Shown here: positions 1-44,842 of the stretch, piece by piece
Numbering within the stretch: position 1 is the first letter of the stretch
Layout of the letters: every line of letters starts with the position of its first letter
Source: Arachidicoccus rhizosphaerae
GTDB taxonomy: Bacteria > Bacteroidota > Bacteroidia > Chitinophagales > Chitinophagaceae
Direction: 5' to 3'
NCBI RefSeq assembly: GCF_900107765.1
Contig: NZ_FNQY01000031.1
Location: forward strand, 1-44,842
DNA length: 44,842 nt
The notes under the pieces: generated by a model
The model's database searches: none
Seen by the model: only the letters and a program-made list of their open reading frames with translations
Told to the model about the DNA's origin: nothing
Program-made: the position numbers and the translations under genes

Positions 1-1
1 T

Positions 2-15
2 CAGTAATTCAGAGT
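2..15. repeat. Left terminal inverted repeat of the IS
   Basis: CAGTAATTCAGAGT, exact inverse of 1914-1927. The similarity fades after base 15 (GAATT here against AGAATTT at the other end). Confidence 0.85.
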
Positions 16-189
16 GAATTATTTACTTTTTCCGGTTTAAGACAGGATTTTCGATATCAGGCATAGTTTGGCCACCTCAGTAGGCTGAGTCTTAATTTTT
101 GGTGCAGATTGGCTTGGTTTTGTTTTTGTGTTAGGGGTTAATAAATTGTTTTTCAGTAAGGTTTAACGGCTTATCCTCCTGCCCCAAAC

Positions 190-1479
190 TCATTCCAGCC
201 GGATTTGACACTTAGCACGTCCCGCATATAGTTTTTCGGCATCCAGAAGCGTCACAGTTATTACGGACATTAGCATTGTCCACAACAGCTGAACCGTTGC
301 TCTTCCGTCTTTTGCTAAAAATGCAGATACCACTTTTGATTTTATAGCCAGCTGTGTAATAATGTGAGCTATCTGAAGCAGGATATAGTATTTATGCAGG
401 TTAATGATGCTATTTCGGACAAACTTATGCTCCATGTTAAAGCCATTATTCTTCTGGATATTAAACCCCTCGTTCTCTATTTTCCAGCGTACTCTTCCGC
501 ATTCTACCCTCGCAATGACAGCTTTTTCCAGCTTATCATTATCTACAGCAGAGTCCTTGATTTCAAGGTTTGTTATATAGGCAAACTTAGTGAACTCCGT
601 GGCTTCCTGCTTTGGATCATAAACAGGTATTAAGCCTTCCATATAATTAAATTGATGATCCTGATGGGTGAGCCCATCTACCCAGCAAAAACTAGCGTCG
701 CCATAGATAACATTTTTACCTTTCGGGTTGACGACTACCGGGTAGCTAAAAACCTTCTTTTCCTTAGAACTCTTGTCTATTATCTGCTCATCAAGTTTTT
801 TTAAATTACCATCCTTCCGTGTAATTATATACTTCCAGCCATATTGCTCGCAGATGTCCATTACAGGGCCATTGGCATACAGCCCGTCTAAATGAATGCA
901 AATTGGAAGACGCGGAAAATCCTCATGTATGCGGGCCGCCAGCCGCTTAAAGGCTTTGCCCTCACAGTCCTGTTTGTCAAATTCTTCATTGTTATCGTTG
1001 TTGAGCATTTCACTGGCTACAGATAATACCATATTGTCGTTTGTAAGGAGTTTGGCCTCCAACACATAAGCATAATAAGTAGTGGTGTCGTTTTTTGTTC
1101 TATAATAAGCGTTGTCCACGGGTGCATTCTTATAACTGCACACACCAGTTCCATCAAAGATAATGTGGTGATACCCATCCTTGGCCCTACACACTTTCTT
1201 CCTGATCAATTGCTTAATAAGGAGCTTGCGAGCATTGGAAAGGTCATCGGTGCTAACAGAACCAATGGCGTTGTTTACGGTGTCAAAATGAGCCCAGGTC
1301 AAACCAGGGAACTGAAGCTCAAAATTCTCTTTAAAATACTTACCATAGCATGCCAGACCATTCATTTTATTACGACTACCACCGTGTATCTGAAACATGT
1401 AGACGCACTGCATCAATAAATTTGGGAGGCTATAAGTACAGCACCCTTCTATGCGACTATCTTTTACATCACCAAACAA
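190..1479 (-). CDS. DDE transposase of the IS element
   Basis: Cuts and joins the IS ends. Likely catalytic residues are the Asp in IIFDGTGV, the Asp in CIHLDGLY and the Glu in RWKIENEGFN; the last resembles the Y-R-E-K signature of IS4-like DDE enzymes. The C-terminal part is helical and hydrophobic. The listed start is a TTG codon. The same frame stays open upstream to a TAG near 1560 and would add up to 28 residues (including FCSTDLVYQLDKIHSHF), which look like genuine protein, so the true start is probably a non-ATG codon further upstream. No internal stop or frameshift is seen in the body, so the enzyme may be active. Function is clear; family assignment is less so. Confidence 0.88.
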   Translation of the reverse strand: MFGDVKDSRIEGCCTYSLPNLLMQCVYMFQIHGGSRNKMNGLACYGKYFKENFELQFPGLTWAHFDTVNNAIGSVSTDDLSNARKLLIKQLIRKKVCRAKDGYHHIIFDGTGVCSYKNAPVDNAYYRTKNDTTTYYAYVLEAKLLTNDNMVLSVASEMLNNDNNEEFDKQDCEGKAFKRLAARIHEDFPRLPICIHLDGLYANGPVMDICEQYGWKYIITRKDGNLKKLDEQIIDKSSKEKKVFSYPVVVNPKGKNVIYGDASFCWVDGLTHQDHQFNYMEGLIPVYDPKQEATEFTKFAYITNLEIKDSAVDNDKLEKAVIARVECGRVRWKIENEGFNIQKNNGFNMEHKFVRNSIINLHKYYILLQIAHIITQLAIKSKVVSAFLAKDGRATVQLLWTMLMSVITVTLLDAEKLYAGRAKCQIRLE

Positions 1480-1619
1480 TTGCTTGGGTGAACCAACAAA
1501 ATGGGAGTGTATTTTGTCGAGCTGGTATACCAGATCCGTAGAACAGAAATCCTGAAAATTCTCCTAAGCAAAAAAAGGGCTAAATCGCGGAAAATATTTT
1601 TTATTTTATTAAATATTAG

Positions 1620-1650
1620 TTGTTTATAATTAATATATATTGTATATTTG
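1620..1650 (+). promoter_or_regulatory. Possible Bacteroidota promoter facing away from the transposase
   Basis: TTG at 1620-1622 and TATATTTG (matching TAnnTTTG) at 1643-1650 are 20 bases apart, which suits a Bacteroidota sigma-A promoter. It would drive the structured stretch 1674-1826. The AT-rich context makes chance matches likely. Confidence 0.35.
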
Positions 1651-1670
1651 TATTAGTTCTTAACGCAAAA

Positions 1671-1694
1671 AAAAGCCCGTCTCAGGAACGGGCT
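1671..1694 (-). terminator. Rho-independent terminator upstream of the transposase
   Basis: Stem AGCCCGT (1674-1680) and ACGGGCT (1688-1694). Read on the minus strand the stem is followed by eight T. It faces transcription entering the IS from the recR side, so it may shield the transposase from read-through. Confidence 0.7.
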
Positions 1695-1826
1695 GTCAAC
1701 TCGAAGTTGATAAAAGTAAAAAGTTATGGAGAATATTGAGGTATCGCCTGGGCGATACTGTGCTCATTATATAGTATTTTATTTTAATACAGGATTTTAG
1801 CTTGCTGCGCTGCCAACACAAATCCT
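1674..1826 (+). ncRNA. Candidate structured RNA in the IS leader
   Basis: Four hairpins follow one another: 1674-1694 (7 bp), 1696-1710 (TCAACT/AGTTGA, loop CGA), 1741-1758 (GTATCGCC/GGCGATAC, loop TG) and 1791-1826 (AGGATTT/AAATCCT). A 24-codon open frame (ATG 1726, TAG ending 1800) overlaps the third hairpin. It may be a regulatory RNA, a leader peptide, or only DNA structure. Expression is not shown. Confidence 0.3.
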
Positions 1827-1913
1827 ACCCTACAAAGAAACTATAATTAAATTAGTGCGAAAAATATTTTTTGTCATTCTCTGGAAGCTCCGTCAACAGT
1901 AAAAAGAAATTCT

Positions 1914-1927
1914 ACTCTGAATTACTG
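1914..1927. repeat. Right terminal inverted repeat of the IS
   Basis: ACTCTGAATTACTG, exact inverse of 2-15. It marks the boundary with the chromosomal recR region. Confidence 0.85.
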
Positions 1928-1995
1928 TCAATCATACTTTGAATTGTAAATAATTGGTTATCAAATAATTGTACGCTTCCCAGGCGGAAAGCAAC

Positions 1996-2610
1996 TTATT
2001 TTACATAATTTTCTACAGGAAGACGGTTCATCATACTTCGACCGAGCGTCATTTCATCGGCATATTCAAGCTCTCCGCCAAAGGCAACTCCCCGGGAGAT
2101 AGTCGTAATTTTGCAAGGCAGCTGCTGAAGTTGCTTTTGAATATAAAAGATCGTGGTATCTCCCTGGATATTGGGATTTAGGGCAAAGACAAGCTCTTCC
2201 ACCTGATCTTGTTTTACCCGCTCTACTAAAGAATCGATAGTCAAACTATCAGGACCAACCCCATCCAGTGGTGAAATAACTCCTCCCAGGACGTGATAAA
2301 GTCCGCTAAACTGCTGCGTATTTTCTATGGCAATTACATCTTTAATGGATTCCACCACGCAAATAAGTCGCTGATTACGCAATTGATTCTCACAAATACC
2401 GCACAGTTCATGATCACTGAGATTGTGACACCTCTTACAAAACCTAATTTCGCTTCGCATTCTGGAAATTGTATCTGAAAATTGAGCTACTTGCTGTTGG
2501 TCTTGCTTTAATAGGTGCAGCACTAGCCTGAGTGCAGTTTTTTTGCCAATACCCGGAAGACCTGCAAAAGCATTAACGGCGTTTTCTAATAAAGAAGATG
2601 GTAATTGCAT
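1996..2610 (-). CDS. recR: Recombination mediator protein RecR
   Basis: Works with RecF/RecO to load RecA on SSB-coated single-stranded DNA in gap repair. All family marks are visible: a helix-hairpin-helix (LPGIGKKTALRL, residues 18-29), a C4 zinc finger (C58, C61, C70, C73 in CKRCHNLSDHELCGIC), a Toprim domain beginning at ICVVES (83-88), and a C-terminal GGELEYADEMTLGRS segment. The length of 204 aa is typical. A TATCTTTG box lies 17 bases upstream of the ATG. The gene is intact although an IS ends about 70 bases past its stop. Confidence 0.97.
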   Translation of the reverse strand: MQLPSSLLENAVNAFAGLPGIGKKTALRLVLHLLKQDQQQVAQFSDTISRMRSEIRFCKRCHNLSDHELCGICENQLRNQRLICVVESIKDVIAIENTQQFSGLYHVLGGVISPLDGVGPDSLTIDSLVERVKQDQVEELVFALNPNIQGDTTIFYIQKQLQQLPCKITTISRGVAFGGELEYADEMTLGRSMMNRLPVENYVK

Positions 2611-2626
2611 AATTATAACGGTGGTG

Positions 2627-2634
2627 CAAAGATA
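2627..2634 (-). promoter_or_regulatory. -7 box of recR promoter
   Basis: TATCTTTG on the minus strand matches the Bacteroidota -7 consensus TAnnTTTG and lies 17 bases upstream of the recR start. No convincing -33 TTTG is seen at the usual distance. Confidence 0.5.
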
Positions 2635-2661
2635 ATAAATCGGAGACTTTTAATCTTTGAA

Positions 2662-4158
2662 TCAATAGTGCTGTAATTGATAGGGATTATTGGGGTCTGG
2701 CTGGTTAGGATCTTTTTTAAGATATATATCCCATTGGTTTTCAGTATCTGCTATAAATTTAAATTTACGCTTAATGGCGACTCCTAATTCAGGTTGCAGA
2801 TGTAATTCATAATTACCGGGAGTCCAACGCATATCCCCATTTGTATCATACAGCACCCTGAAACTATATTCTCCAGGTTCAAACCTTTCTATTCTGACCT
2901 TACGATTATCCGGAATGACAGAAGAATCTACAATTTTTTTATCGGATAAAATAAGCAGTACCGGATGTTTAGTCGTGTCTACATCCGGAAAGTTAAGATC
3001 CAGTGTGGCATAATCATGCTCGGTTTTAACAGAGAATTTAATGGTATCTGCTTTTGCCAGCTGTACTTTAAAGCTGTCTGTTGCAGCCTCTACCGGCATC
3101 GTGAGCACGAAATCCTTACCCTGAGCTGTATCCCAATTATGTTGAATGATAAAACGACTATAGGTCGTATCAGTAGAATCAGCCAGAACTGTAAAGTCCG
3201 TAATTGGATTGAAGCTTGTATCCGTGAGCTTAATCATTTCCGGTTTAAATGATTCCAAGGGTTTACTAAAGGTAAGGGTCATGGGCTTTAGTAAACTCTG
3301 TTTTCCTTCTTCTAAATTAAGGGCTACAGTAAGTGGCTTTTTGGCATCCTGTTCTTTTCTTTTTTCAATTTGCTTTTCTGAAAGCTGGGCTGGCTTTTTA
3401 GCGCCCTCCTGTTCCTTAGGATATGCTCTGAATGCATATAACTGAATACCATTATTAACGGAATCTCTTTTGGTGGATACCGTAGAGTCCAAAAAGGCAA
3501 AGACAGCCGTAGAGTCATTGTAGTTTTTCATATAGGTATTCTCCACTACAAATAAATGATAATCCTCCTTGGGTAAAAAATGGAAGGCAAATCTTCCTAA
3601 ACTATCAAGTCTTGTATAATACCTGGGCGTGTTTTTAAGAACCGCCGTATCTGATAAATCCCTATAAAGCGCTACAATCAAAGTAGAGTCAATAGCACCG
3701 TCTTCAGCCATTATAACCTTGCCGGTAATAGAATCTGTATCCAGGTGATCCCCTGTACTAAATACATAGGTAAAATTCTGAACTGGATTATTTTCATTCA
3801 CATCCTGAATCGCCTTGCCAAAATTAAAAGAATAGGTCGTGTTTGGATCTAGGGTATCTTTGATATCAATGGTGACCTCGGTTAATTTAGCCTTTACATT
3901 CGGAACATTTTTGGCGACCGGGGAAACAATCAGGTTATTAAATATATCCTGAATCTGTACGTACTCATTGAATGTCAGGGTTATTTTCTTGCCTTTAAAG
4001 TTCAGCGTTGAATCATTTGGATTGGCCCCCACTAATACAGGAGCAATTGTGTCCCTGGGACCACCTCCAGGCGGTACAATAACTGCGCAACTATTTAATT
4101 GCACCAGAATCCCTGAAAGGATCAAAATAGATAATACGAAGGATACTAATTTATTCAT
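2662..4158 (-). CDS. Ig-like (SbsA-type) domain lipoprotein
   Basis: Predicted outer-membrane-anchored lipoprotein of 498 aa. The N-terminus has a lipoprotein signal ending in LNSC, followed by a flexible PPGGGPRD stretch. Residues of about 35-140 (from DTIAPVLVGANPNDSTLNF) match the SbsA-like Ig fold common in Bacteroidota lipoproteins. The rest is beta-rich, with a Lys/Glu-rich charged linker near residues 250-275 and a C-terminal half that looks like further beta domains. Its biochemical role is unknown in the family. It lies just upstream of recR on the same strand (51-base gap), but recR has its own promoter box. Confidence 0.8.
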   Translation of the reverse strand: MNKLVSFVLSILILSGILVQLNSCAVIVPPGGGPRDTIAPVLVGANPNDSTLNFKGKKITLTFNEYVQIQDIFNNLIVSPVAKNVPNVKAKLTEVTIDIKDTLDPNTTYSFNFGKAIQDVNENNPVQNFTYVFSTGDHLDTDSITGKVIMAEDGAIDSTLIVALYRDLSDTAVLKNTPRYYTRLDSLGRFAFHFLPKEDYHLFVVENTYMKNYNDSTAVFAFLDSTVSTKRDSVNNGIQLYAFRAYPKEQEGAKKPAQLSEKQIEKRKEQDAKKPLTVALNLEEGKQSLLKPMTLTFSKPLESFKPEMIKLTDTSFNPITDFTVLADSTDTTYSRFIIQHNWDTAQGKDFVLTMPVEAATDSFKVQLAKADTIKFSVKTEHDYATLDLNFPDVDTTKHPVLLILSDKKIVDSSVIPDNRKVRIERFEPGEYSFRVLYDTNGDMRWTPGNYELHLQPELGVAIKRKFKFIADTENQWDIYLKKDPNQPDPNNPYQLQHY

Positions 4159-4168
4159 CTGAGTGTTA

Positions 4169-4198
4169 AGGTACTTTTGCCTTGTGACAAAAGTACCT
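4169..4198 (-). promoter_or_regulatory. Promoter box inside an 11-bp inverted repeat
   Basis: AGGTACTTTTG (4169-4179) and CAAAAGTACCT (4188-4198) form a perfect 11-bp inverted repeat 10-40 bases upstream of the lipoprotein ATG. The minus-strand copy contains TACTTTTG, a TAnnTTTG -7 match, so this may be promoter plus operator, or a leader hairpin. Confidence 0.4.
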
Positions 4199-4297
4199 CA
4201 TTGCCCTTATTCTAAAAAGGATTTAATGCAAATTTGTGTTTTAGCCTGAACCGATTATGGCATTGACCTACGGTCAATTACAGCGTCATAATTTCCT

Positions 4298-6187
4298 TTA
4301 TTCCTTACTAAATGCATGTCTCTGATATGCCTGCTGATCAATCAACCCCAATTCAACATAAGAAGGGTGTTGTTTATCATAAAAAACCTTTACGTCGGAT
4401 GCAACAAAATCCGAGGCCTTTGCCTGGTAGATATCCTCAAATACCTGGGGATTTCTGTCCACTAAAGGGAACCAGGAACTCTGTACCTGAATCATAATCT
4501 TATGACCTTTTTTAAAGGTATACAACATATCCGGGATGCTAAATTTGACAGCTGTTATTTTTCCGGGTGTAAAGGCAGTAGGTGACGTAAAGCTTTCCCT
4601 GTACTTCCCCCTCATAACTTCAGCTCTGACTAAAGATTGATATCCGCTTAATTTCCCTTTAGCGCTGTCAGGATAAACATCAATAATTTTAACGATAAAA
4701 TCAGCATCCGTTGTGGTTATAGAAACATTCAGATTTGCTTTCACCGGTCCGGCCAAAGTTGTATTTTCAGTTAACACCGGTGTAGTAAAACTTAAAACAT
4801 CCTTTCTTTCAGTTGCAAACCTTTGGTCATCAATCATATAAGTAATCCCTCTATTTTTTCTGACACCTCCTTGGTAAGGAACAGGGTTGGCTGGATCTGA
4901 ATGATAAACGCTAAATTTATTACTGCCTGTCGGTTGATTTTGGCTTAGACGGCCATTTGTATTAAAATAAAATTTAATATCTTTAGCAACTGGTGTAGGC
5001 CATTTATCAAATTGATTCCATCTGTTTAAGCCCACATCATATAAAACAGCCTCCGGAAGGTCTGCAGATGGCCCTTGCTTTAAATAATGTACAAAAAAGG
5101 GAAATTCGATATTTTTCTGGAACCAGCGACTGGTATTACTATTAAAGGATATGTCCCCTAAATGATCCATTTGTGGTCCAGCCCAGCCTCCATGATTCCA
5201 TGGTCCCATAATCAAGGAATTGCTGTTGCCAGGATTTTTGTTTTCAATATTTTTATAAGTCTCAAGTGTACCCCAAAGATCTTCGGCATCATACCATCCG
5301 CCTACCAGTAATGTTGCAGGTTTAACATTACCCATATGTTGTCTGATATCTCTTGCCTGCCACCATTCATCATAATTGGGATGCATTAGTACTGTATCCC
5401 AAAATGGAGCAAGATGATGATAATAAAGCTCATTTACCTGACTTACCGGACCAAGCTGTAAATAAAAATCATATGCATTTTTCATAGGCAACTCCAGTTT
5501 TGGTAGTTTTTCTTTGTTGGGGCCATTGGTGGAATTGGCAAACCAATAGTCAAATCCAACTTCATCCATCAAGAAAAATGCGCCATTATGATGAGTATCA
5601 TCTCCTAAAAACCAATTGGTTACAGGTGCCTGAGGGGAGACCGCTTTTATCGCCGGATGCCCTGCAAGTGCGGCATTAGTGGCAAAAAATCCAGGATATG
5701 AGATACCCCATACCCCTACTTTGCCATTGTTATGAGGTATGTTATGAATGAGCCAGTCCACTGCGTCATAAGTATCAGACGCTTCATCATGCTGTAATCC
5801 TTTCTTATTGTCTATAAAAGGCGTAATTTCAGTCCAATTGCCTTCGCTTTGATATTTTCCCCTAACGTCCTGATAAACAAAAATAAACCCAGATTTGACA
5901 AATTCCGGGGAGGGTCCCAGTCTTTCAGGAAACTTATCCTTACCATAAGGCCCCGCTGAATAACAGGTTCTGTTCATCATAATCGGATAAGCCTGGGTCG
6001 TATCTTTAGGTATATATACTGCAGTATATAATTTTATGCCGTCGCGCATGGGAATCATAAATTCTGCCTTGCTATAATGCGCTTCAATATAGGCTTTATT
6101 AACTTCCGACTGACCATTTACCGTCCAAATGCTATTAAAAGCCAGTAATATCAGAAGACAGAAGGCAATTTTTTTAAGGTTTGGCAT
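4298..6187 (-). CDS. Secreted CocE/NonD family serine hydrolase (S15-like)
   Basis: Alpha/beta hydrolase of the X-Pro dipeptidyl-peptidase S15 / alpha-amino-acid ester hydrolase / glutaryl-7-ACA acylase group, probably cleaving peptides or amino-acid esters in the periplasm. Counting from the ATG at 6187 (629 aa), a signal peptide spans residues 1-25 (MPNLKKIAFCLLILLAFNSI, cut after VNGQ). The nucleophile is Ser163 in GISYPG; Asp300 in GGWYDAEDLWG and His332 in GPWNHGG complete the triad. The oxyanion Tyr is likely in NRTCYSAGPYG. The C-terminal beta domain is typical (TTTDADFIVKIIDVYPD). A start 24 codons further upstream is possible but would place a charged segment before the signal peptide. 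Confidence 0.9.
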   Translation of the reverse strand: MPNLKKIAFCLLILLAFNSIWTVNGQSEVNKAYIEAHYSKAEFMIPMRDGIKLYTAVYIPKDTTQAYPIMMNRTCYSAGPYGKDKFPERLGPSPEFVKSGFIFVYQDVRGKYQSEGNWTEITPFIDNKKGLQHDEASDTYDAVDWLIHNIPHNNGKVGVWGISYPGFFATNAALAGHPAIKAVSPQAPVTNWFLGDDTHHNGAFFLMDEVGFDYWFANSTNGPNKEKLPKLELPMKNAYDFYLQLGPVSQVNELYYHHLAPFWDTVLMHPNYDEWWQARDIRQHMGNVKPATLLVGGWYDAEDLWGTLETYKNIENKNPGNSNSLIMGPWNHGGWAGPQMDHLGDISFNSNTSRWFQKNIEFPFFVHYLKQGPSADLPEAVLYDVGLNRWNQFDKWPTPVAKDIKFYFNTNGRLSQNQPTGSNKFSVYHSDPANPVPYQGGVRKNRGITYMIDDQRFATERKDVLSFTTPVLTENTTLAGPVKANLNVSITTTDADFIVKIIDVYPDSAKGKLSGYQSLVRAEVMRGKYRESFTSPTAFTPGKITAVKFSIPDMLYTFKKGHKIMIQVQSSWFPLVDRNPQVFEDIYQAKASDFVASDVKVFYDKQHPSYVELGLIDQQAYQRHAFSKE

Positions 6188-6407
6188 AAGAAAAAATTTA
6201 ATAATAAAGGAAAGGTAATAAATTATCGAATGTTTTAATCTAAAAAGGCAAAACTTCATTTTTCTGCAGATTACAGGAAAATCCTGGCCTGGTTTATTCG
6301 AAATCTACGTCAGTGACTTTCCGGCTTTTCGTTTCCCTTTCAGCAGATGTATATATCAAATTTATAAATTTGAGCCGTGTGTTCTAATGATAACACTCCA
6401 TAAAAGC

Positions 6408-6441
6408 AAAAAGATGTCAGTTGTTCCTCTGACATCTTTTT
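6408..6441 (-). terminator. Strong bidirectional terminator
   Basis: A 13-bp perfect stem, AAAAAGATGTCAG (6408-6420) and CTGACATCTTTTT (6429-6441), with an 8-base loop. It lies downstream of the TPR gene and upstream of the hydrolase, so it separates the two. The rest of 6188-6512 shows nothing else definite. Confidence 0.85.
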
Positions 6442-6512
6442 AAATAAATTAGGACGCTTAAAAAAGCATACCATAGAACGTATACTGCAGACGATAAATG
6501 CAGTATATTTCT

Positions 6513-7169
6513 CTAACCTGGTACTCTTGAAATATATTTCTGAATTTCTTTAATCTGTGACACTACTTCCGGGGTTGTAGGATTACAAGCCTTCGCCTTA
6601 CGGAAAAAATCTTTAGCCGCACGGAATTCTCTTTTATTCATCATTATCTGGCACATGCCCAGATTTGCAACAGCCTTACTTTCATTGTCAGGAATTCCCA
6701 TCTTCAGCGCAGCTCTCAGATAGTTTTCTCCTGAGCGCATATCCCCTCTTTGCATGGCCATCATACCTAATTGTAATTTATTGGCGCCCTCTGCTTCAGG
6801 CATAGCAGATCCGATAGATGATGATTTTTTAAGATGCTTTTCGGCTTCATCATAATCCTTATTCATCATCGCAAGGTTCCCTTTTAAGGTGTAAAAAGTT
6901 GAACGGACCGGTTTAATTAAAAGACCGGGAAACCATACTGAATCAATAATCTTTTGAACTTCTTCTAAATTACCCTCTTCCATAGGTTTTTGTACCAGAC
7001 GCAATGGACCGATAAGAAAATGACTGAGCAGACCAATAAAACCAATGAAGTACAATGGAAACATAGCCCAAAACCCGACTTGCCCTGTGGCATTAAATAT
7101 AATTGCCAGAACAATCAGAGCAATACTTAACCAAAAACGATATTTTATTATTAAGTTATAAAATTTCAT
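6513..7169 (-). CDS. Membrane-anchored TPR-like protein
   Basis: 218 aa. Two hydrophobic helices near the N-terminus (about residues 12-30 and 33-53, WLSIALIVLAIIFNATG then FWAMFPLYFIGFIGLLSHFL) are followed by a helical solenoid resembling tetratricopeptide repeats: a run around NKDYDEAEKHLKKSSSIG, a second around RGDMRSGENYLRAALKMG and a third around KREFRAAKDFFRKAKACNP. Such proteins scaffold complexes; no partner can be named. It has its own promoter box (7189-7196) and a terminator. It is the last host protein gene before the prophage. Confidence 0.7.
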   Translation of the reverse strand: MKFYNLIIKYRFWLSIALIVLAIIFNATGQVGFWAMFPLYFIGFIGLLSHFLIGPLRLVQKPMEEGNLEEVQKIIDSVWFPGLLIKPVRSTFYTLKGNLAMMNKDYDEAEKHLKKSSSIGSAMPEAEGANKLQLGMMAMQRGDMRSGENYLRAALKMGIPDNESKAVANLGMCQIMMNKREFRAAKDFFRKAKACNPTTPEVVSQIKEIQKYISRVPG

Positions 7170-7188
7170 AAAGTGTTTTATTGAGCTG

Positions 7189-7196
7189 CAAAGATA
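7189..7196 (-). promoter_or_regulatory. -7 box for the TPR membrane protein
   Basis: TATCTTTG on the minus strand, 20 bases upstream of the ATG, matches the Bacteroidota TAnnTTTG element. Confidence 0.5.
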
Positions 7197-7270
7197 AGCT
7201 CTTTACAATTGTTAGCGGAATAATTCCATATTTTTTAGGTCAAATTAAATAATTTTTGATTTAGAACCCT

Positions 7271-7278
7271 TACATTTG
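7271..7278 (+). promoter_or_regulatory. -7 box for tRNA-Arg
   Basis: TACATTTG matches TAnnTTTG and ends 13 bases upstream of the tRNA 5' end. A TTTTTG lies only 12 bases further upstream, too close for a standard -33 element. Confidence 0.45.
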
Positions 7279-7291
7279 CTCCACTTTTTTA

Positions 7292-7366
7292 GGTCTCGTA
7301 GTTCAATGGATAGAATAGAAGTTTCCTAAACTTTAGATACAGGTTCGATCCCTGTCGAGACCACCA
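7292..7366 (+). tRNA. tRNA-Arg (anticodon CCT)
   Basis: Full cloverleaf: acceptor GGTCTCG (7292-7298) pairs with CGAGACC (7356-7362); anticodon stem GAAGT/ACTTT with loop TTCCTAA gives CCT; T arm ACAGG-TTCGATC-CCTGT; discriminator A and encoded CCA at 7364-7366. The phage integrase begins 117 bases after the 3' end, so this tRNA is the likely attachment site and its 3' part is probably phage-restored sequence. Confidence 0.93.
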
Positions 7367-7391
7367 TATAGCCTTCGATTGCTGAATTTCA

Positions 7392-7460
7392 GTAGCTTAA
7401 ATTAGCTACAATAAGCCAAAATTAGTAATTTTATCCGCAAATAGTCCGCAAATCCGCAAA
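7392..7460. repeat. Candidate integrase arm sites between attL and int
   Basis: TCCGCAAA occurs three times in the same orientation at 7434-7441, 7445-7452 and 7453-7460. A short inverted repeat GTAGCT/AGCTAC lies at 7392-7409. This is where arm-type integrase and accessory-factor sites would be expected. Binding is inferred. Confidence 0.4.
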
Positions 7461-7482
7461 CGATTTATCTTAATTAATTCTT

Positions 7483-8535
7483 ATGTCCTATTCAATATTA
7501 ATAGAGCTTGGCAAGGAAAACAAACAATTTGAACGCAAAGTGGTGATTCTTGTCATTATTGACGGCAAAAAATTACCGCGCATAGACACTGGTGTTAAAA
7601 TATCCGGTGACCTTAAAAAGGCAGATCCAAAAGCTTTAAACGTCATCAAAAAGAAACGTAATGAAGTAGAGCAGAAAATACTGCTATCCATTCAACTGAC
7701 GGGCAAACCCTCGCTTCCGTCTGCGAATATTGATACATTAATAGGCTTTTGGGAGGACAGGAAAAAAGATATTGCCAGGAGCGATAACAGGATTAGGGCT
7801 ATTGAAGTGGCTCTGGAGGCAATTGGAGATTGTAAACTGGCGGCAATAAATACCCGGGAACTAGAATCTATTGAAAAGAAGCTCAGAGAGCGCGAAAAAC
7901 CGCTATCTGAATCCACAATTTGGAGTTATATGTCCAGGTTAAAAGCAGTGCTCAATTTGGCTATTAGGGATCATATCTTGCAGGATCGACAAATAAGCGG
8001 CTATCGGTGGCCGGCATATTATTCTGATGTGCCTATTTTCCTGTTAGAACCCGAGATTGAAGCGTTCGCAAAAGCATTGAGTGGGATTGCTGACCCCAGC
8101 TTGCAGCAGGCCGGTTATCGGTTCCTGCTGGCCTGTTACGCCGGCTATCGGATCTCAGATGCAAAAAGGTTTAATCCGGACTTCATAAACGGTGATGCTC
8201 TAACCATCAGGGCGGCCAAAAATAAAAAAGTAGTCTCTATTGCCATTCATAACAATTTGCGCCCGGTGGTGGACTGGCTGCTTAAAAATCCTGAATGTAA
8301 TCTAACGGACCAGGCAATCAACAAGCTTATTAAGGATATCGCTAAGGCTGGCGGAATCAAAAAGCATATTAAATTCCATACAGGCAGGCACTCCTTTGCT
8401 ATGCTTTTAACCCGAAAAGGCTTCACAATTGAAGAGGTGGCTGAGTTCCTGGGTGACGATATTAGAGCCGCCAAAACGTATGCCCGCCTCTGGAATGACG
8501 AACTTAACCGAAAAGTTATTGAGAAACTGGGCTGA
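7483..8535 (+). CDS. int: Tyrosine-type site-specific integrase
   Basis: Integrates and excises the prophage at the tRNA-Arg site. 350 aa: an N-terminal arm-binding region (1-75), a SAM-like core-binding domain (about 80-170) and a catalytic domain (about 185-350). Catalytic residues visible are Arg223 (YAGYRISDAKR), His299 and Arg302 (HTGRHSF), and the nucleophile Tyr333 (KTYARLW). The second His/Trp position usually seen in LGH reads LGD here. The gene starts 117 bases after the tRNA and reads away from it. Its TGA stop forms the first bases of the 12-base repeat array that follows. Close to the phage-type Bacteroidota integrases with a short catalytic domain. Confidence 0.95.
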   Translation: MSYSILIELGKENKQFERKVVILVIIDGKKLPRIDTGVKISGDLKKADPKALNVIKKKRNEVEQKILLSIQLTGKPSLPSANIDTLIGFWEDRKKDIARSDNRIRAIEVALEAIGDCKLAAINTRELESIEKKLREREKPLSESTIWSYMSRLKAVLNLAIRDHILQDRQISGYRWPAYYSDVPIFLLEPEIEAFAKALSGIADPSLQQAGYRFLLACYAGYRISDAKRFNPDFINGDALTIRAAKNKKVVSIAIHNNLRPVVDWLLKNPECNLTDQAINKLIKDIAKAGGIKKHIKFHTGRHSFAMLLTRKGFTIEEVAEFLGDDIRAAKTYARLWNDELNRKVIEKLG

Positions 8536-8646
8536 TTCTTTCCGCGTTACCGGTACGTGATTCTTTCCGCGTTACCCCGGATCAGATTCTTTCTGCGACA
8601 CCCATCGCCTGATTCTTTCCGGTTGGGGTTCTGCTGATTCTTTCCG
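8533..8646 (+). repeat. Five-copy 12-base direct repeat array with 25-26 base period
   Basis: TGATTCTTTCCG or a close variant starts at 8533, 8558, 8584, 8610 and 8635 (steps 25, 26, 26, 25). Copy 3 reads AGATTCTTTCTG; the others are exact over at least TGATTCTTTCC. Copies 1 and 2 also share the following CGTTACC. The spacers differ. It begins on the integrase stop codon and ends before the XRE gene. It could be a protein-binding array or the relic end of an IS21-like element, whose ends carry multiple repeats. It is not CRISPR: repeats and spacers are too short and the spacers are partly alike. Confidence 0.85.
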
Positions 8647-8683
8647 CAGAGGGGGTTACGCCTTCCTTTCGCACTGGGCTGGC

Positions 8684-8893
8684 CTAATTCAGTTCCGGAT
8701 GCCCTGCCTCGATCGTAATCGAAATATTAAGGGCCTGGCAGATCAGTAAAAGGGTTTTGTAGTTTGGGAAGCTTTTACCGGCTTCAATAAATTTAATTTG
8801 CCTGACAGAGACACCGACGGCATCGGAAAGCTCCTGTTGGGTTAGTCCTGCTTTCCCTCGCCCCTCCCTTATTTGTTCATTAAATGGTTTCAT
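8684..8893 (-). CDS. Small XRE-family HTH regulator
   Basis: 69 aa, almost only a Cro/CI-type helix-turn-helix: TQQELSDAVGVSVRQIKFIEAGKSFPNYKTLLLICQAL covers helices 2-5 in pieces, with the recognition helix around SVRQIKFIE. It lacks a dimerization or cleavage domain, so it is more like a Cro or antitoxin-type regulator than a RecA-cleaved repressor. It reads toward the repeat array and integrase. It could control lysogeny or excision; no toxin partner is seen. Confidence 0.8.
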   Translation of the reverse strand: MKPFNEQIREGRGKAGLTQQELSDAVGVSVRQIKFIEAGKSFPNYKTLLLICQALNISITIEAGHPELN

Positions 8894-8896
8894 AAG

Positions 8897-8920
8897 TAAA
8901 AAGCCGCCCCGAAGGGCGGA
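8897..8920 (-). terminator. Rho-independent terminator between two small genes
   Basis: Stem CCGCCC (8904-8909), loop CGAA, GGGCGG (8914-8919). On the minus strand it is followed by TTTTT, so it ends transcripts of the 64-aa gene just before the XRE gene starts. Confidence 0.75.
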
Positions 8921-8922
8921 GG

Positions 8923-9117
8923 TTAGTTCTTTTTGAGAAAGGAATATACTGTGGCCTCTGACTTAAATTCACCTGCTAGAATACCCCCATCACCATAAGC
9001 TCTATAAACGTGATCGTATTCGTCATACATTACCCAGGTAGACCCAACGATTAAATAACAGCCTTCAATGTTGAATTTAATTCCTGCGTTCTGTAATTCG
9101 TTTTGTAACTTTGTCAT
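8923..9117 (-). CDS. Small hypothetical protein (64 aa)
   Basis: Not recognised. 64 aa, acidic/aromatic middle (VMYDEYDHVYRAYGDGG) between short helical ends; no membrane segment or signal. It has its own terminator. The stretch 9118-9302 upstream has no gene but holds a 7-bp stem-loop (9150-9177). Likely a phage accessory protein. Confidence 0.55.
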   Translation of the reverse strand: MTKLQNELQNAGIKFNIEGCYLIVGSTWVMYDEYDHVYRAYGDGGILAGEFKSEATVYSFLKKN

Positions 9118-9149
9118 GATTTTAGAATTTTGATAGTTTTAAAATTTCA

Positions 9150-9177
9150 GGGGGTAGGCGTCTCAATTCTTACCCCC
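9150..9177. other. Stem-loop in the 9118-9302 gap
   Basis: GGGGGTA (9150-9156) pairs with TACCCCC (9171-9177). On the plus strand it is followed by CTTTTG; on the minus strand no T run follows. It could terminate the 149-aa gene or lie in the leader of the 64-aa gene. Nothing else is seen in the gap. Confidence 0.4.
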
Positions 9178-9302
9178 CTTTTGTTACACAAAGATAAGGG
9201 TGAAATTTAATTTCACCAAATATTTTTTCAATTATCTTAAAAAAAACTACCAAAACATTCAATACTTAAAAGTTACAATCTCGTAATACTTACCACAACA
9301 AT

Positions 9303-9752
9303 CTAAGAGGCCAAATTAGCTACCTTAAAATTATTTATTAACTCCTTGACTTCCAGTATCTGCGTCGCAGTTAGGCCCTTTATTTTTAATGTATAGGTCT
9401 TAGTTGCTCCGCTCTCTTCGGGATTATTTCCAAAATAAAAACCTCTTCTCTCTCCCGTCTTTCCTCCTAATTTAATATTACAAGCCCCGTATTCCTCTTT
9501 AATAAACTTGATTATATTTTCCCGTGAGACAGATACTTTTATTTTATTTGTGTATAAAAAATCATTTAACTCTCTGTCTACCTTATTCAATTCTTTGATA
9601 GTTATATAATCACCTTTTTGCCACTTATTAATAAACATCGGTAGGTATTTTCTCAATATAGGTTTACAGTTCATGTAGTTATAGCGCCTCCATTTATCCA
9701 GATCTTTAACCCTTCCAGTGTTTATTTCTATATGCGTTATATTCATCATCAT
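9303..9752 (-). CDS. Hypothetical protein, second gene of a control-region pair
   Basis: Not recognised. 149 aa, basic (many Lys/Arg), AT-rich codons. The sequence has a DLDKWRRYNYMN stretch, a central NKVDRELNDFLYTNKIKVSVSRE segment that could hold a helix-turn-helix, and a C-terminal TYTLKIKGLTATQILEVKE. Its ATG overlaps the stop of the upstream gene by one base (TAATG), so the two are co-translated from the promoter at 10132-10139. The position opposite the late operon suggests a role in DNA binding or lysis-lysogeny control; inferred only. Confidence 0.55.
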   Translation of the reverse strand: MMMNITHIEINTGRVKDLDKWRRYNYMNCKPILRKYLPMFINKWQKGDYITIKELNKVDRELNDFLYTNKIKVSVSRENIIKFIKEEYGACNIKLGGKTGERRGFYFGNNPEESGATKTYTLKIKGLTATQILEVKELINNFKVANLAS

Positions 9753-10096
9753 TATTTTTTATAAATTACAAAACATCTTACAACCTTATCTCCCAGTCTA
9801 ACGCTTTTCGGCGGCCTCACCATGTGAGTCTGGTTTAGCCCTCCAAATATGTACTTACTTACCAGATTCCTACTTACATTAAACTGGTCAGCAATCTCTG
9901 AGATCTCAGACACCGGTACAATTCTCATTTGCTCCCACTTCTCTAGTCTACTAGAAATAACTTCCATTACTTTCGTGGCTTCAATAGTGGTGCCATCTAT
10001 TAGCAGATTTACAATTTTATCGGCAACGTCTCCCACCTGTAATATGTTTAATTCAGGGAATGAGTGTTGCACTCGTTGATAAATTTCATTTCTCAT
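9752..10096 (-). CDS. Hypothetical protein with possible HTH, first gene of control-region pair
   Basis: Not recognised as a named family. 114 aa; residues of about 61-83 (VSEISEIADQFNVSRNLVSK) fit a helix-turn-helix pattern, with the turn at FNVS and a recognition helix SRNLVSKYI. The N-terminal half looks helical (VGDVADKIVNLLIDG). It is the leftward gene next to the large regulatory region. TTACAG motifs lie close to its promoter and again at the rightward late promoter, so it is a candidate repressor acting on both. Inference only. Confidence 0.55.
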   Translation of the reverse strand: MRNEIYQRVQHSFPELNILQVGDVADKIVNLLIDGTTIEATKVMEVISSRLEKWEQMRIVPVSEISEIADQFNVSRNLVSKYIFGGLNQTHMVRPPKSVRLGDKVVRCFVIYKK

Positions 10097-10131
10097 TATT
10101 ATATTGTTTAAGCGTTAATTAATCGATACAA

Positions 10132-10139
10132 CAAAATTA
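10132..10139 (-). promoter_or_regulatory. Leftward promoter core for the control-region pair
   Basis: TAATTTTG on the minus strand matches TAnnTTTG. The core TAATTTTGTTGTATC here is identical to that at 12446-12460. Two overlapping-spaced CTGTAAT motifs (minus strand, 10137-10151) abut it. A 24-base DnaA-box element ends 37 bases upstream. Confidence 0.6.
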
Positions 10140-10176
10140 CAGACATTACAGCCGCTTAAAGTAAAAAGCGAAAAAA

Positions 10177-10200
10177 GTTATTCATTTAGTTATTCACAGT
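10177..10200 (-). repeat. 24-base DnaA-box element, copy 1
   Basis: Exact inverse of 12384-12407. It contains TTATTCACA (10190-10198), a perfect match to the DnaA box TTATnCACA, and a second TTATTCA (10178-10184) 12 bases away. Each copy lies 37-38 bases upstream of the same promoter core. Confidence 0.75.
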
Positions 10201-10466
10201 AAATTTAAAAAATATTTTTATTTCATTTTATACAGATTTATAAAATCATAAAATAAATACGAGAAAAATATATTGTGCTTACAGAAGGCAAAGATGTGTC
10301 CGGTATAAATGTCAATGTTTATAGGCATTTCGTGGGGAACATTATACTTGCAGATTTGTTTTTAAAATAATATAAAATATATAACTATGCAAGTAGTAGA
10401 GTTGTAGTACTACATTGCAACAGTGTTATGTGTTGTTATTTCTATAATCTTTTTATTATAAATAAT

Positions 10467-10569
10467 CTGTAATATCTGTAAGGAATATTATAATATATTA
10501 ATTATTAGTAAGTTAATGGCCTTACAGATTTCATTACAGATTCATTACAGTTTTTTATCTGTAAGGGCC
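10467..10569. promoter_or_regulatory. Cluster of CTGTAA/TTACAG motifs, candidate operator
   Basis: CTGTAA at 10467, 10476 and 10559; TTACAG at 10522, 10534 and 10545. The outer arms GGCCTTACAGAT (10518-10529) and ATCTGTAAGGGCC (10557-10569) are inverted with one extra G. Further TTACAG copies lie at 10137, 10146 and 10279. The cluster lies 40-140 bases upstream of the promoter box for terminase. The rest of 10201-10466 is AT-rich without a gene. Confidence 0.55.
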
Positions 10570-10607
10570 TGCCACTCTCCCCATTTCCTCCCATCCCTAC
10601 AACTTCC

Positions 10608-10615
10608 TAATTTTG
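10608..10615 (+). promoter_or_regulatory. -7 box of the rightward (packaging) promoter
   Basis: TAATTTTG matches TAnnTTTG. No TTTG is found at -33 (the region is C-rich), so it may need an activator or be governed by the TTACAG cluster. The terminase ATG is 45 bases downstream; a five-codon open frame (ATG at 10620) lies in the leader. Confidence 0.5.
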
Positions 10616-10660
10616 TGATATGGCAAACCGACTATAGGGCCGCAATAAGTTTACAAGATC

Positions 10661-11089
10661 ATGGCAAAAAACGGAAACATACACCCAAAAAGGATATTTA
10701 GAAGCGTAAAATCCTTGCAAAAAGCATGGGAGGAATACAAGGAAGATCTCCACGACCAGGCTAACGAATGGTTAAGGATTCAGTATGTCGGTAAGGAAGG
10801 TAATCGAATGGAAGACCCTCAAAAAGTACCTTATACACTTGAAGGATTTAAGAGATATTGTAGGGAGCGGTACGGAGATGTTTCCGGGTATTTTGAGAAT
10901 CATAGTAATTATTACGATGACTTTGTAGGTATCTGCGCGCAAATACGTGAAGAAATCCGCGAAAATCAGATAATTGGAGGGCTTTTAGGGTTTTATAATC
11001 CTTCAATCACCCAGCGCCTTAACGGACTTGCAGATAAAACAGAGACAAAAGTTAATATAGAACAGCCATTATTTGGAGATGAAGAGTAA
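10661..11089 (+). CDS. terS: Terminase small subunit (gp3-like DNA-packaging protein)
   Basis: Recognises phage DNA for packaging and brings in the large subunit. 142 aa; matches the DNA-packaging gp3-like small terminases of Bacteroidota phages: an N-terminal helical part (FRSVKSLQKAWEEYKEDL), the conserved VPYTLEGFKRYCRERYGDV segment, helices with a CAQIREEIRENQIIGGLLGFYNPSI motif, and a C-terminal tail (NIEQPLFGDEE). Its stop overlaps the next start by one base (TAATG), so both terminase subunits are coupled. Confidence 0.85.
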   Translation: MAKNGNIHPKRIFRSVKSLQKAWEEYKEDLHDQANEWLRIQYVGKEGNRMEDPQKVPYTLEGFKRYCRERYGDVSGYFENHSNYYDDFVGICAQIREEIRENQIIGGLLGFYNPSITQRLNGLADKTETKVNIEQPLFGDEE

Positions 11090-12360
11090 TGACCGTAATT
11101 GCTAGGACCATACCGCCCAAATTAACCAAGGTTAATGGATTTACTTATACAACTGCTATAAGGAAGCTAAGGAGGCTTAAACGGCGTATTAAATGCGTTC
11201 CTGGTGGATCTTCAGCCGGTAAGACATTCGGCATCCTACCAATATTAATCGACAAAGCAGCCAGAACGCCCAAACTTGAAATTAGCGTAGTTTCTGAATC
11301 AATTCCACACCTTAGACGTGGCGCCTTAAAGGATTTTATAAAGATCATGCAGGCTACCGGTAGGTTTATTGATGCTAATTGGAACCGGACCTTACTAAAA
11401 TACACTTTCGGGAATGGGTCGTATATTGAATTTTTCAGCGTTGAAAACGAACAGAATGTAAGAGGCCCCAGGCGCAAAATTTTGTACGTCAATGAGGCTA
11501 ACAATATTTCTTTTGATACTTACCACCAGCTGGCAATTAGAACATCCGATGAGATCTGGCTTGACTGGAACCCGTCCAATGAGTTTTGGGCCTACACAGA
11601 GCTTTTAAATGATCCCGATGCAGATTGGCTTACACTCACCTACCAAGACAATGAAGCGTTACCGGATGCAATCGTTAAGGAGCTAGAAAAAGGGTATAAC
11701 AGGGCCTTTAAAGATCCGGAATTAGCAAAACGAGATTGGGAGGCCGGCATTAAGCCTGACAATATTAAATCCTCGTACTGGCTGAACTGGGTTAAGGTTT
11801 ATCTACGGGGCGAATTAGGCAGCCTGGAAGGCGTTATATTTAGTAATTGGGAGATCATCGACGAACTCCCAGCAGAGGCAAAGTACTTAGGCACCGGTTT
11901 GGATTTCGGCTATACCAACGATCCTACAGCGGCGCCAGATGTGTACAAGTGGAATGATTACAGAATAATCGATGAGGCTGTTTATCAGACCGGCCTAATG
12001 AATCATCAGATAGCTGAAAAGATCAAGGGTAAGGGCCCCGTTTATGCAGACAGTGCAGAGCCAAAAAGTATTGATGAAATTGCATTATTTGGCATTCCTA
12101 TCTTTCCAACGGTAAAGGGCAAAGATTCAATTAATTACGGCATTCAGTTAATGCAACAACAAAAATACCTTGTTACAAGGCGAAGCGTCAACGCAATTAA
12201 AGAACTTAGAAATTATTGCTGGGATACAGATAAGACCGGCAAGTCACTGAATAAGCCAATCGACGCGTTTAACCACATCATAGACGGCCTACGTTATCAC
12301 GAAATGATGACCTTAAGCCAGCCTGAGCCGTGGGATCTCTCCGATCTGTACGCCTTTTAA
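11089..12360 (+). CDS. terL: Terminase large subunit
   Basis: Packaging ATPase and nuclease that fills the prohead. 423 aa. The ATPase domain has a Walker A GGSSAGKT (residues 39-46) and a Walker B ILYVNEAN (131-138), where Glu136 is the catalytic acid. The RNase H-like nuclease domain begins with an Asp in GLDFGYTNDPTA, continues with YADSAEP, and ends with the Asp in DAFNHIIDGLRY. The length fits PBSX/Terminase_3-type enzymes. It follows the small subunit directly and is followed by a weak terminator and a new promoter. Confidence 0.95.
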   Translation: MTVIARTIPPKLTKVNGFTYTTAIRKLRRLKRRIKCVPGGSSAGKTFGILPILIDKAARTPKLEISVVSESIPHLRRGALKDFIKIMQATGRFIDANWNRTLLKYTFGNGSYIEFFSVENEQNVRGPRRKILYVNEANNISFDTYHQLAIRTSDEIWLDWNPSNEFWAYTELLNDPDADWLTLTYQDNEALPDAIVKELEKGYNRAFKDPELAKRDWEAGIKPDNIKSSYWLNWVKVYLRGELGSLEGVIFSNWEIIDELPAEAKYLGTGLDFGYTNDPTAAPDVYKWNDYRIIDEAVYQTGLMNHQIAEKIKGKGPVYADSAEPKSIDEIALFGIPIFPTVKGKDSINYGIQLMQQQKYLVTRRSVNAIKELRNYCWDTDKTGKSLNKPIDAFNHIIDGLRYHEMMTLSQPEPWDLSDLYAF

Positions 12361-12378
12361 CGGAGAAAAGGCCGTTTT
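12359..12378 (+). terminator. Weak terminator after terminase
   Basis: AACGG (12359-12363) and CCGTT (12372-12376) form a 5-bp stem followed by a T run (CCGTTTTTA). Short, so probably leaky. Confidence 0.45.
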
Positions 12379-12383
12379 TACCA

Positions 12384-12407
12384 ACTGTGAATAACTAAAT
12401 GAATAAC
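12384..12407 (+). repeat. 24-base DnaA-box element, copy 2
   Basis: Exact inverse of 10177-10200. TGTGAATAA (12386-12394) is the perfect DnaA box on the other strand; the second GAATAAC follows at 12401-12407. It lies 38 bases upstream of the -7 box at 12446. Confidence 0.75.
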
Positions 12408-12421
12408 TATTAAATGCAAAA

Positions 12422-12453
12422 TGTCCTCTAATGTCCACTTAAAGGTAATTTTG
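12422..12453 (+). promoter_or_regulatory. Promoter with TGTCC tandem motif, for the small-gene block
   Basis: TAATTTTG (12446-12453) matches TAnnTTTG. Two 10-base units TGTCCTCTAA (12422) and TGTCCACTTA (12432) occupy the place of the -33 element, suggesting an activator site. The first ATG is only 7 bases past the box, so the transcript would have almost no leader. Confidence 0.55.
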
Positions 12454-12460
12454 TTGTATC

Positions 12461-12700
12461 ATGACGATCTGGGAGACAGAAATAATTGCAGTTAATCCAC
12501 ATACCGGCAAACTATGCACGTTCGCAGGGCCTCATGTAAGGGCGTTTACTCCTGGATTAGCCCAACAGTGGTGTGACACGAACGGTTACGGCTATCTCAA
12601 AGTTACGGGAGGCAGGATTGTACAGGAAGTACCCTGCATTCCTGGGACCAATAAGCCAGACTGGAGCCGGGCAAAGAATTATGACGCTGAATTAAATTAA
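12461..12700 (+). CDS. Small hypothetical phage protein (79 aa)
   Basis: Not recognised by function. 79 aa, beta-rich, with two Cys (C19, C38) and a pattern EIIAVNPHTGKLCTFAGP... seen in small Bacteroidota phage proteins. First gene of a four-gene block set between terminase and portal with its own promoter, a usual place for accessory genes. Starts 7 bases after the -7 box. Confidence 0.6.
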   Translation: MTIWETEIIAVNPHTGKLCTFAGPHVRAFTPGLAQQWCDTNGYGYLKVTGGRIVQEVPCIPGTNKPDWSRAKNYDAELN

Positions 12701-12705
12701 GAACA

Positions 12706-12972
12706 ATGAACCTACCATTAGGCAATAAGCAGTACGAGCCAATTACATGGGAGCAATTCCGGGAATCCGGAATGCTGTTCTTTGTAAATAACATCCTGCA
12801 CGCATTCGGTTTGGCTATTACGGTAACAGAGGAAAATGGTAAGATAGTAAGTTCAGCCCCTGCCAGGGTCGGTTATCGCGGGTTTGATGATAAGAGCCAG
12901 GATAAAGAACACGCTAAAATAGCAAAGTACCTGGCTGATAATGCAATTAATTTTCCTGAAGAGATCAAATGA
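12706..12972 (+). CDS. Small hypothetical phage protein (88 aa)
   Basis: Not recognised by function. 88 aa; motif GNKQYEPITWEQFRESGMLFF near the start in pieces, then FVNNILHAFGLAITV and a charged C-terminus (DDKSQDKEHAKIAKYL). Proteins of this shape recur in Bacteroidota prophages. It starts 5 bases after the preceding stop and overlaps the next start by four bases (ATGA), so it is translationally coupled to the membrane peptide gene. Confidence 0.6.
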   Translation: MNLPLGNKQYEPITWEQFRESGMLFFVNNILHAFGLAITVTEENGKIVSSAPARVGYRGFDDKSQDKEHAKIAKYLADNAINFPEEIK

Positions 12973-13172
12973 AGCACATCATGAATATTTTAATCCTAAC
13001 AATAATAGCGCTGGTTTTGATAGCTGCGGGGTATGTTTTATGCAGACCCAAAGATCATGGAGTAGACAATACATTTATTGATTATCATCAGCCGGATTAC
13101 AGGAGATTATACAATTTATATTGCGCTGATGCAGAAGCAAGAGCAGCAATTGAAAAAATAAATAATAGATAA
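12969..13172 (+). CDS. Small single-pass membrane protein (67 aa)
   Basis: 67 aa. A membrane helix covers about residues 5-24 (MNILILTIIALVLIAAGYVL), followed by a soluble, acidic/aromatic tail (DYHQPDYRRLYNLYCAD). Starts inside the ATGA overlap with the previous gene. Role unknown; the position outside the lysis cassette argues against a holin, so an accessory membrane function such as superinfection exclusion is possible. Confidence 0.55.
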   Translation: MKHIMNILILTIIALVLIAAGYVLCRPKDHGVDNTFIDYHQPDYRRLYNLYCADAEARAAIEKINNR

Positions 13173-13174
13173 TT

Positions 13175-13423
13175 ATGCCCAAACCCACCACACAGCACCG
13201 CTCACAGGCCCCCATCACCTGTATAAAAGTACTCAGTCCAGCACTAGAAAGTTGGCAGGTAGCATTGATATTGGGTACAACCGAACGAACGGTAAGGCGT
13301 TGGCGCAATTTCTTGACTACGCAAAAATTTGGCCGGCTAATCAGATATCCAGCCAAAGAAAACGGACTAACAAGTTATATTGAGGTGGTAAGCGATCCGG
13401 CAGATGCTACACCTCACCCATAA
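13175..13423 (+). CDS. Small HTH protein
   Basis: 82 aa. The stretch SWQVALILGTTERTVRRWRN fits a helix-turn-helix (helix WQVALIL, turn GTT, recognition helix ERTVRRWRNFL), followed by a basic wing-like segment KFGRLIRYPAKENG. It resembles MerR/excisionase-like or phage DNA-binding mini-proteins. Starts 2 bases after the preceding stop; a strong terminator follows at once. It may act on the promoter region before the portal gene; inferred. Confidence 0.6.
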   Translation: MPKPTTQHRSQAPITCIKVLSPALESWQVALILGTTERTVRRWRNFLTTQKFGRLIRYPAKENGLTSYIEVVSDPADATPHP

Positions 13424-13452
13424 ATAAAAAAAACTGTTCTTTCATTGTGTGA

Positions 13453-13478
13453 AGCCTCTCAGAAATGAGGGGCTTTTT
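13453..13478 (+). terminator. Rho-independent terminator after the small-gene block
   Basis: AGCCTCTCA (13453-13461), loop GAAA, TGAGGGGCT (13466-13474), then TTTTT. Nine base pairs with one G-T pair. Confidence 0.9.
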
Positions 13479-13491
13479 GCATCCTATAGCC

Positions 13492-13560
13492 TAATAGTTA
13501 TTCAATAGTTATCCCCAATTTTATTAAAAATGTCCGCTCCTGTCCTCTAGTGTCCTCTAG
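13492..13560 (+). promoter_or_regulatory. Diverged DnaA-box element plus three tandem 10-base repeats
   Basis: TAATAGTTATTCA (13492-13504) and AGTTATCCCCA (13507-13517) resemble the 24-base element read in reverse; TTATCCCCA is one base from a DnaA box. Then TGTCCGCTCC, TGTCCTCTAG, TGTCCTCTAG run without gaps at 13531-13560. Upstream regulatory region of the portal gene. The 199-base gap 13424-13622 holds only this, the terminator and the promoter box. Confidence 0.55.
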
Positions 13561-13608
13561 ACGACCATAACGCCACACCGCCCTATTGCCGGGCATTACA
13601 CATCTTCA

Positions 13609-13616
13609 TACTTTTG
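13609..13616 (+). promoter_or_regulatory. -7 box for the structural operon
   Basis: TACTTTTG matches TAnnTTTG and ends 6 bases before the portal ATG at 13623 (another ATG in a different frame is at 13619). As at 12446, the transcript would be almost leaderless. No -33 TTTG is seen. Confidence 0.5.
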
Positions 13617-13622
13617 AGATGA

Positions 13623-15146
13623 ATGAACCAAGTAGAACGATTAAAAACCAATTTCCAGAAGTATGGAAAGTTTTATCCAACGGTGTTGGATAAGGTTAAA
13701 TCATTCTTACCTCATGAGAAATGGAAAGGCCCGGACGGTGCTACAACATACTGGAATACCGCCCTGTCAATTCCAAATATGGATAAAGAGCTCTTTGTCA
13801 ATAGTGGGTATCTCAAAAATGCGATGGTGTATTCAGTGGTCAATAAGATCGCCAAGACCGGTTCGCAGGCACCTTTGCAGCCTTACAAGGTTGTAAATGA
13901 AAAGGCGTACCAAAAGTATAAGTCTCTGACTCATGCCGGTATGGAGATGACCAAAGATGTCATGTTTTCAGCTTTACTGGAGCGCTCAAAAGCATTTGAG
14001 TTGCTACCTGAAAGCCATGAGCTGAGCAAGCTACTACAGAACCCTAACAGGCAGCAAGGGCAAACTGAGTTCATCAGAAATGCATTAGGCATGAAACTGA
14101 TCACCGGCGATGCCTTTATTTACGGGATCACCATTGGCCGCAAAAAGCGGGTGGGCGAACTGATTGTACTGCCTTCTCACATGATGACCATCATACCTGA
14201 AGAGGGCAAAATGATTCCAGGACCGCTTAGATATGAGTTCTCATACGGTGGGAATGTCTACAGGTTCAATCCGGATGAGATACTGCAATCTAAATACTGG
14301 AATCCCAAATGGGACGTATTAGGCAGCCAGCTGTACGGCCTCTCTCCTTTACACGCAGGTTGGCTGAGTGTTCAATCTGACAATGATGCAAGGTTAGCCG
14401 GCATTGAATTGCTCCAGAACAGAGGCCCCCGAGGCTTCGTTAGCTGGGAACTGCCACCGGTTGCCGGGAATACAGATCTCAAAGCAGTGACCAAGGAAGC
14501 CGCTGGCAGGATTAAAGAGGAATGGAGACAGCTGAGCAAAGAATATAAAGACCAGCTGGCAATCATTTTCGGTAAAGCTACCTGGATGCAGACAGGCCTC
14601 ACAAATACCGACATGGGAATACTGGACACGTCCAAGTTTACCCAGTCCGACCTCTGCAACCTGTACGGCGTATCCGAAAAGCTCTTTAACAACCCTGATG
14701 ATTCTAAGTTCAACAACCTGAAGGAATACAAAAAGGATTTTATATCCAACGTTGTTGCTCCTGAATTATTTGGACTTAGAGATGATCTGAACAGGAAACT
14801 AAAAACCGATTGGGGTTATAAAGATGAGAATGTTGTTATAGACTTTGACATATCAGTCTACAAAGAACTGGACGAGGATAAAAAAGAGTTAGCCGCCTGG
14901 ATGGATATAGCCGGCTGCTTTACAGAGAACGAAAAGCGGATTATCCTGGGCCAGGACGCCCTGGATTATGATCCGGAAGGCAAAAACCTGATGGATAAGG
15001 TTTACAAAAAGAACAGCTACCTACCAATTGAAAAACTCGGCCAGATTCAGCCGCAACCGGGGCAAAACGACGAGGAAAGCGATCATCAGGGCAATGACCC
15101 ACAAACGGGCAAAAAAGGCAAAAAGGAGGGGCAAAATAGCAAATGA
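13623..15146 (+). CDS. Portal protein (HK97-type)
   Basis: Forms the dodecameric ring at one capsid vertex through which DNA passes. 507 aa. Typical HK97-like portal features: N-terminal SIPNMDKELFVNSGYLKNAMVYSVVNKIA, the LPSHMMTIIPEEGKM wing region, PDEILQSKYWNP, GLSPLHAGWLSV before the crown helices, and a middle GDAFIYG segment. The C-terminal 40 residues are hydrophilic and disordered (QPQPGQNDEESD, KKGKKEGQ). It overlaps the protease start by four bases (ATGA). First gene of the head operon. Confidence 0.92.
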   Translation: MNQVERLKTNFQKYGKFYPTVLDKVKSFLPHEKWKGPDGATTYWNTALSIPNMDKELFVNSGYLKNAMVYSVVNKIAKTGSQAPLQPYKVVNEKAYQKYKSLTHAGMEMTKDVMFSALLERSKAFELLPESHELSKLLQNPNRQQGQTEFIRNALGMKLITGDAFIYGITIGRKKRVGELIVLPSHMMTIIPEEGKMIPGPLRYEFSYGGNVYRFNPDEILQSKYWNPKWDVLGSQLYGLSPLHAGWLSVQSDNDARLAGIELLQNRGPRGFVSWELPPVAGNTDLKAVTKEAAGRIKEEWRQLSKEYKDQLAIIFGKATWMQTGLTNTDMGILDTSKFTQSDLCNLYGVSEKLFNNPDDSKFNNLKEYKKDFISNVVAPELFGLRDDLNRKLKTDWGYKDENVVIDFDISVYKELDEDKKELAAWMDIAGCFTENEKRIILGQDALDYDPEGKNLMDKVYKKNSYLPIEKLGQIQPQPGQNDEESDHQGNDPQTGKKGKKEGQNSK

Positions 15147-15835
15147 GCCAGTTAATACAGACTCAGCTTAATAAGCTGGAGGAAAAACGCAAAAGTATCA
15201 AGTCCGCTCCGGTGGACATGGACGACAAAGGCAACCGTGTCGTTGTTTACTACGCTCATTTCGGCAATGTTGACCGGGTAAAGGACATCATGACTCTGGG
15301 CGCCGCTACTGAAGATCTCAAAGCCCGCGGCCCCAAAGGTGAGGATGTAATCTGGCACACCGACAACCATAATTATGACAGGCCGGTCACCAAGCCGACC
15401 GAATTAATTGAGGATGAGAAAGGATTGAGGGGCGTGTTAACGATCTGGCCGAACACTGTTGTGGGCCGTGACGTCTACGAGCTGTATAAATCCGGCCTCA
15501 TCACGCATCATTCCCTGGGTTATTACGAGCTTGAAAATGCAGAAAGGAACGGAGCTAATGAAATCCTAAAGATCTACATCACGCACGTATCAAACGTGAT
15601 GGACCCGGCCAATTTCCTTGCCAGGACACAGGAAGTAAGCCTGAAAGGCATGGACATCGAAGAGGGAACGGAGCTAAACGCCCGGTTAAAGCAATTCATC
15701 AGAGACACAATTGCGAGCGATGAAACCATCATCAAGGCGATGGAAGCCCAAAAAAACATAGAAAAAGCGCTGGAAAGGGAGAAATCCGTTAAAAGTCTGG
15801 CGTCCTTAATACGTAACACAAATTTAAAACTGTAA
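15143..15835 (+). CDS. Prohead protease (HK97 type, S78)
   Basis: Serine protease that matures the prohead by removing scaffold regions of the capsid protein. 230 aa. A catalytic His in IWHTDNHN (His72 or His76) and the Ser in HHSLGYY (Ser124) fit the His-Ser-His arrangement of U35/S78 proteases; a His in ITHVSNV follows. The C-terminal tail (from about 175) is helical and charged and may act as scaffold. It sits between portal and capsid as usual and overlaps portal by four bases. Confidence 0.9.
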   Translation: MSQLIQTQLNKLEEKRKSIKSAPVDMDDKGNRVVVYYAHFGNVDRVKDIMTLGAATEDLKARGPKGEDVIWHTDNHNYDRPVTKPTELIEDEKGLRGVLTIWPNTVVGRDVYELYKSGLITHHSLGYYELENAERNGANEILKIYITHVSNVMDPANFLARTQEVSLKGMDIEEGTELNARLKQFIRDTIASDETIIKAMEAQKNIEKALEREKSVKSLASLIRNTNLKL

Positions 15836-15838
15836 AAA

Positions 15839-17137
15839 ATGGCAGAAGAAACTATGAGCACTGCGGAGGTTACAGAGGCGCTAAAAGACCTGAGAACGGA
15901 CCTCTCTAAGCAGATCACAGAACGTACAAAAGCCGTAGAAAACGGCGCCACCAAAGAGGAACTGAAGGCCTATGATGAGCGCATCAAGGTACTGGAGTCC
16001 GTTGGTGAAGAGCTGAAAGAAGCTAAAGAGGAAATCAGAGCCTTACAGCTGGAAGCCAGAGAGAAATCCGCCGAGAAAGAAAAAGGGCTGACCCTTCGCG
16101 GTCAGATCATGAAGGCATTAACCACCGGTGAAGAGGAAATTAAATCAATTGCTAACGCCAAATCCGGACGTGTGGAATTGAAAAAAGCCGCTTCCATTAT
16201 TACCACCGGCAACGTAGGTACTGGTGTAATCCTGGGCATGAGAGAATCCGGCATCAATGCCGCTCCTTTCCGTCAGCGTTTCATCACTGACCTTATCCGT
16301 ACCCAAAACGGCGGTGTAGGCTCCGACCCATTAACGTGGGTTGAAAAGAAACCAAAGGAAGGCGGACCTGCAAGCGTATCCGAAAGCAACACCAAGCCTA
16401 ACATGGACTGGACTTACAACGAAGGTAAGACCACTGCTGAAACCTTAGCGGTTTATGCAGCTATTACCCGTCAGCAAGCCCGCAATATGCAGGTGCTGGG
16501 AGAAACTGTTGCAGAGGAACTGATCCCTAATCTCTACGACGAGATGGATTACCAGGTCCTTTTAGGTGACGGTGCAGCCAATGCCGCGGGTATTGGCAAT
16601 AACCTGAAAGGTATTGTCCAGTACTGTCAAGCCTTCACAGGTGCAGGCCTTGCCGGAAAGGTACAGGCAGCTAATCAAATGGACGTACTACGTGCAGCTA
16701 TTTTACAGGCCCGTGTCGGCAACAAGGCCGCTACTGGTTACGGCCGTCGTACAGGTTACATCCCTAACGCAATCTTAGTAAGCCCTACAGTTAACGCGCT
16801 GCTGGATACTTACAAGAACGCTAACGACACCTATATCTTACCTCCTTTCACAACTGCTGACGGGTCTAAGATCAAAGGTATCAGGGTTATTGAGAACGAC
16901 TTCGTAGCAGATGATCAGTTCATTGTCGGAGACTTCTCTAAGGGTTTATTAAACTTCGTAGAGGGGCTGAGCTTGCAAGTTGGCTGGGTTAACGATCAGA
17001 TGATCAAAAACCAGTTAACCGTACTGGCTGAGCTGGTAGCGTCTTTCCGTATCAAATACCATGACCAATGGGCTTTTGTAAAAGGAACCTTCGCTACAGC
17101 TACACCTCTTATCCAGAAGGCAGAGGCAGAAGCATAA
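15839..17137 (+). CDS. Major capsid protein (HK97 fold)
   Basis: Builds the icosahedral shell. 432 aa: residues of about 1-105 form a charged coiled-coil delta/scaffold region rich in Glu, Lys and Ala that the neighbouring protease should remove; the HK97-fold shell domain follows (GVILGMRESGINAAPFRQRF, WVEKKPKEGG, ARNMQVLGETVAEELIPNLYDEMDYQVLLGDG, NAILVSPTVNALLD, FVADDQFIVGDFSKG). Codon use looks more even than the neighbours, as expected of a highly expressed gene. A stem-loop follows 28 bases after the stop. Confidence 0.95.
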   Translation: MAEETMSTAEVTEALKDLRTDLSKQITERTKAVENGATKEELKAYDERIKVLESVGEELKEAKEEIRALQLEAREKSAEKEKGLTLRGQIMKALTTGEEEIKSIANAKSGRVELKKAASIITTGNVGTGVILGMRESGINAAPFRQRFITDLIRTQNGGVGSDPLTWVEKKPKEGGPASVSESNTKPNMDWTYNEGKTTAETLAVYAAITRQQARNMQVLGETVAEELIPNLYDEMDYQVLLGDGAANAAGIGNNLKGIVQYCQAFTGAGLAGKVQAANQMDVLRAAILQARVGNKAATGYGRRTGYIPNAILVSPTVNALLDTYKNANDTYILPPFTTADGSKIKGIRVIENDFVADDQFIVGDFSKGLLNFVEGLSLQVGWVNDQMIKNQLTVLAELVASFRIKYHDQWAFVKGTFATATPLIQKAEAEA

Positions 17138-17164
17138 GGCCAAAGCAATCCAATTAATTAACCA

Positions 17165-17192
17165 GGGGGCAACGCTGTATTGCCTTGCCCCC
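17165..17192 (+). terminator. Stem-loop after the capsid gene
   Basis: GGGGGCAA (17165-17172) and TTGCCCCC (17185-17192), loop 12 bases, flanked by AATTAAT/ATTAATT-like arms. No T run follows, so it may protect the capsid mRNA end or attenuate rather than stop transcription. Confidence 0.45.
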
Positions 17193-17206
17193 ATTAATTT
17201 AAAATC

Positions 17207-17473
17207 ATGAGCGAATTAGTAAAAATCTGGGGCACCGGCAATGTGATCGAAAAAGGCAAGATGATGGAAGCGGATAAACCGACCGCAGACATCCTGGTAA
17301 AACAGGGTAAAGCCAGCTTCGACCCGGTTGAAAAGACTAAGGAAAACGGCGGCGTTATACCGCCTGTAGATCCACCTTCGGGAGAGCCGGGAAAGGAACC
17401 AGCCGAACCTGAAAATCCGGCAGCTGAACCCGAAAAAGACAAAGGAGGAAAGGGTAATGGAAAAGGAAAATAA
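17207..17473 (+). CDS. Small head-associated protein with Pro/Glu-rich tail (88 aa)
   Basis: Not recognised by name. The N-terminal 40 residues form a compact domain (VKIWGTGNVIEKGKMMEADKP in pieces, ending VKQGKASF). Residues 50-88 are low-complexity Pro/Glu/Gly then Lys/Gly (EPAEPENPAAEPEKDKGGKG). The following gene has a similar small domain, so the two look like an ancient tandem duplication. It lies between capsid and head-tail connector, a place for decoration or minor head proteins. It overlaps the next gene by 17 bases. Confidence 0.65.
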   Translation: MSELVKIWGTGNVIEKGKMMEADKPTADILVKQGKASFDPVEKTKENGGVIPPVDPPSGEPGKEPAEPENPAAEPEKDKGGKGNGKGK

Positions 17474-17642
17474 CCAACAGCAACCCTCCAGCTCCACAGT
17501 CAAGCTCCGCGCCCTTCGGGATGTCTGGATCAATGGCGGATCAACCCTGATCAAAAAGGGAGAAATCTTTGAGAAAAGCTGCAAGCAGTGTGTAAAGGAT
17601 ATGGTGGCCAACGGTCAGGCAGAGATAGTAAACCCCGAATAA
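17457..17642 (+). CDS. Small head-associated protein (61 aa), paralogue-like to the preceding gene
   Basis: 61 aa. After a 14-residue polar lead, LRALRDVWINGGSTLIKKGE is followed by ...VKDMVANGQAEIV, which lines up with VKIWGTGNVIEKGKM ... ILVKQGKASF of the preceding protein. It starts inside the 3' end of that gene, in another frame, with a plausible GGAGG sequence (GGAGGAAAGGG) upstream. Function unknown; decoration or connector role possible. Confidence 0.65.
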   Translation: MEKENNQQQPSSSTVKLRALRDVWINGGSTLIKKGEIFEKSCKQCVKDMVANGQAEIVNPE

Positions 17643-17663
17643 TCAACAATTAAGCAGTATCAA

Positions 17664-18164
17664 GTGTCCAATTTAATCAGTAAATCCATCAAACCAAAGA
17701 GTACGGATCTCCCGGTCACAGCTGCGGAGGTCAAGACCGATTTGCGGGTGGATTACCCGTTAACGGACACCCAGATTGAAAATTATATCCGGTCCAGTAT
17801 TCAGCGGATTCAGAACCTTACTTGTCTGGTGTTGGTTCCTAGCGAGGTGACCACCATTTACAAGCAATACGGTTGTGGAGACCAGGTCTCATTAGGATAT
17901 GCTAATGATATCAAGCCGGATACACTGGAAGGCACAGACGGTACACTCATTGGCGCTGGCGAGCAATGGTACTTACAGACGACTGAACAGCTGGTTACCC
18001 TGAAATATGATGCAGGTTATGAGACGCTCCCGGATTGGGCCAGACAGGCAATTATTTTAGATGTAGCCTGGAGACTGGAGCACTACGGGGATGACGAGAC
18101 TAAGCAGTACAGCCCGGAAATGATGGCACTTATTGAACCCTTTAAAGCCTATATCCCAATATGA
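17664..18164 (+). CDS. Head-tail connector protein (gp6-like)
   Basis: Adaptor ring below the portal. 166 aa with a GTG start. The pattern PVTAAEVKTDLRVDYPLTDTQIENYIRSSI in pieces is the classic start of gp6/phiE125 gp8-type connectors, followed by VTTIYKQYG and a C-terminal helix (WARQAIILDVAWRLEHYGDD). It overlaps the next start by four bases (ATGA). Gene order connector, stopper, gp10-like, terminator matches HK97-like phages. Confidence 0.85.
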   Translation: MSNLISKSIKPKSTDLPVTAAEVKTDLRVDYPLTDTQIENYIRSSIQRIQNLTCLVLVPSEVTTIYKQYGCGDQVSLGYANDIKPDTLEGTDGTLIGAGEQWYLQTTEQLVTLKYDAGYETLPDWARQAIILDVAWRLEHYGDDETKQYSPEMMALIEPFKAYIPI

Positions 18165-18493
18165 CAATAGCAGAACTATCACAGGTGATTGAAGTTTACA
18201 GGCGTGAAACGATAACCAATGAGGATGGCGAAACGGAGACCGCGGAAACCCTGCAATTTCAGACTTACGCAAAGGTTAAACTCATGAGTGAGTATGAGAA
18301 GTTTCAGCAGGGTATCAATACCGACACCGTTGTTTACAAGATCTGGTACCGCTATCTAGCAGAAAGGATGATCAAAAAGAATGACATCATCAAATGGAAC
18401 GGACAGGAGTATTTAGCCAGATCATTCAGCAAGGAAACGGAGATCAAGCTGAAACGGTGGTTTACTAACAGCATGGCATTACAAGCGGCATAG
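18161..18493 (+). CDS. Head-tail joining (stopper) protein
   Basis: 110 aa small beta-barrel protein of the SPP1 gp16/HK97 gp7 head-closure type: VIEVYRRETITNEDGETETAE, then AKVKLMSEYEKFQQG, VVYKIWYRYLAERMIKKNDI and a final YLARSFSKETEIKLKRW. It closes the portal channel after packaging. Overlaps its upstream neighbour by four bases. Confidence 0.82.
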   Translation: MTIAELSQVIEVYRRETITNEDGETETAETLQFQTYAKVKLMSEYEKFQQGINTDTVVYKIWYRYLAERMIKKNDIIKWNGQEYLARSFSKETEIKLKRWFTNSMALQAA

Positions 18494-18496
18494 CAG

Positions 18497-18907
18497 ATGG
18501 CACAACTAAAAGGATTCGACACCGTAATGAGGGCTTTACAGGAAAAGCAAAATCGCATTAAAGCCGTTACGGACCAGGTCATGAAAGAGTCCAGCCAGGA
18601 GATCTTAACCAGGGCAAAAGGCAAATGTCAGTTTCCGGAGGTTCGCAGAGAGTTGACGCTTCAGTACATCGATGGCAAATGGATTGTTTCCACCCAGACA
18701 CCTGAGAGCGCTTACGTAGAGTTTGGAACAGGATTATTTGCTAAGAGGTATGTACCGGGTCTGCCGGGTAGCTGGCAGCAGATGGCGTGGAATTTCTACA
18801 TAAACGGTAAGGGTCGTACACCGAGCTTTCCCTACCTGTATCCGGCCTACGAGGAAGTAACAGCGCACGTAATGGACACACTGGCAGAGGCAATTGAAGG
18901 AACGTAA
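18497..18907 (+). CDS. HK97 gp10-like neck protein
   Basis: 136 aa. N-terminal helix (MRALQEKQNRIKAVTDQVM), AYVEFGTGLFAKRYVPG (the VEFGT motif is typical of gp10-like proteins), then PFLYPAYEEV-like PSFPYLYPAYEEVTAHV. Part of the head-tail interface or tail terminator set. It starts 3 bases after the stopper. Confidence 0.82.
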   Translation: MAQLKGFDTVMRALQEKQNRIKAVTDQVMKESSQEILTRAKGKCQFPEVRRELTLQYIDGKWIVSTQTPESAYVEFGTGLFAKRYVPGLPGSWQQMAWNFYINGKGRTPSFPYLYPAYEEVTAHVMDTLAEAIEGT

Positions 18908-18922
18908 CACACAAAGCACGCA

Positions 18923-19357
18923 ATGGCAACAACCACTTACATAGACGCACTGGAAGGAGCTTATTACAAAGCCCTGAACGGCAAAATATTGCTTAACGGC
19001 GTTGCGGTTCCCGTGTACAGGAGCTTCGTTGACATTCAGAAGTCAGACACTTATTACATATTAATCCAGAACCCTTCCAGCGTAGGTGCAGAGAGCAAAT
19101 GCGATAATGATCAGGATGCCTCAATTCAGATTATCATCTATTGCCGGGGCGCAAAGATAAGTACGGCAAACCTCCGGCTCATGGCCGCACAGGTTTACGA
19201 CCTGGTTTATCCGGACAGAAGTTTCAGGCTCCCGGTAGACGATTACCAGAATATCAACCAAAAGTTAGTATCTGATAATGTCACCAGTGACATGGATACT
19301 ACAACAACAGTACAGATATTAGAAAGAATTATAATATTTAAACATCAGTTGTCCTAA
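18923..19357 (+). CDS. Tail terminator/completion protein (DUF3168-like)
   Basis: 144 aa with alpha/beta layout: an N-terminal helix (YIDALEGAYYKALNG), VPVYRSFVDIQKSDTYYILI, a strand IQIIIYCRGAK, a helix LRLMAAQVYDLVYP, and a C-terminal strand TTVQILERIIIFKHQL. It fits small tail-terminator proteins capping the tube next to the head. Assignment rests on gene order and fold pattern more than on a strong motif. Confidence 0.65.
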   Translation: MATTTYIDALEGAYYKALNGKILLNGVAVPVYRSFVDIQKSDTYYILIQNPSSVGAESKCDNDQDASIQIIIYCRGAKISTANLRLMAAQVYDLVYPDRSFRLPVDDYQNINQKLVSDNVTSDMDTTTTVQILERIIIFKHQLS

Positions 19358-19386
19358 ATAATGACAGCTGAGCAAAACAGTTTAAA

Positions 19387-21063
19387 ATGGCAAGCAAAAA
19401 TAACAAAGTCGATGGTAGTGTTTTGGTGCTTTTAGGCAAGCGTGTTGGGGATTCCAACTGGCTGCCTATCCTGTGTCAGACCGAACTATCTTTAGGCAGG
19501 CAGCTGAACACCATTGATGCAAGCTCTAAATGTGGTAAGGACATAGCCATAGATGAAGAGGACGGCACTGTTACCATGACCGGCTTCATGATTAAGGCCA
19601 ATGTAACCGATGTCATGACCACCAAGGATTTAGAGGACTTGTATAAAACCAAGGATGAGGCAGATTACATGATCGGCGTTGTTAATCCTACTGATCAGGC
19701 GGGGCTTACTACTTACCGCTTCTCAGGTATTATCACTGCCAAGAATCTGGACATGAATAACAATGAGAAGGGGAAAGCTTCCATTACCATCACCACCACG
19801 GGTACGGTAGAGACAGGCGTTATCCTGCCAACAGGTCTTATCATGTGGGATAGTGATGCTAAAGCCACCGGATATACTTTTGACTGGGCAGTGTTTTTCA
19901 ATACATTGAATGAAGACATCCCGCAGATCAATCAACAGGAAGCCGAATTGCTATTTGCACCGGGAATTAGCAAAACCGGATATGTTGCAGGAATCAACAA
20001 ATTGGGCAAACTCGTTGAAATCAATACCACCAGAGCCGGCACAGCAACTTATATCGGCAGCGATGGATATCTTAAGACTGCTGCAACAGATGTGCCCAGG
20101 TTTGATTATAGTACTGGTGTCGCACGTCATTTAATTGAAACAGCGGCAACGAATCTGTTCCCTTATTCTAATTTAAACTCGTCAACTTATCTGTCCATCT
20201 CCATGCCAAGCGGCGAAATTGCATACAATGCAGAAATTGGTCGAGACGGAAAGACAATGAACGCTCCACGCTTTTCATGTGTCAGCAGTCAAGGGTGCTG
20301 GATATATAATAATACAGGCATTCCGGTTACTGAAGGCTCCACCTATGTTTTAAGTTTCTGGGTGAAAGCTATCAGTAAATTATCAGGGTACAGTTGGGAA
20401 TTCAGAGACGCAGCTACTTTAGTGGCCATTTCATCAGGTGATTATTCTTCTCAGGTGAAAATAGGCAAGTTTGTGAAAATAGAACAGACTGTTACCATAC
20501 CTACAGGCACTACCCTTTTGAGGCTATATGTCTATAAAGAAGCCTCATCAACTTCTGGATCTTTTTCGATAACTGATGTTCAGCTTGAACTAGGAACAGT
20601 AAGTACTAGCACTATTGTTACATCTGGAGCAGTAGCAACCAGAGCAGCCGACATCGTAAAAAGCGCTAATGATGTTGTTCCATATTCAGCTGCTACAGTA
20701 TATATGGATGCAATAGTTAAAAATATTTCAGGTTCATCATATCGGTATCTGTCAAAAGCAGCGTCAGCCAATACGCTTATGTATACTGTCACAAATGATA
20801 CCAGGGCAATCTATCCTGGAACTACATATGCTATTGTTGCCAATACAAACAATAAAAGAATGTCATTCTGGAATGCCTCTACTGTGAATGTGGGCAACGG
20901 AGGCGCTATTGGATCTCCGATTGCAAATGACGGTAGCCTTCCAGGTTCTGGACAGTTAAGAATTGGTACTGATGGACCGGGCGGGATATCTATGCAGGTT
21001 AAATGCCTTGCTATTTTTTCCCGCAAGTTCACCGACACCGAAGTCCAAACGCTCACTAAATAA
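19387..21063 (+). CDS. Tail tube protein fused to a C-terminal carbohydrate-binding display module
   Basis: 558 aa in two parts. Residues 1-150 are a tail-tube domain, clearly homologous to the 151-aa gene at 21413 (shared SSKCGKDIA, then a strand, then YxFxG). From about 205 the protein is a surface module: TRAGTATYIGSDG, DVPRFDYSTG and HLIETAATNLFPYS are the phage motif preceding sugar-binding domains. Residues of about 258-405 look like a jelly-roll carbohydrate-binding domain and 425-558 like a LamG/concanavalin A fold (ends IFSRKFTDTEVQTL). The 3' part is visibly more AT-rich than the neighbouring genes, suggesting separate acquisition. It would decorate the tail with host- or surface-binding sites. 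Confidence 0.82.
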   Translation: MASKNNKVDGSVLVLLGKRVGDSNWLPILCQTELSLGRQLNTIDASSKCGKDIAIDEEDGTVTMTGFMIKANVTDVMTTKDLEDLYKTKDEADYMIGVVNPTDQAGLTTYRFSGIITAKNLDMNNNEKGKASITITTTGTVETGVILPTGLIMWDSDAKATGYTFDWAVFFNTLNEDIPQINQQEAELLFAPGISKTGYVAGINKLGKLVEINTTRAGTATYIGSDGYLKTAATDVPRFDYSTGVARHLIETAATNLFPYSNLNSSTYLSISMPSGEIAYNAEIGRDGKTMNAPRFSCVSSQGCWIYNNTGIPVTEGSTYVLSFWVKAISKLSGYSWEFRDAATLVAISSGDYSSQVKIGKFVKIEQTVTIPTGTTLLRLYVYKEASSTSGSFSITDVQLELGTVSTSTIVTSGAVATRAADIVKSANDVVPYSAATVYMDAIVKNISGSSYRYLSKAASANTLMYTVTNDTRAIYPGTTYAIVANTNNKRMSFWNASTVNVGNGGAIGSPIANDGSLPGSGQLRIGTDGPGGISMQVKCLAIFSRKFTDTEVQTLTK

Positions 21064-21073
21064 ACCTTTTACA

Positions 21074-21370
21074 ATGCAAGACAAATATTTCAAAACCACC
21101 GAGTTAAAAGAGAATATCACTACCCTACTGGGTCTGGACGCAGAGGGCGTAATAACCGGTTGCGGTGGCAATTACTTCCAGACACCTGATTTTATCCTGT
21201 ATTGGGTGGGTAAGATCCCGATATCAAACTCAGACCCGGAAGCTCCCATTGAGTATGAAGCGGACGGAGCTGAGCACTTCAACATCCGGCCAATTACGGG
21301 ATATCCTGATTTCGGGGAGGCGGATGTAGAGGAAATAACTCCTGATACACCATATGCGATATTCCAGTAG
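21074..21370 (+). CDS. Small hypothetical tail-region protein (98 aa)
   Basis: Not recognised. Start taken at the ATG at 21074 (protein begins MQDKYFKTTELKENI); a longer frame upstream would overlap the display module of the previous gene. 98 aa, acidic, beta-rich (VITGCGGNYFQTPDFILYWVGKI in pieces). Lies between the two tail-tube genes, so it may be a tube-associated or chaperone protein. Confidence 0.6.
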   Translation: MQDKYFKTTELKENITTLLGLDAEGVITGCGGNYFQTPDFILYWVGKIPISNSDPEAPIEYEADGAEHFNIRPITGYPDFGEADVEEITPDTPYAIFQ

Positions 21371-21412
21371 ACTTCATTCAATTAGTTTTTAAACGTTTAA
21401 AAATAAACAATC

Positions 21413-21868
21413 ATGGCAACAGTAGTAAACACTGACAAAGTTAACGGGGGCGATATGGTCTTACTGGCCGATACCTCCGCTACCAGCACCCCTGCCTTTA
21501 AAATGGTGCTGTGTAACCTCAATTTGAGTTTACAGAGGCAGGTAAACACTCAGGATGACAGCTCAAAATGCGGTAAGGATATCGCTCAGATTGATGAGGA
21601 CACCTCCTGCCAGTTTGAAGGACAGATCCTGAAAGCAGGATTGAGCGACATTTTCGGTATTGCTGACCTGCATAACCTGGTCACTAATAAGTCAAAGATC
21701 AAATGGCGCATCGCGCCAAAAGATGGCGTTTCTCAAACGAATCTGCCTATCTATGACTTTACAGGCTTCATCAGCAGCATTCAGGACCAGTACAACAACA
21801 ATGCAAAGGCCACAACCACTTTCACCATCACAGGTGACGATGGCGTAACCTTTACGACCGGTTCTTAA
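21413..21868 (+). CDS. Major tail tube protein (short form)
   Basis: 151 aa tail-tube fold, stacking in hexameric rings to form the tail channel. Homologous to residues 1-150 of the 558-aa protein: LNLSLQRQVNTQDDSSKCGKDIAQIDEDTS against LSLGRQLNTIDASSKCGKDIAIDEEDGT in pieces, and FTGFISSIQDQYNNNAKATTTFTITG against FSGIITAKNLDMNNNEKGKASITITTTG. It lacks a display module. A 12-base duplication lies across its stop codon and a stem-loop follows. The phage thus has two tube subunits. Confidence 0.85.
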   Translation: MATVVNTDKVNGGDMVLLADTSATSTPAFKMVLCNLNLSLQRQVNTQDDSSKCGKDIAQIDEDTSCQFEGQILKAGLSDIFGIADLHNLVTNKSKIKWRIAPKDGVSQTNLPIYDFTGFISSIQDQYNNNAKATTTFTITGDDGVTFTTGS

Positions 21869-21889
21869 TCCGGAGCTACCGGTTCTTAA
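21857..21889 (+). repeat. 12-base direct duplication over the tail-tube stop codon
   Basis: ACCGGTTCTTAA at 21857-21868 (containing the TAA stop) is repeated exactly at 21878-21889, 21 bases apart. It encodes the final T-G-S-stop, and suggests a local duplication. Confidence 0.7.
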
Positions 21890-21898
21890 CCTCTCTCG

Positions 21899-21937
21899 TC
21901 TTTAGTTATGGGGTGGCCACGGCCGCCCCGCTAAAGA
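21899..21937 (+). terminator. Long two-part stem-loop between tail tube and chaperone genes
   Basis: Outer stem TCTTTAG (21899-21905)/CTAAAGA (21931-21937) and inner stem GGGGTGGC (21910-21917)/GCCGCCCC (21922-21929), loop CACG. No T run; it could reduce expression of the tail assembly genes relative to the tube or stabilise the tube mRNA. Confidence 0.55.
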
Positions 21938-21977
21938 CATTTCACAACCTGCCTGTTATGGGCGCAAACAGTTTTCA

Positions 21978-22370
21978 ATGAACTTTCAACTAAAGACAAC
22001 AAAAGAAACTTACAACCTGGCTTTCAATGCATTTTTTATTGAGCGGGTTTGCCAATTATCCGGCCTTGACCTGTCAGAAGTGTTTAACTACCTGATTGGT
22101 AATAACATTTCAAAGGATAGCGTTAAAGGCGGCCTTATCCAGTCCATGGGCGTTCGGGCCAACGTAATTGCAGCGGGCATTGATGCTTATAACAAGACCG
22201 TATCCGCCACCACCGAAAAAGGCTATGAGATATTGGACAGTATCTCTCTGATCGATGGCCAGTTCTCTGAAATGTACGGTTATCTGATTAAAGCCTTACT
22301 CCCAAACGCAGAGGCGGCAAAGCCAAAAAAGGTCGTAAAAGCCGCAAGAAAACCAGCTTTGAAGAAATAA
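21978..22370 (+). CDS. Tail assembly chaperone, G-type
   Basis: 130 aa. Functional counterpart of lambda gpG, which binds the tape measure and recruits tube subunits. Mostly helical (FNAFFIERVCQLSGLDLSEVFNYLIG), with a basic C-terminal tail (AAKPKKVVKAARKPALKK). The codons for Pro-Lys-Lys in that tail contain A AAA AAG (22325-22331), a canonical -1 slippery heptamer in the correct frame. A shift yields a G-GT fusion continuing into the next frame. Confidence 0.82.
   Translation: MNFQLKTTKETYNLAFNAFFIERVCQLSGLDLSEVFNYLIGNNISKDSVKGGLIQSMGVRANVIAAGIDAYNKTVSATTEKGYEILDSISLIDGQFSEMYGYLIKALLPNAEAAKPKKVVKAARKPALKK
22325..22331 (+). other. Programmed -1 ribosomal frameshift site
   Basis: A AAA AAG in the zero frame of the G gene. 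After slipping one base back, reading continues GRKSRKKTSFEEIKEFA and then enters the 97-aa frame beginning at 22391 without a stop. This arrangement is conserved in long-tailed dsDNA phages. No strong stimulating stem is obvious just downstream. Confidence 0.8.
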
Positions 22371-22390
22371 AGGAGTTTGCCATCGGCGAG

Positions 22391-22684
22391 ATGGGTATGC
22401 GGCCTGCTGAGTTTTATTTTGATTACAGCTGGGCCGAGTTCCTGATCAAGATGGAGCACTTTATCGAAAGGGAAAACAGAGACTACCGGGAAGGTTGGTC
22501 AAAAGTCAGAGAGCAGGCGCAATGGCTTATCTGGGTCAACGGTTCAAAGCAAAGTATCAGAGATCTCTGGCGATTCCCATGGGAGCCAAAACCCAAAGCG
22601 CCTAAGGAAATAACTCAGGAAGAGGTCTACGAGATTGTTAACAGATATAATAACATACCCAGGGGCGGCAATCCGGGGGAATAA
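22391..22684 (+). CDS. Tail assembly chaperone, T part of the G-GT frameshift product
   Basis: 97 aa as counted from the first ATG in this frame, but the frame is open from 22331 and is most likely translated as the C-terminal extension of the G protein by -1 frameshift. Helical, Trp-rich and highly charged (YFDYSWAEFLIKMEHFIERENRDY, in pieces; AQWLIWVNGSKQ). It would bring tube subunits to the tape measure. Followed by the tape measure gene after 11 bases. Confidence 0.78.
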   Translation: MGMRPAEFYFDYSWAEFLIKMEHFIERENRDYREGWSKVREQAQWLIWVNGSKQSIRDLWRFPWEPKPKAPKEITQEEVYEIVNRYNNIPRGGNPGE

Positions 22685-22695
22685 AATAGCAGGTC

Positions 22696-25600
22696 ATGGA
22701 TGTAGCAGGAATGGAGGTTGTATTAGGGGCTGATTATGAGCCGATGGCGAAAGGCTTCGCAGCCGCCAGTCAGCTCATGGATGATTTTAAGCGCAGGACA
22801 TTAGCCCTTGCTCAGCTGAAGATCGCCCCTGAAATTGGCGGACTGGAGCAACTCAACCGGTTTTCAAATGCTGTCAGCGACTTGCGAAAAGCCGCAAGTC
22901 AAAGCATATCCCTGTCTGTTAACACTAGGGGTGTTGAGTCTATCCAGAAACTGGAAGGGCTAATATTAGCTGCTTTAAATGCCAGTGAAAAAGGGATATT
23001 GATCGAGGTTAAAACATCCGGAGAGAATGATGCCATTATCCTTCAAAGATCAATAGTTTCACTGGTTAATACAGCAGAGCAAGGGGCAACTGTTCGGGTT
23101 CAGACAGTCGGTGAAGATGGCATAATTAGAACCACTAATGAGATTTCTGATTTAATTAAAACCGCTTCCCAGGGAGTAACCGTAGATGTACGTGTAATTG
23201 GAACTGCCGATATTACAAAACTCATTTCTGGCATTATTGCGGTTGAGCAGATAGCCAAGCCTGTGGATCTGAACGTCCAGGTTACCGGTAGCGATAAATT
23301 ACAGCAGGCTAAAATAGATTTAAACAGTCTGTTTGAAATTGCTTCCAAAGGATTGAATGTTCATATTGAGGGGCTATCAGAGATCTCTAAGCTAGGGCAG
23401 TCTATTGCTAATTTAAACGGCAAGGAGTTAACCTTAAATATTTCTGCTCAGGGGGTCGACCGGATTAATGACATCCAGAAAGCCGTAGAGGCGTTGAACT
23501 CTAAAAACATAGAGTTGCGTGTAAATTCTGAAGGTGCAGACCAGGTGATAAAAATTGGGGAATCCGTCAAAGCGTTACAGGGTAAAACTATTGAGATTTC
23601 CGTTAAAGCCGATGGGGTTGAACAGATCACCAAGCTACAGGGCGCTATCAAAGACTTGCAGAACAAGGCAGTTACTTTACAGGTCAATACTGAAGGGGCT
23701 AACCAGATCACCAAGTTAAATGAGGCGTTAAATAATATCCAAGGAAAGGACATTTCAATCAACATATCCAGCGAAGGCGCTAGCCAGGTTGCAAAACTTA
23801 GCGATTCCATCAAAGATTTGCAAGGCAAAGCAATTACCCTCACCGTATCCAGTGAGGGATTGGATAAAATAACCCAAACAGAGGCAGCAATAAAGGACTT
23901 GCAGGGTAAAATGGTAACCATACCCATTGAAACTGACGGCCTGGGTCAGCTGGCTGCCGTTTCGGGGGCTATTAAAGAAATCCAGGGAAAAACCATCTCC
24001 CTACATATTGATGCGGCCGGTATTGACCAGGTTACAAGGCTAAGTGAATCCATTAAGGATTTGCAGGGAAAGACTATTTCATTAAAAGTAGATGCAGAGG
24101 GCTTAAATCAGGTTGAAAAAATCAATGACACCTTAAAAGCTATTCAGGGTAAAAATTTAGAGTTAAATATATCTTCTGACGGTCTCGAAAAGATCGTTCA
24201 GGCATCTGATGCTATTAAAGACCTTCAGGGAAAGTCTGTTAAGATTTTTACTGAGGTCACCGGAATTGACAAGGTCTTACAGGCGCAAACTGCAATCGGG
24301 GAGCTGAAAGACAAAAATGTAAAGGTAGTTACAAGCATAACCGGGTTAAATAAAATCACACAGCTCAACCTTGCTGTAAAAGCACTTGAACAGGCTACCA
24401 CCGGAGGCATCGCATTGGATATTAAGACCACCGACATGAGCCAGTTGCTTGCTACTTTAAAGCAGGTACAGGCGCTGGGCAGTGGTAAGACATCTTTGCA
24501 GGTCAGCGCAAGCGGAAAAGGGTTACAGGGGCTTAATGATTCATTGCAGAATGCTGCTACATACGCCTCCGCTGCTGAATCAGCCCTTAAATCATTGCAG
24601 GCTACCGCTAACACTACTTTGCAGTTTTTAGCGGCTCAAAACGCCTCTCTTGCAAATTACATGAGCACCGTTGCTGGTATCAGTGCCCAGTCAGCACAGA
24701 GCACAGCACAGTTAACGCAGGCTATTCAGAATACGACCAATGCAGCCCAGTCCGCGGCAAGTGCAACAATAGGGCTGGCAGGCGCTGCACAGCAGGCAAG
24801 CCAGGCAGCTGAAAATATCGGAGAAGGATTTAATGCTGCCAGTGCCCGGGTAAATACTTTTACCTCTGCTAATGCAGACCTGAATAACTCCATTATCCAA
24901 AATGTCCAGATACTTAACCAGTACCGGGCGAGGATGGCTGAAGTGTCAACGGAAATAGGAAATCTGGCGAAAATGGAAGGGCTGAGTGAGGCAGAAGCCG
25001 CCGCCAATTCACGTACAATTGCACAGTTAGGGTCTGAATATGCAACTTTAAAACAGCAGGTTAGCCAGGCCACCAGTACAATCAACGCCCAGGCGAAGGC
25101 CACCATTGCCGCTGAGGGGTCATACAATGATTTGCAGCAGCAGTTGACCCTGGCTAATCAGGCATACCGTAGACTAACACAGGCGGATCGGGATAGTTCC
25201 ATCGGTGCCGGTATGATTAAGAATATCGGTGAACTGAGCGGCAAGCTGAAAGAGATTGATGCCACCATGGGCATTTACGTCCGGAACGTAGGTAATTACT
25301 CCAGTGCGACCAATTACCTGAACCAGACCGTAGCGCAGTTATCCGGTGAGATCCCCAACTTTTTCCAGTCCATGAAAATAGGGTTTATGAGTATTAGCAA
25401 TAATATTCAGCCTATTATGGTGGCTTTAGAGAATCTGAGGGCGGAAAATATCAAATTAGCAGCCTCCGGAGAACCGACAACAAGCGCATTTAAAGCCATT
25501 ACCAGTTCGCTGCTGAGCTGGCAGACAGGCTTATTTATCGGTGTTGGTCTCCTTTCTAAATATGGAGGGGAGCTTGTTGATTGGGCGACCGGAGCGGATA

Positions 25601-27756
25601 AGGCCAAGGCAGCAGCAGAGGCATTTAAAAAAGAGCAGGAGGCTTTACAGCAAATTGAACAAAGCGCTATTAAGTCAGCCGGTGATCAGATAGGTAAACT
25701 AACGGCATTGAATGCTGTTTTAACCGATTCTGAAGCGCCTATGAGCAAACGCAAATCTGCTTATGATGAGCTGCAAAAACTTTATCCATCCTATTTAAAG
25801 AATATCAAAGAAGATGACGCTTTAAATGGAGCTTTGGCAGAGACGATTAATAACAAATTGGTGCCCGCAATCATTGCAGCAGCGCAGGCGAGGGCATATC
25901 AGGATAAGATTAATAAGCTAACCTCTGAAAACATCGATTTAGAGGAGCAGCAGGCTAAAGCAGTTGTGGCCAGCGCTGTTGCGATGGATAAATACAGTAA
26001 AGCGGCCAAGGATGCTAAGAAAATAAATTTCCAAGGAGGGCTAACGGGTAACTTAAGCGGTGGGAGCATTTCTGATCCATTTGCCAAACAAGCACAGAGC
26101 GCCCGAAATGCTGCTGAAGTGGCAATCGATGCACAGGATGCCATTACAAAACATATCGGCCAGAATAATGACAGGATAAAGGAATTTATTAAAAGCTTGC
26201 AGACTGCTGTCGAACAAACCGGCAATCTAAAGATTGACGGGGCCGATCAGGCAGCAGGTCCTTTAAAAAAGACCAAAGAGCAAACCGATGCCCTCGCCAA
26301 GTCTCAAAACGCCCTAGCGGACACCATTAAGCAGGTGGATGCACAGTTACAGGCCGGACAAATCAGCGCCCTGGATGCAGCTCAGCAGAAACTGGCAGCC
26401 TATCAGAAAGATCTTACCGTCTTATTCCAGAATAAGGGCAGCAAGGTGAAAGTTGAGGCTGATTTAAGCCAGATCGACCAGTTACAGGCAAAAATTAAAG
26501 ACCTGACAGCCTCCGGTGTTTTAAAGCAGTTCAAAGACGCTCTGAATATAAATGCGCAGCTAAATACGGCGGGCATTACCGATTCACTGGAAAAGGTTAA
26601 AAGTGATCTGAGCGCAGCAAAGAAAGCTTATCAGGATCTGGTTACCGGCAAAAACGCCCTTCCTCTGGATGACAGCAGAGTTGTTGAGGCCCGTAATGAA
26701 GTATCCAGGCTTAAAGCAGATTTGGAGACACTCACCAAACAGCAGAAAATCGACCTCGTTATCAAAACGGCCGGCGAGCAGAGCTTAAGTATTGAGGAAG
26801 ATCTTAAAAACGGTTGGATCACTCCACTTGAAGCGGCAAAGGAGCGTGTTAAGAGCCTGGAAACAGAAATTAAAGCACTTCAAAAGGCCGGAGCCGATGC
26901 GTCTGTTATCATACCTATGAAGGTCCAGTGGGCCAATGCTAAGCAGGATTCGGCGGTGGCTGAAGTTGCGGATATTGTCAAAAACGCAGAAAGCACTTTT
27001 AGCCAGGCTAATGCAGCGGTGGACTTATCAGTTGATTTGAAATTAGTCGCCCCTTTGGATGGCTTAAAAGAACAGGTATCCCTAAAAAAGAAGGAAATAA
27101 ACCAGTTATTGAAAGCTCTAAGTAAGGTTGATACAACTACAATAGAGGGCGGAGCGGTTGCACATCTGCTGCAAGACACTTTAACCAATATGATTGGAGA
27201 TGTTAATGCAGCGGAACTGGCAGCTCAGTTTCAGCAGAAAATACAGGATATCGCTACCGAGGGCCTGGCCGGCATCGGTGAAATGCTGGGAGGCGTCTTT
27301 AGCGGCGGTGATATCGGAGACTTATTCGGCACACTCATGCAGAATGTGGGTGGCCAGTTAGAAAACCTAGGGAAATGGATGATTACCACAGCTGCAAAGT
27401 TTGCTATTCTTAAGGAGGCATTTGAAAAGGCCCTTAAAGCCAACCCTATCCTTGGCGTAGCTGCGGGCGTAGCCGTTGTAGCCCTTGGGGCGGCTTTGAA
27501 AGCAGCATTCCAGAATAAACAGTCACAAATGGCTTTTGCTGACGGCGGCGTTGTCTATGGCCGCACAAACGCAATCATAGGTGAATACCAGGGAGCCAGG
27601 AATAACCCTGAAGTAGTCGCCCCTTTGAATAAATTAAAAAACATCCTGCAATTAGACAAAGGGGCCTCCGATGTAAACGTAAGCGTTAATGGTGTTATTG
27701 AAAATGATGTCATTAGGCTTGCAATGGTTAGAGCAGATAAAAACAATAATAAATGA
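22696..27756 (+). CDS. Tape measure protein
   Basis: Sets tail length and is ejected with the DNA. 1686 aa, the longest gene here. Residues 240-563 (23413-24384) are twelve tandem repeats of exactly 27 residues, consensus LQGKxIxLxVxxxGxxQIxKLxxAIKD, preceded by looser units of 28-30 residues (about 110-239). Next come Ala/Gln-rich helical parts and coiled coils (about 600-1400), a hydrophobic segment (NPILGVAAGVAVVALGAALK) and the usual C-terminal GGVVYGRTNAIIGEYQGARN. At about 0.15 nm per residue it would suit a tail near 250 nm long; an estimate only. Ends with a four-base overlap (ATGA) with the next gene. Confidence 0.93.
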   Translation: MDVAGMEVVLGADYEPMAKGFAAASQLMDDFKRRTLALAQLKIAPEIGGLEQLNRFSNAVSDLRKAASQSISLSVNTRGVESIQKLEGLILAALNASEKGILIEVKTSGENDAIILQRSIVSLVNTAEQGATVRVQTVGEDGIIRTTNEISDLIKTASQGVTVDVRVIGTADITKLISGIIAVEQIAKPVDLNVQVTGSDKLQQAKIDLNSLFEIASKGLNVHIEGLSEISKLGQSIANLNGKELTLNISAQGVDRINDIQKAVEALNSKNIELRVNSEGADQVIKIGESVKALQGKTIEISVKADGVEQITKLQGAIKDLQNKAVTLQVNTEGANQITKLNEALNNIQGKDISINISSEGASQVAKLSDSIKDLQGKAITLTVSSEGLDKITQTEAAIKDLQGKMVTIPIETDGLGQLAAVSGAIKEIQGKTISLHIDAAGIDQVTRLSESIKDLQGKTISLKVDAEGLNQVEKINDTLKAIQGKNLELNISSDGLEKIVQASDAIKDLQGKSVKIFTEVTGIDKVLQAQTAIGELKDKNVKVVTSITGLNKITQLNLAVKALEQATTGGIALDIKTTDMSQLLATLKQVQALGSGKTSLQVSASGKGLQGLNDSLQNAATYASAAESALKSLQATANTTLQFLAAQNASLANYMSTVAGISAQSAQSTAQLTQAIQNTTNAAQSAASATIGLAGAAQQASQAAENIGEGFNAASARVNTFTSANADLNNSIIQNVQILNQYRARMAEVSTEIGNLAKMEGLSEAEAAANSRTIAQLGSEYATLKQQVSQATSTINAQAKATIAAEGSYNDLQQQLTLANQAYRRLTQADRDSSIGAGMIKNIGELSGKLKEIDATMGIYVRNVGNYSSATNYLNQTVAQLSGEIPNFFQSMKIGFMSISNNIQPIMVALENLRAENIKLAASGEPTTSAFKAITSSLLSWQTGLFIGVGLLSKYGGELVDWATGADKAKAAAEAFKKEQEALQQIEQSAIKSAGDQIGKLTALNAVLTDSEAPMSKRKSAYDELQKLYPSYLKNIKEDDALNGALAETINNKLVPAIIAAAQARAYQDKINKLTSENIDLEEQQAKAVVASAVAMDKYSKAAKDAKKINFQGGLTGNLSGGSISDPFAKQAQSARNAAEVAIDAQDAITKHIGQNNDRIKEFIKSLQTAVEQTGNLKIDGADQAAGPLKKTKEQTDALAKSQNALADTIKQVDAQLQAGQISALDAAQQKLAAYQKDLTVLFQNKGSKVKVEADLSQIDQLQAKIKDLTASGVLKQFKDALNINAQLNTAGITDSLEKVKSDLSAAKKAYQDLVTGKNALPLDDSRVVEARNEVSRLKADLETLTKQQKIDLVIKTAGEQSLSIEEDLKNGWITPLEAAKERVKSLETEIKALQKAGADASVIIPMKVQWANAKQDSAVAEVADIVKNAESTFSQANAAVDLSVDLKLVAPLDGLKEQVSLKKKEINQLLKALSKVDTTTIEGGAVAHLLQDTLTNMIGDVNAAELAAQFQQKIQDIATEGLAGIGEMLGGVFSGGDIGDLFGTLMQNVGGQLENLGKWMITTAAKFAILKEAFEKALKANPILGVAAGVAVVALGAALKAAFQNKQSQMAFADGGVVYGRTNAIIGEYQGARNNPEVVAPLNKLKNILQLDKGASDVNVSVNGVIENDVIRLAMVRADKNNNK
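23413..24384 (+). repeat. Twelve 81-bp coding repeats in the tape measure gene
   Basis: Twelve consecutive units of 81 bases without any insertion or deletion, each encoding 27 residues that start with LQGK/IQGK/LNGK. DNA identity between units is moderate while length and the hydrophobic and Gly positions are kept, so the period is under selection. Confidence 0.9.
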
Positions 27757-29648
27757 GTTACACACCAAAATATCAGTTAGGATTTAAAGATTTACTAGGC
27801 GGGGATTGCATGATTACAATCTCCCTTAAGAGCTATTTAGGTGCCGTGACGGCTATTTACGGCACCTCAAAACCCTGCACTTTAACCTTTAGCGGTGATG
27901 AGGATAATATATATGACCCTATCCGAAAATGCAGGGCTAAGATCAACATCTATGAGCCCCCACAGGAGCTTATAGATGATCTTACAGATATTGACGATAC
28001 CGCCGTATTGGTTACCATCACAGCACCAAATCGGAGATTTGACGGTTTCATCACTCCGGATGATATTGTCCGCCCTCTGGATTTGACAGGTTCCAGCCTT
28101 AGCCTTCAGGCGGTGGACATCTTCTCTATCATGAAAGGCAAGATTCTGGTAGATGCCAATGGCCGGATGCCGTACGGGAAACAAACATTAAGGTGGTTTA
28201 TGGAAAGATGTCTGGCGCTGGGAGCAAATGAAGGCTTCGGGTACAGTATTAATTTCATTAATGACTACCATCTGAACAATAGCAGCGGGCTTCAGTTATT
28301 GGATGAGATGATGTTTGACGCCTCCAGCTTTAAAGGTGATGACGGACGGTCTAATGACAGCTACGACACCATGGAGCGGTTTGCAAAAAGCCTGTTTTCC
28401 TTTATGTATTTCGCAGAGGGCAAATTGAACTTTATAACGCCGGTGAGCAAAGAGACTACCACTTATAGGAACGTGGCCACTATGACCAGGGGAATGCAGT
28501 CCGGGTTCCTTGTCGGCAATCTGGAAAGCCTTGGAGCCGTCAGAGGAACTAAGGAGGTAAGCTGTAAATATGAATTTGGAAGCAATAACGGTCTGCTGCG
28601 CAATTTTAATTTCGGGGAGTGGGTCGGCGGGGTGCCTACAAACTGGGCTATCGACAGGCCGGATACCATCAGCAGGGTTGGTACCGGAAGGCCGGAATCC
28701 AAGTACGGGATGAAGGTGATCAATAAGACTTATACAAGCCCTAAAAACGGGGTATTCTGGACTACCATTACTCAAACAGCAGTTGTAAGTGCCGGCGTTG
28801 CTTATTCGCTGGATATCACCTTAAAATACTTTGACTATAAGGCTGATAAGATCTCAAACGCCGACATAGCTTATTTACGCATGAATGTCACCATGGTAGA
28901 CACCAATGGCGCCGCAAGAGATTTGAAGTTTGATAAGGATTTCTCCTCCGACCTTGACGGCAAATTCATCCCACTCTCTTTGGAATCAAAAGACGGCGAG
29001 CAGGTAGTTTCACTGAAAATAAAAGAGGTTCCCGCGGACGGCACTATTACGGTATCCTGGCAGCAAAAGATATACAGTAATTATATCATGTATGCCATCA
29101 CCTACCCGAAGACAATCACTGCGGAATATTACGGGGCGATATTTTCAGTGGATAGATCCGGAAAAGAGCAAACAGGCATCAAAGATTATTTAACCCAAGT
29201 AAGGGATTATACCCAACTTCTGAGCGTGGATAATACTACCATTGGGAATGCGCCAGATGATGGGATTAGCGGGGGGATTTATACAAAATATGCAATTACT
29301 TATGACGGCACTATTTACGGAGCGGAAATGCTATTCCCCTACCTCTTCAAATCAGGCGATTCCACCCCTCGAACGGCACTGCATCAGCTACTGAGGGCGT
29401 ACATGGCCACGAGCAGAAAGGCGGCAAGAAAGATTGAGTTTACTGTCTTGGATAATCAGATTCAATTTTCTGACATCCTGGCCATCAATGACCAGGGGCG
29501 ATACATTCAGTTAAATAACGAGTACGACCTCCGGAACTGCCAACAGAAGATAACGGCAATTGAACTGAATAAGGACTTTTTACCGGATCAGTTAGAGCTG
29601 GAGGCGACATCCAGTTACGACACTTACGAAACATACCCTACATACTAA
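27753..29648 (+). CDS. Tail-tip/baseplate hub-like protein
   Basis: 631 aa. Follows the tape measure, where the distal tail and hub proteins lie. Two N-terminal beta domains (FSGDEDNIYDPIRKCRAKINIYEP; DDTAVLVTITAPNRRFDGFITPDDI in pieces) resemble the hub domains of Bacteroidota phage tail proteins; a middle insertion (about 290-440) looks like a jelly-roll carbohydrate-binding domain (NFNFGEWVGGVPTNWAIDRPD), and the C-terminus returns to a hub-like pattern (KIEFTVLDNQIQFSDILAIND). Probable role: closing the tail tube and contacting the cell surface. Confidence 0.7.
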   Translation: MSYTPKYQLGFKDLLGGDCMITISLKSYLGAVTAIYGTSKPCTLTFSGDEDNIYDPIRKCRAKINIYEPPQELIDDLTDIDDTAVLVTITAPNRRFDGFITPDDIVRPLDLTGSSLSLQAVDIFSIMKGKILVDANGRMPYGKQTLRWFMERCLALGANEGFGYSINFINDYHLNNSSGLQLLDEMMFDASSFKGDDGRSNDSYDTMERFAKSLFSFMYFAEGKLNFITPVSKETTTYRNVATMTRGMQSGFLVGNLESLGAVRGTKEVSCKYEFGSNNGLLRNFNFGEWVGGVPTNWAIDRPDTISRVGTGRPESKYGMKVINKTYTSPKNGVFWTTITQTAVVSAGVAYSLDITLKYFDYKADKISNADIAYLRMNVTMVDTNGAARDLKFDKDFSSDLDGKFIPLSLESKDGEQVVSLKIKEVPADGTITVSWQQKIYSNYIMYAITYPKTITAEYYGAIFSVDRSGKEQTGIKDYLTQVRDYTQLLSVDNTTIGNAPDDGISGGIYTKYAITYDGTIYGAEMLFPYLFKSGDSTPRTALHQLLRAYMATSRKAARKIEFTVLDNQIQFSDILAINDQGRYIQLNNEYDLRNCQQKITAIELNKDFLPDQLELEATSSYDTYETYPTY

Positions 29649-29695
29649 CAAGCCACGTCAGTGGGTTAACCAGCTCCGGAAAGAGCGCTAAAGAA

Positions 29696-31600
29696 ATGGC
29701 AAAGACACTTAAAGGCAAAGGATTCATGATGAGCGTACTCAGAAATGGGGTGTACGCTCCTATCTGTGTTGCCAGGAACGTAAATATTGAGTTAGACGGG
29801 GATATCAACGAAGCCTCCAAACCGGAAGGGAGCACTATGCGCACCTACTTCTACGGGTGGAACAGCTATAAAATAACCGTTGATGGTCTGGTCTCTATCG
29901 ATCCTACACAGTTCACGCAGTCTGAATTAGAGGATCTGAAGCTACAAAGACAGGTGCTGAGCTTCAAATGCGAGGACAGCGGCAACCCGGGCGTTATCTA
30001 TTCCGGCGACCTGCTTATTGAGAGCATATCTAAAAGTACTACTTACAACGATATGCAGCAGTTCACCATGAACTGCCAGGGGTCAGGAGATCTCTATAAG
30101 TCCGGAACGGTCCAGAATACCAATTTTGTCCGCAATGTGCAGTTTACCCAGACAGGAGACAGTACAGGGACTATCACCTTTGAGCCGGTGGGAGATGCAA
30201 CACAGTGGGCTTATAGGGTCAACGGCGGCGCTTTGCAAACCACCACGAGTACCACCATATCATTAACCGGGATTAACTCTATCCGCAATAATATCCTTAT
30301 CACTCCAGATAACGGCAACGGGACCTCTTACGATTTCGTTATGGCGGGCATCTGTTATTCAGCGGTTACGAGCCTGACTGTTCAGCAATTAGACGGATCA
30401 ACCCTGCTTGCCAGCTGGGTGGCCACCAGTTCAGCCACCATGTTTAAATGGGAAGCGGGTGACCAGAGCGGAACCGTAGCGGCTACCTCTATCGTTATCC
30501 CTAACCTCAGTGGGGCAGTTACAGTAAAAATCACTCCGCTGTGCTCTAATAACGTATTTGGCGTTTCTATGAGCAAGTCTTTTACACTGGTTGATACCTG
30601 CAACTCTGCCATCACCTCCACCACCTATACGCAGGGTGTTGATACCGCTGATATTCATTTTGTCAGTTCAGGAACAGCAGCAAGCTTTGAATACCAGGTA
30701 AACGGGGGTTCATGGGTGAGCACTACCGATCACGACTTTACCTTAACAGGTCTGGTGCAGCTGGAGAGCTATACGGTAGTGATCCGGCCTAAATGCGCTA
30801 ATGGCATTTACGGCCAAAGCGCATCCTTAGCCTTTACAGCCTCAGGGTCATTGCTCAAAAGCCAAGATTGGGATTTCACCTTTGCTAAGAACAATTGTAC
30901 AGGGGCAAATTCTTTAGGTACATCAGGAACTTATAACGTTCCGGAGGGTGCTTATAACCTTACGCAGTCCACTATCAAGACTATCGGGGATGATATGGCA
31001 ACAATTGAGTTTCCTGCGTTTATTACCAGCATTGACCGGACCGGCTTAACCTTTGGGTTAACTCCGGATAATACAGGCACTCAGTATGCCATCGATGATG
31101 CTCAGACGGACCTTAATAATAAAACGGCGTTTCTGGCATGGGCGGTGGCTAAAGATGCAGATGTTAACGGACAAAATTATGTCAATGGGTCGCAGACTTG
31201 TAAGTATGTGCCGCTTACAGCAAAATGCTACCCAATAGTAGTGTCAGCTTCAAATTCCGCCAGTAATCAGGCGGCAGTTGAAATAAGCGCCCCATTGACT
31301 TATAACGATACTGAAATTGATTCACTGTTTAACGGCTTGGTTACGATGCCAACCCTGACCCTTACAATAACATTCAATTTCACCACGCCATCCGGCGGAA
31401 CGGCTCACCTCAATGGTAGCTACAACATAGGTATTGCGTCCGATCATAAAGGATATGGAGGTACTTATTATATGGCCATACCTGATGGCTCCACGGTAAA
31501 CAGTGCCAGCATTTCGCAGGTGCAATTTGGGGCTATTAATACAACCTGGAAAACGCCTAATACAAACATTCAGTGTACTGCTGTAGAAAACTCAATTTAA
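29696..31600 (+). CDS. Tail-tip protein: tube-like N-terminus with FN3-like domains
   Basis: 634 aa. Residues of about 1-135 have the tail-tube layout of the 21413 protein (VLRNGVYAPICVARNVNIELDGD; FYGWNSYKITVDGLVS; LESISKSTTYNDMQQFTMNCQGSG in pieces). Residues of about 140-385 are three FN3-like beta domains (CYSAVTSLTVQQLDGSTLLASW; CNSAITSTTYTQGVDTADIHF), and the last 250 residues a beta-rich domain of unknown type. A likely ring or tip protein displaying receptor-binding domains. Assignment of the N-terminus to the tube fold is by pattern, not a search. Confidence 0.6.
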   Translation: MAKTLKGKGFMMSVLRNGVYAPICVARNVNIELDGDINEASKPEGSTMRTYFYGWNSYKITVDGLVSIDPTQFTQSELEDLKLQRQVLSFKCEDSGNPGVIYSGDLLIESISKSTTYNDMQQFTMNCQGSGDLYKSGTVQNTNFVRNVQFTQTGDSTGTITFEPVGDATQWAYRVNGGALQTTTSTTISLTGINSIRNNILITPDNGNGTSYDFVMAGICYSAVTSLTVQQLDGSTLLASWVATSSATMFKWEAGDQSGTVAATSIVIPNLSGAVTVKITPLCSNNVFGVSMSKSFTLVDTCNSAITSTTYTQGVDTADIHFVSSGTAASFEYQVNGGSWVSTTDHDFTLTGLVQLESYTVVIRPKCANGIYGQSASLAFTASGSLLKSQDWDFTFAKNNCTGANSLGTSGTYNVPEGAYNLTQSTIKTIGDDMATIEFPAFITSIDRTGLTFGLTPDNTGTQYAIDDAQTDLNNKTAFLAWAVAKDADVNGQNYVNGSQTCKYVPLTAKCYPIVVSASNSASNQAAVEISAPLTYNDTEIDSLFNGLVTMPTLTLTITFNFTTPSGGTAHLNGSYNIGIASDHKGYGGTYYMAIPDGSTVNSASISQVQFGAINTTWKTPNTNIQCTAVENSI

Positions 31601-31610
31601 AACCAAACCA

Positions 31611-31934
31611 ATGGCAGAGACCAGAAATATAAACAAAGAGCGTTGGATATGGGGCATACTCATTACGGGCATCTCTACCGTTTTTGGTGCGCTGCTGAAG
31701 AGTAACGCTAACTACACCGCTTCACTTGAAAGAACGGTGAAGCAAAGGGATGCCACTATCACAGCAAAGGATAGTTCTTGCGCACAGGATAAGCGCAGCA
31801 TGGCTTCCTATTACGAGGGTGTGATAAAAAACAAAGACAGCACAATCCTGGCATTAAAGGATGATAAATACAGGTCGGTACTAGACCTGCTTAACGTGAA
31901 AAAAGTAAATGGCAAAATTAAAATTGAACAGTAA
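31611..31934 (+). CDS. Membrane protein with periplasmic coiled coil (holin or spanin partner candidate)
   Basis: 107 aa. One N-terminal membrane helix (residues about 13-31, WGILITGISTVFGALLKSN), then a charged coiled coil with many Asp/Lys (KQRDATITAKDSSCAQDK; KNKDSTILALKDDKY). The layout is that of an inner-membrane spanin or a single-pass holin. It opens a three-gene lysis cassette and overlaps the next start by one base (TAATG). Confidence 0.6.
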   Translation: MAETRNINKERWIWGILITGISTVFGALLKSNANYTASLERTVKQRDATITAKDSSCAQDKRSMASYYEGVIKNKDSTILALKDDKYRSVLDLLNVKKVNGKIKIEQ

Positions 31935-32641
31935 TGAAAACAATTAAAGTAGCAGCCTTGGTAATGGTCTTTTCTTTCGCCTTATTGGTGGATGGCTGCA
32001 AAACGCATAAGATGGCGGAAGTAACGAAATCAGCTGACATAGCAGTAAAGGTGGATTCCGTTTATAACAAACAGGATTCCGTTGTAAAGGATTCTACGGC
32101 CACAAAAAGCGAAGTCAAGCAGCAAAGCAAGGTAGTAGAGGAATATTCAGAGACGACTATTACAATCAAAGCGCCAGCGGTAAATAATTTCAACGTGCCA
32201 GTAGATTTGAATTTAGATTCAACTTCTACGCTAGACACTCTGAAATACTCAAACCCTAAAAATCCTAAATACGGCATGACCATTTACACAGGCAAGGAGG
32301 GCAAGGCGGTGGCAGAGATTGAGACCCCACAGGGCAAAAAGTCTTTTCCAAACTTCTCCTCTATAACCATGAGCTCTAAGAAGTGGAAAAAGACGACCAC
32401 GGGCAAGATTGATTCAGCCGGGCAGCAGGTCATAACCAAGATATTAAAAAACTCTGTTGATTCCGGGCGTTTGTCCGTTGATTCGACCCGTAAGGAGCAA
32501 AGCCATGCAATTACGCAGAAAGACAGTAAGCCGTCATTTTGGGGCCTATTGGCGGCTTTTTGGTGGATTCCGTTAACTCTTGCAGCGGTCGGGCTGGTTT
32601 TATGGAAGTGGCCGAGTATTATAAACATTTTTAAAAAGTAG
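31934..32641 (+). CDS. Candidate unimolecular spanin (lipoprotein with C-terminal membrane helix)
   Basis: 235 aa. N-terminal lipoprotein signal (MKTIKVAALVMVFSFALLVDGC; the cysteine follows VDG) and a C-terminal membrane helix (about 204-226, FWGLLAAFWWIPLTLAAVGL) with a basic end. Between them is a Ser/Thr/Lys/Asp-rich periplasmic region. A protein anchored in the outer membrane by lipid and in the inner membrane by a C-terminal helix has the u-spanin topology of phage T1 gp11, which fuses the membranes in the last step of lysis. The Asp at -2 of the lipobox is unusual. Confidence 0.6.
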   Translation: MKTIKVAALVMVFSFALLVDGCKTHKMAEVTKSADIAVKVDSVYNKQDSVVKDSTATKSEVKQQSKVVEEYSETTITIKAPAVNNFNVPVDLNLDSTSTLDTLKYSNPKNPKYGMTIYTGKEGKAVAEIETPQGKKSFPNFSSITMSSKKWKKTTTGKIDSAGQQVITKILKNSVDSGRLSVDSTRKEQSHAITQKDSKPSFWGLLAAFWWIPLTLAAVGLVLWKWPSIINIFKK

Positions 32642-32644
32642 TAA

Positions 32645-33166
32645 ATGACAAAGAATTATTACCCGGAACTCCCAGTAGTGGACTACCATAAGACGAGCAT
32701 TGAAATGGGAGTCGCCATTGCAGCATTAAAGGCATTTGACGTATCCAGACAGGTTAAAATAGCAGCTTATTGTATTTTCCGGATTGAGAGCGGTAACGGA
32801 AAATATGGCGTTAATAATAATTATATCGGAGCCCAGGCGGACAATAACCGCTGGCCTGATTCTCTCAATCAGTATATCATAGGAACCGCCGTAAAGAAAG
32901 AGAATATGACCGGCAAAGAAAGGCGTTTTCTAGCCTTTAAAGACGTGTCCGGCTCCTTTGCCTTTCTTATTGACCGGATTCTCAGCAGGGGTTTATACGT
33001 GGGCGGCCACTGCAATGTAATTGCGGACATGGATATCAACGATGCGCAGGATTGGGCGGTCGCTTATGAAAAATCGTGGGTATACGGTTCTAAAACGGCA
33101 AAAATCCCTGACAGCGAACTGCGGAATATTTTGTCGATTTATAAGGCGGGGGAAAGGGTATTTTAA
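32645..33166 (+). CDS. Endolysin, glucosaminidase/lysozyme-like
   Basis: 173 aa peptidoglycan hydrolase. RQVKIAAYCIFRIESGNGKYG holds a probable catalytic Glu in RIESG, followed by NNNYIGAQADNNRW and AFKDVSGSFAFLIDRILSRG, a pattern of GH73-like enzymes in Bacteroidota phages. No signal peptide, so release would need the holin. It is the last gene of the rightward late operon; a palindrome and a stem-loop follow. Confidence 0.75.
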   Translation: MTKNYYPELPVVDYHKTSIEMGVAIAALKAFDVSRQVKIAAYCIFRIESGNGKYGVNNNYIGAQADNNRWPDSLNQYIIGTAVKKENMTGKERRFLAFKDVSGSFAFLIDRILSRGLYVGGHCNVIADMDINDAQDWAVAYEKSWVYGSKTAKIPDSELRNILSIYKAGERVF

Positions 33167-33189
33167 TTGTGGCGAATTCGCCTTAATTA
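33164..33189. repeat. 26-base near-perfect palindrome after the late operon
   Basis: Centre GGCGAATTCGCC (33171-33182) is perfectly symmetric; outer arms TAATT (33164-33168) and AATTA (33185-33189) are also symmetric, with two unpaired bases each side. Begins on the endolysin stop codon. It may be a dimeric protein site. Confidence 0.7.
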
Positions 33190-33220
33190 GAGGGGATGTC
33201 GTGATTACCGACACCCTCTA
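33188..33220. terminator. Stem-loop between convergent operons
   Basis: TAGAGGG (33188-33194) with CCCTCTA (33214-33220), and TGTCG (33197-33201) with CGACA (33209-33213); a GA bulge on one side, loop 7 bases. Lies between the two stop codons of the convergent late and early operons. No T run on either strand. Confidence 0.6.
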
Positions 33221-33222
33221 GA

Positions 33223-33498
33223 TTACCTGATATGCCCTTTCATGTAGCCATCAATTTTTTGTTCAAATAGTAATTGCCGGGACATTAAATCGTACAACTT
33301 CTCTTTTCCGAGTCTCACTAGCTCAAAAGGATCTGTAAACTTAATATCGCTTTGCTTAATATTCCTATTCCCGTTTAAATAATGCATCTTAAATTCTGCT
33401 GCTGTAAAATGCTTGTTTCCTAACGTTACCAATTTTCTAGTAGAGAACGCCTGCTCAAAAATCCAATTAACATCATCTTCTGTCATAAATTCAGCCAT
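33223..33498 (-). CDS. Small hypothetical protein (91 aa)
   Basis: Not recognised. 91 aa from the ATG at 33498 (MAEFMTEDDVNWIFEQAFSTR); a TTG two codons upstream is less likely. Helical, charged, no membrane segment. Set apart from the early operon by a terminator (33584-33612) and a near-palindrome TTGCCAA/TTGGTAA (33554-33567), so it is probably regulated on its own. A moron-type prophage gene is possible. Confidence 0.5.
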   Translation of the reverse strand: MAEFMTEDDVNWIFEQAFSTRKLVTLGNKHFTAAEFKMHYLNGNRNIKQSDIKFTDPFELVRLGKEKLYDLMSRQLLFEQKIDGYMKGHIR

Positions 33499-33553
33499 TA
33501 CCAATTATTTTAGCAAATAAAGCCAGTTTTATGAGAATAGACAAATATTTTTT

Positions 33554-33567
33554 TTGCCAATTGGTAA
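33554..33567. promoter_or_regulatory. Near-palindrome upstream of the 91-aa gene
   Basis: TTGCCAA followed directly by TTGGTAA, symmetric except for one position. It is 56 bases upstream of the 33498 start, where an operator could lie. Inference only. Confidence 0.35.
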
Positions 33568-33583
33568 CAGCCTGATTTATATT

Positions 33584-33612
33584 AAAAAGCCCCTCAATTA
33601 CGAAGGGTTTTT
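33584..33612 (-). terminator. Terminator of the early operon
   Basis: On the minus strand CCCTTC and GAGGGG pair around a 6-base loop, flanked by AAAAA and TTTTT. It lies 27 bases beyond the stop of the 29-aa peptide gene. Confidence 0.7.
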
Positions 33613-33638
33613 CCGTTATAGAAATCCCCATGTCTGGC

Positions 33639-33728
33639 TTAATCTCTTTTCCTGCCCGTAATAATACACCACACTACAATAACTAAAAAGGATGCAGTAC
33701 AAAGAACGCCTATTGTTGAAAATATCAT
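33639..33728 (-). CDS. 29-residue single-pass membrane peptide
   Basis: Small open frame starting within an ATGA overlap with the gene upstream (33725-34117): ATG 33728-33726, TGA 33727-33725. The peptide begins MIFSTIGVLC, is almost entirely a membrane helix (about residues 4-24, ending VVWCIITG) and finishes with the basic tail RKRD. The coupling and the terminator 27 bases after it support a real gene. Function unknown. Confidence 0.5.
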   Translation of the reverse strand: MIFSTIGVLCTASFLVIVVWCIITGRKRD

Positions 33729-34117
33729 CTGTTATTCTTTATTTCATTAATAATCATTGACGTGCAGCATAGTATCAAAAGACAAATGCAGCACCCAATT
33801 TTGTTTATTTCGCTAGCATGGCCAAAGAACAGTTTGGCCATGATAACTATTGTCGATAGGAATATAATTAGCTTATTCATCTTACCGCCCTCCTTTATAT
33901 CTTCCAGTCGCTGTTCTAGCTCCCTGATTTTAGCTTCTTTGGCATCGGCTAGGCGTTTCCATGTTTCCGCATCTGCTTGGCCAGCTGTAATGCCTGCTAA
34001 ATGCTCTAGGTCGGCATATTCAAACATGGCGGCTTCTACCTTAGTGAAGGTTACGGGGCCTAGTTGTGGGCTCCCTAAGTGTTTTTTGAGTATTTGTTGT
34101 GCTGTCATTTGATTCAT
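33725..34117 (-). CDS. Hypothetical protein with C-terminal membrane part, possible internal start
   Basis: 130 aa. Residues 1-79 are soluble and helical, ending in a coiled coil (WKRLADAKEAKIRELEQRLEDI); residues 80-130 have two membrane helices (KLIIFLSTIVIMAKLFFG; IGCCICLLILCC). Met80 (ATG at 33880-33878) is preceded by AAGGAGG seven bases away, an unusually good Shine-Dalgarno site for this phylum, so a 51-aa membrane protein may also be made. Not recognised. Dual-start membrane proteins occur among holins, but this gene is away from the lysis cassette. Confidence 0.5.
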   Translation of the reverse strand: MNQMTAQQILKKHLGSPQLGPVTFTKVEAAMFEYADLEHLAGITAGQADAETWKRLADAKEAKIRELEQRLEDIKEGGKMNKLIIFLSTIVIMAKLFFGHASEINKIGCCICLLILCCTSMIINEIKNNR

Positions 34118-34141
34118 TTGCTGCTTTTTATTGGTTATTTA

Positions 34142-34453
34142 CTATAAATCCCATTCGCCGTTAATCTTTACAATACGGCTCCTGTCTACTGGTATCAGTT
34201 TGCCGGTGTCCTCATCTCTGAAATTTTCCACCCAGTTGACCCTGCCTACCATGCGCTTTTTGTTAATTGCCGTCCTCCTCCGGTCATTATTGGGATATTC
34301 CTTGTAATGCTCCTCCATTTCAGTATACCACTGTGTTTCATCAGAGGTCATTAAAGCGGCTTTGAGAAGTTCCAGATTTTCTGCCTGCAGATCCGCAATT
34401 CGCTTGTTGTTGTCGGCTATCTGGTCATTGAATTCTTTACGTGTTGTACTCAT
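34142..34453 (-). CDS. Hypothetical protein with N-terminal coiled coil (103 aa)
   Basis: Not recognised. Residues of about 5-35 are a coiled coil (EFNDQIADNNKRIADLQAEN); the remainder is basic and aromatic (HYKEYPNNDRRRTAINKKR; VGRVNWVENFRDEDTG). The 33-base spacer before its ATG holds a small hairpin (34461-34477) like one at 43917-43935. Part of a run of short early genes. Confidence 0.5.
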   Translation of the reverse strand: MSTTRKEFNDQIADNNKRIADLQAENLELLKAALMTSDETQWYTEMEEHYKEYPNNDRRRTAINKKRMVGRVNWVENFRDEDTGKLIPVDRSRIVKINGEWDL

Positions 34454-34460
34454 TCTATTG

Positions 34461-34477
34461 CTGGTTATCGTTGCCAG
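34461..34477 (-). other. Intergenic hairpin, spacer type A (copy 1)
   Basis: CTGG (34461-34464) and CCAG (34474-34477) with a 9-base loop; followed on the plus strand by TGCGGTT. Loop and flank closely match 43917-43942 while the stem bases differ but still pair. Confidence 0.5.
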
Positions 34478-34486
34478 TGCGGTTTA

Positions 34487-34744
34487 TTAATTACTGCTTA
34501 TTATCTTGTATTTATAGACGTTGGCTGCAATTACATCATTGTAGTCATTATTGATATACAGCTCTGGTATTACCTTATCCCCATTCCAACCGTGATTACT
34601 ATTATTTAATTTTGGGAATGATGAGGACGGAACTGCAATAGTGTCCTTCGTGTCGTTAATGTACGTTACCTCAATACGGTACGTTCGTTTTTTACTGCAT
34701 GATGCAATCAATACGATCATTGCAATTATGAGTAGTTTTTTCAT
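34487..34744 (-). CDS. Small phage lipoprotein (85 aa)
   Basis: 85 aa. Signal MKKLLIIAMIVLIASC with a clear lipobox (IASC) and a following SKKR; the mature part is short and beta-like (TYRIEVTYINDTKDTIAVPS). Would be exported and lipid-anchored. Prophage-encoded lipoproteins often block superinfecting phages; that role is inferred only. Preceded by a hairpin with a GGGGGC stem (34759-34774). Confidence 0.6.
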   Translation of the reverse strand: MKKLLIIAMIVLIASCSKKRTYRIEVTYINDTKDTIAVPSSSFPKLNNSNHGWNGDKVIPELYINNDYNDVIAANVYKYKIISSN

Positions 34745-34758
34745 TTATTTGGTTTTGT

Positions 34759-34774
34759 GGGGGCCGAAGCCCCC
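34759..34774 (-). other. Hairpin with tetraloop in the early operon
   Basis: GGGGGC (34759-34764), loop CGAA (TTCG on the minus strand), GCCCCC (34769-34774). No T run; placed 15 bases upstream of the lipoprotein ATG. Confidence 0.6.
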
Positions 34775-34780
34775 GGGTGA

Positions 34781-35011
34781 TTAATCTTTCCAGGTAATTG
34801 CCTTTACAGCCCACATTTGAGCGGTCTGGGCTTCCGTAATAGCTACTGAACACATTCTTTTTACGTCCGGGCTGTCGCTGGCATTACGTACGTTGTTGAT
34901 CTGATCTATTGCATCAGCAAAAGTTTGCTTGATCAAATCAACTGCATTGTCATTGGAAGGGTTAAAACTCAAACCAACTTGTTTTTGTCCAAATGATTGT
35001 TCCATATTCAT
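34781..35011 (-). CDS. Acb2-like cyclic-nucleotide sponge candidate (anti-CBASS)
   Basis: 76 aa. The C-terminal half, VKRMCSVAITEAQTAQMWAV followed by KAITWKD, matches the end of the Acb2/Tad1 hairpin family (small Ala/Ile-Thr helix, then A-M-W-A-x-K-A-I). The preceding helix AVDLIKQTFADAIDQINNVR fits the first arm of the hairpin. Acb2 proteins form hexamers that bind cyclic di- and trinucleotides and block CBASS and related defences. The N-terminal SFGQKQVGLSFNPSND is a short extension seen in this type of protein. Family call by eye; no binding shown. It sits among short early genes, as counter-defence genes often do. Confidence 0.65.
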   Translation of the reverse strand: MNMEQSFGQKQVGLSFNPSNDNAVDLIKQTFADAIDQINNVRNASDSPDVKRMCSVAITEAQTAQMWAVKAITWKD

Positions 35012-35014
35012 AAA

Positions 35015-35034
35015 TGCCTATTGTACGTTAGGCA
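35015..35034 (-). other. Intergenic hairpin before the Acb2-like gene
   Basis: TGCCTA (35015-35020) and TAGGCA (35029-35034), loop 8 bases, ending just upstream of the ATG at 35011, so it could affect translation start. Confidence 0.5.
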
Positions 35035-35067
35035 ACGGTTAATTTTATTTGTGGCTTTTGCCGGTGA

Positions 35068-35313
35068 TTAATTCATTAATTCGTGCTGTCTATACTCTTC
35101 ATTACCATAAAATCCTAAACAGTATGAGTCCCAATCATCCCATGATAAGTCGCCTAGATGGAATCCATTTTCTTTATATTCCTGACATCTGTTGTACCAA
35201 TCACGATAAGTGTCTCCTGATTTTTTCGGCGGATAACCATGCGTATATCCTTTCCCTGAAAAAGTTTCGCCTTCTACGGATCCATCAGGGAGTATTTTTT
35301 TCTGATTTGCCAT
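35068..35313 (-). CDS. Small hypothetical protein (81 aa)
   Basis: Not recognised. 81 aa, very aromatic and acidic (DTYRDWYNRCQEYKENGFHL; DLSWDDWDSYCLGFYG), hydrophilic, no signal. Separated from both neighbours by the recurring TAATCACC-type spacer. Short acidic early proteins can be DNA mimics or inhibitors, but nothing here proves it. Confidence 0.5.
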   Translation of the reverse strand: MANQKKILPDGSVEGETFSGKGYTHGYPPKKSGDTYRDWYNRCQEYKENGFHLGDLSWDDWDSYCLGFYGNEEYRQHELMN

Positions 35314-35342
35314 TTTATTGCTTTGTAGCTTTCGCCGGGTGA

Positions 35343-36008
35343 TTAATTTGCTAATAATTTAGTTGCACCCATTGTCAATGCGCCTGAAATATCTTCCTGA
35401 CTTAAAAGGTTGATCATAAAAACAGAGGCTTTTTGAATTTGTTCCTTTATCTGAGTAAGTGTATTTAATGCTTCCTGGCTGAACTCAATTATTTGTTCCC
35501 CACTGTTTTCTGACGTGCTTTTATGTGTGATATAGCCGTCACATTCCTTTTGCCAATCCCTATCCGGATAATCATATTCATTAGTAGGTAAAGCTTCGTG
35601 CAGGTAAACCCTGCCGTCAATAGTTTCTTCTATCAACACCCTAAAACCAAATGCAAAATGCGCCCTTTTATGATCATAGAATCCGCCTATTTCAAACTTG
35701 TTTCCGTACGGTAATGTTTCTTTTATAAATTCTCCCTCTGGATGTTTTGCAAATTCCCCGCTCACACCGAATGAAATCCCTATTTTTAGTTTCATTGACG
35801 TATTTGCTTTTAGGTAATCAGAAAAAGCTTTGCTGATTATATCTTCCAATTCTTGTAATGAGTTGGCGGTTAATCGACTGTCTAATCCTAATTTTTCGGC
35901 CATTAGATATGATAGATTAGTACTGAATACACCTTGTGAGTTACAATTGAATGCAACGGTTATTTCTTGACCATCGAGTACGTACTTTTCTGTTTTGATC
36001 TTTGCCAT
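35343..36008 (-). CDS. Hypothetical early protein (221 aa)
   Basis: Not recognised. Start chosen at the ATG at 36008 (MAKIKTEKYVLDGQEITVAF), four bases after the PcfJ stop. 221 aa: alpha/beta N-terminal part, a middle GISFGVSGEFAKHPEGEFI with a beta-rich FEIGGFYDHKRAHFAFGFRV, and a C-terminal helical end (LNTLTQIKEQIQKASVFMI). No catalytic motif seen. Co-transcribed with the PcfJ and PcfK genes. Confidence 0.5.
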   Translation of the reverse strand: MAKIKTEKYVLDGQEITVAFNCNSQGVFSTNLSYLMAEKLGLDSRLTANSLQELEDIISKAFSDYLKANTSMKLKIGISFGVSGEFAKHPEGEFIKETLPYGNKFEIGGFYDHKRAHFAFGFRVLIEETIDGRVYLHEALPTNEYDYPDRDWQKECDGYITHKSTSENSGEQIIEFSQEALNTLTQIKEQIQKASVFMINLLSQEDISGALTMGATKLLAN

Positions 36009-36012
36009 TTTA

Positions 36013-37341
36013 TTACGCTGTTTTGAGTGCGGATCTCTCCGCTGAGTTATCAATTATTTTCTTAAGCCTAGGCAGGCCTTTTTTAACGAGCTTCAGGATC
36101 CGGTCGTGATACTCTGTGGCACGGTTGAACTTGCCACGGGCCTGCAATATTTCGAATGACCTCAGGCTGAGTTCAATTGTCTCTACCGGTTCGCCTTCTA
36201 TACGGGCGCTCATGATGAGTGAATTCTGTTTGGTAAAATAGCTGTTGGTAAATACGCAGTGATGCAGGACTTTAGCCTCCTGCTCAAATTCGGGTATCGT
36301 CTCCAGCACTTTGACCGTGATCTCTTCATCACCCACAGCGAATCCAATAAAAGGCTGGATTCTTTCCATAAATGCCTTGGCCGCCTCCTGATCCGCTCTT
36401 ATCCGATCGGCCTCTCTCATTGCATTGATTCTGGCTCTTTCCGCTTCGTTAATACGGCTCCTTTTAGCTACCAACTGATCATGCACCCTTTTCAGGTCTT
36501 TAGGGCAGACATACTTAGGATTTCGCAGGTCCTTCCCAAAGCCGTCCAGTAAGGTCAGATAATCAAACCATGTCCTTGCGTCTTTCACCGTGTATTTATT
36601 CCGGAGGCAAATTTTTATTGATGGCCAGTATCTGTAAATACGCCCCATCGATTCCTCGCAATGAGACAGCAGCCACCACTGTTTAGCTTTGATCAACGTC
36701 TCTGCCTTAGGCTCGCTGCCTATAATCCGGATTGCTTCCTCCATATCCAAGCCACCCAGCTCATGCGTAATGCCTATTTTCCTGTATTCAGGTTTGATGC
36801 AGGAGTCCGGATGATACTTGCAGGGATAGATGCGATACTTATTATACGCGTAGCCACGACTCACGTCTTTTCGGATCTCCCAGTCACCTATCCAGCTGTC
36901 ACAGAAAAAGGAGGTATTATGCAACCTGCCGATCTTGGTCGTCTTGCCTGTATCGTCAATCCAATATTCCAGGATTCTAGTGTGAGAGATATAAGCAGGT
37001 TGTCCTTTTTTATGACTGGAGATAATCTCAAAATTAGCCACCACCTGAAACCCGCTAAACAGATAGGCAATAGCGTAATATTCAACCTGTTTAAGGGTTG
37101 TTTTTCTATTGTAAAAGACTTTGAGCTTTTGATCGCAATGGGGACAGGTTGCTCGCCGGCGGCTGATCAGTTCCAGTCCGAATGTCTCACCGCAATCCAA
37201 ACAGAAGCAGCTTGTTTTGTTGGCATACCCTACGTGCCTGAGGCAGTTTTGCTCCGCCCACTGTTCCTGCTTTGCAGTGATTTCAGGCAGCATATTGCTA
37301 AGCCTTACCACCTCTAGTTCCAGTTTTGTTCTTGCTTTCAT
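36013..37341 (-). CDS. PcfJ-like protein
   Basis: 442 aa. N-terminal zinc ribbon (C47 and C50 in CLDC, C66 and C69 in CPHC); central helical part; C-terminal PcfJ segment with LHHCVFTNSYFTKQNSLI and IELSLRSFEILQARGKFNRA. PcfJ was first named on conjugative plasmid pCF10 and is common in Bacteroidota phages and mobile elements beside PcfK. Its role is unknown; the zinc ribbon suggests nucleic-acid contact. Here it follows PcfK in the early operon as expected. Confidence 0.85.
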   Translation of the reverse strand: MKARTKLELEVVRLSNMLPEITAKQEQWAEQNCLRHVGYANKTSCFCLDCGETFGLELISRRRATCPHCDQKLKVFYNRKTTLKQVEYYAIAYLFSGFQVVANFEIISSHKKGQPAYISHTRILEYWIDDTGKTTKIGRLHNTSFFCDSWIGDWEIRKDVSRGYAYNKYRIYPCKYHPDSCIKPEYRKIGITHELGGLDMEEAIRIIGSEPKAETLIKAKQWWLLSHCEESMGRIYRYWPSIKICLRNKYTVKDARTWFDYLTLLDGFGKDLRNPKYVCPKDLKRVHDQLVAKRSRINEAERARINAMREADRIRADQEAAKAFMERIQPFIGFAVGDEEITVKVLETIPEFEQEAKVLHHCVFTNSYFTKQNSLIMSARIEGEPVETIELSLRSFEILQARGKFNRATEYHDRILKLVKKGLPRLKKIIDNSAERSALKTA

Positions 37342-37358
37342 TGTGTGCGATTGATGGT

Positions 37359-37808
37359 TTAGAATAGGGATTGCTGTATTGGCTGCTCGGCCACTGACTT
37401 GCTGCGCTTCTTTTTAAGGCTGTCCAGTTGTTTTTGGTAGACGTCCTGCATAGCCTTCTCTTTAGCGGATTCGATCTCGGCCTGGGTGAGCTTGACTTTT
37501 ACCGGGGCTTTTGGCGCTGTCTTGTCCTTAGTTTTACCCTCCAAATGATGATTAATGACTACAGTGCCGCTAACCGGCTTCCCGGGCTTAATATCATCCT
37601 CATCATAATAATGTATGGCCATTCCGTAGATCTCTGCATCATCAAAACCGTTGTATCCGCTGGCTTTGACTGTATTCAGGATGTAATTAACACAGTCATC
37701 CATGTTCTTACCCTCCTTAGCGAAGGCTACTGCGAATGCCGGATCGCTGTTTGCTTTTTCCTTCAGGTAATTGAAAATAACCTGTTTAAATTCCACTGTT
37801 GCTTTCAT
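37359..37808 (-). CDS. PcfK-like protein
   Basis: 149 aa. Contains the PcfK pattern MKATVEFKQVIFNYLKEKAN, MDDCVNYILNTVKASGYNGF and AEIYGMAIHYYDEDDIKPG; the C-terminal third is a Lys-rich helix (IESAKEKAMQDVYQKQLDSL) ending QQSLF. Function unknown; almost always adjacent to PcfJ. The final QxSLF looks like a sliding-clamp-binding motif, but that is inference. Confidence 0.85.
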   Translation of the reverse strand: MKATVEFKQVIFNYLKEKANSDPAFAVAFAKEGKNMDDCVNYILNTVKASGYNGFDDAEIYGMAIHYYDEDDIKPGKPVSGTVVINHHLEGKTKDKTAPKAPVKVKLTQAEIESAKEKAMQDVYQKQLDSLKKKRSKSVAEQPIQQSLF

Positions 37809-37819
37809 TGTATTGTGTT

Positions 37820-38155
37820 TTAATCAATTATAAATCGTAAATTCTTCAAGTGTTGCATAAGCGCCGGAACGCCTCTTTCTTTCTCGTATTCCCGCTTCCC
37901 CCGTGGGGTGTACTCGGACTTAATGCTCTCTATCCAAGTCCAATAATTGCGTTCTATCTGCCCGATCTTGCCTGAAATGCGCCGCTCTTCAGCTATCAGA
38001 TATGATTTTTTAGGCTTTACTTCAAGTAAGAGCAAAACGTCTTTCAGGTAAGCCAGTTCTTTACGGATCTGATTTTTACGTTTCCGGGGGGGGCATTCTG
38101 CCATTTCAGAAGCCAGCCCCGCCATTAGCTTTTTGATTTGTTTTATTGACTTCAT
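37820..38155 (-). CDS. Hypothetical basic helical protein (111 aa)
   Basis: Not recognised. 111 aa, highly basic and helical (PPRKRKNQIRKELAYLKDVL; TWIESIKSEYTPRGKREYEK). Possible nucleic-acid-binding protein. Lies between the DnaA-domain fusion and PcfK genes with an 11-base gap downstream. Confidence 0.5.
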   Translation of the reverse strand: MKSIKQIKKLMAGLASEMAECPPRKRKNQIRKELAYLKDVLLLLEVKPKKSYLIAEERRISGKIGQIERNYWTWIESIKSEYTPRGKREYEKERGVPALMQHLKNLRFIID

Positions 38156-38182
38156 TGTATTGTGGGTTTTTGCGCCTCCAGC

Positions 38183-38773
38183 TTACGCTATCAGCCGTTC
38201 TTTAATTTGAGTAATTACTTCCGTAGTTCTTTCATCCCCTGCGCTGAGCAGTCTCTTGGCGGTATTTCTGTTGTGGATAACAGAGGTATGATCCATCCCG
38301 AACATCTGAGCCAGCGCAACAAAAGTTGTGCTCTGGTATTTCCACGCCAGGTAAAAGATAGCTCGGCGGATCTCCACGATCGTACCTTTTCTGGTTCTCG
38401 CCCGGATCTTGTCAAAAGACATCCCCGTCACTTCCTCAGCTGCACGAATGATGTCATCAATGCTTACCTGCTGAGGCTGGTACATGATTCTCTTGCTGGC
38501 CTCGTCGGCGGCGGCAACCTCTTTACGAGCGCTCTGGCAGCTCTCCCATCCAGGCAGCAGATAGACCCCGCTGCACTTGTTGAAAAAGGGGATAAGGAAA
38601 CGGGATTCTTCCTCCGCACTGTTAAGACCTTCCTCATCCACCTCATTAAACTTCAGAATTTCTTCCAGCGGGTTGATGGCCACCCACCCCATTTTCCGGA
38701 TCTGCATCTCAGCTTCTGAGAACACGTTCCTTGGCGTGCCTTTACGCTTACCGATGATGTATATTAGTTCCAT
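38183..38773 (-). CDS. DUF4406 - DnaA domain IV fusion protein
   Basis: 196 aa. Residues 1-98 resemble DUF4406 (deoxyribosyltransferase-like fold): IYIIGKRKGTP at the start and LPGWESCQSARKEVAAADEA. Residues 104-193 are DnaA domain IV, the origin-box-binding domain, with the signature FGMDHTSVIHN (158-168; bacterial DnaA has DHTTV) after RRAIFYLAWKYQSTTFVALA. The DnaA AAA+ ATPase is absent. The protein could bind DnaA boxes without opening an origin. Perfect DnaA boxes occur in the phage control region (10190, 12386), and one lies inside this gene (38272-38280). Confidence 0.8.
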   Translation of the reverse strand: MELIYIIGKRKGTPRNVFSEAEMQIRKMGWVAINPLEEILKFNEVDEEGLNSAEEESRFLIPFFNKCSGVYLLPGWESCQSARKEVAAADEASKRIMYQPQQVSIDDIIRAAEEVTGMSFDKIRARTRKGTIVEIRRAIFYLAWKYQSTTFVALAQMFGMDHTSVIHNRNTAKRLLSAGDERTTEVITQIKERLIA

Positions 38774-38787
38774 GGTTTACCTCCTGA

Positions 38788-39240
38788 TTATTTAGTGAGT
38801 ACAGGTGCAATCAGCGCCTTGAACTCTTCCAGTGAACGAATAATGATGTAATTATGTCCCCTCTCCTGCACTTTGGCCTGCCACTCTTTTTGCGCTGCCT
38901 CCTGCGAGCCAGTGGGCGTTTTGAGTTCGATAAACAGAATGCGACCCTGTGGCAGCACTAGCACCAGGTCAGACACCCCCTTTACCACGCCCATGGCTTT
39001 AAACTTGTTACCCTCAATTGCGTTGCGGGCTTTATTATTCACATGAAACAGCATTCCTCTATGTTCCGGATAGGTGTTCCAGAACCACTGTGTAATGTCG
39101 GCTTGGAGACGGGATTCTGTTTGCTCGTTGCCAATCAGATTACTGGCCGGGGAGAACTGTCCGCTGGCTGTGGGCTTCGGCCCCTTATTTGAGTTTGGAA
39201 CTGGCCACCATGCAGTTGAGGGATTATTGATAGTATTCAT
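38788..39240 (-). CDS. VRR-NUC domain nuclease
   Basis: 150 aa. PD-(D/E)xK nuclease of the VRR-NUC family: GVVKGVSDLVLVLPQGRI with Asp91, then FIELKTPTGSQ with Glu105 and Lys107, and a helix ending QKEWQAKV. An N-terminal helix (LQADITQWFWNTYPEHR) and HVNNKA precede. Such stand-alone enzymes cut branched or structured DNA in phage replication or recombination. The start overlaps the end of the primase gene by 17 bases. Confidence 0.88.
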   Translation of the reverse strand: MNTINNPSTAWWPVPNSNKGPKPTASGQFSPASNLIGNEQTESRLQADITQWFWNTYPEHRGMLFHVNNKARNAIEGNKFKAMGVVKGVSDLVLVLPQGRILFIELKTPTGSQEAAQKEWQAKVQERGHNYIIIRSLEEFKALIAPVLTK

Positions 39241-41488
39241 TTCTGCTATTATTATCTGGGTTAAAAAATATTTGTTGCTGTACGGGCTGTTTGGGCTTCG
39301 CCGGTTCGTAGGGAGGGAAAGGGGGCGGTTCGGTGGATGTTGTTGAACTTAGTATTGAGATTTCCTGTACCATCCAGACGCGCTGAGCGGCCCCTGCTTT
39401 CCATACTACACGCTGTTCAAATCCTAGTCGCTTTAACTCCATACCGATTCGTTTAACAGTGAGCCTAGTAACCCCAAACCTTCCTCTTATTTTTGATTCA
39501 ATCTCGCTTGCTGGCATTTCTACTGGCCCGTTCTCAAACATGAGTTGTATTAGCTCCCTTTCATTCGAAACCGCTTCAAATTGGGCGATATGTTTATTTA
39601 GGTATGCTTTATCCTCCTTGCTGAGTACTTTCCAGTCAAAACCGGATTTCCACAGGTGATACGCTTCCATAAATACATCTGTCTTATCTACATCATTGAA
39701 TATATTGTGATTAATTCCTGTTAATAGAATTGGTATCTTACGCCTGTTTCCTGTTGGGTCATCAATAACGTCGTCCTCATTTGAAGAGCCACACAAAACG
39801 GCTAAGCGTCGTAAATCCCTATGCACCATGCCGTATGGTTCACGGATGCTAAATATCCTCTGACTTGTTAATGTCTTAAACCTCTTACTATCCTTTTTAC
39901 TTTTACCGCCCATTTCATCATCCAGGATAATTAACTTTTTAGTCATTAGGATTTCACCGTCCTTAGCTTCATCCAAATTGCTTTGCGCAAAATAGCTGGT
40001 AAGCCCTTCAGGTAATAAGTGGTTAAACCAATATGTTTTTCCTGTTCCGTGCTCGCCACCCACTAATATTAAATCCAGGTCGCTAGGCTGGTCAAATATT
40101 GCCGATATGATAGACACGATCCACTTTGTACCGAAGTATTGCAGGTATTCCGGGTCCGGTGTCTCAATACTGCTGAGTAGTTTTTTTATATGGCCGCCGT
40201 CTTTGCCTCTTTCAATATTCTGAGTAACGAACTCTTTAAATGGGTTGTAATCGGCAACAAAATCAGACCCTATTAAACGCTTCAAAGTATCAAAACTGGT
40301 CTTGCCAAGTACTTTGTTTGCTTTAATCCAAATGCTATTCAACTCCTTTTCCTCAATCTTGAAACCGCCATCCTCCACCATCCTGGTGATCTCATTGCGC
40401 CTCAGGTCATAATTCTGCCTCAGCCACAATTCCAGTTGCTCAATAGGCCCGTCCTCATTCAGCTGGATATTGTTATCCATAACGGATTGTGCAATCTGCT
40501 GTACATCGTCTCCCTGGATGCCTTCAAACTGTGCCAGGTTCTTAGCTACCTGCTGGGCGTTTAATCCGCCTTTCTTACCCTGGGATGCTGAGTAAGCAAT
40601 TGTCTTTGTCCTTTGGCTGTAGACCTCAATTCCTGCCTGTTTGCAGTAGTAGTAAAAAGTGGCGATCGTTGCTTTTCTGCCTGCACCGTGCGCTTTTAAA
40701 CAGTTGTCATACTGCTTTTCACAGGTCCTTTCATTGAACTTGTAACTATACTGGCTCACATGGCGGAAATAGTTGCGGCCACCCTCGCCGAACTGATCAG
40801 CGAAAGCAAAGCCTATCCGGAGCCATTCTTCGTATCCGTCACACAGGCTTATGCCTCTGCGGTCGATCTCCTTTAAAATCTCCTCAAAATCGTTATGAGC
40901 ATAGATGACTTTGTCCAGCTTCTTAGGTTCCCGGGTTTTAGGGTACTTAGTCCATTTGAGGGCCGTTTCATTGCGGAATAGCGCCGGGTCAAAGGAGACG
41001 AAGCGGAGGCGGCTTACATCGCTGCCACTGGCATCCACGATAACGTTGTACGTGTTGTACATATAATCGCTGATACCCATAAAACTCTCCTTGTGCTTGC
41101 CGGGTGTTATCTTGAACAGCAGACAGAGGCCACGGCCGGAAATAGAGGCAAAGGAGGCATAAACGTGCGGATCTTTCTCAACCATGGCACGGACGGCGTT
41201 CAGCTCGCCCGGACCTTCCAGCCCGTCAATGTCAATAGCTATAAATCCGCTGTGCTTTACCAGAGCATTTGAAGCCCGGCGTTCAAACTGCCCGGATATA
41301 GTAACCGCCGGCGCTGTTCTCTTTTTCAGGTCTGCCCGCTGCTCTTTCGTGGGAAGCACTCTGATGGGCGACACAATATCCTGCCAGTAGCCGTCCTGCA
41401 CCTTATCCAGGAACATATCCAGAGGAATGGTCTCTTTTTCTGCCACTTCTTTTGCCAGTGAGTAAATTGATATATTTGGGGTCTGCAT
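39224..41488 (-). CDS. Primase-helicase (BT4734/BF3469 primase-like with VirE helicase domain)
   Basis: 754 aa. Residues of about 30-185 form the BT4734/BF3469-type primase-polymerase-like domain with catalytic IDID (Asp86, Asp88) and SGRGLCLLFKI. A PriCT-like helical domain follows (about 200-290). The C-terminal VapE/VirE-like SF3 helicase has Walker A GEHGTGKT (478-485), Walker B LIILDDEM, and CGSSNEDDVIDDPTGNRR with the sensor and arginine parts. It would prime and unwind phage DNA. Start MQTPNIS at 41488. Likely core of the replication module. Confidence 0.9.
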   Translation of the reverse strand: MQTPNISIYSLAKEVAEKETIPLDMFLDKVQDGYWQDIVSPIRVLPTKEQRADLKKRTAPAVTISGQFERRASNALVKHSGFIAIDIDGLEGPGELNAVRAMVEKDPHVYASFASISGRGLCLLFKITPGKHKESFMGISDYMYNTYNVIVDASGSDVSRLRFVSFDPALFRNETALKWTKYPKTREPKKLDKVIYAHNDFEEILKEIDRRGISLCDGYEEWLRIGFAFADQFGEGGRNYFRHVSQYSYKFNERTCEKQYDNCLKAHGAGRKATIATFYYYCKQAGIEVYSQRTKTIAYSASQGKKGGLNAQQVAKNLAQFEGIQGDDVQQIAQSVMDNNIQLNEDGPIEQLELWLRQNYDLRRNEITRMVEDGGFKIEEKELNSIWIKANKVLGKTSFDTLKRLIGSDFVADYNPFKEFVTQNIERGKDGGHIKKLLSSIETPDPEYLQYFGTKWIVSIISAIFDQPSDLDLILVGGEHGTGKTYWFNHLLPEGLTSYFAQSNLDEAKDGEILMTKKLIILDDEMGGKSKKDSKRFKTLTSQRIFSIREPYGMVHRDLRRLAVLCGSSNEDDVIDDPTGNRRKIPILLTGINHNIFNDVDKTDVFMEAYHLWKSGFDWKVLSKEDKAYLNKHIAQFEAVSNERELIQLMFENGPVEMPASEIESKIRGRFGVTRLTVKRIGMELKRLGFEQRVVWKAGAAQRVWMVQEISILSSTTSTEPPPFPPYEPAKPKQPVQQQIFFNPDNNSRNEYYQ

Positions 41489-41545
41489 TATTTGGGTCTC
41501 GTGTTAATATTGTGTGTTGTGGTGCTGCGCTTTCTTGTGCTTGGT

Positions 41546-43204
41546 TTAAAGTGCTCTCAGTGCCTGTAACGGCTGGATACTTGGCTGCCATGGCTGCGGC
41601 TTGGCAGGCTCAGGCAGGATAACGGGCGGCGGTGGTGGCGGAGCTGGCAAAGGAGCTGTAAATGCTTGCACCTCCTGCCCTTCCGGCTTCCACTTTTTAA
41701 AACGGTCTTGCAATTCCTTCCACAGCGTTTCTTTTGCCCGGTCCTGATGCCAGCGGTTCCAGTTCTTGCCTACCTGTTCGCACCAAACCTTGCCTTTCTC
41801 TTCGTACTGGCTGAGGATATACGCTGCAATTTCCTCGGTCATTTTAGGTACGGTCTGCTTAGCAGCAGCGGCCAGCTGGCGGCCAATGTCAAAGAAGGTG
41901 TAATATTCCTTACGCTCGCTGTTTTCCTGCATGAGGGTTTCAATATCCAGTCCTTTTGTGACCACTACAAAATCCCCTAGCTCCTCTTCAATCTCCTGTT
42001 CTCTGCTTGGAAATTCGAAGCCACAGTATTTGCAGCTCCTGGCAGTGGCTGCTAGGATTGCGTCACAGCTGGGGCATGACTTGCAAGGGGCAGCGCCCTG
42101 TTTGTCCTTTTTCTTAGGCGGATTATGAAAGATATTCTCCCAATCCCTATCATCTGACCAGTCACCTAAAACGGCTGCATTGCCGCCCATGTCAATAATG
42201 GTAAAGATTGCTTTGCTGGCGTGTAACCGACCGCCCCTGCCTGTGCACTGTAACCAGGTGATATTACTTTTCGTGGAACGGTTCATTATTACCGTCTGAA
42301 TGCTTGGAATATCCGTCCCGGTGGTGGCAATACCAACATTGTTCAGGATCGCTCCGGGTGTACTCTCAAACCATTTCAGGATATTGGTGCGCTCGGTGGT
42401 GCTCATATCGCCGTCAACATGTTTGGCTTCATAACCTGCCAGCCTGAAAGCGTTGTTAACCTGTATGGAATGATCTACGGTACAATTAAATACGATCGCT
42501 TTCGTACCCGGTGCGTACTTTTCGTAAGCCTTAACGGTATTGTTAACGTACTTTGGAGCGCTGAACTTGATACCCATTAAGCCCTCGTCAAAATCACCGC
42601 CTTTCGTGGCCAGCTCCGCCCTGTTTACGGTTTCTTCCGGTGCCCTGGTGATGTTCTGGCAGAGCTTGCCTCTGCGGATCAACTCCTCAATCTGGACAGT
42701 TGTGATGATATCCTGATAATAATCCTTTAAAGGCTTTTTCTTGTTGGCACTATACGGAGTTGCAGTAAAGCCTAAAATATACGGAGGATTGGGCAGCGCT
42801 TCCAGTGGCTTATGAACTTTAAAAAAATTTGCAAGGTGCGCCTCGTCTATTATAACCAATCCCAGGCTAGTGGGAATCTTATCTACTTTTTTGTATGTGC
42901 TCTCGATCATGCCTACATAAACCTGTGCGGGCGGTATGTGCTTCATACCTGAGATGATCGGCTGAGCCTTAATTTTATACAGGTCGTATAAAGTCCTGCG
43001 TGTCTGTCTCAGCAACTCGATACGATGTACTAATATTAAAATGCTGGATGTGTTCTTGGTTAGCCACCGATTGCAGACAGAGGAAAACATAACGGTCTTG
43101 CCTGAGCCGGTTGGGGCCTGAGCTAACAGTTTTTTGATGCCGGACGCAAACTTTGTAGCGGCCTCGTTATTCAGTTTCTCTTGATAATCGTAAAGTGTAA
43201 TCAT
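41546..43204 (-). CDS. SF2 (DEAD/DEAH-type) helicase with zinc ribbon
   Basis: 552 aa from the ATG at 43204 (MITLYDYQEKLNNEAATKFA); the frame extends 23 codons upstream but that part looks non-coding. Motif I APTGSGKT (30-37), motif II IDEAH, motif III GFTATPY, motif VI QCTGRGGRL. A C4 zinc ribbon (CPSC ... CKYCGFEF) follows, then a Pro-rich C-terminus. Similar to restriction-type III/UvrB-like phage helicases; probably unwinds DNA in replication or recombination. Confidence 0.9.
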   Translation of the reverse strand: MITLYDYQEKLNNEAATKFASGIKKLLAQAPTGSGKTVMFSSVCNRWLTKNTSSILILVHRIELLRQTRRTLYDLYKIKAQPIISGMKHIPPAQVYVGMIESTYKKVDKIPTSLGLVIIDEAHLANFFKVHKPLEALPNPPYILGFTATPYSANKKKPLKDYYQDIITTVQIEELIRRGKLCQNITRAPEETVNRAELATKGGDFDEGLMGIKFSAPKYVNNTVKAYEKYAPGTKAIVFNCTVDHSIQVNNAFRLAGYEAKHVDGDMSTTERTNILKWFESTPGAILNNVGIATTGTDIPSIQTVIMNRSTKSNITWLQCTGRGGRLHASKAIFTIIDMGGNAAVLGDWSDDRDWENIFHNPPKKKDKQGAAPCKSCPSCDAILAATARSCKYCGFEFPSREQEIEEELGDFVVVTKGLDIETLMQENSERKEYYTFFDIGRQLAAAAKQTVPKMTEEIAAYILSQYEEKGKVWCEQVGKNWNRWHQDRAKETLWKELQDRFKKWKPEGQEVQAFTAPLPAPPPPPPVILPEPAKPQPWQPSIQPLQALRAL

Positions 43205-43324
43205 TTCTAAACTCCTTTTCTTTATTCTCTGTGCTATGCGTTTGTTGTGCGCTGTGTCGTGTGGTGTTTTCAAAAAGTGCCGCTTTTAACCAGAGCGGCT
43301 AACTGGGTTACCAACTCGTTTAGG

Positions 43325-43909
43325 CTAGAACGGGAGATCATCATTTACTGCTGGCGCCGCTGGCCCGTAACCTGGGGCCGCCGGTCCCGTGGCCAGGCTT
43401 CCCTGAGGCGCATAACCTTGCGGGGCGTACTGAGCCGCGGGGGCTGCCTGAGTTGCCGGGCTAAACCCTCCTGGCGCCGGTGCTGCCTGCGCTGGCTGCT
43501 GTGGGTAATACTGCTGTGCGGCCTGTGGATTCTGGGGGGCTGCATAACCTTGTGGGGCTGCCTGTACTGGCGGCTGACCAAAGGGAGTTGTTGCAACTGG
43601 GGCAGACTGGGGAGCGTACTGCTGTGTCGGTGTATTCTGTTTCATATTGCCGATGTAGGTCCGCTTAATCTGCTGCTCTCTTTCTTCCTTGGATTGGCCG
43701 ATACTGATACTGGCAGAGTTGCCGTACTGGTCTACCTGGTCATTAATCCAGAGGTTAACGGGCACGTAGTGCTTGCCGTTTTTCTGGCCGGTTACGAACG
43801 GGTGAGGGAGCGCAGACAGGTTTATCCATGCGCTGCCGTCCTGACCACGTTGAATTAAGTTTCCGAATACATCTTCAAGGCAGATGCTACCATATAAGAA
43901 TTGTGACAT
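43325..43909 (-). CDS. SSB-like protein with DDLPF tip
   Basis: 194 aa. N-terminal about 85 residues are beta-rich (FLYGSICLEDVFGNLIQRGQ; GKHYVPVNLWINDQVDQYGN), then a long low-complexity Gln/Pro/Ala/Gly/Tyr linker (about 100-185), and the C-terminus NDDLPF, very like the bacterial SSB tip DDDIPF that recruits replication proteins. The N-terminal domain does not show a clear classical OB-fold, so it may be a divergent one. Its place among helicase and primase genes supports a single-strand-binding role. Confidence 0.7.
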   Translation of the reverse strand: MSQFLYGSICLEDVFGNLIQRGQDGSAWINLSALPHPFVTGQKNGKHYVPVNLWINDQVDQYGNSASISIGQSKEEREQQIKRTYIGNMKQNTPTQQYAPQSAPVATTPFGQPPVQAAPQGYAAPQNPQAAQQYYPQQPAQAAPAPGGFSPATQAAPAAQYAPQGYAPQGSLATGPAAPGYGPAAPAVNDDLPF

Positions 43910-43916
43910 TTTAAAG

Positions 43917-43935
43917 CCCGGATACCGTTGCCGGG
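43917..43935 (-). other. Intergenic hairpin, spacer type A (copy 2)
   Basis: CCCGG (43917-43921) and CCGGG (43931-43935), 9-base loop ATACCGTTG, followed on the plus strand by TGCGGTT. Compare 34461-34477: loop TTATCGTTG and the same TGCGGTT flank, but a different stem. Lies 8 bases upstream of the SSB-like start. Confidence 0.55.
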
Positions 43936-43951
43936 TGCGGTTGATAAAGTT

Positions 43952-44248
43952 TTATTTTTGAATTACGTAGATTGTTGAAAATTGACGGCCTGCCTTATGC
44001 GCTGCCTTAACTGCTTTTCTGCATAATCTCAGATTTCCTTTCGGTATCCCGTCAATTACTAAGCACCCTACTTTTTTTGTTGTATAAGGCAAACGGCCGG
44101 TACTTGCCATTATAAACTTATTTAGCTTAGTGCCAGGCGGTGGGCTGCTTATAACGTGTGTGCAACCTTCTCCCTTAAGATCTAAGCTCATTCGTTGCAG
44201 CATTAGACTTTTACCCTCTCCCTGTTTTCCTTTGATTACTATTTCCAT
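43952..44248 (-). CDS. Mini P-loop NTPase-like protein (98 aa)
   Basis: 98 aa. Walker A GKQGEGKS (residues 7-14) and a Walker B-like VGCLVIDG (Asp66), but only a minimal core and no C-terminal lid. It resembles the N-terminal half of an AAA or DNA-partition type ATPase. It may bind nucleotide as a regulator or be a truncated form. The preceding 33-base spacer holds a hairpin GCCT/AGGC. Function unknown. Confidence 0.65.
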   Translation of the reverse strand: MEIVIKGKQGEGKSLMLQRMSLDLKGEGCTHVISSPPPGTKLNKFIMASTGRLPYTTKKVGCLVIDGIPKGNLRLCRKAVKAAHKAGRQFSTIYVIQK

Positions 44249-44281
44249 TGTTTGACAATTTGCGCCTTAGCTCAGGCCGGT

Positions 44282-44842
44282 TTATAAATTAAAAAATGCT
44301 TTAAATGCGTTTGCGCCATACTCCCCCTTGGTAAGCTTTACCATGCACCGGATCGTAAACGCTTGCGGCTGGATCTTTCTAGAGACAATGAAATTCTTAG
44401 TACCAGCAGAACAGGCCCCGGTGATCACCCGATACATTTCTATGCACTTTTCGTAAGGGAATTTTTTATCCACATCCAACCCCTTGTACTCCGACTTGTC
44501 ACGGTTAGAGATTTTAAATACCAGATCCTCTCTTGCTTCTTTGATAGTCTCCCCGTGAGCGTACTTTCCTTTGCCATCAGATACTAAATAGTACCTGTTG
44601 TTTTTGCCCAGGTCTTTTAACTCCCAGATATTGCCCTTTTTACTGATAACCTCTGAGAACCTGCCGTCACAATAGATGTAATCACCTTTGCCTTTGCCCC
44701 ATTTAATGAATGGTTCAGGGATATTCACTGGCATATTTTCATGCTCAGACTTTTTCCAACCTTCGGGCTTTATACAATTTGGCCTCAGGTCGAGGGAACC
44801 GCCCACTGTTGGATTGAAGCCCTCAGGGATGCTGGTAAGAGA
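44282..44842 (-). CDS. Hypothetical protein with LRR-like N-terminal part (partial, runs off the window)
   Basis: The frame is open to the window edge; the GTG at 44806 is not necessarily the start. The visible N-terminal SLTSIPEGFNPTVGGSLDL is one unit of a leucine-rich-repeat-like pattern (LTSIPEGFNPTVGGSL) used by Bacteroidota phage proteins. The C-terminal part is a compact domain (WKKSEHENMPVNIPEPFIKW; DYIYCDGRFSEVISKKGNI) of unknown function. N-terminus lies outside the window. Confidence 0.6.
   Translation of the reverse strand, partial: SLTSIPEGFNPTVGGSLDLRPNCIKPEGWKKSEHENMPVNIPEPFIKWGKGKGDYIYCDGRFSEVISKKGNIWELKDLGKNNRYYLVSDGKGKYAHGETIKEAREDLVFKISNRDKSEYKGLDVDKKFPYEKCIEMYRVITGACSAGTKNFIVSRKIQPQAFTIRCMVKLTKGEYGANAFKAFFNL

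Follow-up and report, generated by a model that had tools for sequence, protein, structure and literature searches.

The window, that is, the whole stretch of 44,842 nucleotides analysed in this study, is contig C21 of a 4.87-Mb genome and holds a prophage. A tRNA-Arg gene (7292-7366) and the integrase gene (7483-8535) are followed by PHROG-assigned genes for the small and large terminase subunits (10661-12360) and for the portal, protease and major head proteins (13623-17137). Directly behind the integrase gene (8531-8647), a 15-nt direct repeat (GCTGATTCTTTCCGC and variants) is present in five copies spaced 25-26 nt apart; these are perhaps arm sites. The early genes of the prophage run leftward from its right end. 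The minus strand encodes a protein ending in DDLPF (43325..43909; SSB-like tail by eye, no Pfam match, phrog_24909 of unknown function), a ResIII/DEAD helicase in the same operon direction (41546..43273, profile matches), a VapE-like primase-helicase with BT4734-like N-terminal, PriCT_2 and VapE-like profile matches (39224..41488) and a VRR_NUC nuclease (38788..39240, Pfam), which lies 14 bases upstream of the gene studied here (38183..38773). The latter is placed in the replication operon, behind the helicase, the VapE-like primase-helicase and the VRR_NUC nuclease. Its ORF is intact, with an ATG start and AGGAGG shortly 5' of the ATG, and encodes a protein of 196 aa in which a DUF4406/nucleoside 2-deoxyribosyltransferase (NDT)-like domain is fused to a DnaA domain IV.

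A preliminary description of this DNA had named the same two domains and had called for a domain search and a structure prediction; both were run and bear the naming out. PF14359 (DUF4406) covers residues 4-98 (38480..38764, minus strand) with 34.7 bits against a curated Pfam cut-off of 22, and PF08299 (Bac_DnaA_C, domain IV) covers residues 105-169 (38267..38461, minus strand) with 41.5 bits against a cut-off of 31.5; the signature FGMDHTSVIHN corresponds to residues 158-168. No AAA+ family matched the protein in the Pfam search, and the full-length DnaA model NCBIfam TIGR00362 reached 41.7 bits against a cut-off of 343.9, with its C-terminal end only. The AlphaFold2 model (20 aligned rows) has a mean pLDDT of 93.1 and a pTM of 0.66. 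Its C-terminal part has the domain IV fold, whose absence the description had named as grounds for refutation, and matches 3pvp_B (E 9e-5, rmsd 1.4, TM 0.87 over the target) and 1j1v_A (rmsd 1.6, TM 0.88); 3pvp and 1j1v are crystal structures of DnaA domain IV bound to DnaA-box DNA. The N-terminal part has the NDT/nucleotide N-glycosidase fold and matches 6evs_A with a probability of 1.00, TM 0.55 and rmsd 3.0, but with an E of 0.15. BcmB, MilB and DNPH1 also match this part, with probabilities of 0.5-0.99; 4jen_A has 0.99 and 8rpt_B 0.96. Chance or mis-annotation was rejected, because two independent curated cut-offs are passed, the model is confident and the same fusion occurs elsewhere. The earlier statement that the ATPase had been replaced is misleading, since stand-alone domain IV proteins are common in phages; one search found them at 11 other loci and another returned many entries. 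Therefore, the fusion looks like two phage modules joined, and the idea of a DnaA that lost its ATPase was rejected.

The frequency survey that had also been proposed was carried out, and the domain pairing recurs. DUF4406 was searched in overlapping sets of genomes that share the order (298 genomes), class (395) or phylum (395) of the window's genome; this revealed a second fusion in genome G450 (locus L066), a protein of 199 aa with 83.9 bits for DUF4406 and 26.8 bits, below the cut-off, for domain IV. The L066 protein as query retrieved 20 IMG/VR loci with full-length fusions (16 distinct proteins) in the same domain order. Porphyromonas phages phage005a and phage005b share one fusion, annotated as hypothetical (XAW31783.1), with 58.3 bits for DUF4406 and 28.1 bits, again below the cut-off, for domain IV. 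A two-domain pattern run against 84,980 species genomes gave one match, the true fusion L139 (78.0 and 53.6 bits, both cut-offs passed), in a MAG labelled Selenomonadales that may be misbinned. Its viral relatives are L146, which differs in three residues, and L147 (84.4 and 55.3 bits). The phage005 protein and the 20 IMG/VR loci share with the window protein the two domains, their order, a length of about 200 aa and mostly a place in a replication module; unlike it, they have intact enzyme residues and an altered recognition helix. The window protein is 19-26% identical to 10 other aligned fusions, and BLASTP aligned its residues 4-167 with the phage005 protein and its residues 4-128 with the G450 protein. 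A fusion of the L096 type, with a domain IV score that misses the Pfam cut-off, was modelled with a pLDDT of 85.1 and shows the same two folds (3pvp_A, TM 0.83; the NDT 8qc0_A, probability 1.00, E 0.06). Close relatives were limited to the window's own prophage copy in IMG/VR; none was confirmed in genome contigs and none was found in plasmid records. Trees were built for each domain (23 and 31 rows), and the best ones set the window protein apart from the other fusions; branches are long and one clade of all fusions was not rejected (AU p 0.13 and 0.264). The fusion is thus a true and recurrent one without a published description that we could find: a literature search, thin for subscription journals and preprints, returned none, and the main text of the Porphyromonas phage paper (PMC10367356) mentions neither DnaA nor DUF4406 nor deoxyribosyltransferase. 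A 238-aa viral protein (L089, 5704-6420) with about 100 unassigned N-terminal residues and a DnaA domain IV (57.5 bits) was considered as a possible further fusion; its N-terminus matches no DUF4406 profile.

The two domains also occur as separate neighbours. We surveyed the surroundings (up to 19 kb) of 30 further PF14359 matches in genomes (10 + 16 + 4), 15 of them scoring at least 44 bits and 15 at most 34.2, two of the latter below the Pfam cut-off. One is fused (L066). At five others (L038, L040, L041, L067, L068) a same-strand, stand-alone domain IV gene is found 0.8-1.5 kb upstream, and at a sixth split locus, L039, the domain IV gene lies 7.1 kb from DUF4406. These six domain IV genes pass the Pfam cut-off (35.0-50.0 bits). 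No domain IV gene was seen at the remaining 23, eight of which belong to the group with at least 44 bits; this number is an upper bound for such loci, as the profile missed the domain IV of L066. L038, L040 and L041 resemble Mu-type prophages; in them the domain IV gene lies between an AAA ATPase gene and a Gam/DUF3164 gene, with DUF4406 downstream: Mu Gam was found in L041, DUF3164 in L038 and L040 and AAA ATPases in all three, and a transposase-like ORF stayed below the cut-off in L038 and had no match in L040. At the level of genomes, two draws of 395 class genomes each were taken as the same, and the 23 genomes with at least two PF08299 matches were read by eye. A second PF08299 match was present in 5 of 8 genomes with a strong DUF4406 match, a limit set afterwards between 34.2 and 35.9 bits, and in 18 of 387 others; with the window's own genome excluded it was 4 of 7 (p 2e-4), and for any DUF4406 match, again excluding this genome, 5 of 16 versus 17 of 378 (p 0.001). 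The second match of G450 is its fusion protein, those of G406 and G537 are each an additional DnaA-like copy or fragment, and that of G529 lies on a different contig from DUF4406.

Residues of domain IV were numbered by alignment against the E. coli DnaA record. The window protein is identical to E. coli at R399, R407, D433, H434, T435 and H439 and carries the substitutions R432 to M, T436 to S, L438 to I, P423 to V and K415 to W. In the base-contact set (E. coli 399, 423, 432-435 and 438-439), positions 399, 433, 434, 435 and 439 are identical and 423, 432 and 438 are changed; contact positions are listed in PMC5043019, and R399A and T435M DnaA are reported as defective in box binding in PMC5742627. 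In comparison with DnaA, the window protein shares the domain IV fold (1j1v, 3pvp; TM 0.86-0.88 over the target), the DHT signature and the minor-groove Arg; it is without domains I-III and the AAA+ region, is changed at positions 432, 436 and 415 and has DUF4406 fused on. From these residues, the DNA reader of the window copy appears largely preserved. In nine rows of the L066 and phage005 types, R399, R407 and D433 are conserved, but position 434 is Q, T, E or I and position 435 is Ser; L139 and L147 keep D-H.

For the enzyme-like domain, we compared 23 DUF4406 sequences, 12 fused and 11 separate. The reference residues are Y24, D80 and E104 of DNPH1, its Y/D/E triad (PMC10603095), and S97 and G99 (phosphate) with E103 of MilB (PMC4081090). 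The spacing of Ser, Gly and Glu equals MilB numbering exactly, and the Asp was placed by motif spacing rather than superposition. The Glu that matches the nucleophile is present in all 23 sequences, the Tyr in 22 (Phe in G180), the phosphate Ser in 22, with the Cys of the window protein as sole exception, and the phosphate Gly in 21 (the window protein has Ser here and L115 has Lys). The catalytic-Asp position holds Asp in 14, Leu in the window protein and Cys, Asn or Ala in 8, so that a missing Asp does not by itself set the window copy apart. Of the NDT/nucleotide N-glycosidase residue set (Tyr, Asp, phosphate Ser and Gly, nucleophile Glu), the window protein thus keeps only Y5 and E85 and has L60 in place of the catalytic Asp, C79 in place of the phosphate Ser and S81 in place of the phosphate Gly. 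Each of the 10 other aligned fusions conserves Tyr, Asp, Ser and Glu, and 9 of them also Gly. Compared with DUF4406/NDT proteins, DNPH1/RCL and MilB, the window protein is the same in fold, Tyr and nucleophile Glu and differs at the catalytic-Asp, phosphate-Ser and Gly positions and in its added DNA-binding domain. Because the Asp, Ser and Gly positions are changed in it and largely kept in its sisters, the window copy looks like a worn enzyme and the sister fusions look intact, a loss of the pocket that is judged on sequence positions and not on a ligand-bound structure. The proposal that DnaA-box occupancy is linked to nucleotide state is thereby weakened in its enzymatic version for the window copy; ligand sensing by this copy, or enzyme action in the other fusions with their largely intact residues, might still provide such a link.

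Perfect DnaA boxes (TTATNCACA) occur six times in the window against 1.88 expected, a number reached in 2 of 100 shuffles; from the genome density (238 in 4867 kb) 1.8 would be expected in the prophage (Poisson p about 0.01). The host itself has an excess (238 in the whole genome versus 146 for the reversed control), and the looser TTWTNCACA is not above chance in the window (6 versus 4.95 expected; 37 of 100 shuffles reach 6). Close clusters of perfect boxes, among the places listed, lie in the host at G000:C16:42741-42787 and G000:C9:14640-15069, which are possible host control regions. The preliminary description had placed perfect DnaA boxes in the phage control region. This holds for one of the six, at 10190 in the intergenic control region; another, at 12386, is intergenic behind the terminase gene and four are inside ORFs. 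One of these four, a TTATCCACA (38272..38280, minus strand, motif search), is inside the fusion gene's own coding sequence, at the codons for SVIHN, and may be dictated by the protein sequence. No DnaA-box enrichment was found in the analysed stretches of other fusion or split loci (16 loci, 0 or 1 box each), and a comparison of eight other loci showed no clear shared operator in the spacer that precedes the fusion gene.

Two of the six perfect boxes lie in an exact 25-nt repeat, each copy of which is a tandem of TTATTCATT and TTATTCACA with 12-nt spacing. Site A (AGTTATTCATTTAGTTATTCACAGT; 10176..10200, plus strand; repeat and pattern search) is in the intergenic control region, and site B, the exact second copy (12384..12408, minus strand; repeat search), is intergenic behind the gene for the terminase large subunit. 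A related tandem element, site C (AGTTATTCAATAGTTATCCCCA, halves TTATTCAAT and TTATCCCCA; 13496..13517, plus strand; pattern search), precedes the portal gene. Only the DnaA box was fixed beforehand; the tandem patterns were drawn up once the sites were known. The pattern AGTTATNC-N3-6-AGTTATNC has three matches in the whole genome, namely sites A-C, and its reversed control has none. A looser pair pattern occurs once each in L123, L135 (host) and L142. With the standard consensus and at least 14 of 16 matches, sites A and B are the only tandem near-boxes in the window; two such pairs in the prophage compare with a shuffle mean of 0.19 (0 of 150 shuffles reach 2), but at 13 of 16 the enrichment is not significant (5 pairs against a shuffle mean of 2.68, with 5 reached in 18 of 150 shuffles). 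All three sites are fully outside genes, and the intergenic fraction of the prophage is 8.6% (own list of 44 ORFs). A TGTCCNCTNN repeat lies 13 nt from site B, with 2 units before a small gene (12422..12439, plus strand; repeat search), and 13 nt from site C, with 3 units before the portal gene (13531..13558, plus strand; repeat search), and the two-unit pattern is confined, within the host genome, to this prophage. TAnnTTTG, which we take to be the Bacteroidota -7 element, is present at 10139 (minus strand), 12446 and 13609 (both plus strand); an intergenic TAnnTTTG is found within 110 nt of all three sites, compared with 27% of intergenic positions drawn at random. Around sites A-C, sigma-70-type promoters show no enrichment (6 found, 11.0 expected). 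Among viral contigs, the composite of tandem site and repeat was found in two, the window's own and L154, the latter possibly by chance. The earlier suggestion that the protein regulates phage promoters thus gains some support from sites that are intergenic, confined to the prophage within the genome and within about 100 nt of a TAnnTTTG.

Tentatively, and with somewhat less than even confidence, we favour a DNA-binding regulator of the phage replication module that acts at tandem DnaA-box-like operators and uses the enzyme fold as a dimer or sensing part. The protein, composed of two phage modules, an N-terminal NDT/nucleotide N-glycosidase fold and a C-terminal DnaA domain IV, would be made when the early replication operon is expressed. 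Domain IV would read DnaA-box-like DNA, the likeliest targets being the phage's own candidate sites A-C near promoter-like motifs. The fusion protein would then most likely switch phage transcription, possibly replication, when the early operon is on; transcription is the most likely target because the sites stand between genes near promoter-like motifs. The enzyme fold would pair subunits and may sense a small molecule: since the pocket has lost key residues, the N-terminal domain is most likely a dimerisation and possibly a ligand-sensing part. DNA binding, the identity of the protein that binds the sites, dimerisation and regulation by the fusion protein are what we infer here, and the changes R432 to M and K415 to W in the window copy and the modest box excess speak against the regulator reading, as do the host's own box excess, the low box counts of other fusion or split loci, the after-the-fact framing of the tandem patterns and the absence of sigma-70-type enrichment. 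The place of the gene in the replication operon, and of most other fusions next to initiator or helicase-loader genes, speaks for it.

The fusion protein might instead bind an origin, marking it for the phage and bringing in the VapE-like primase-helicase, with sites B and C as origin rather than operators. This is unlikely in our view, although the gene lies in the replication operon and, by eye, sites B and C have a layout of tandem boxes, AT-rich stretch and TGTCC repeats. Other fusions and one stand-alone domain IV gene also adjoin replication genes, initiators or loaders. The survey of neighbours that had been suggested covered 24 other fusion loci, many of them near-copy contigs, so that the counts are not independent: 21 are beside an initiator or loader gene and 18 have a homologue of the window VRR_NUC downstream of the fusion gene (three of the other six have short downstream sequence). 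In 20 of the 24, an initiator-like gene (DUF6291 or Lin1244 type query) ends 0.6-1.0 kb upstream; at one more, only a helicase loader is present; L146 and L147 lack both, and L115 is too short to judge. An initiator-like gene already present in 20 of 24 loci argues against a second origin binder, as do the distance of about 25 kb between the sites and the fusion gene and the position of the sites beside promoter-like motifs.

We consider it improbable that the protein is a DNA-tethered nucleotide enzyme, with (deoxy)nucleotide cleavage by DUF4406 close to the replisome and domain IV as a mere anchor. The fold matches to NDT and CMP N-glycosidases would suit such an enzyme, and so would the Tyr, Asp, Ser and Glu of the 10 other fused rows, the residues of the DNPH1 triad and MilB (PMC10603095 and PMC4081090). 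However, the window copy has Asp changed to Leu, Ser to Cys as the sole exception in 23 sequences, and Gly to Ser, and a literature search at the level of titles found no paper on DUF4406 function.

Alternatively, host DnaA or another phage regulator could bind sites A-C, and the fusion protein would bind elsewhere or be dispensable. The box consensus is DnaA's own, host DnaA keeps R432 and K415, which the fusion does not, and two small ORFs without PHROG match adjoin site A (9303-10096). Against this, the elements occur nowhere else in the host genome and are thus phage-specific, and a domain IV is encoded by the phage itself; we regard this possibility as doubtful, on a par with the tethered enzyme. 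Very improbable is a decoy or competitor that occupies host DnaA boxes and blocks or re-times host replication: recognition residues near those of host DnaA and a missing AAA+ domain, which could allow binding without opening the DNA, would fit, but L066- and phage005-type fusions have altered recognition residues, and the decoy on host origins that was proposed earlier finds no specific support, and phage-specific candidate sites exist.

To our knowledge, no role has been established for phage domain IV proteins without an ATPase, and a literature search showed none for them. Stand-alone phage DnaA C-terminal proteins such as Gundel1_36 of Tenacibaculum phage Gundel_1 share with the window fusion a domain IV within a phage replication module, but are without the enzyme-like domain. 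Here such a domain IV is attached to an enzyme fold, and the genome that encodes it contains short tandem candidate sites specific to the phage. The role of a bare DnaA reader in a phage thereby becomes a directly testable question, for which two short DNA probes and one protein would be needed. NrtR and BirA are enzyme-fold sensors joined to HTH domains. They follow the same general plan of an enzyme-like fold plus a DNA reader; their folds and HTH types differ from those of the window protein and no homology is claimed. It is tempting, if a long shot, to speculate about a recurrent group of phage regulators in which a nucleotide N-glycosidase fold, with enzymatic activity in some members and a sensor role in others, is guided by domain IV to tandem DnaA-box operators that are specific to the phage, so that expression or replication would follow nucleotide state and an initiation signal. 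A full-length DnaA-like protein of 458 aa (L035, 4267-5643) was also seen in a 6,973-base record named Bacteriophage sp., which may be bacterial DNA. The fusion is, in addition, a functional hint for DUF4406. This domain also occurs at the C-terminus of a 267-aa protein (L142, 9282-10085), behind about 157 residues of something else.
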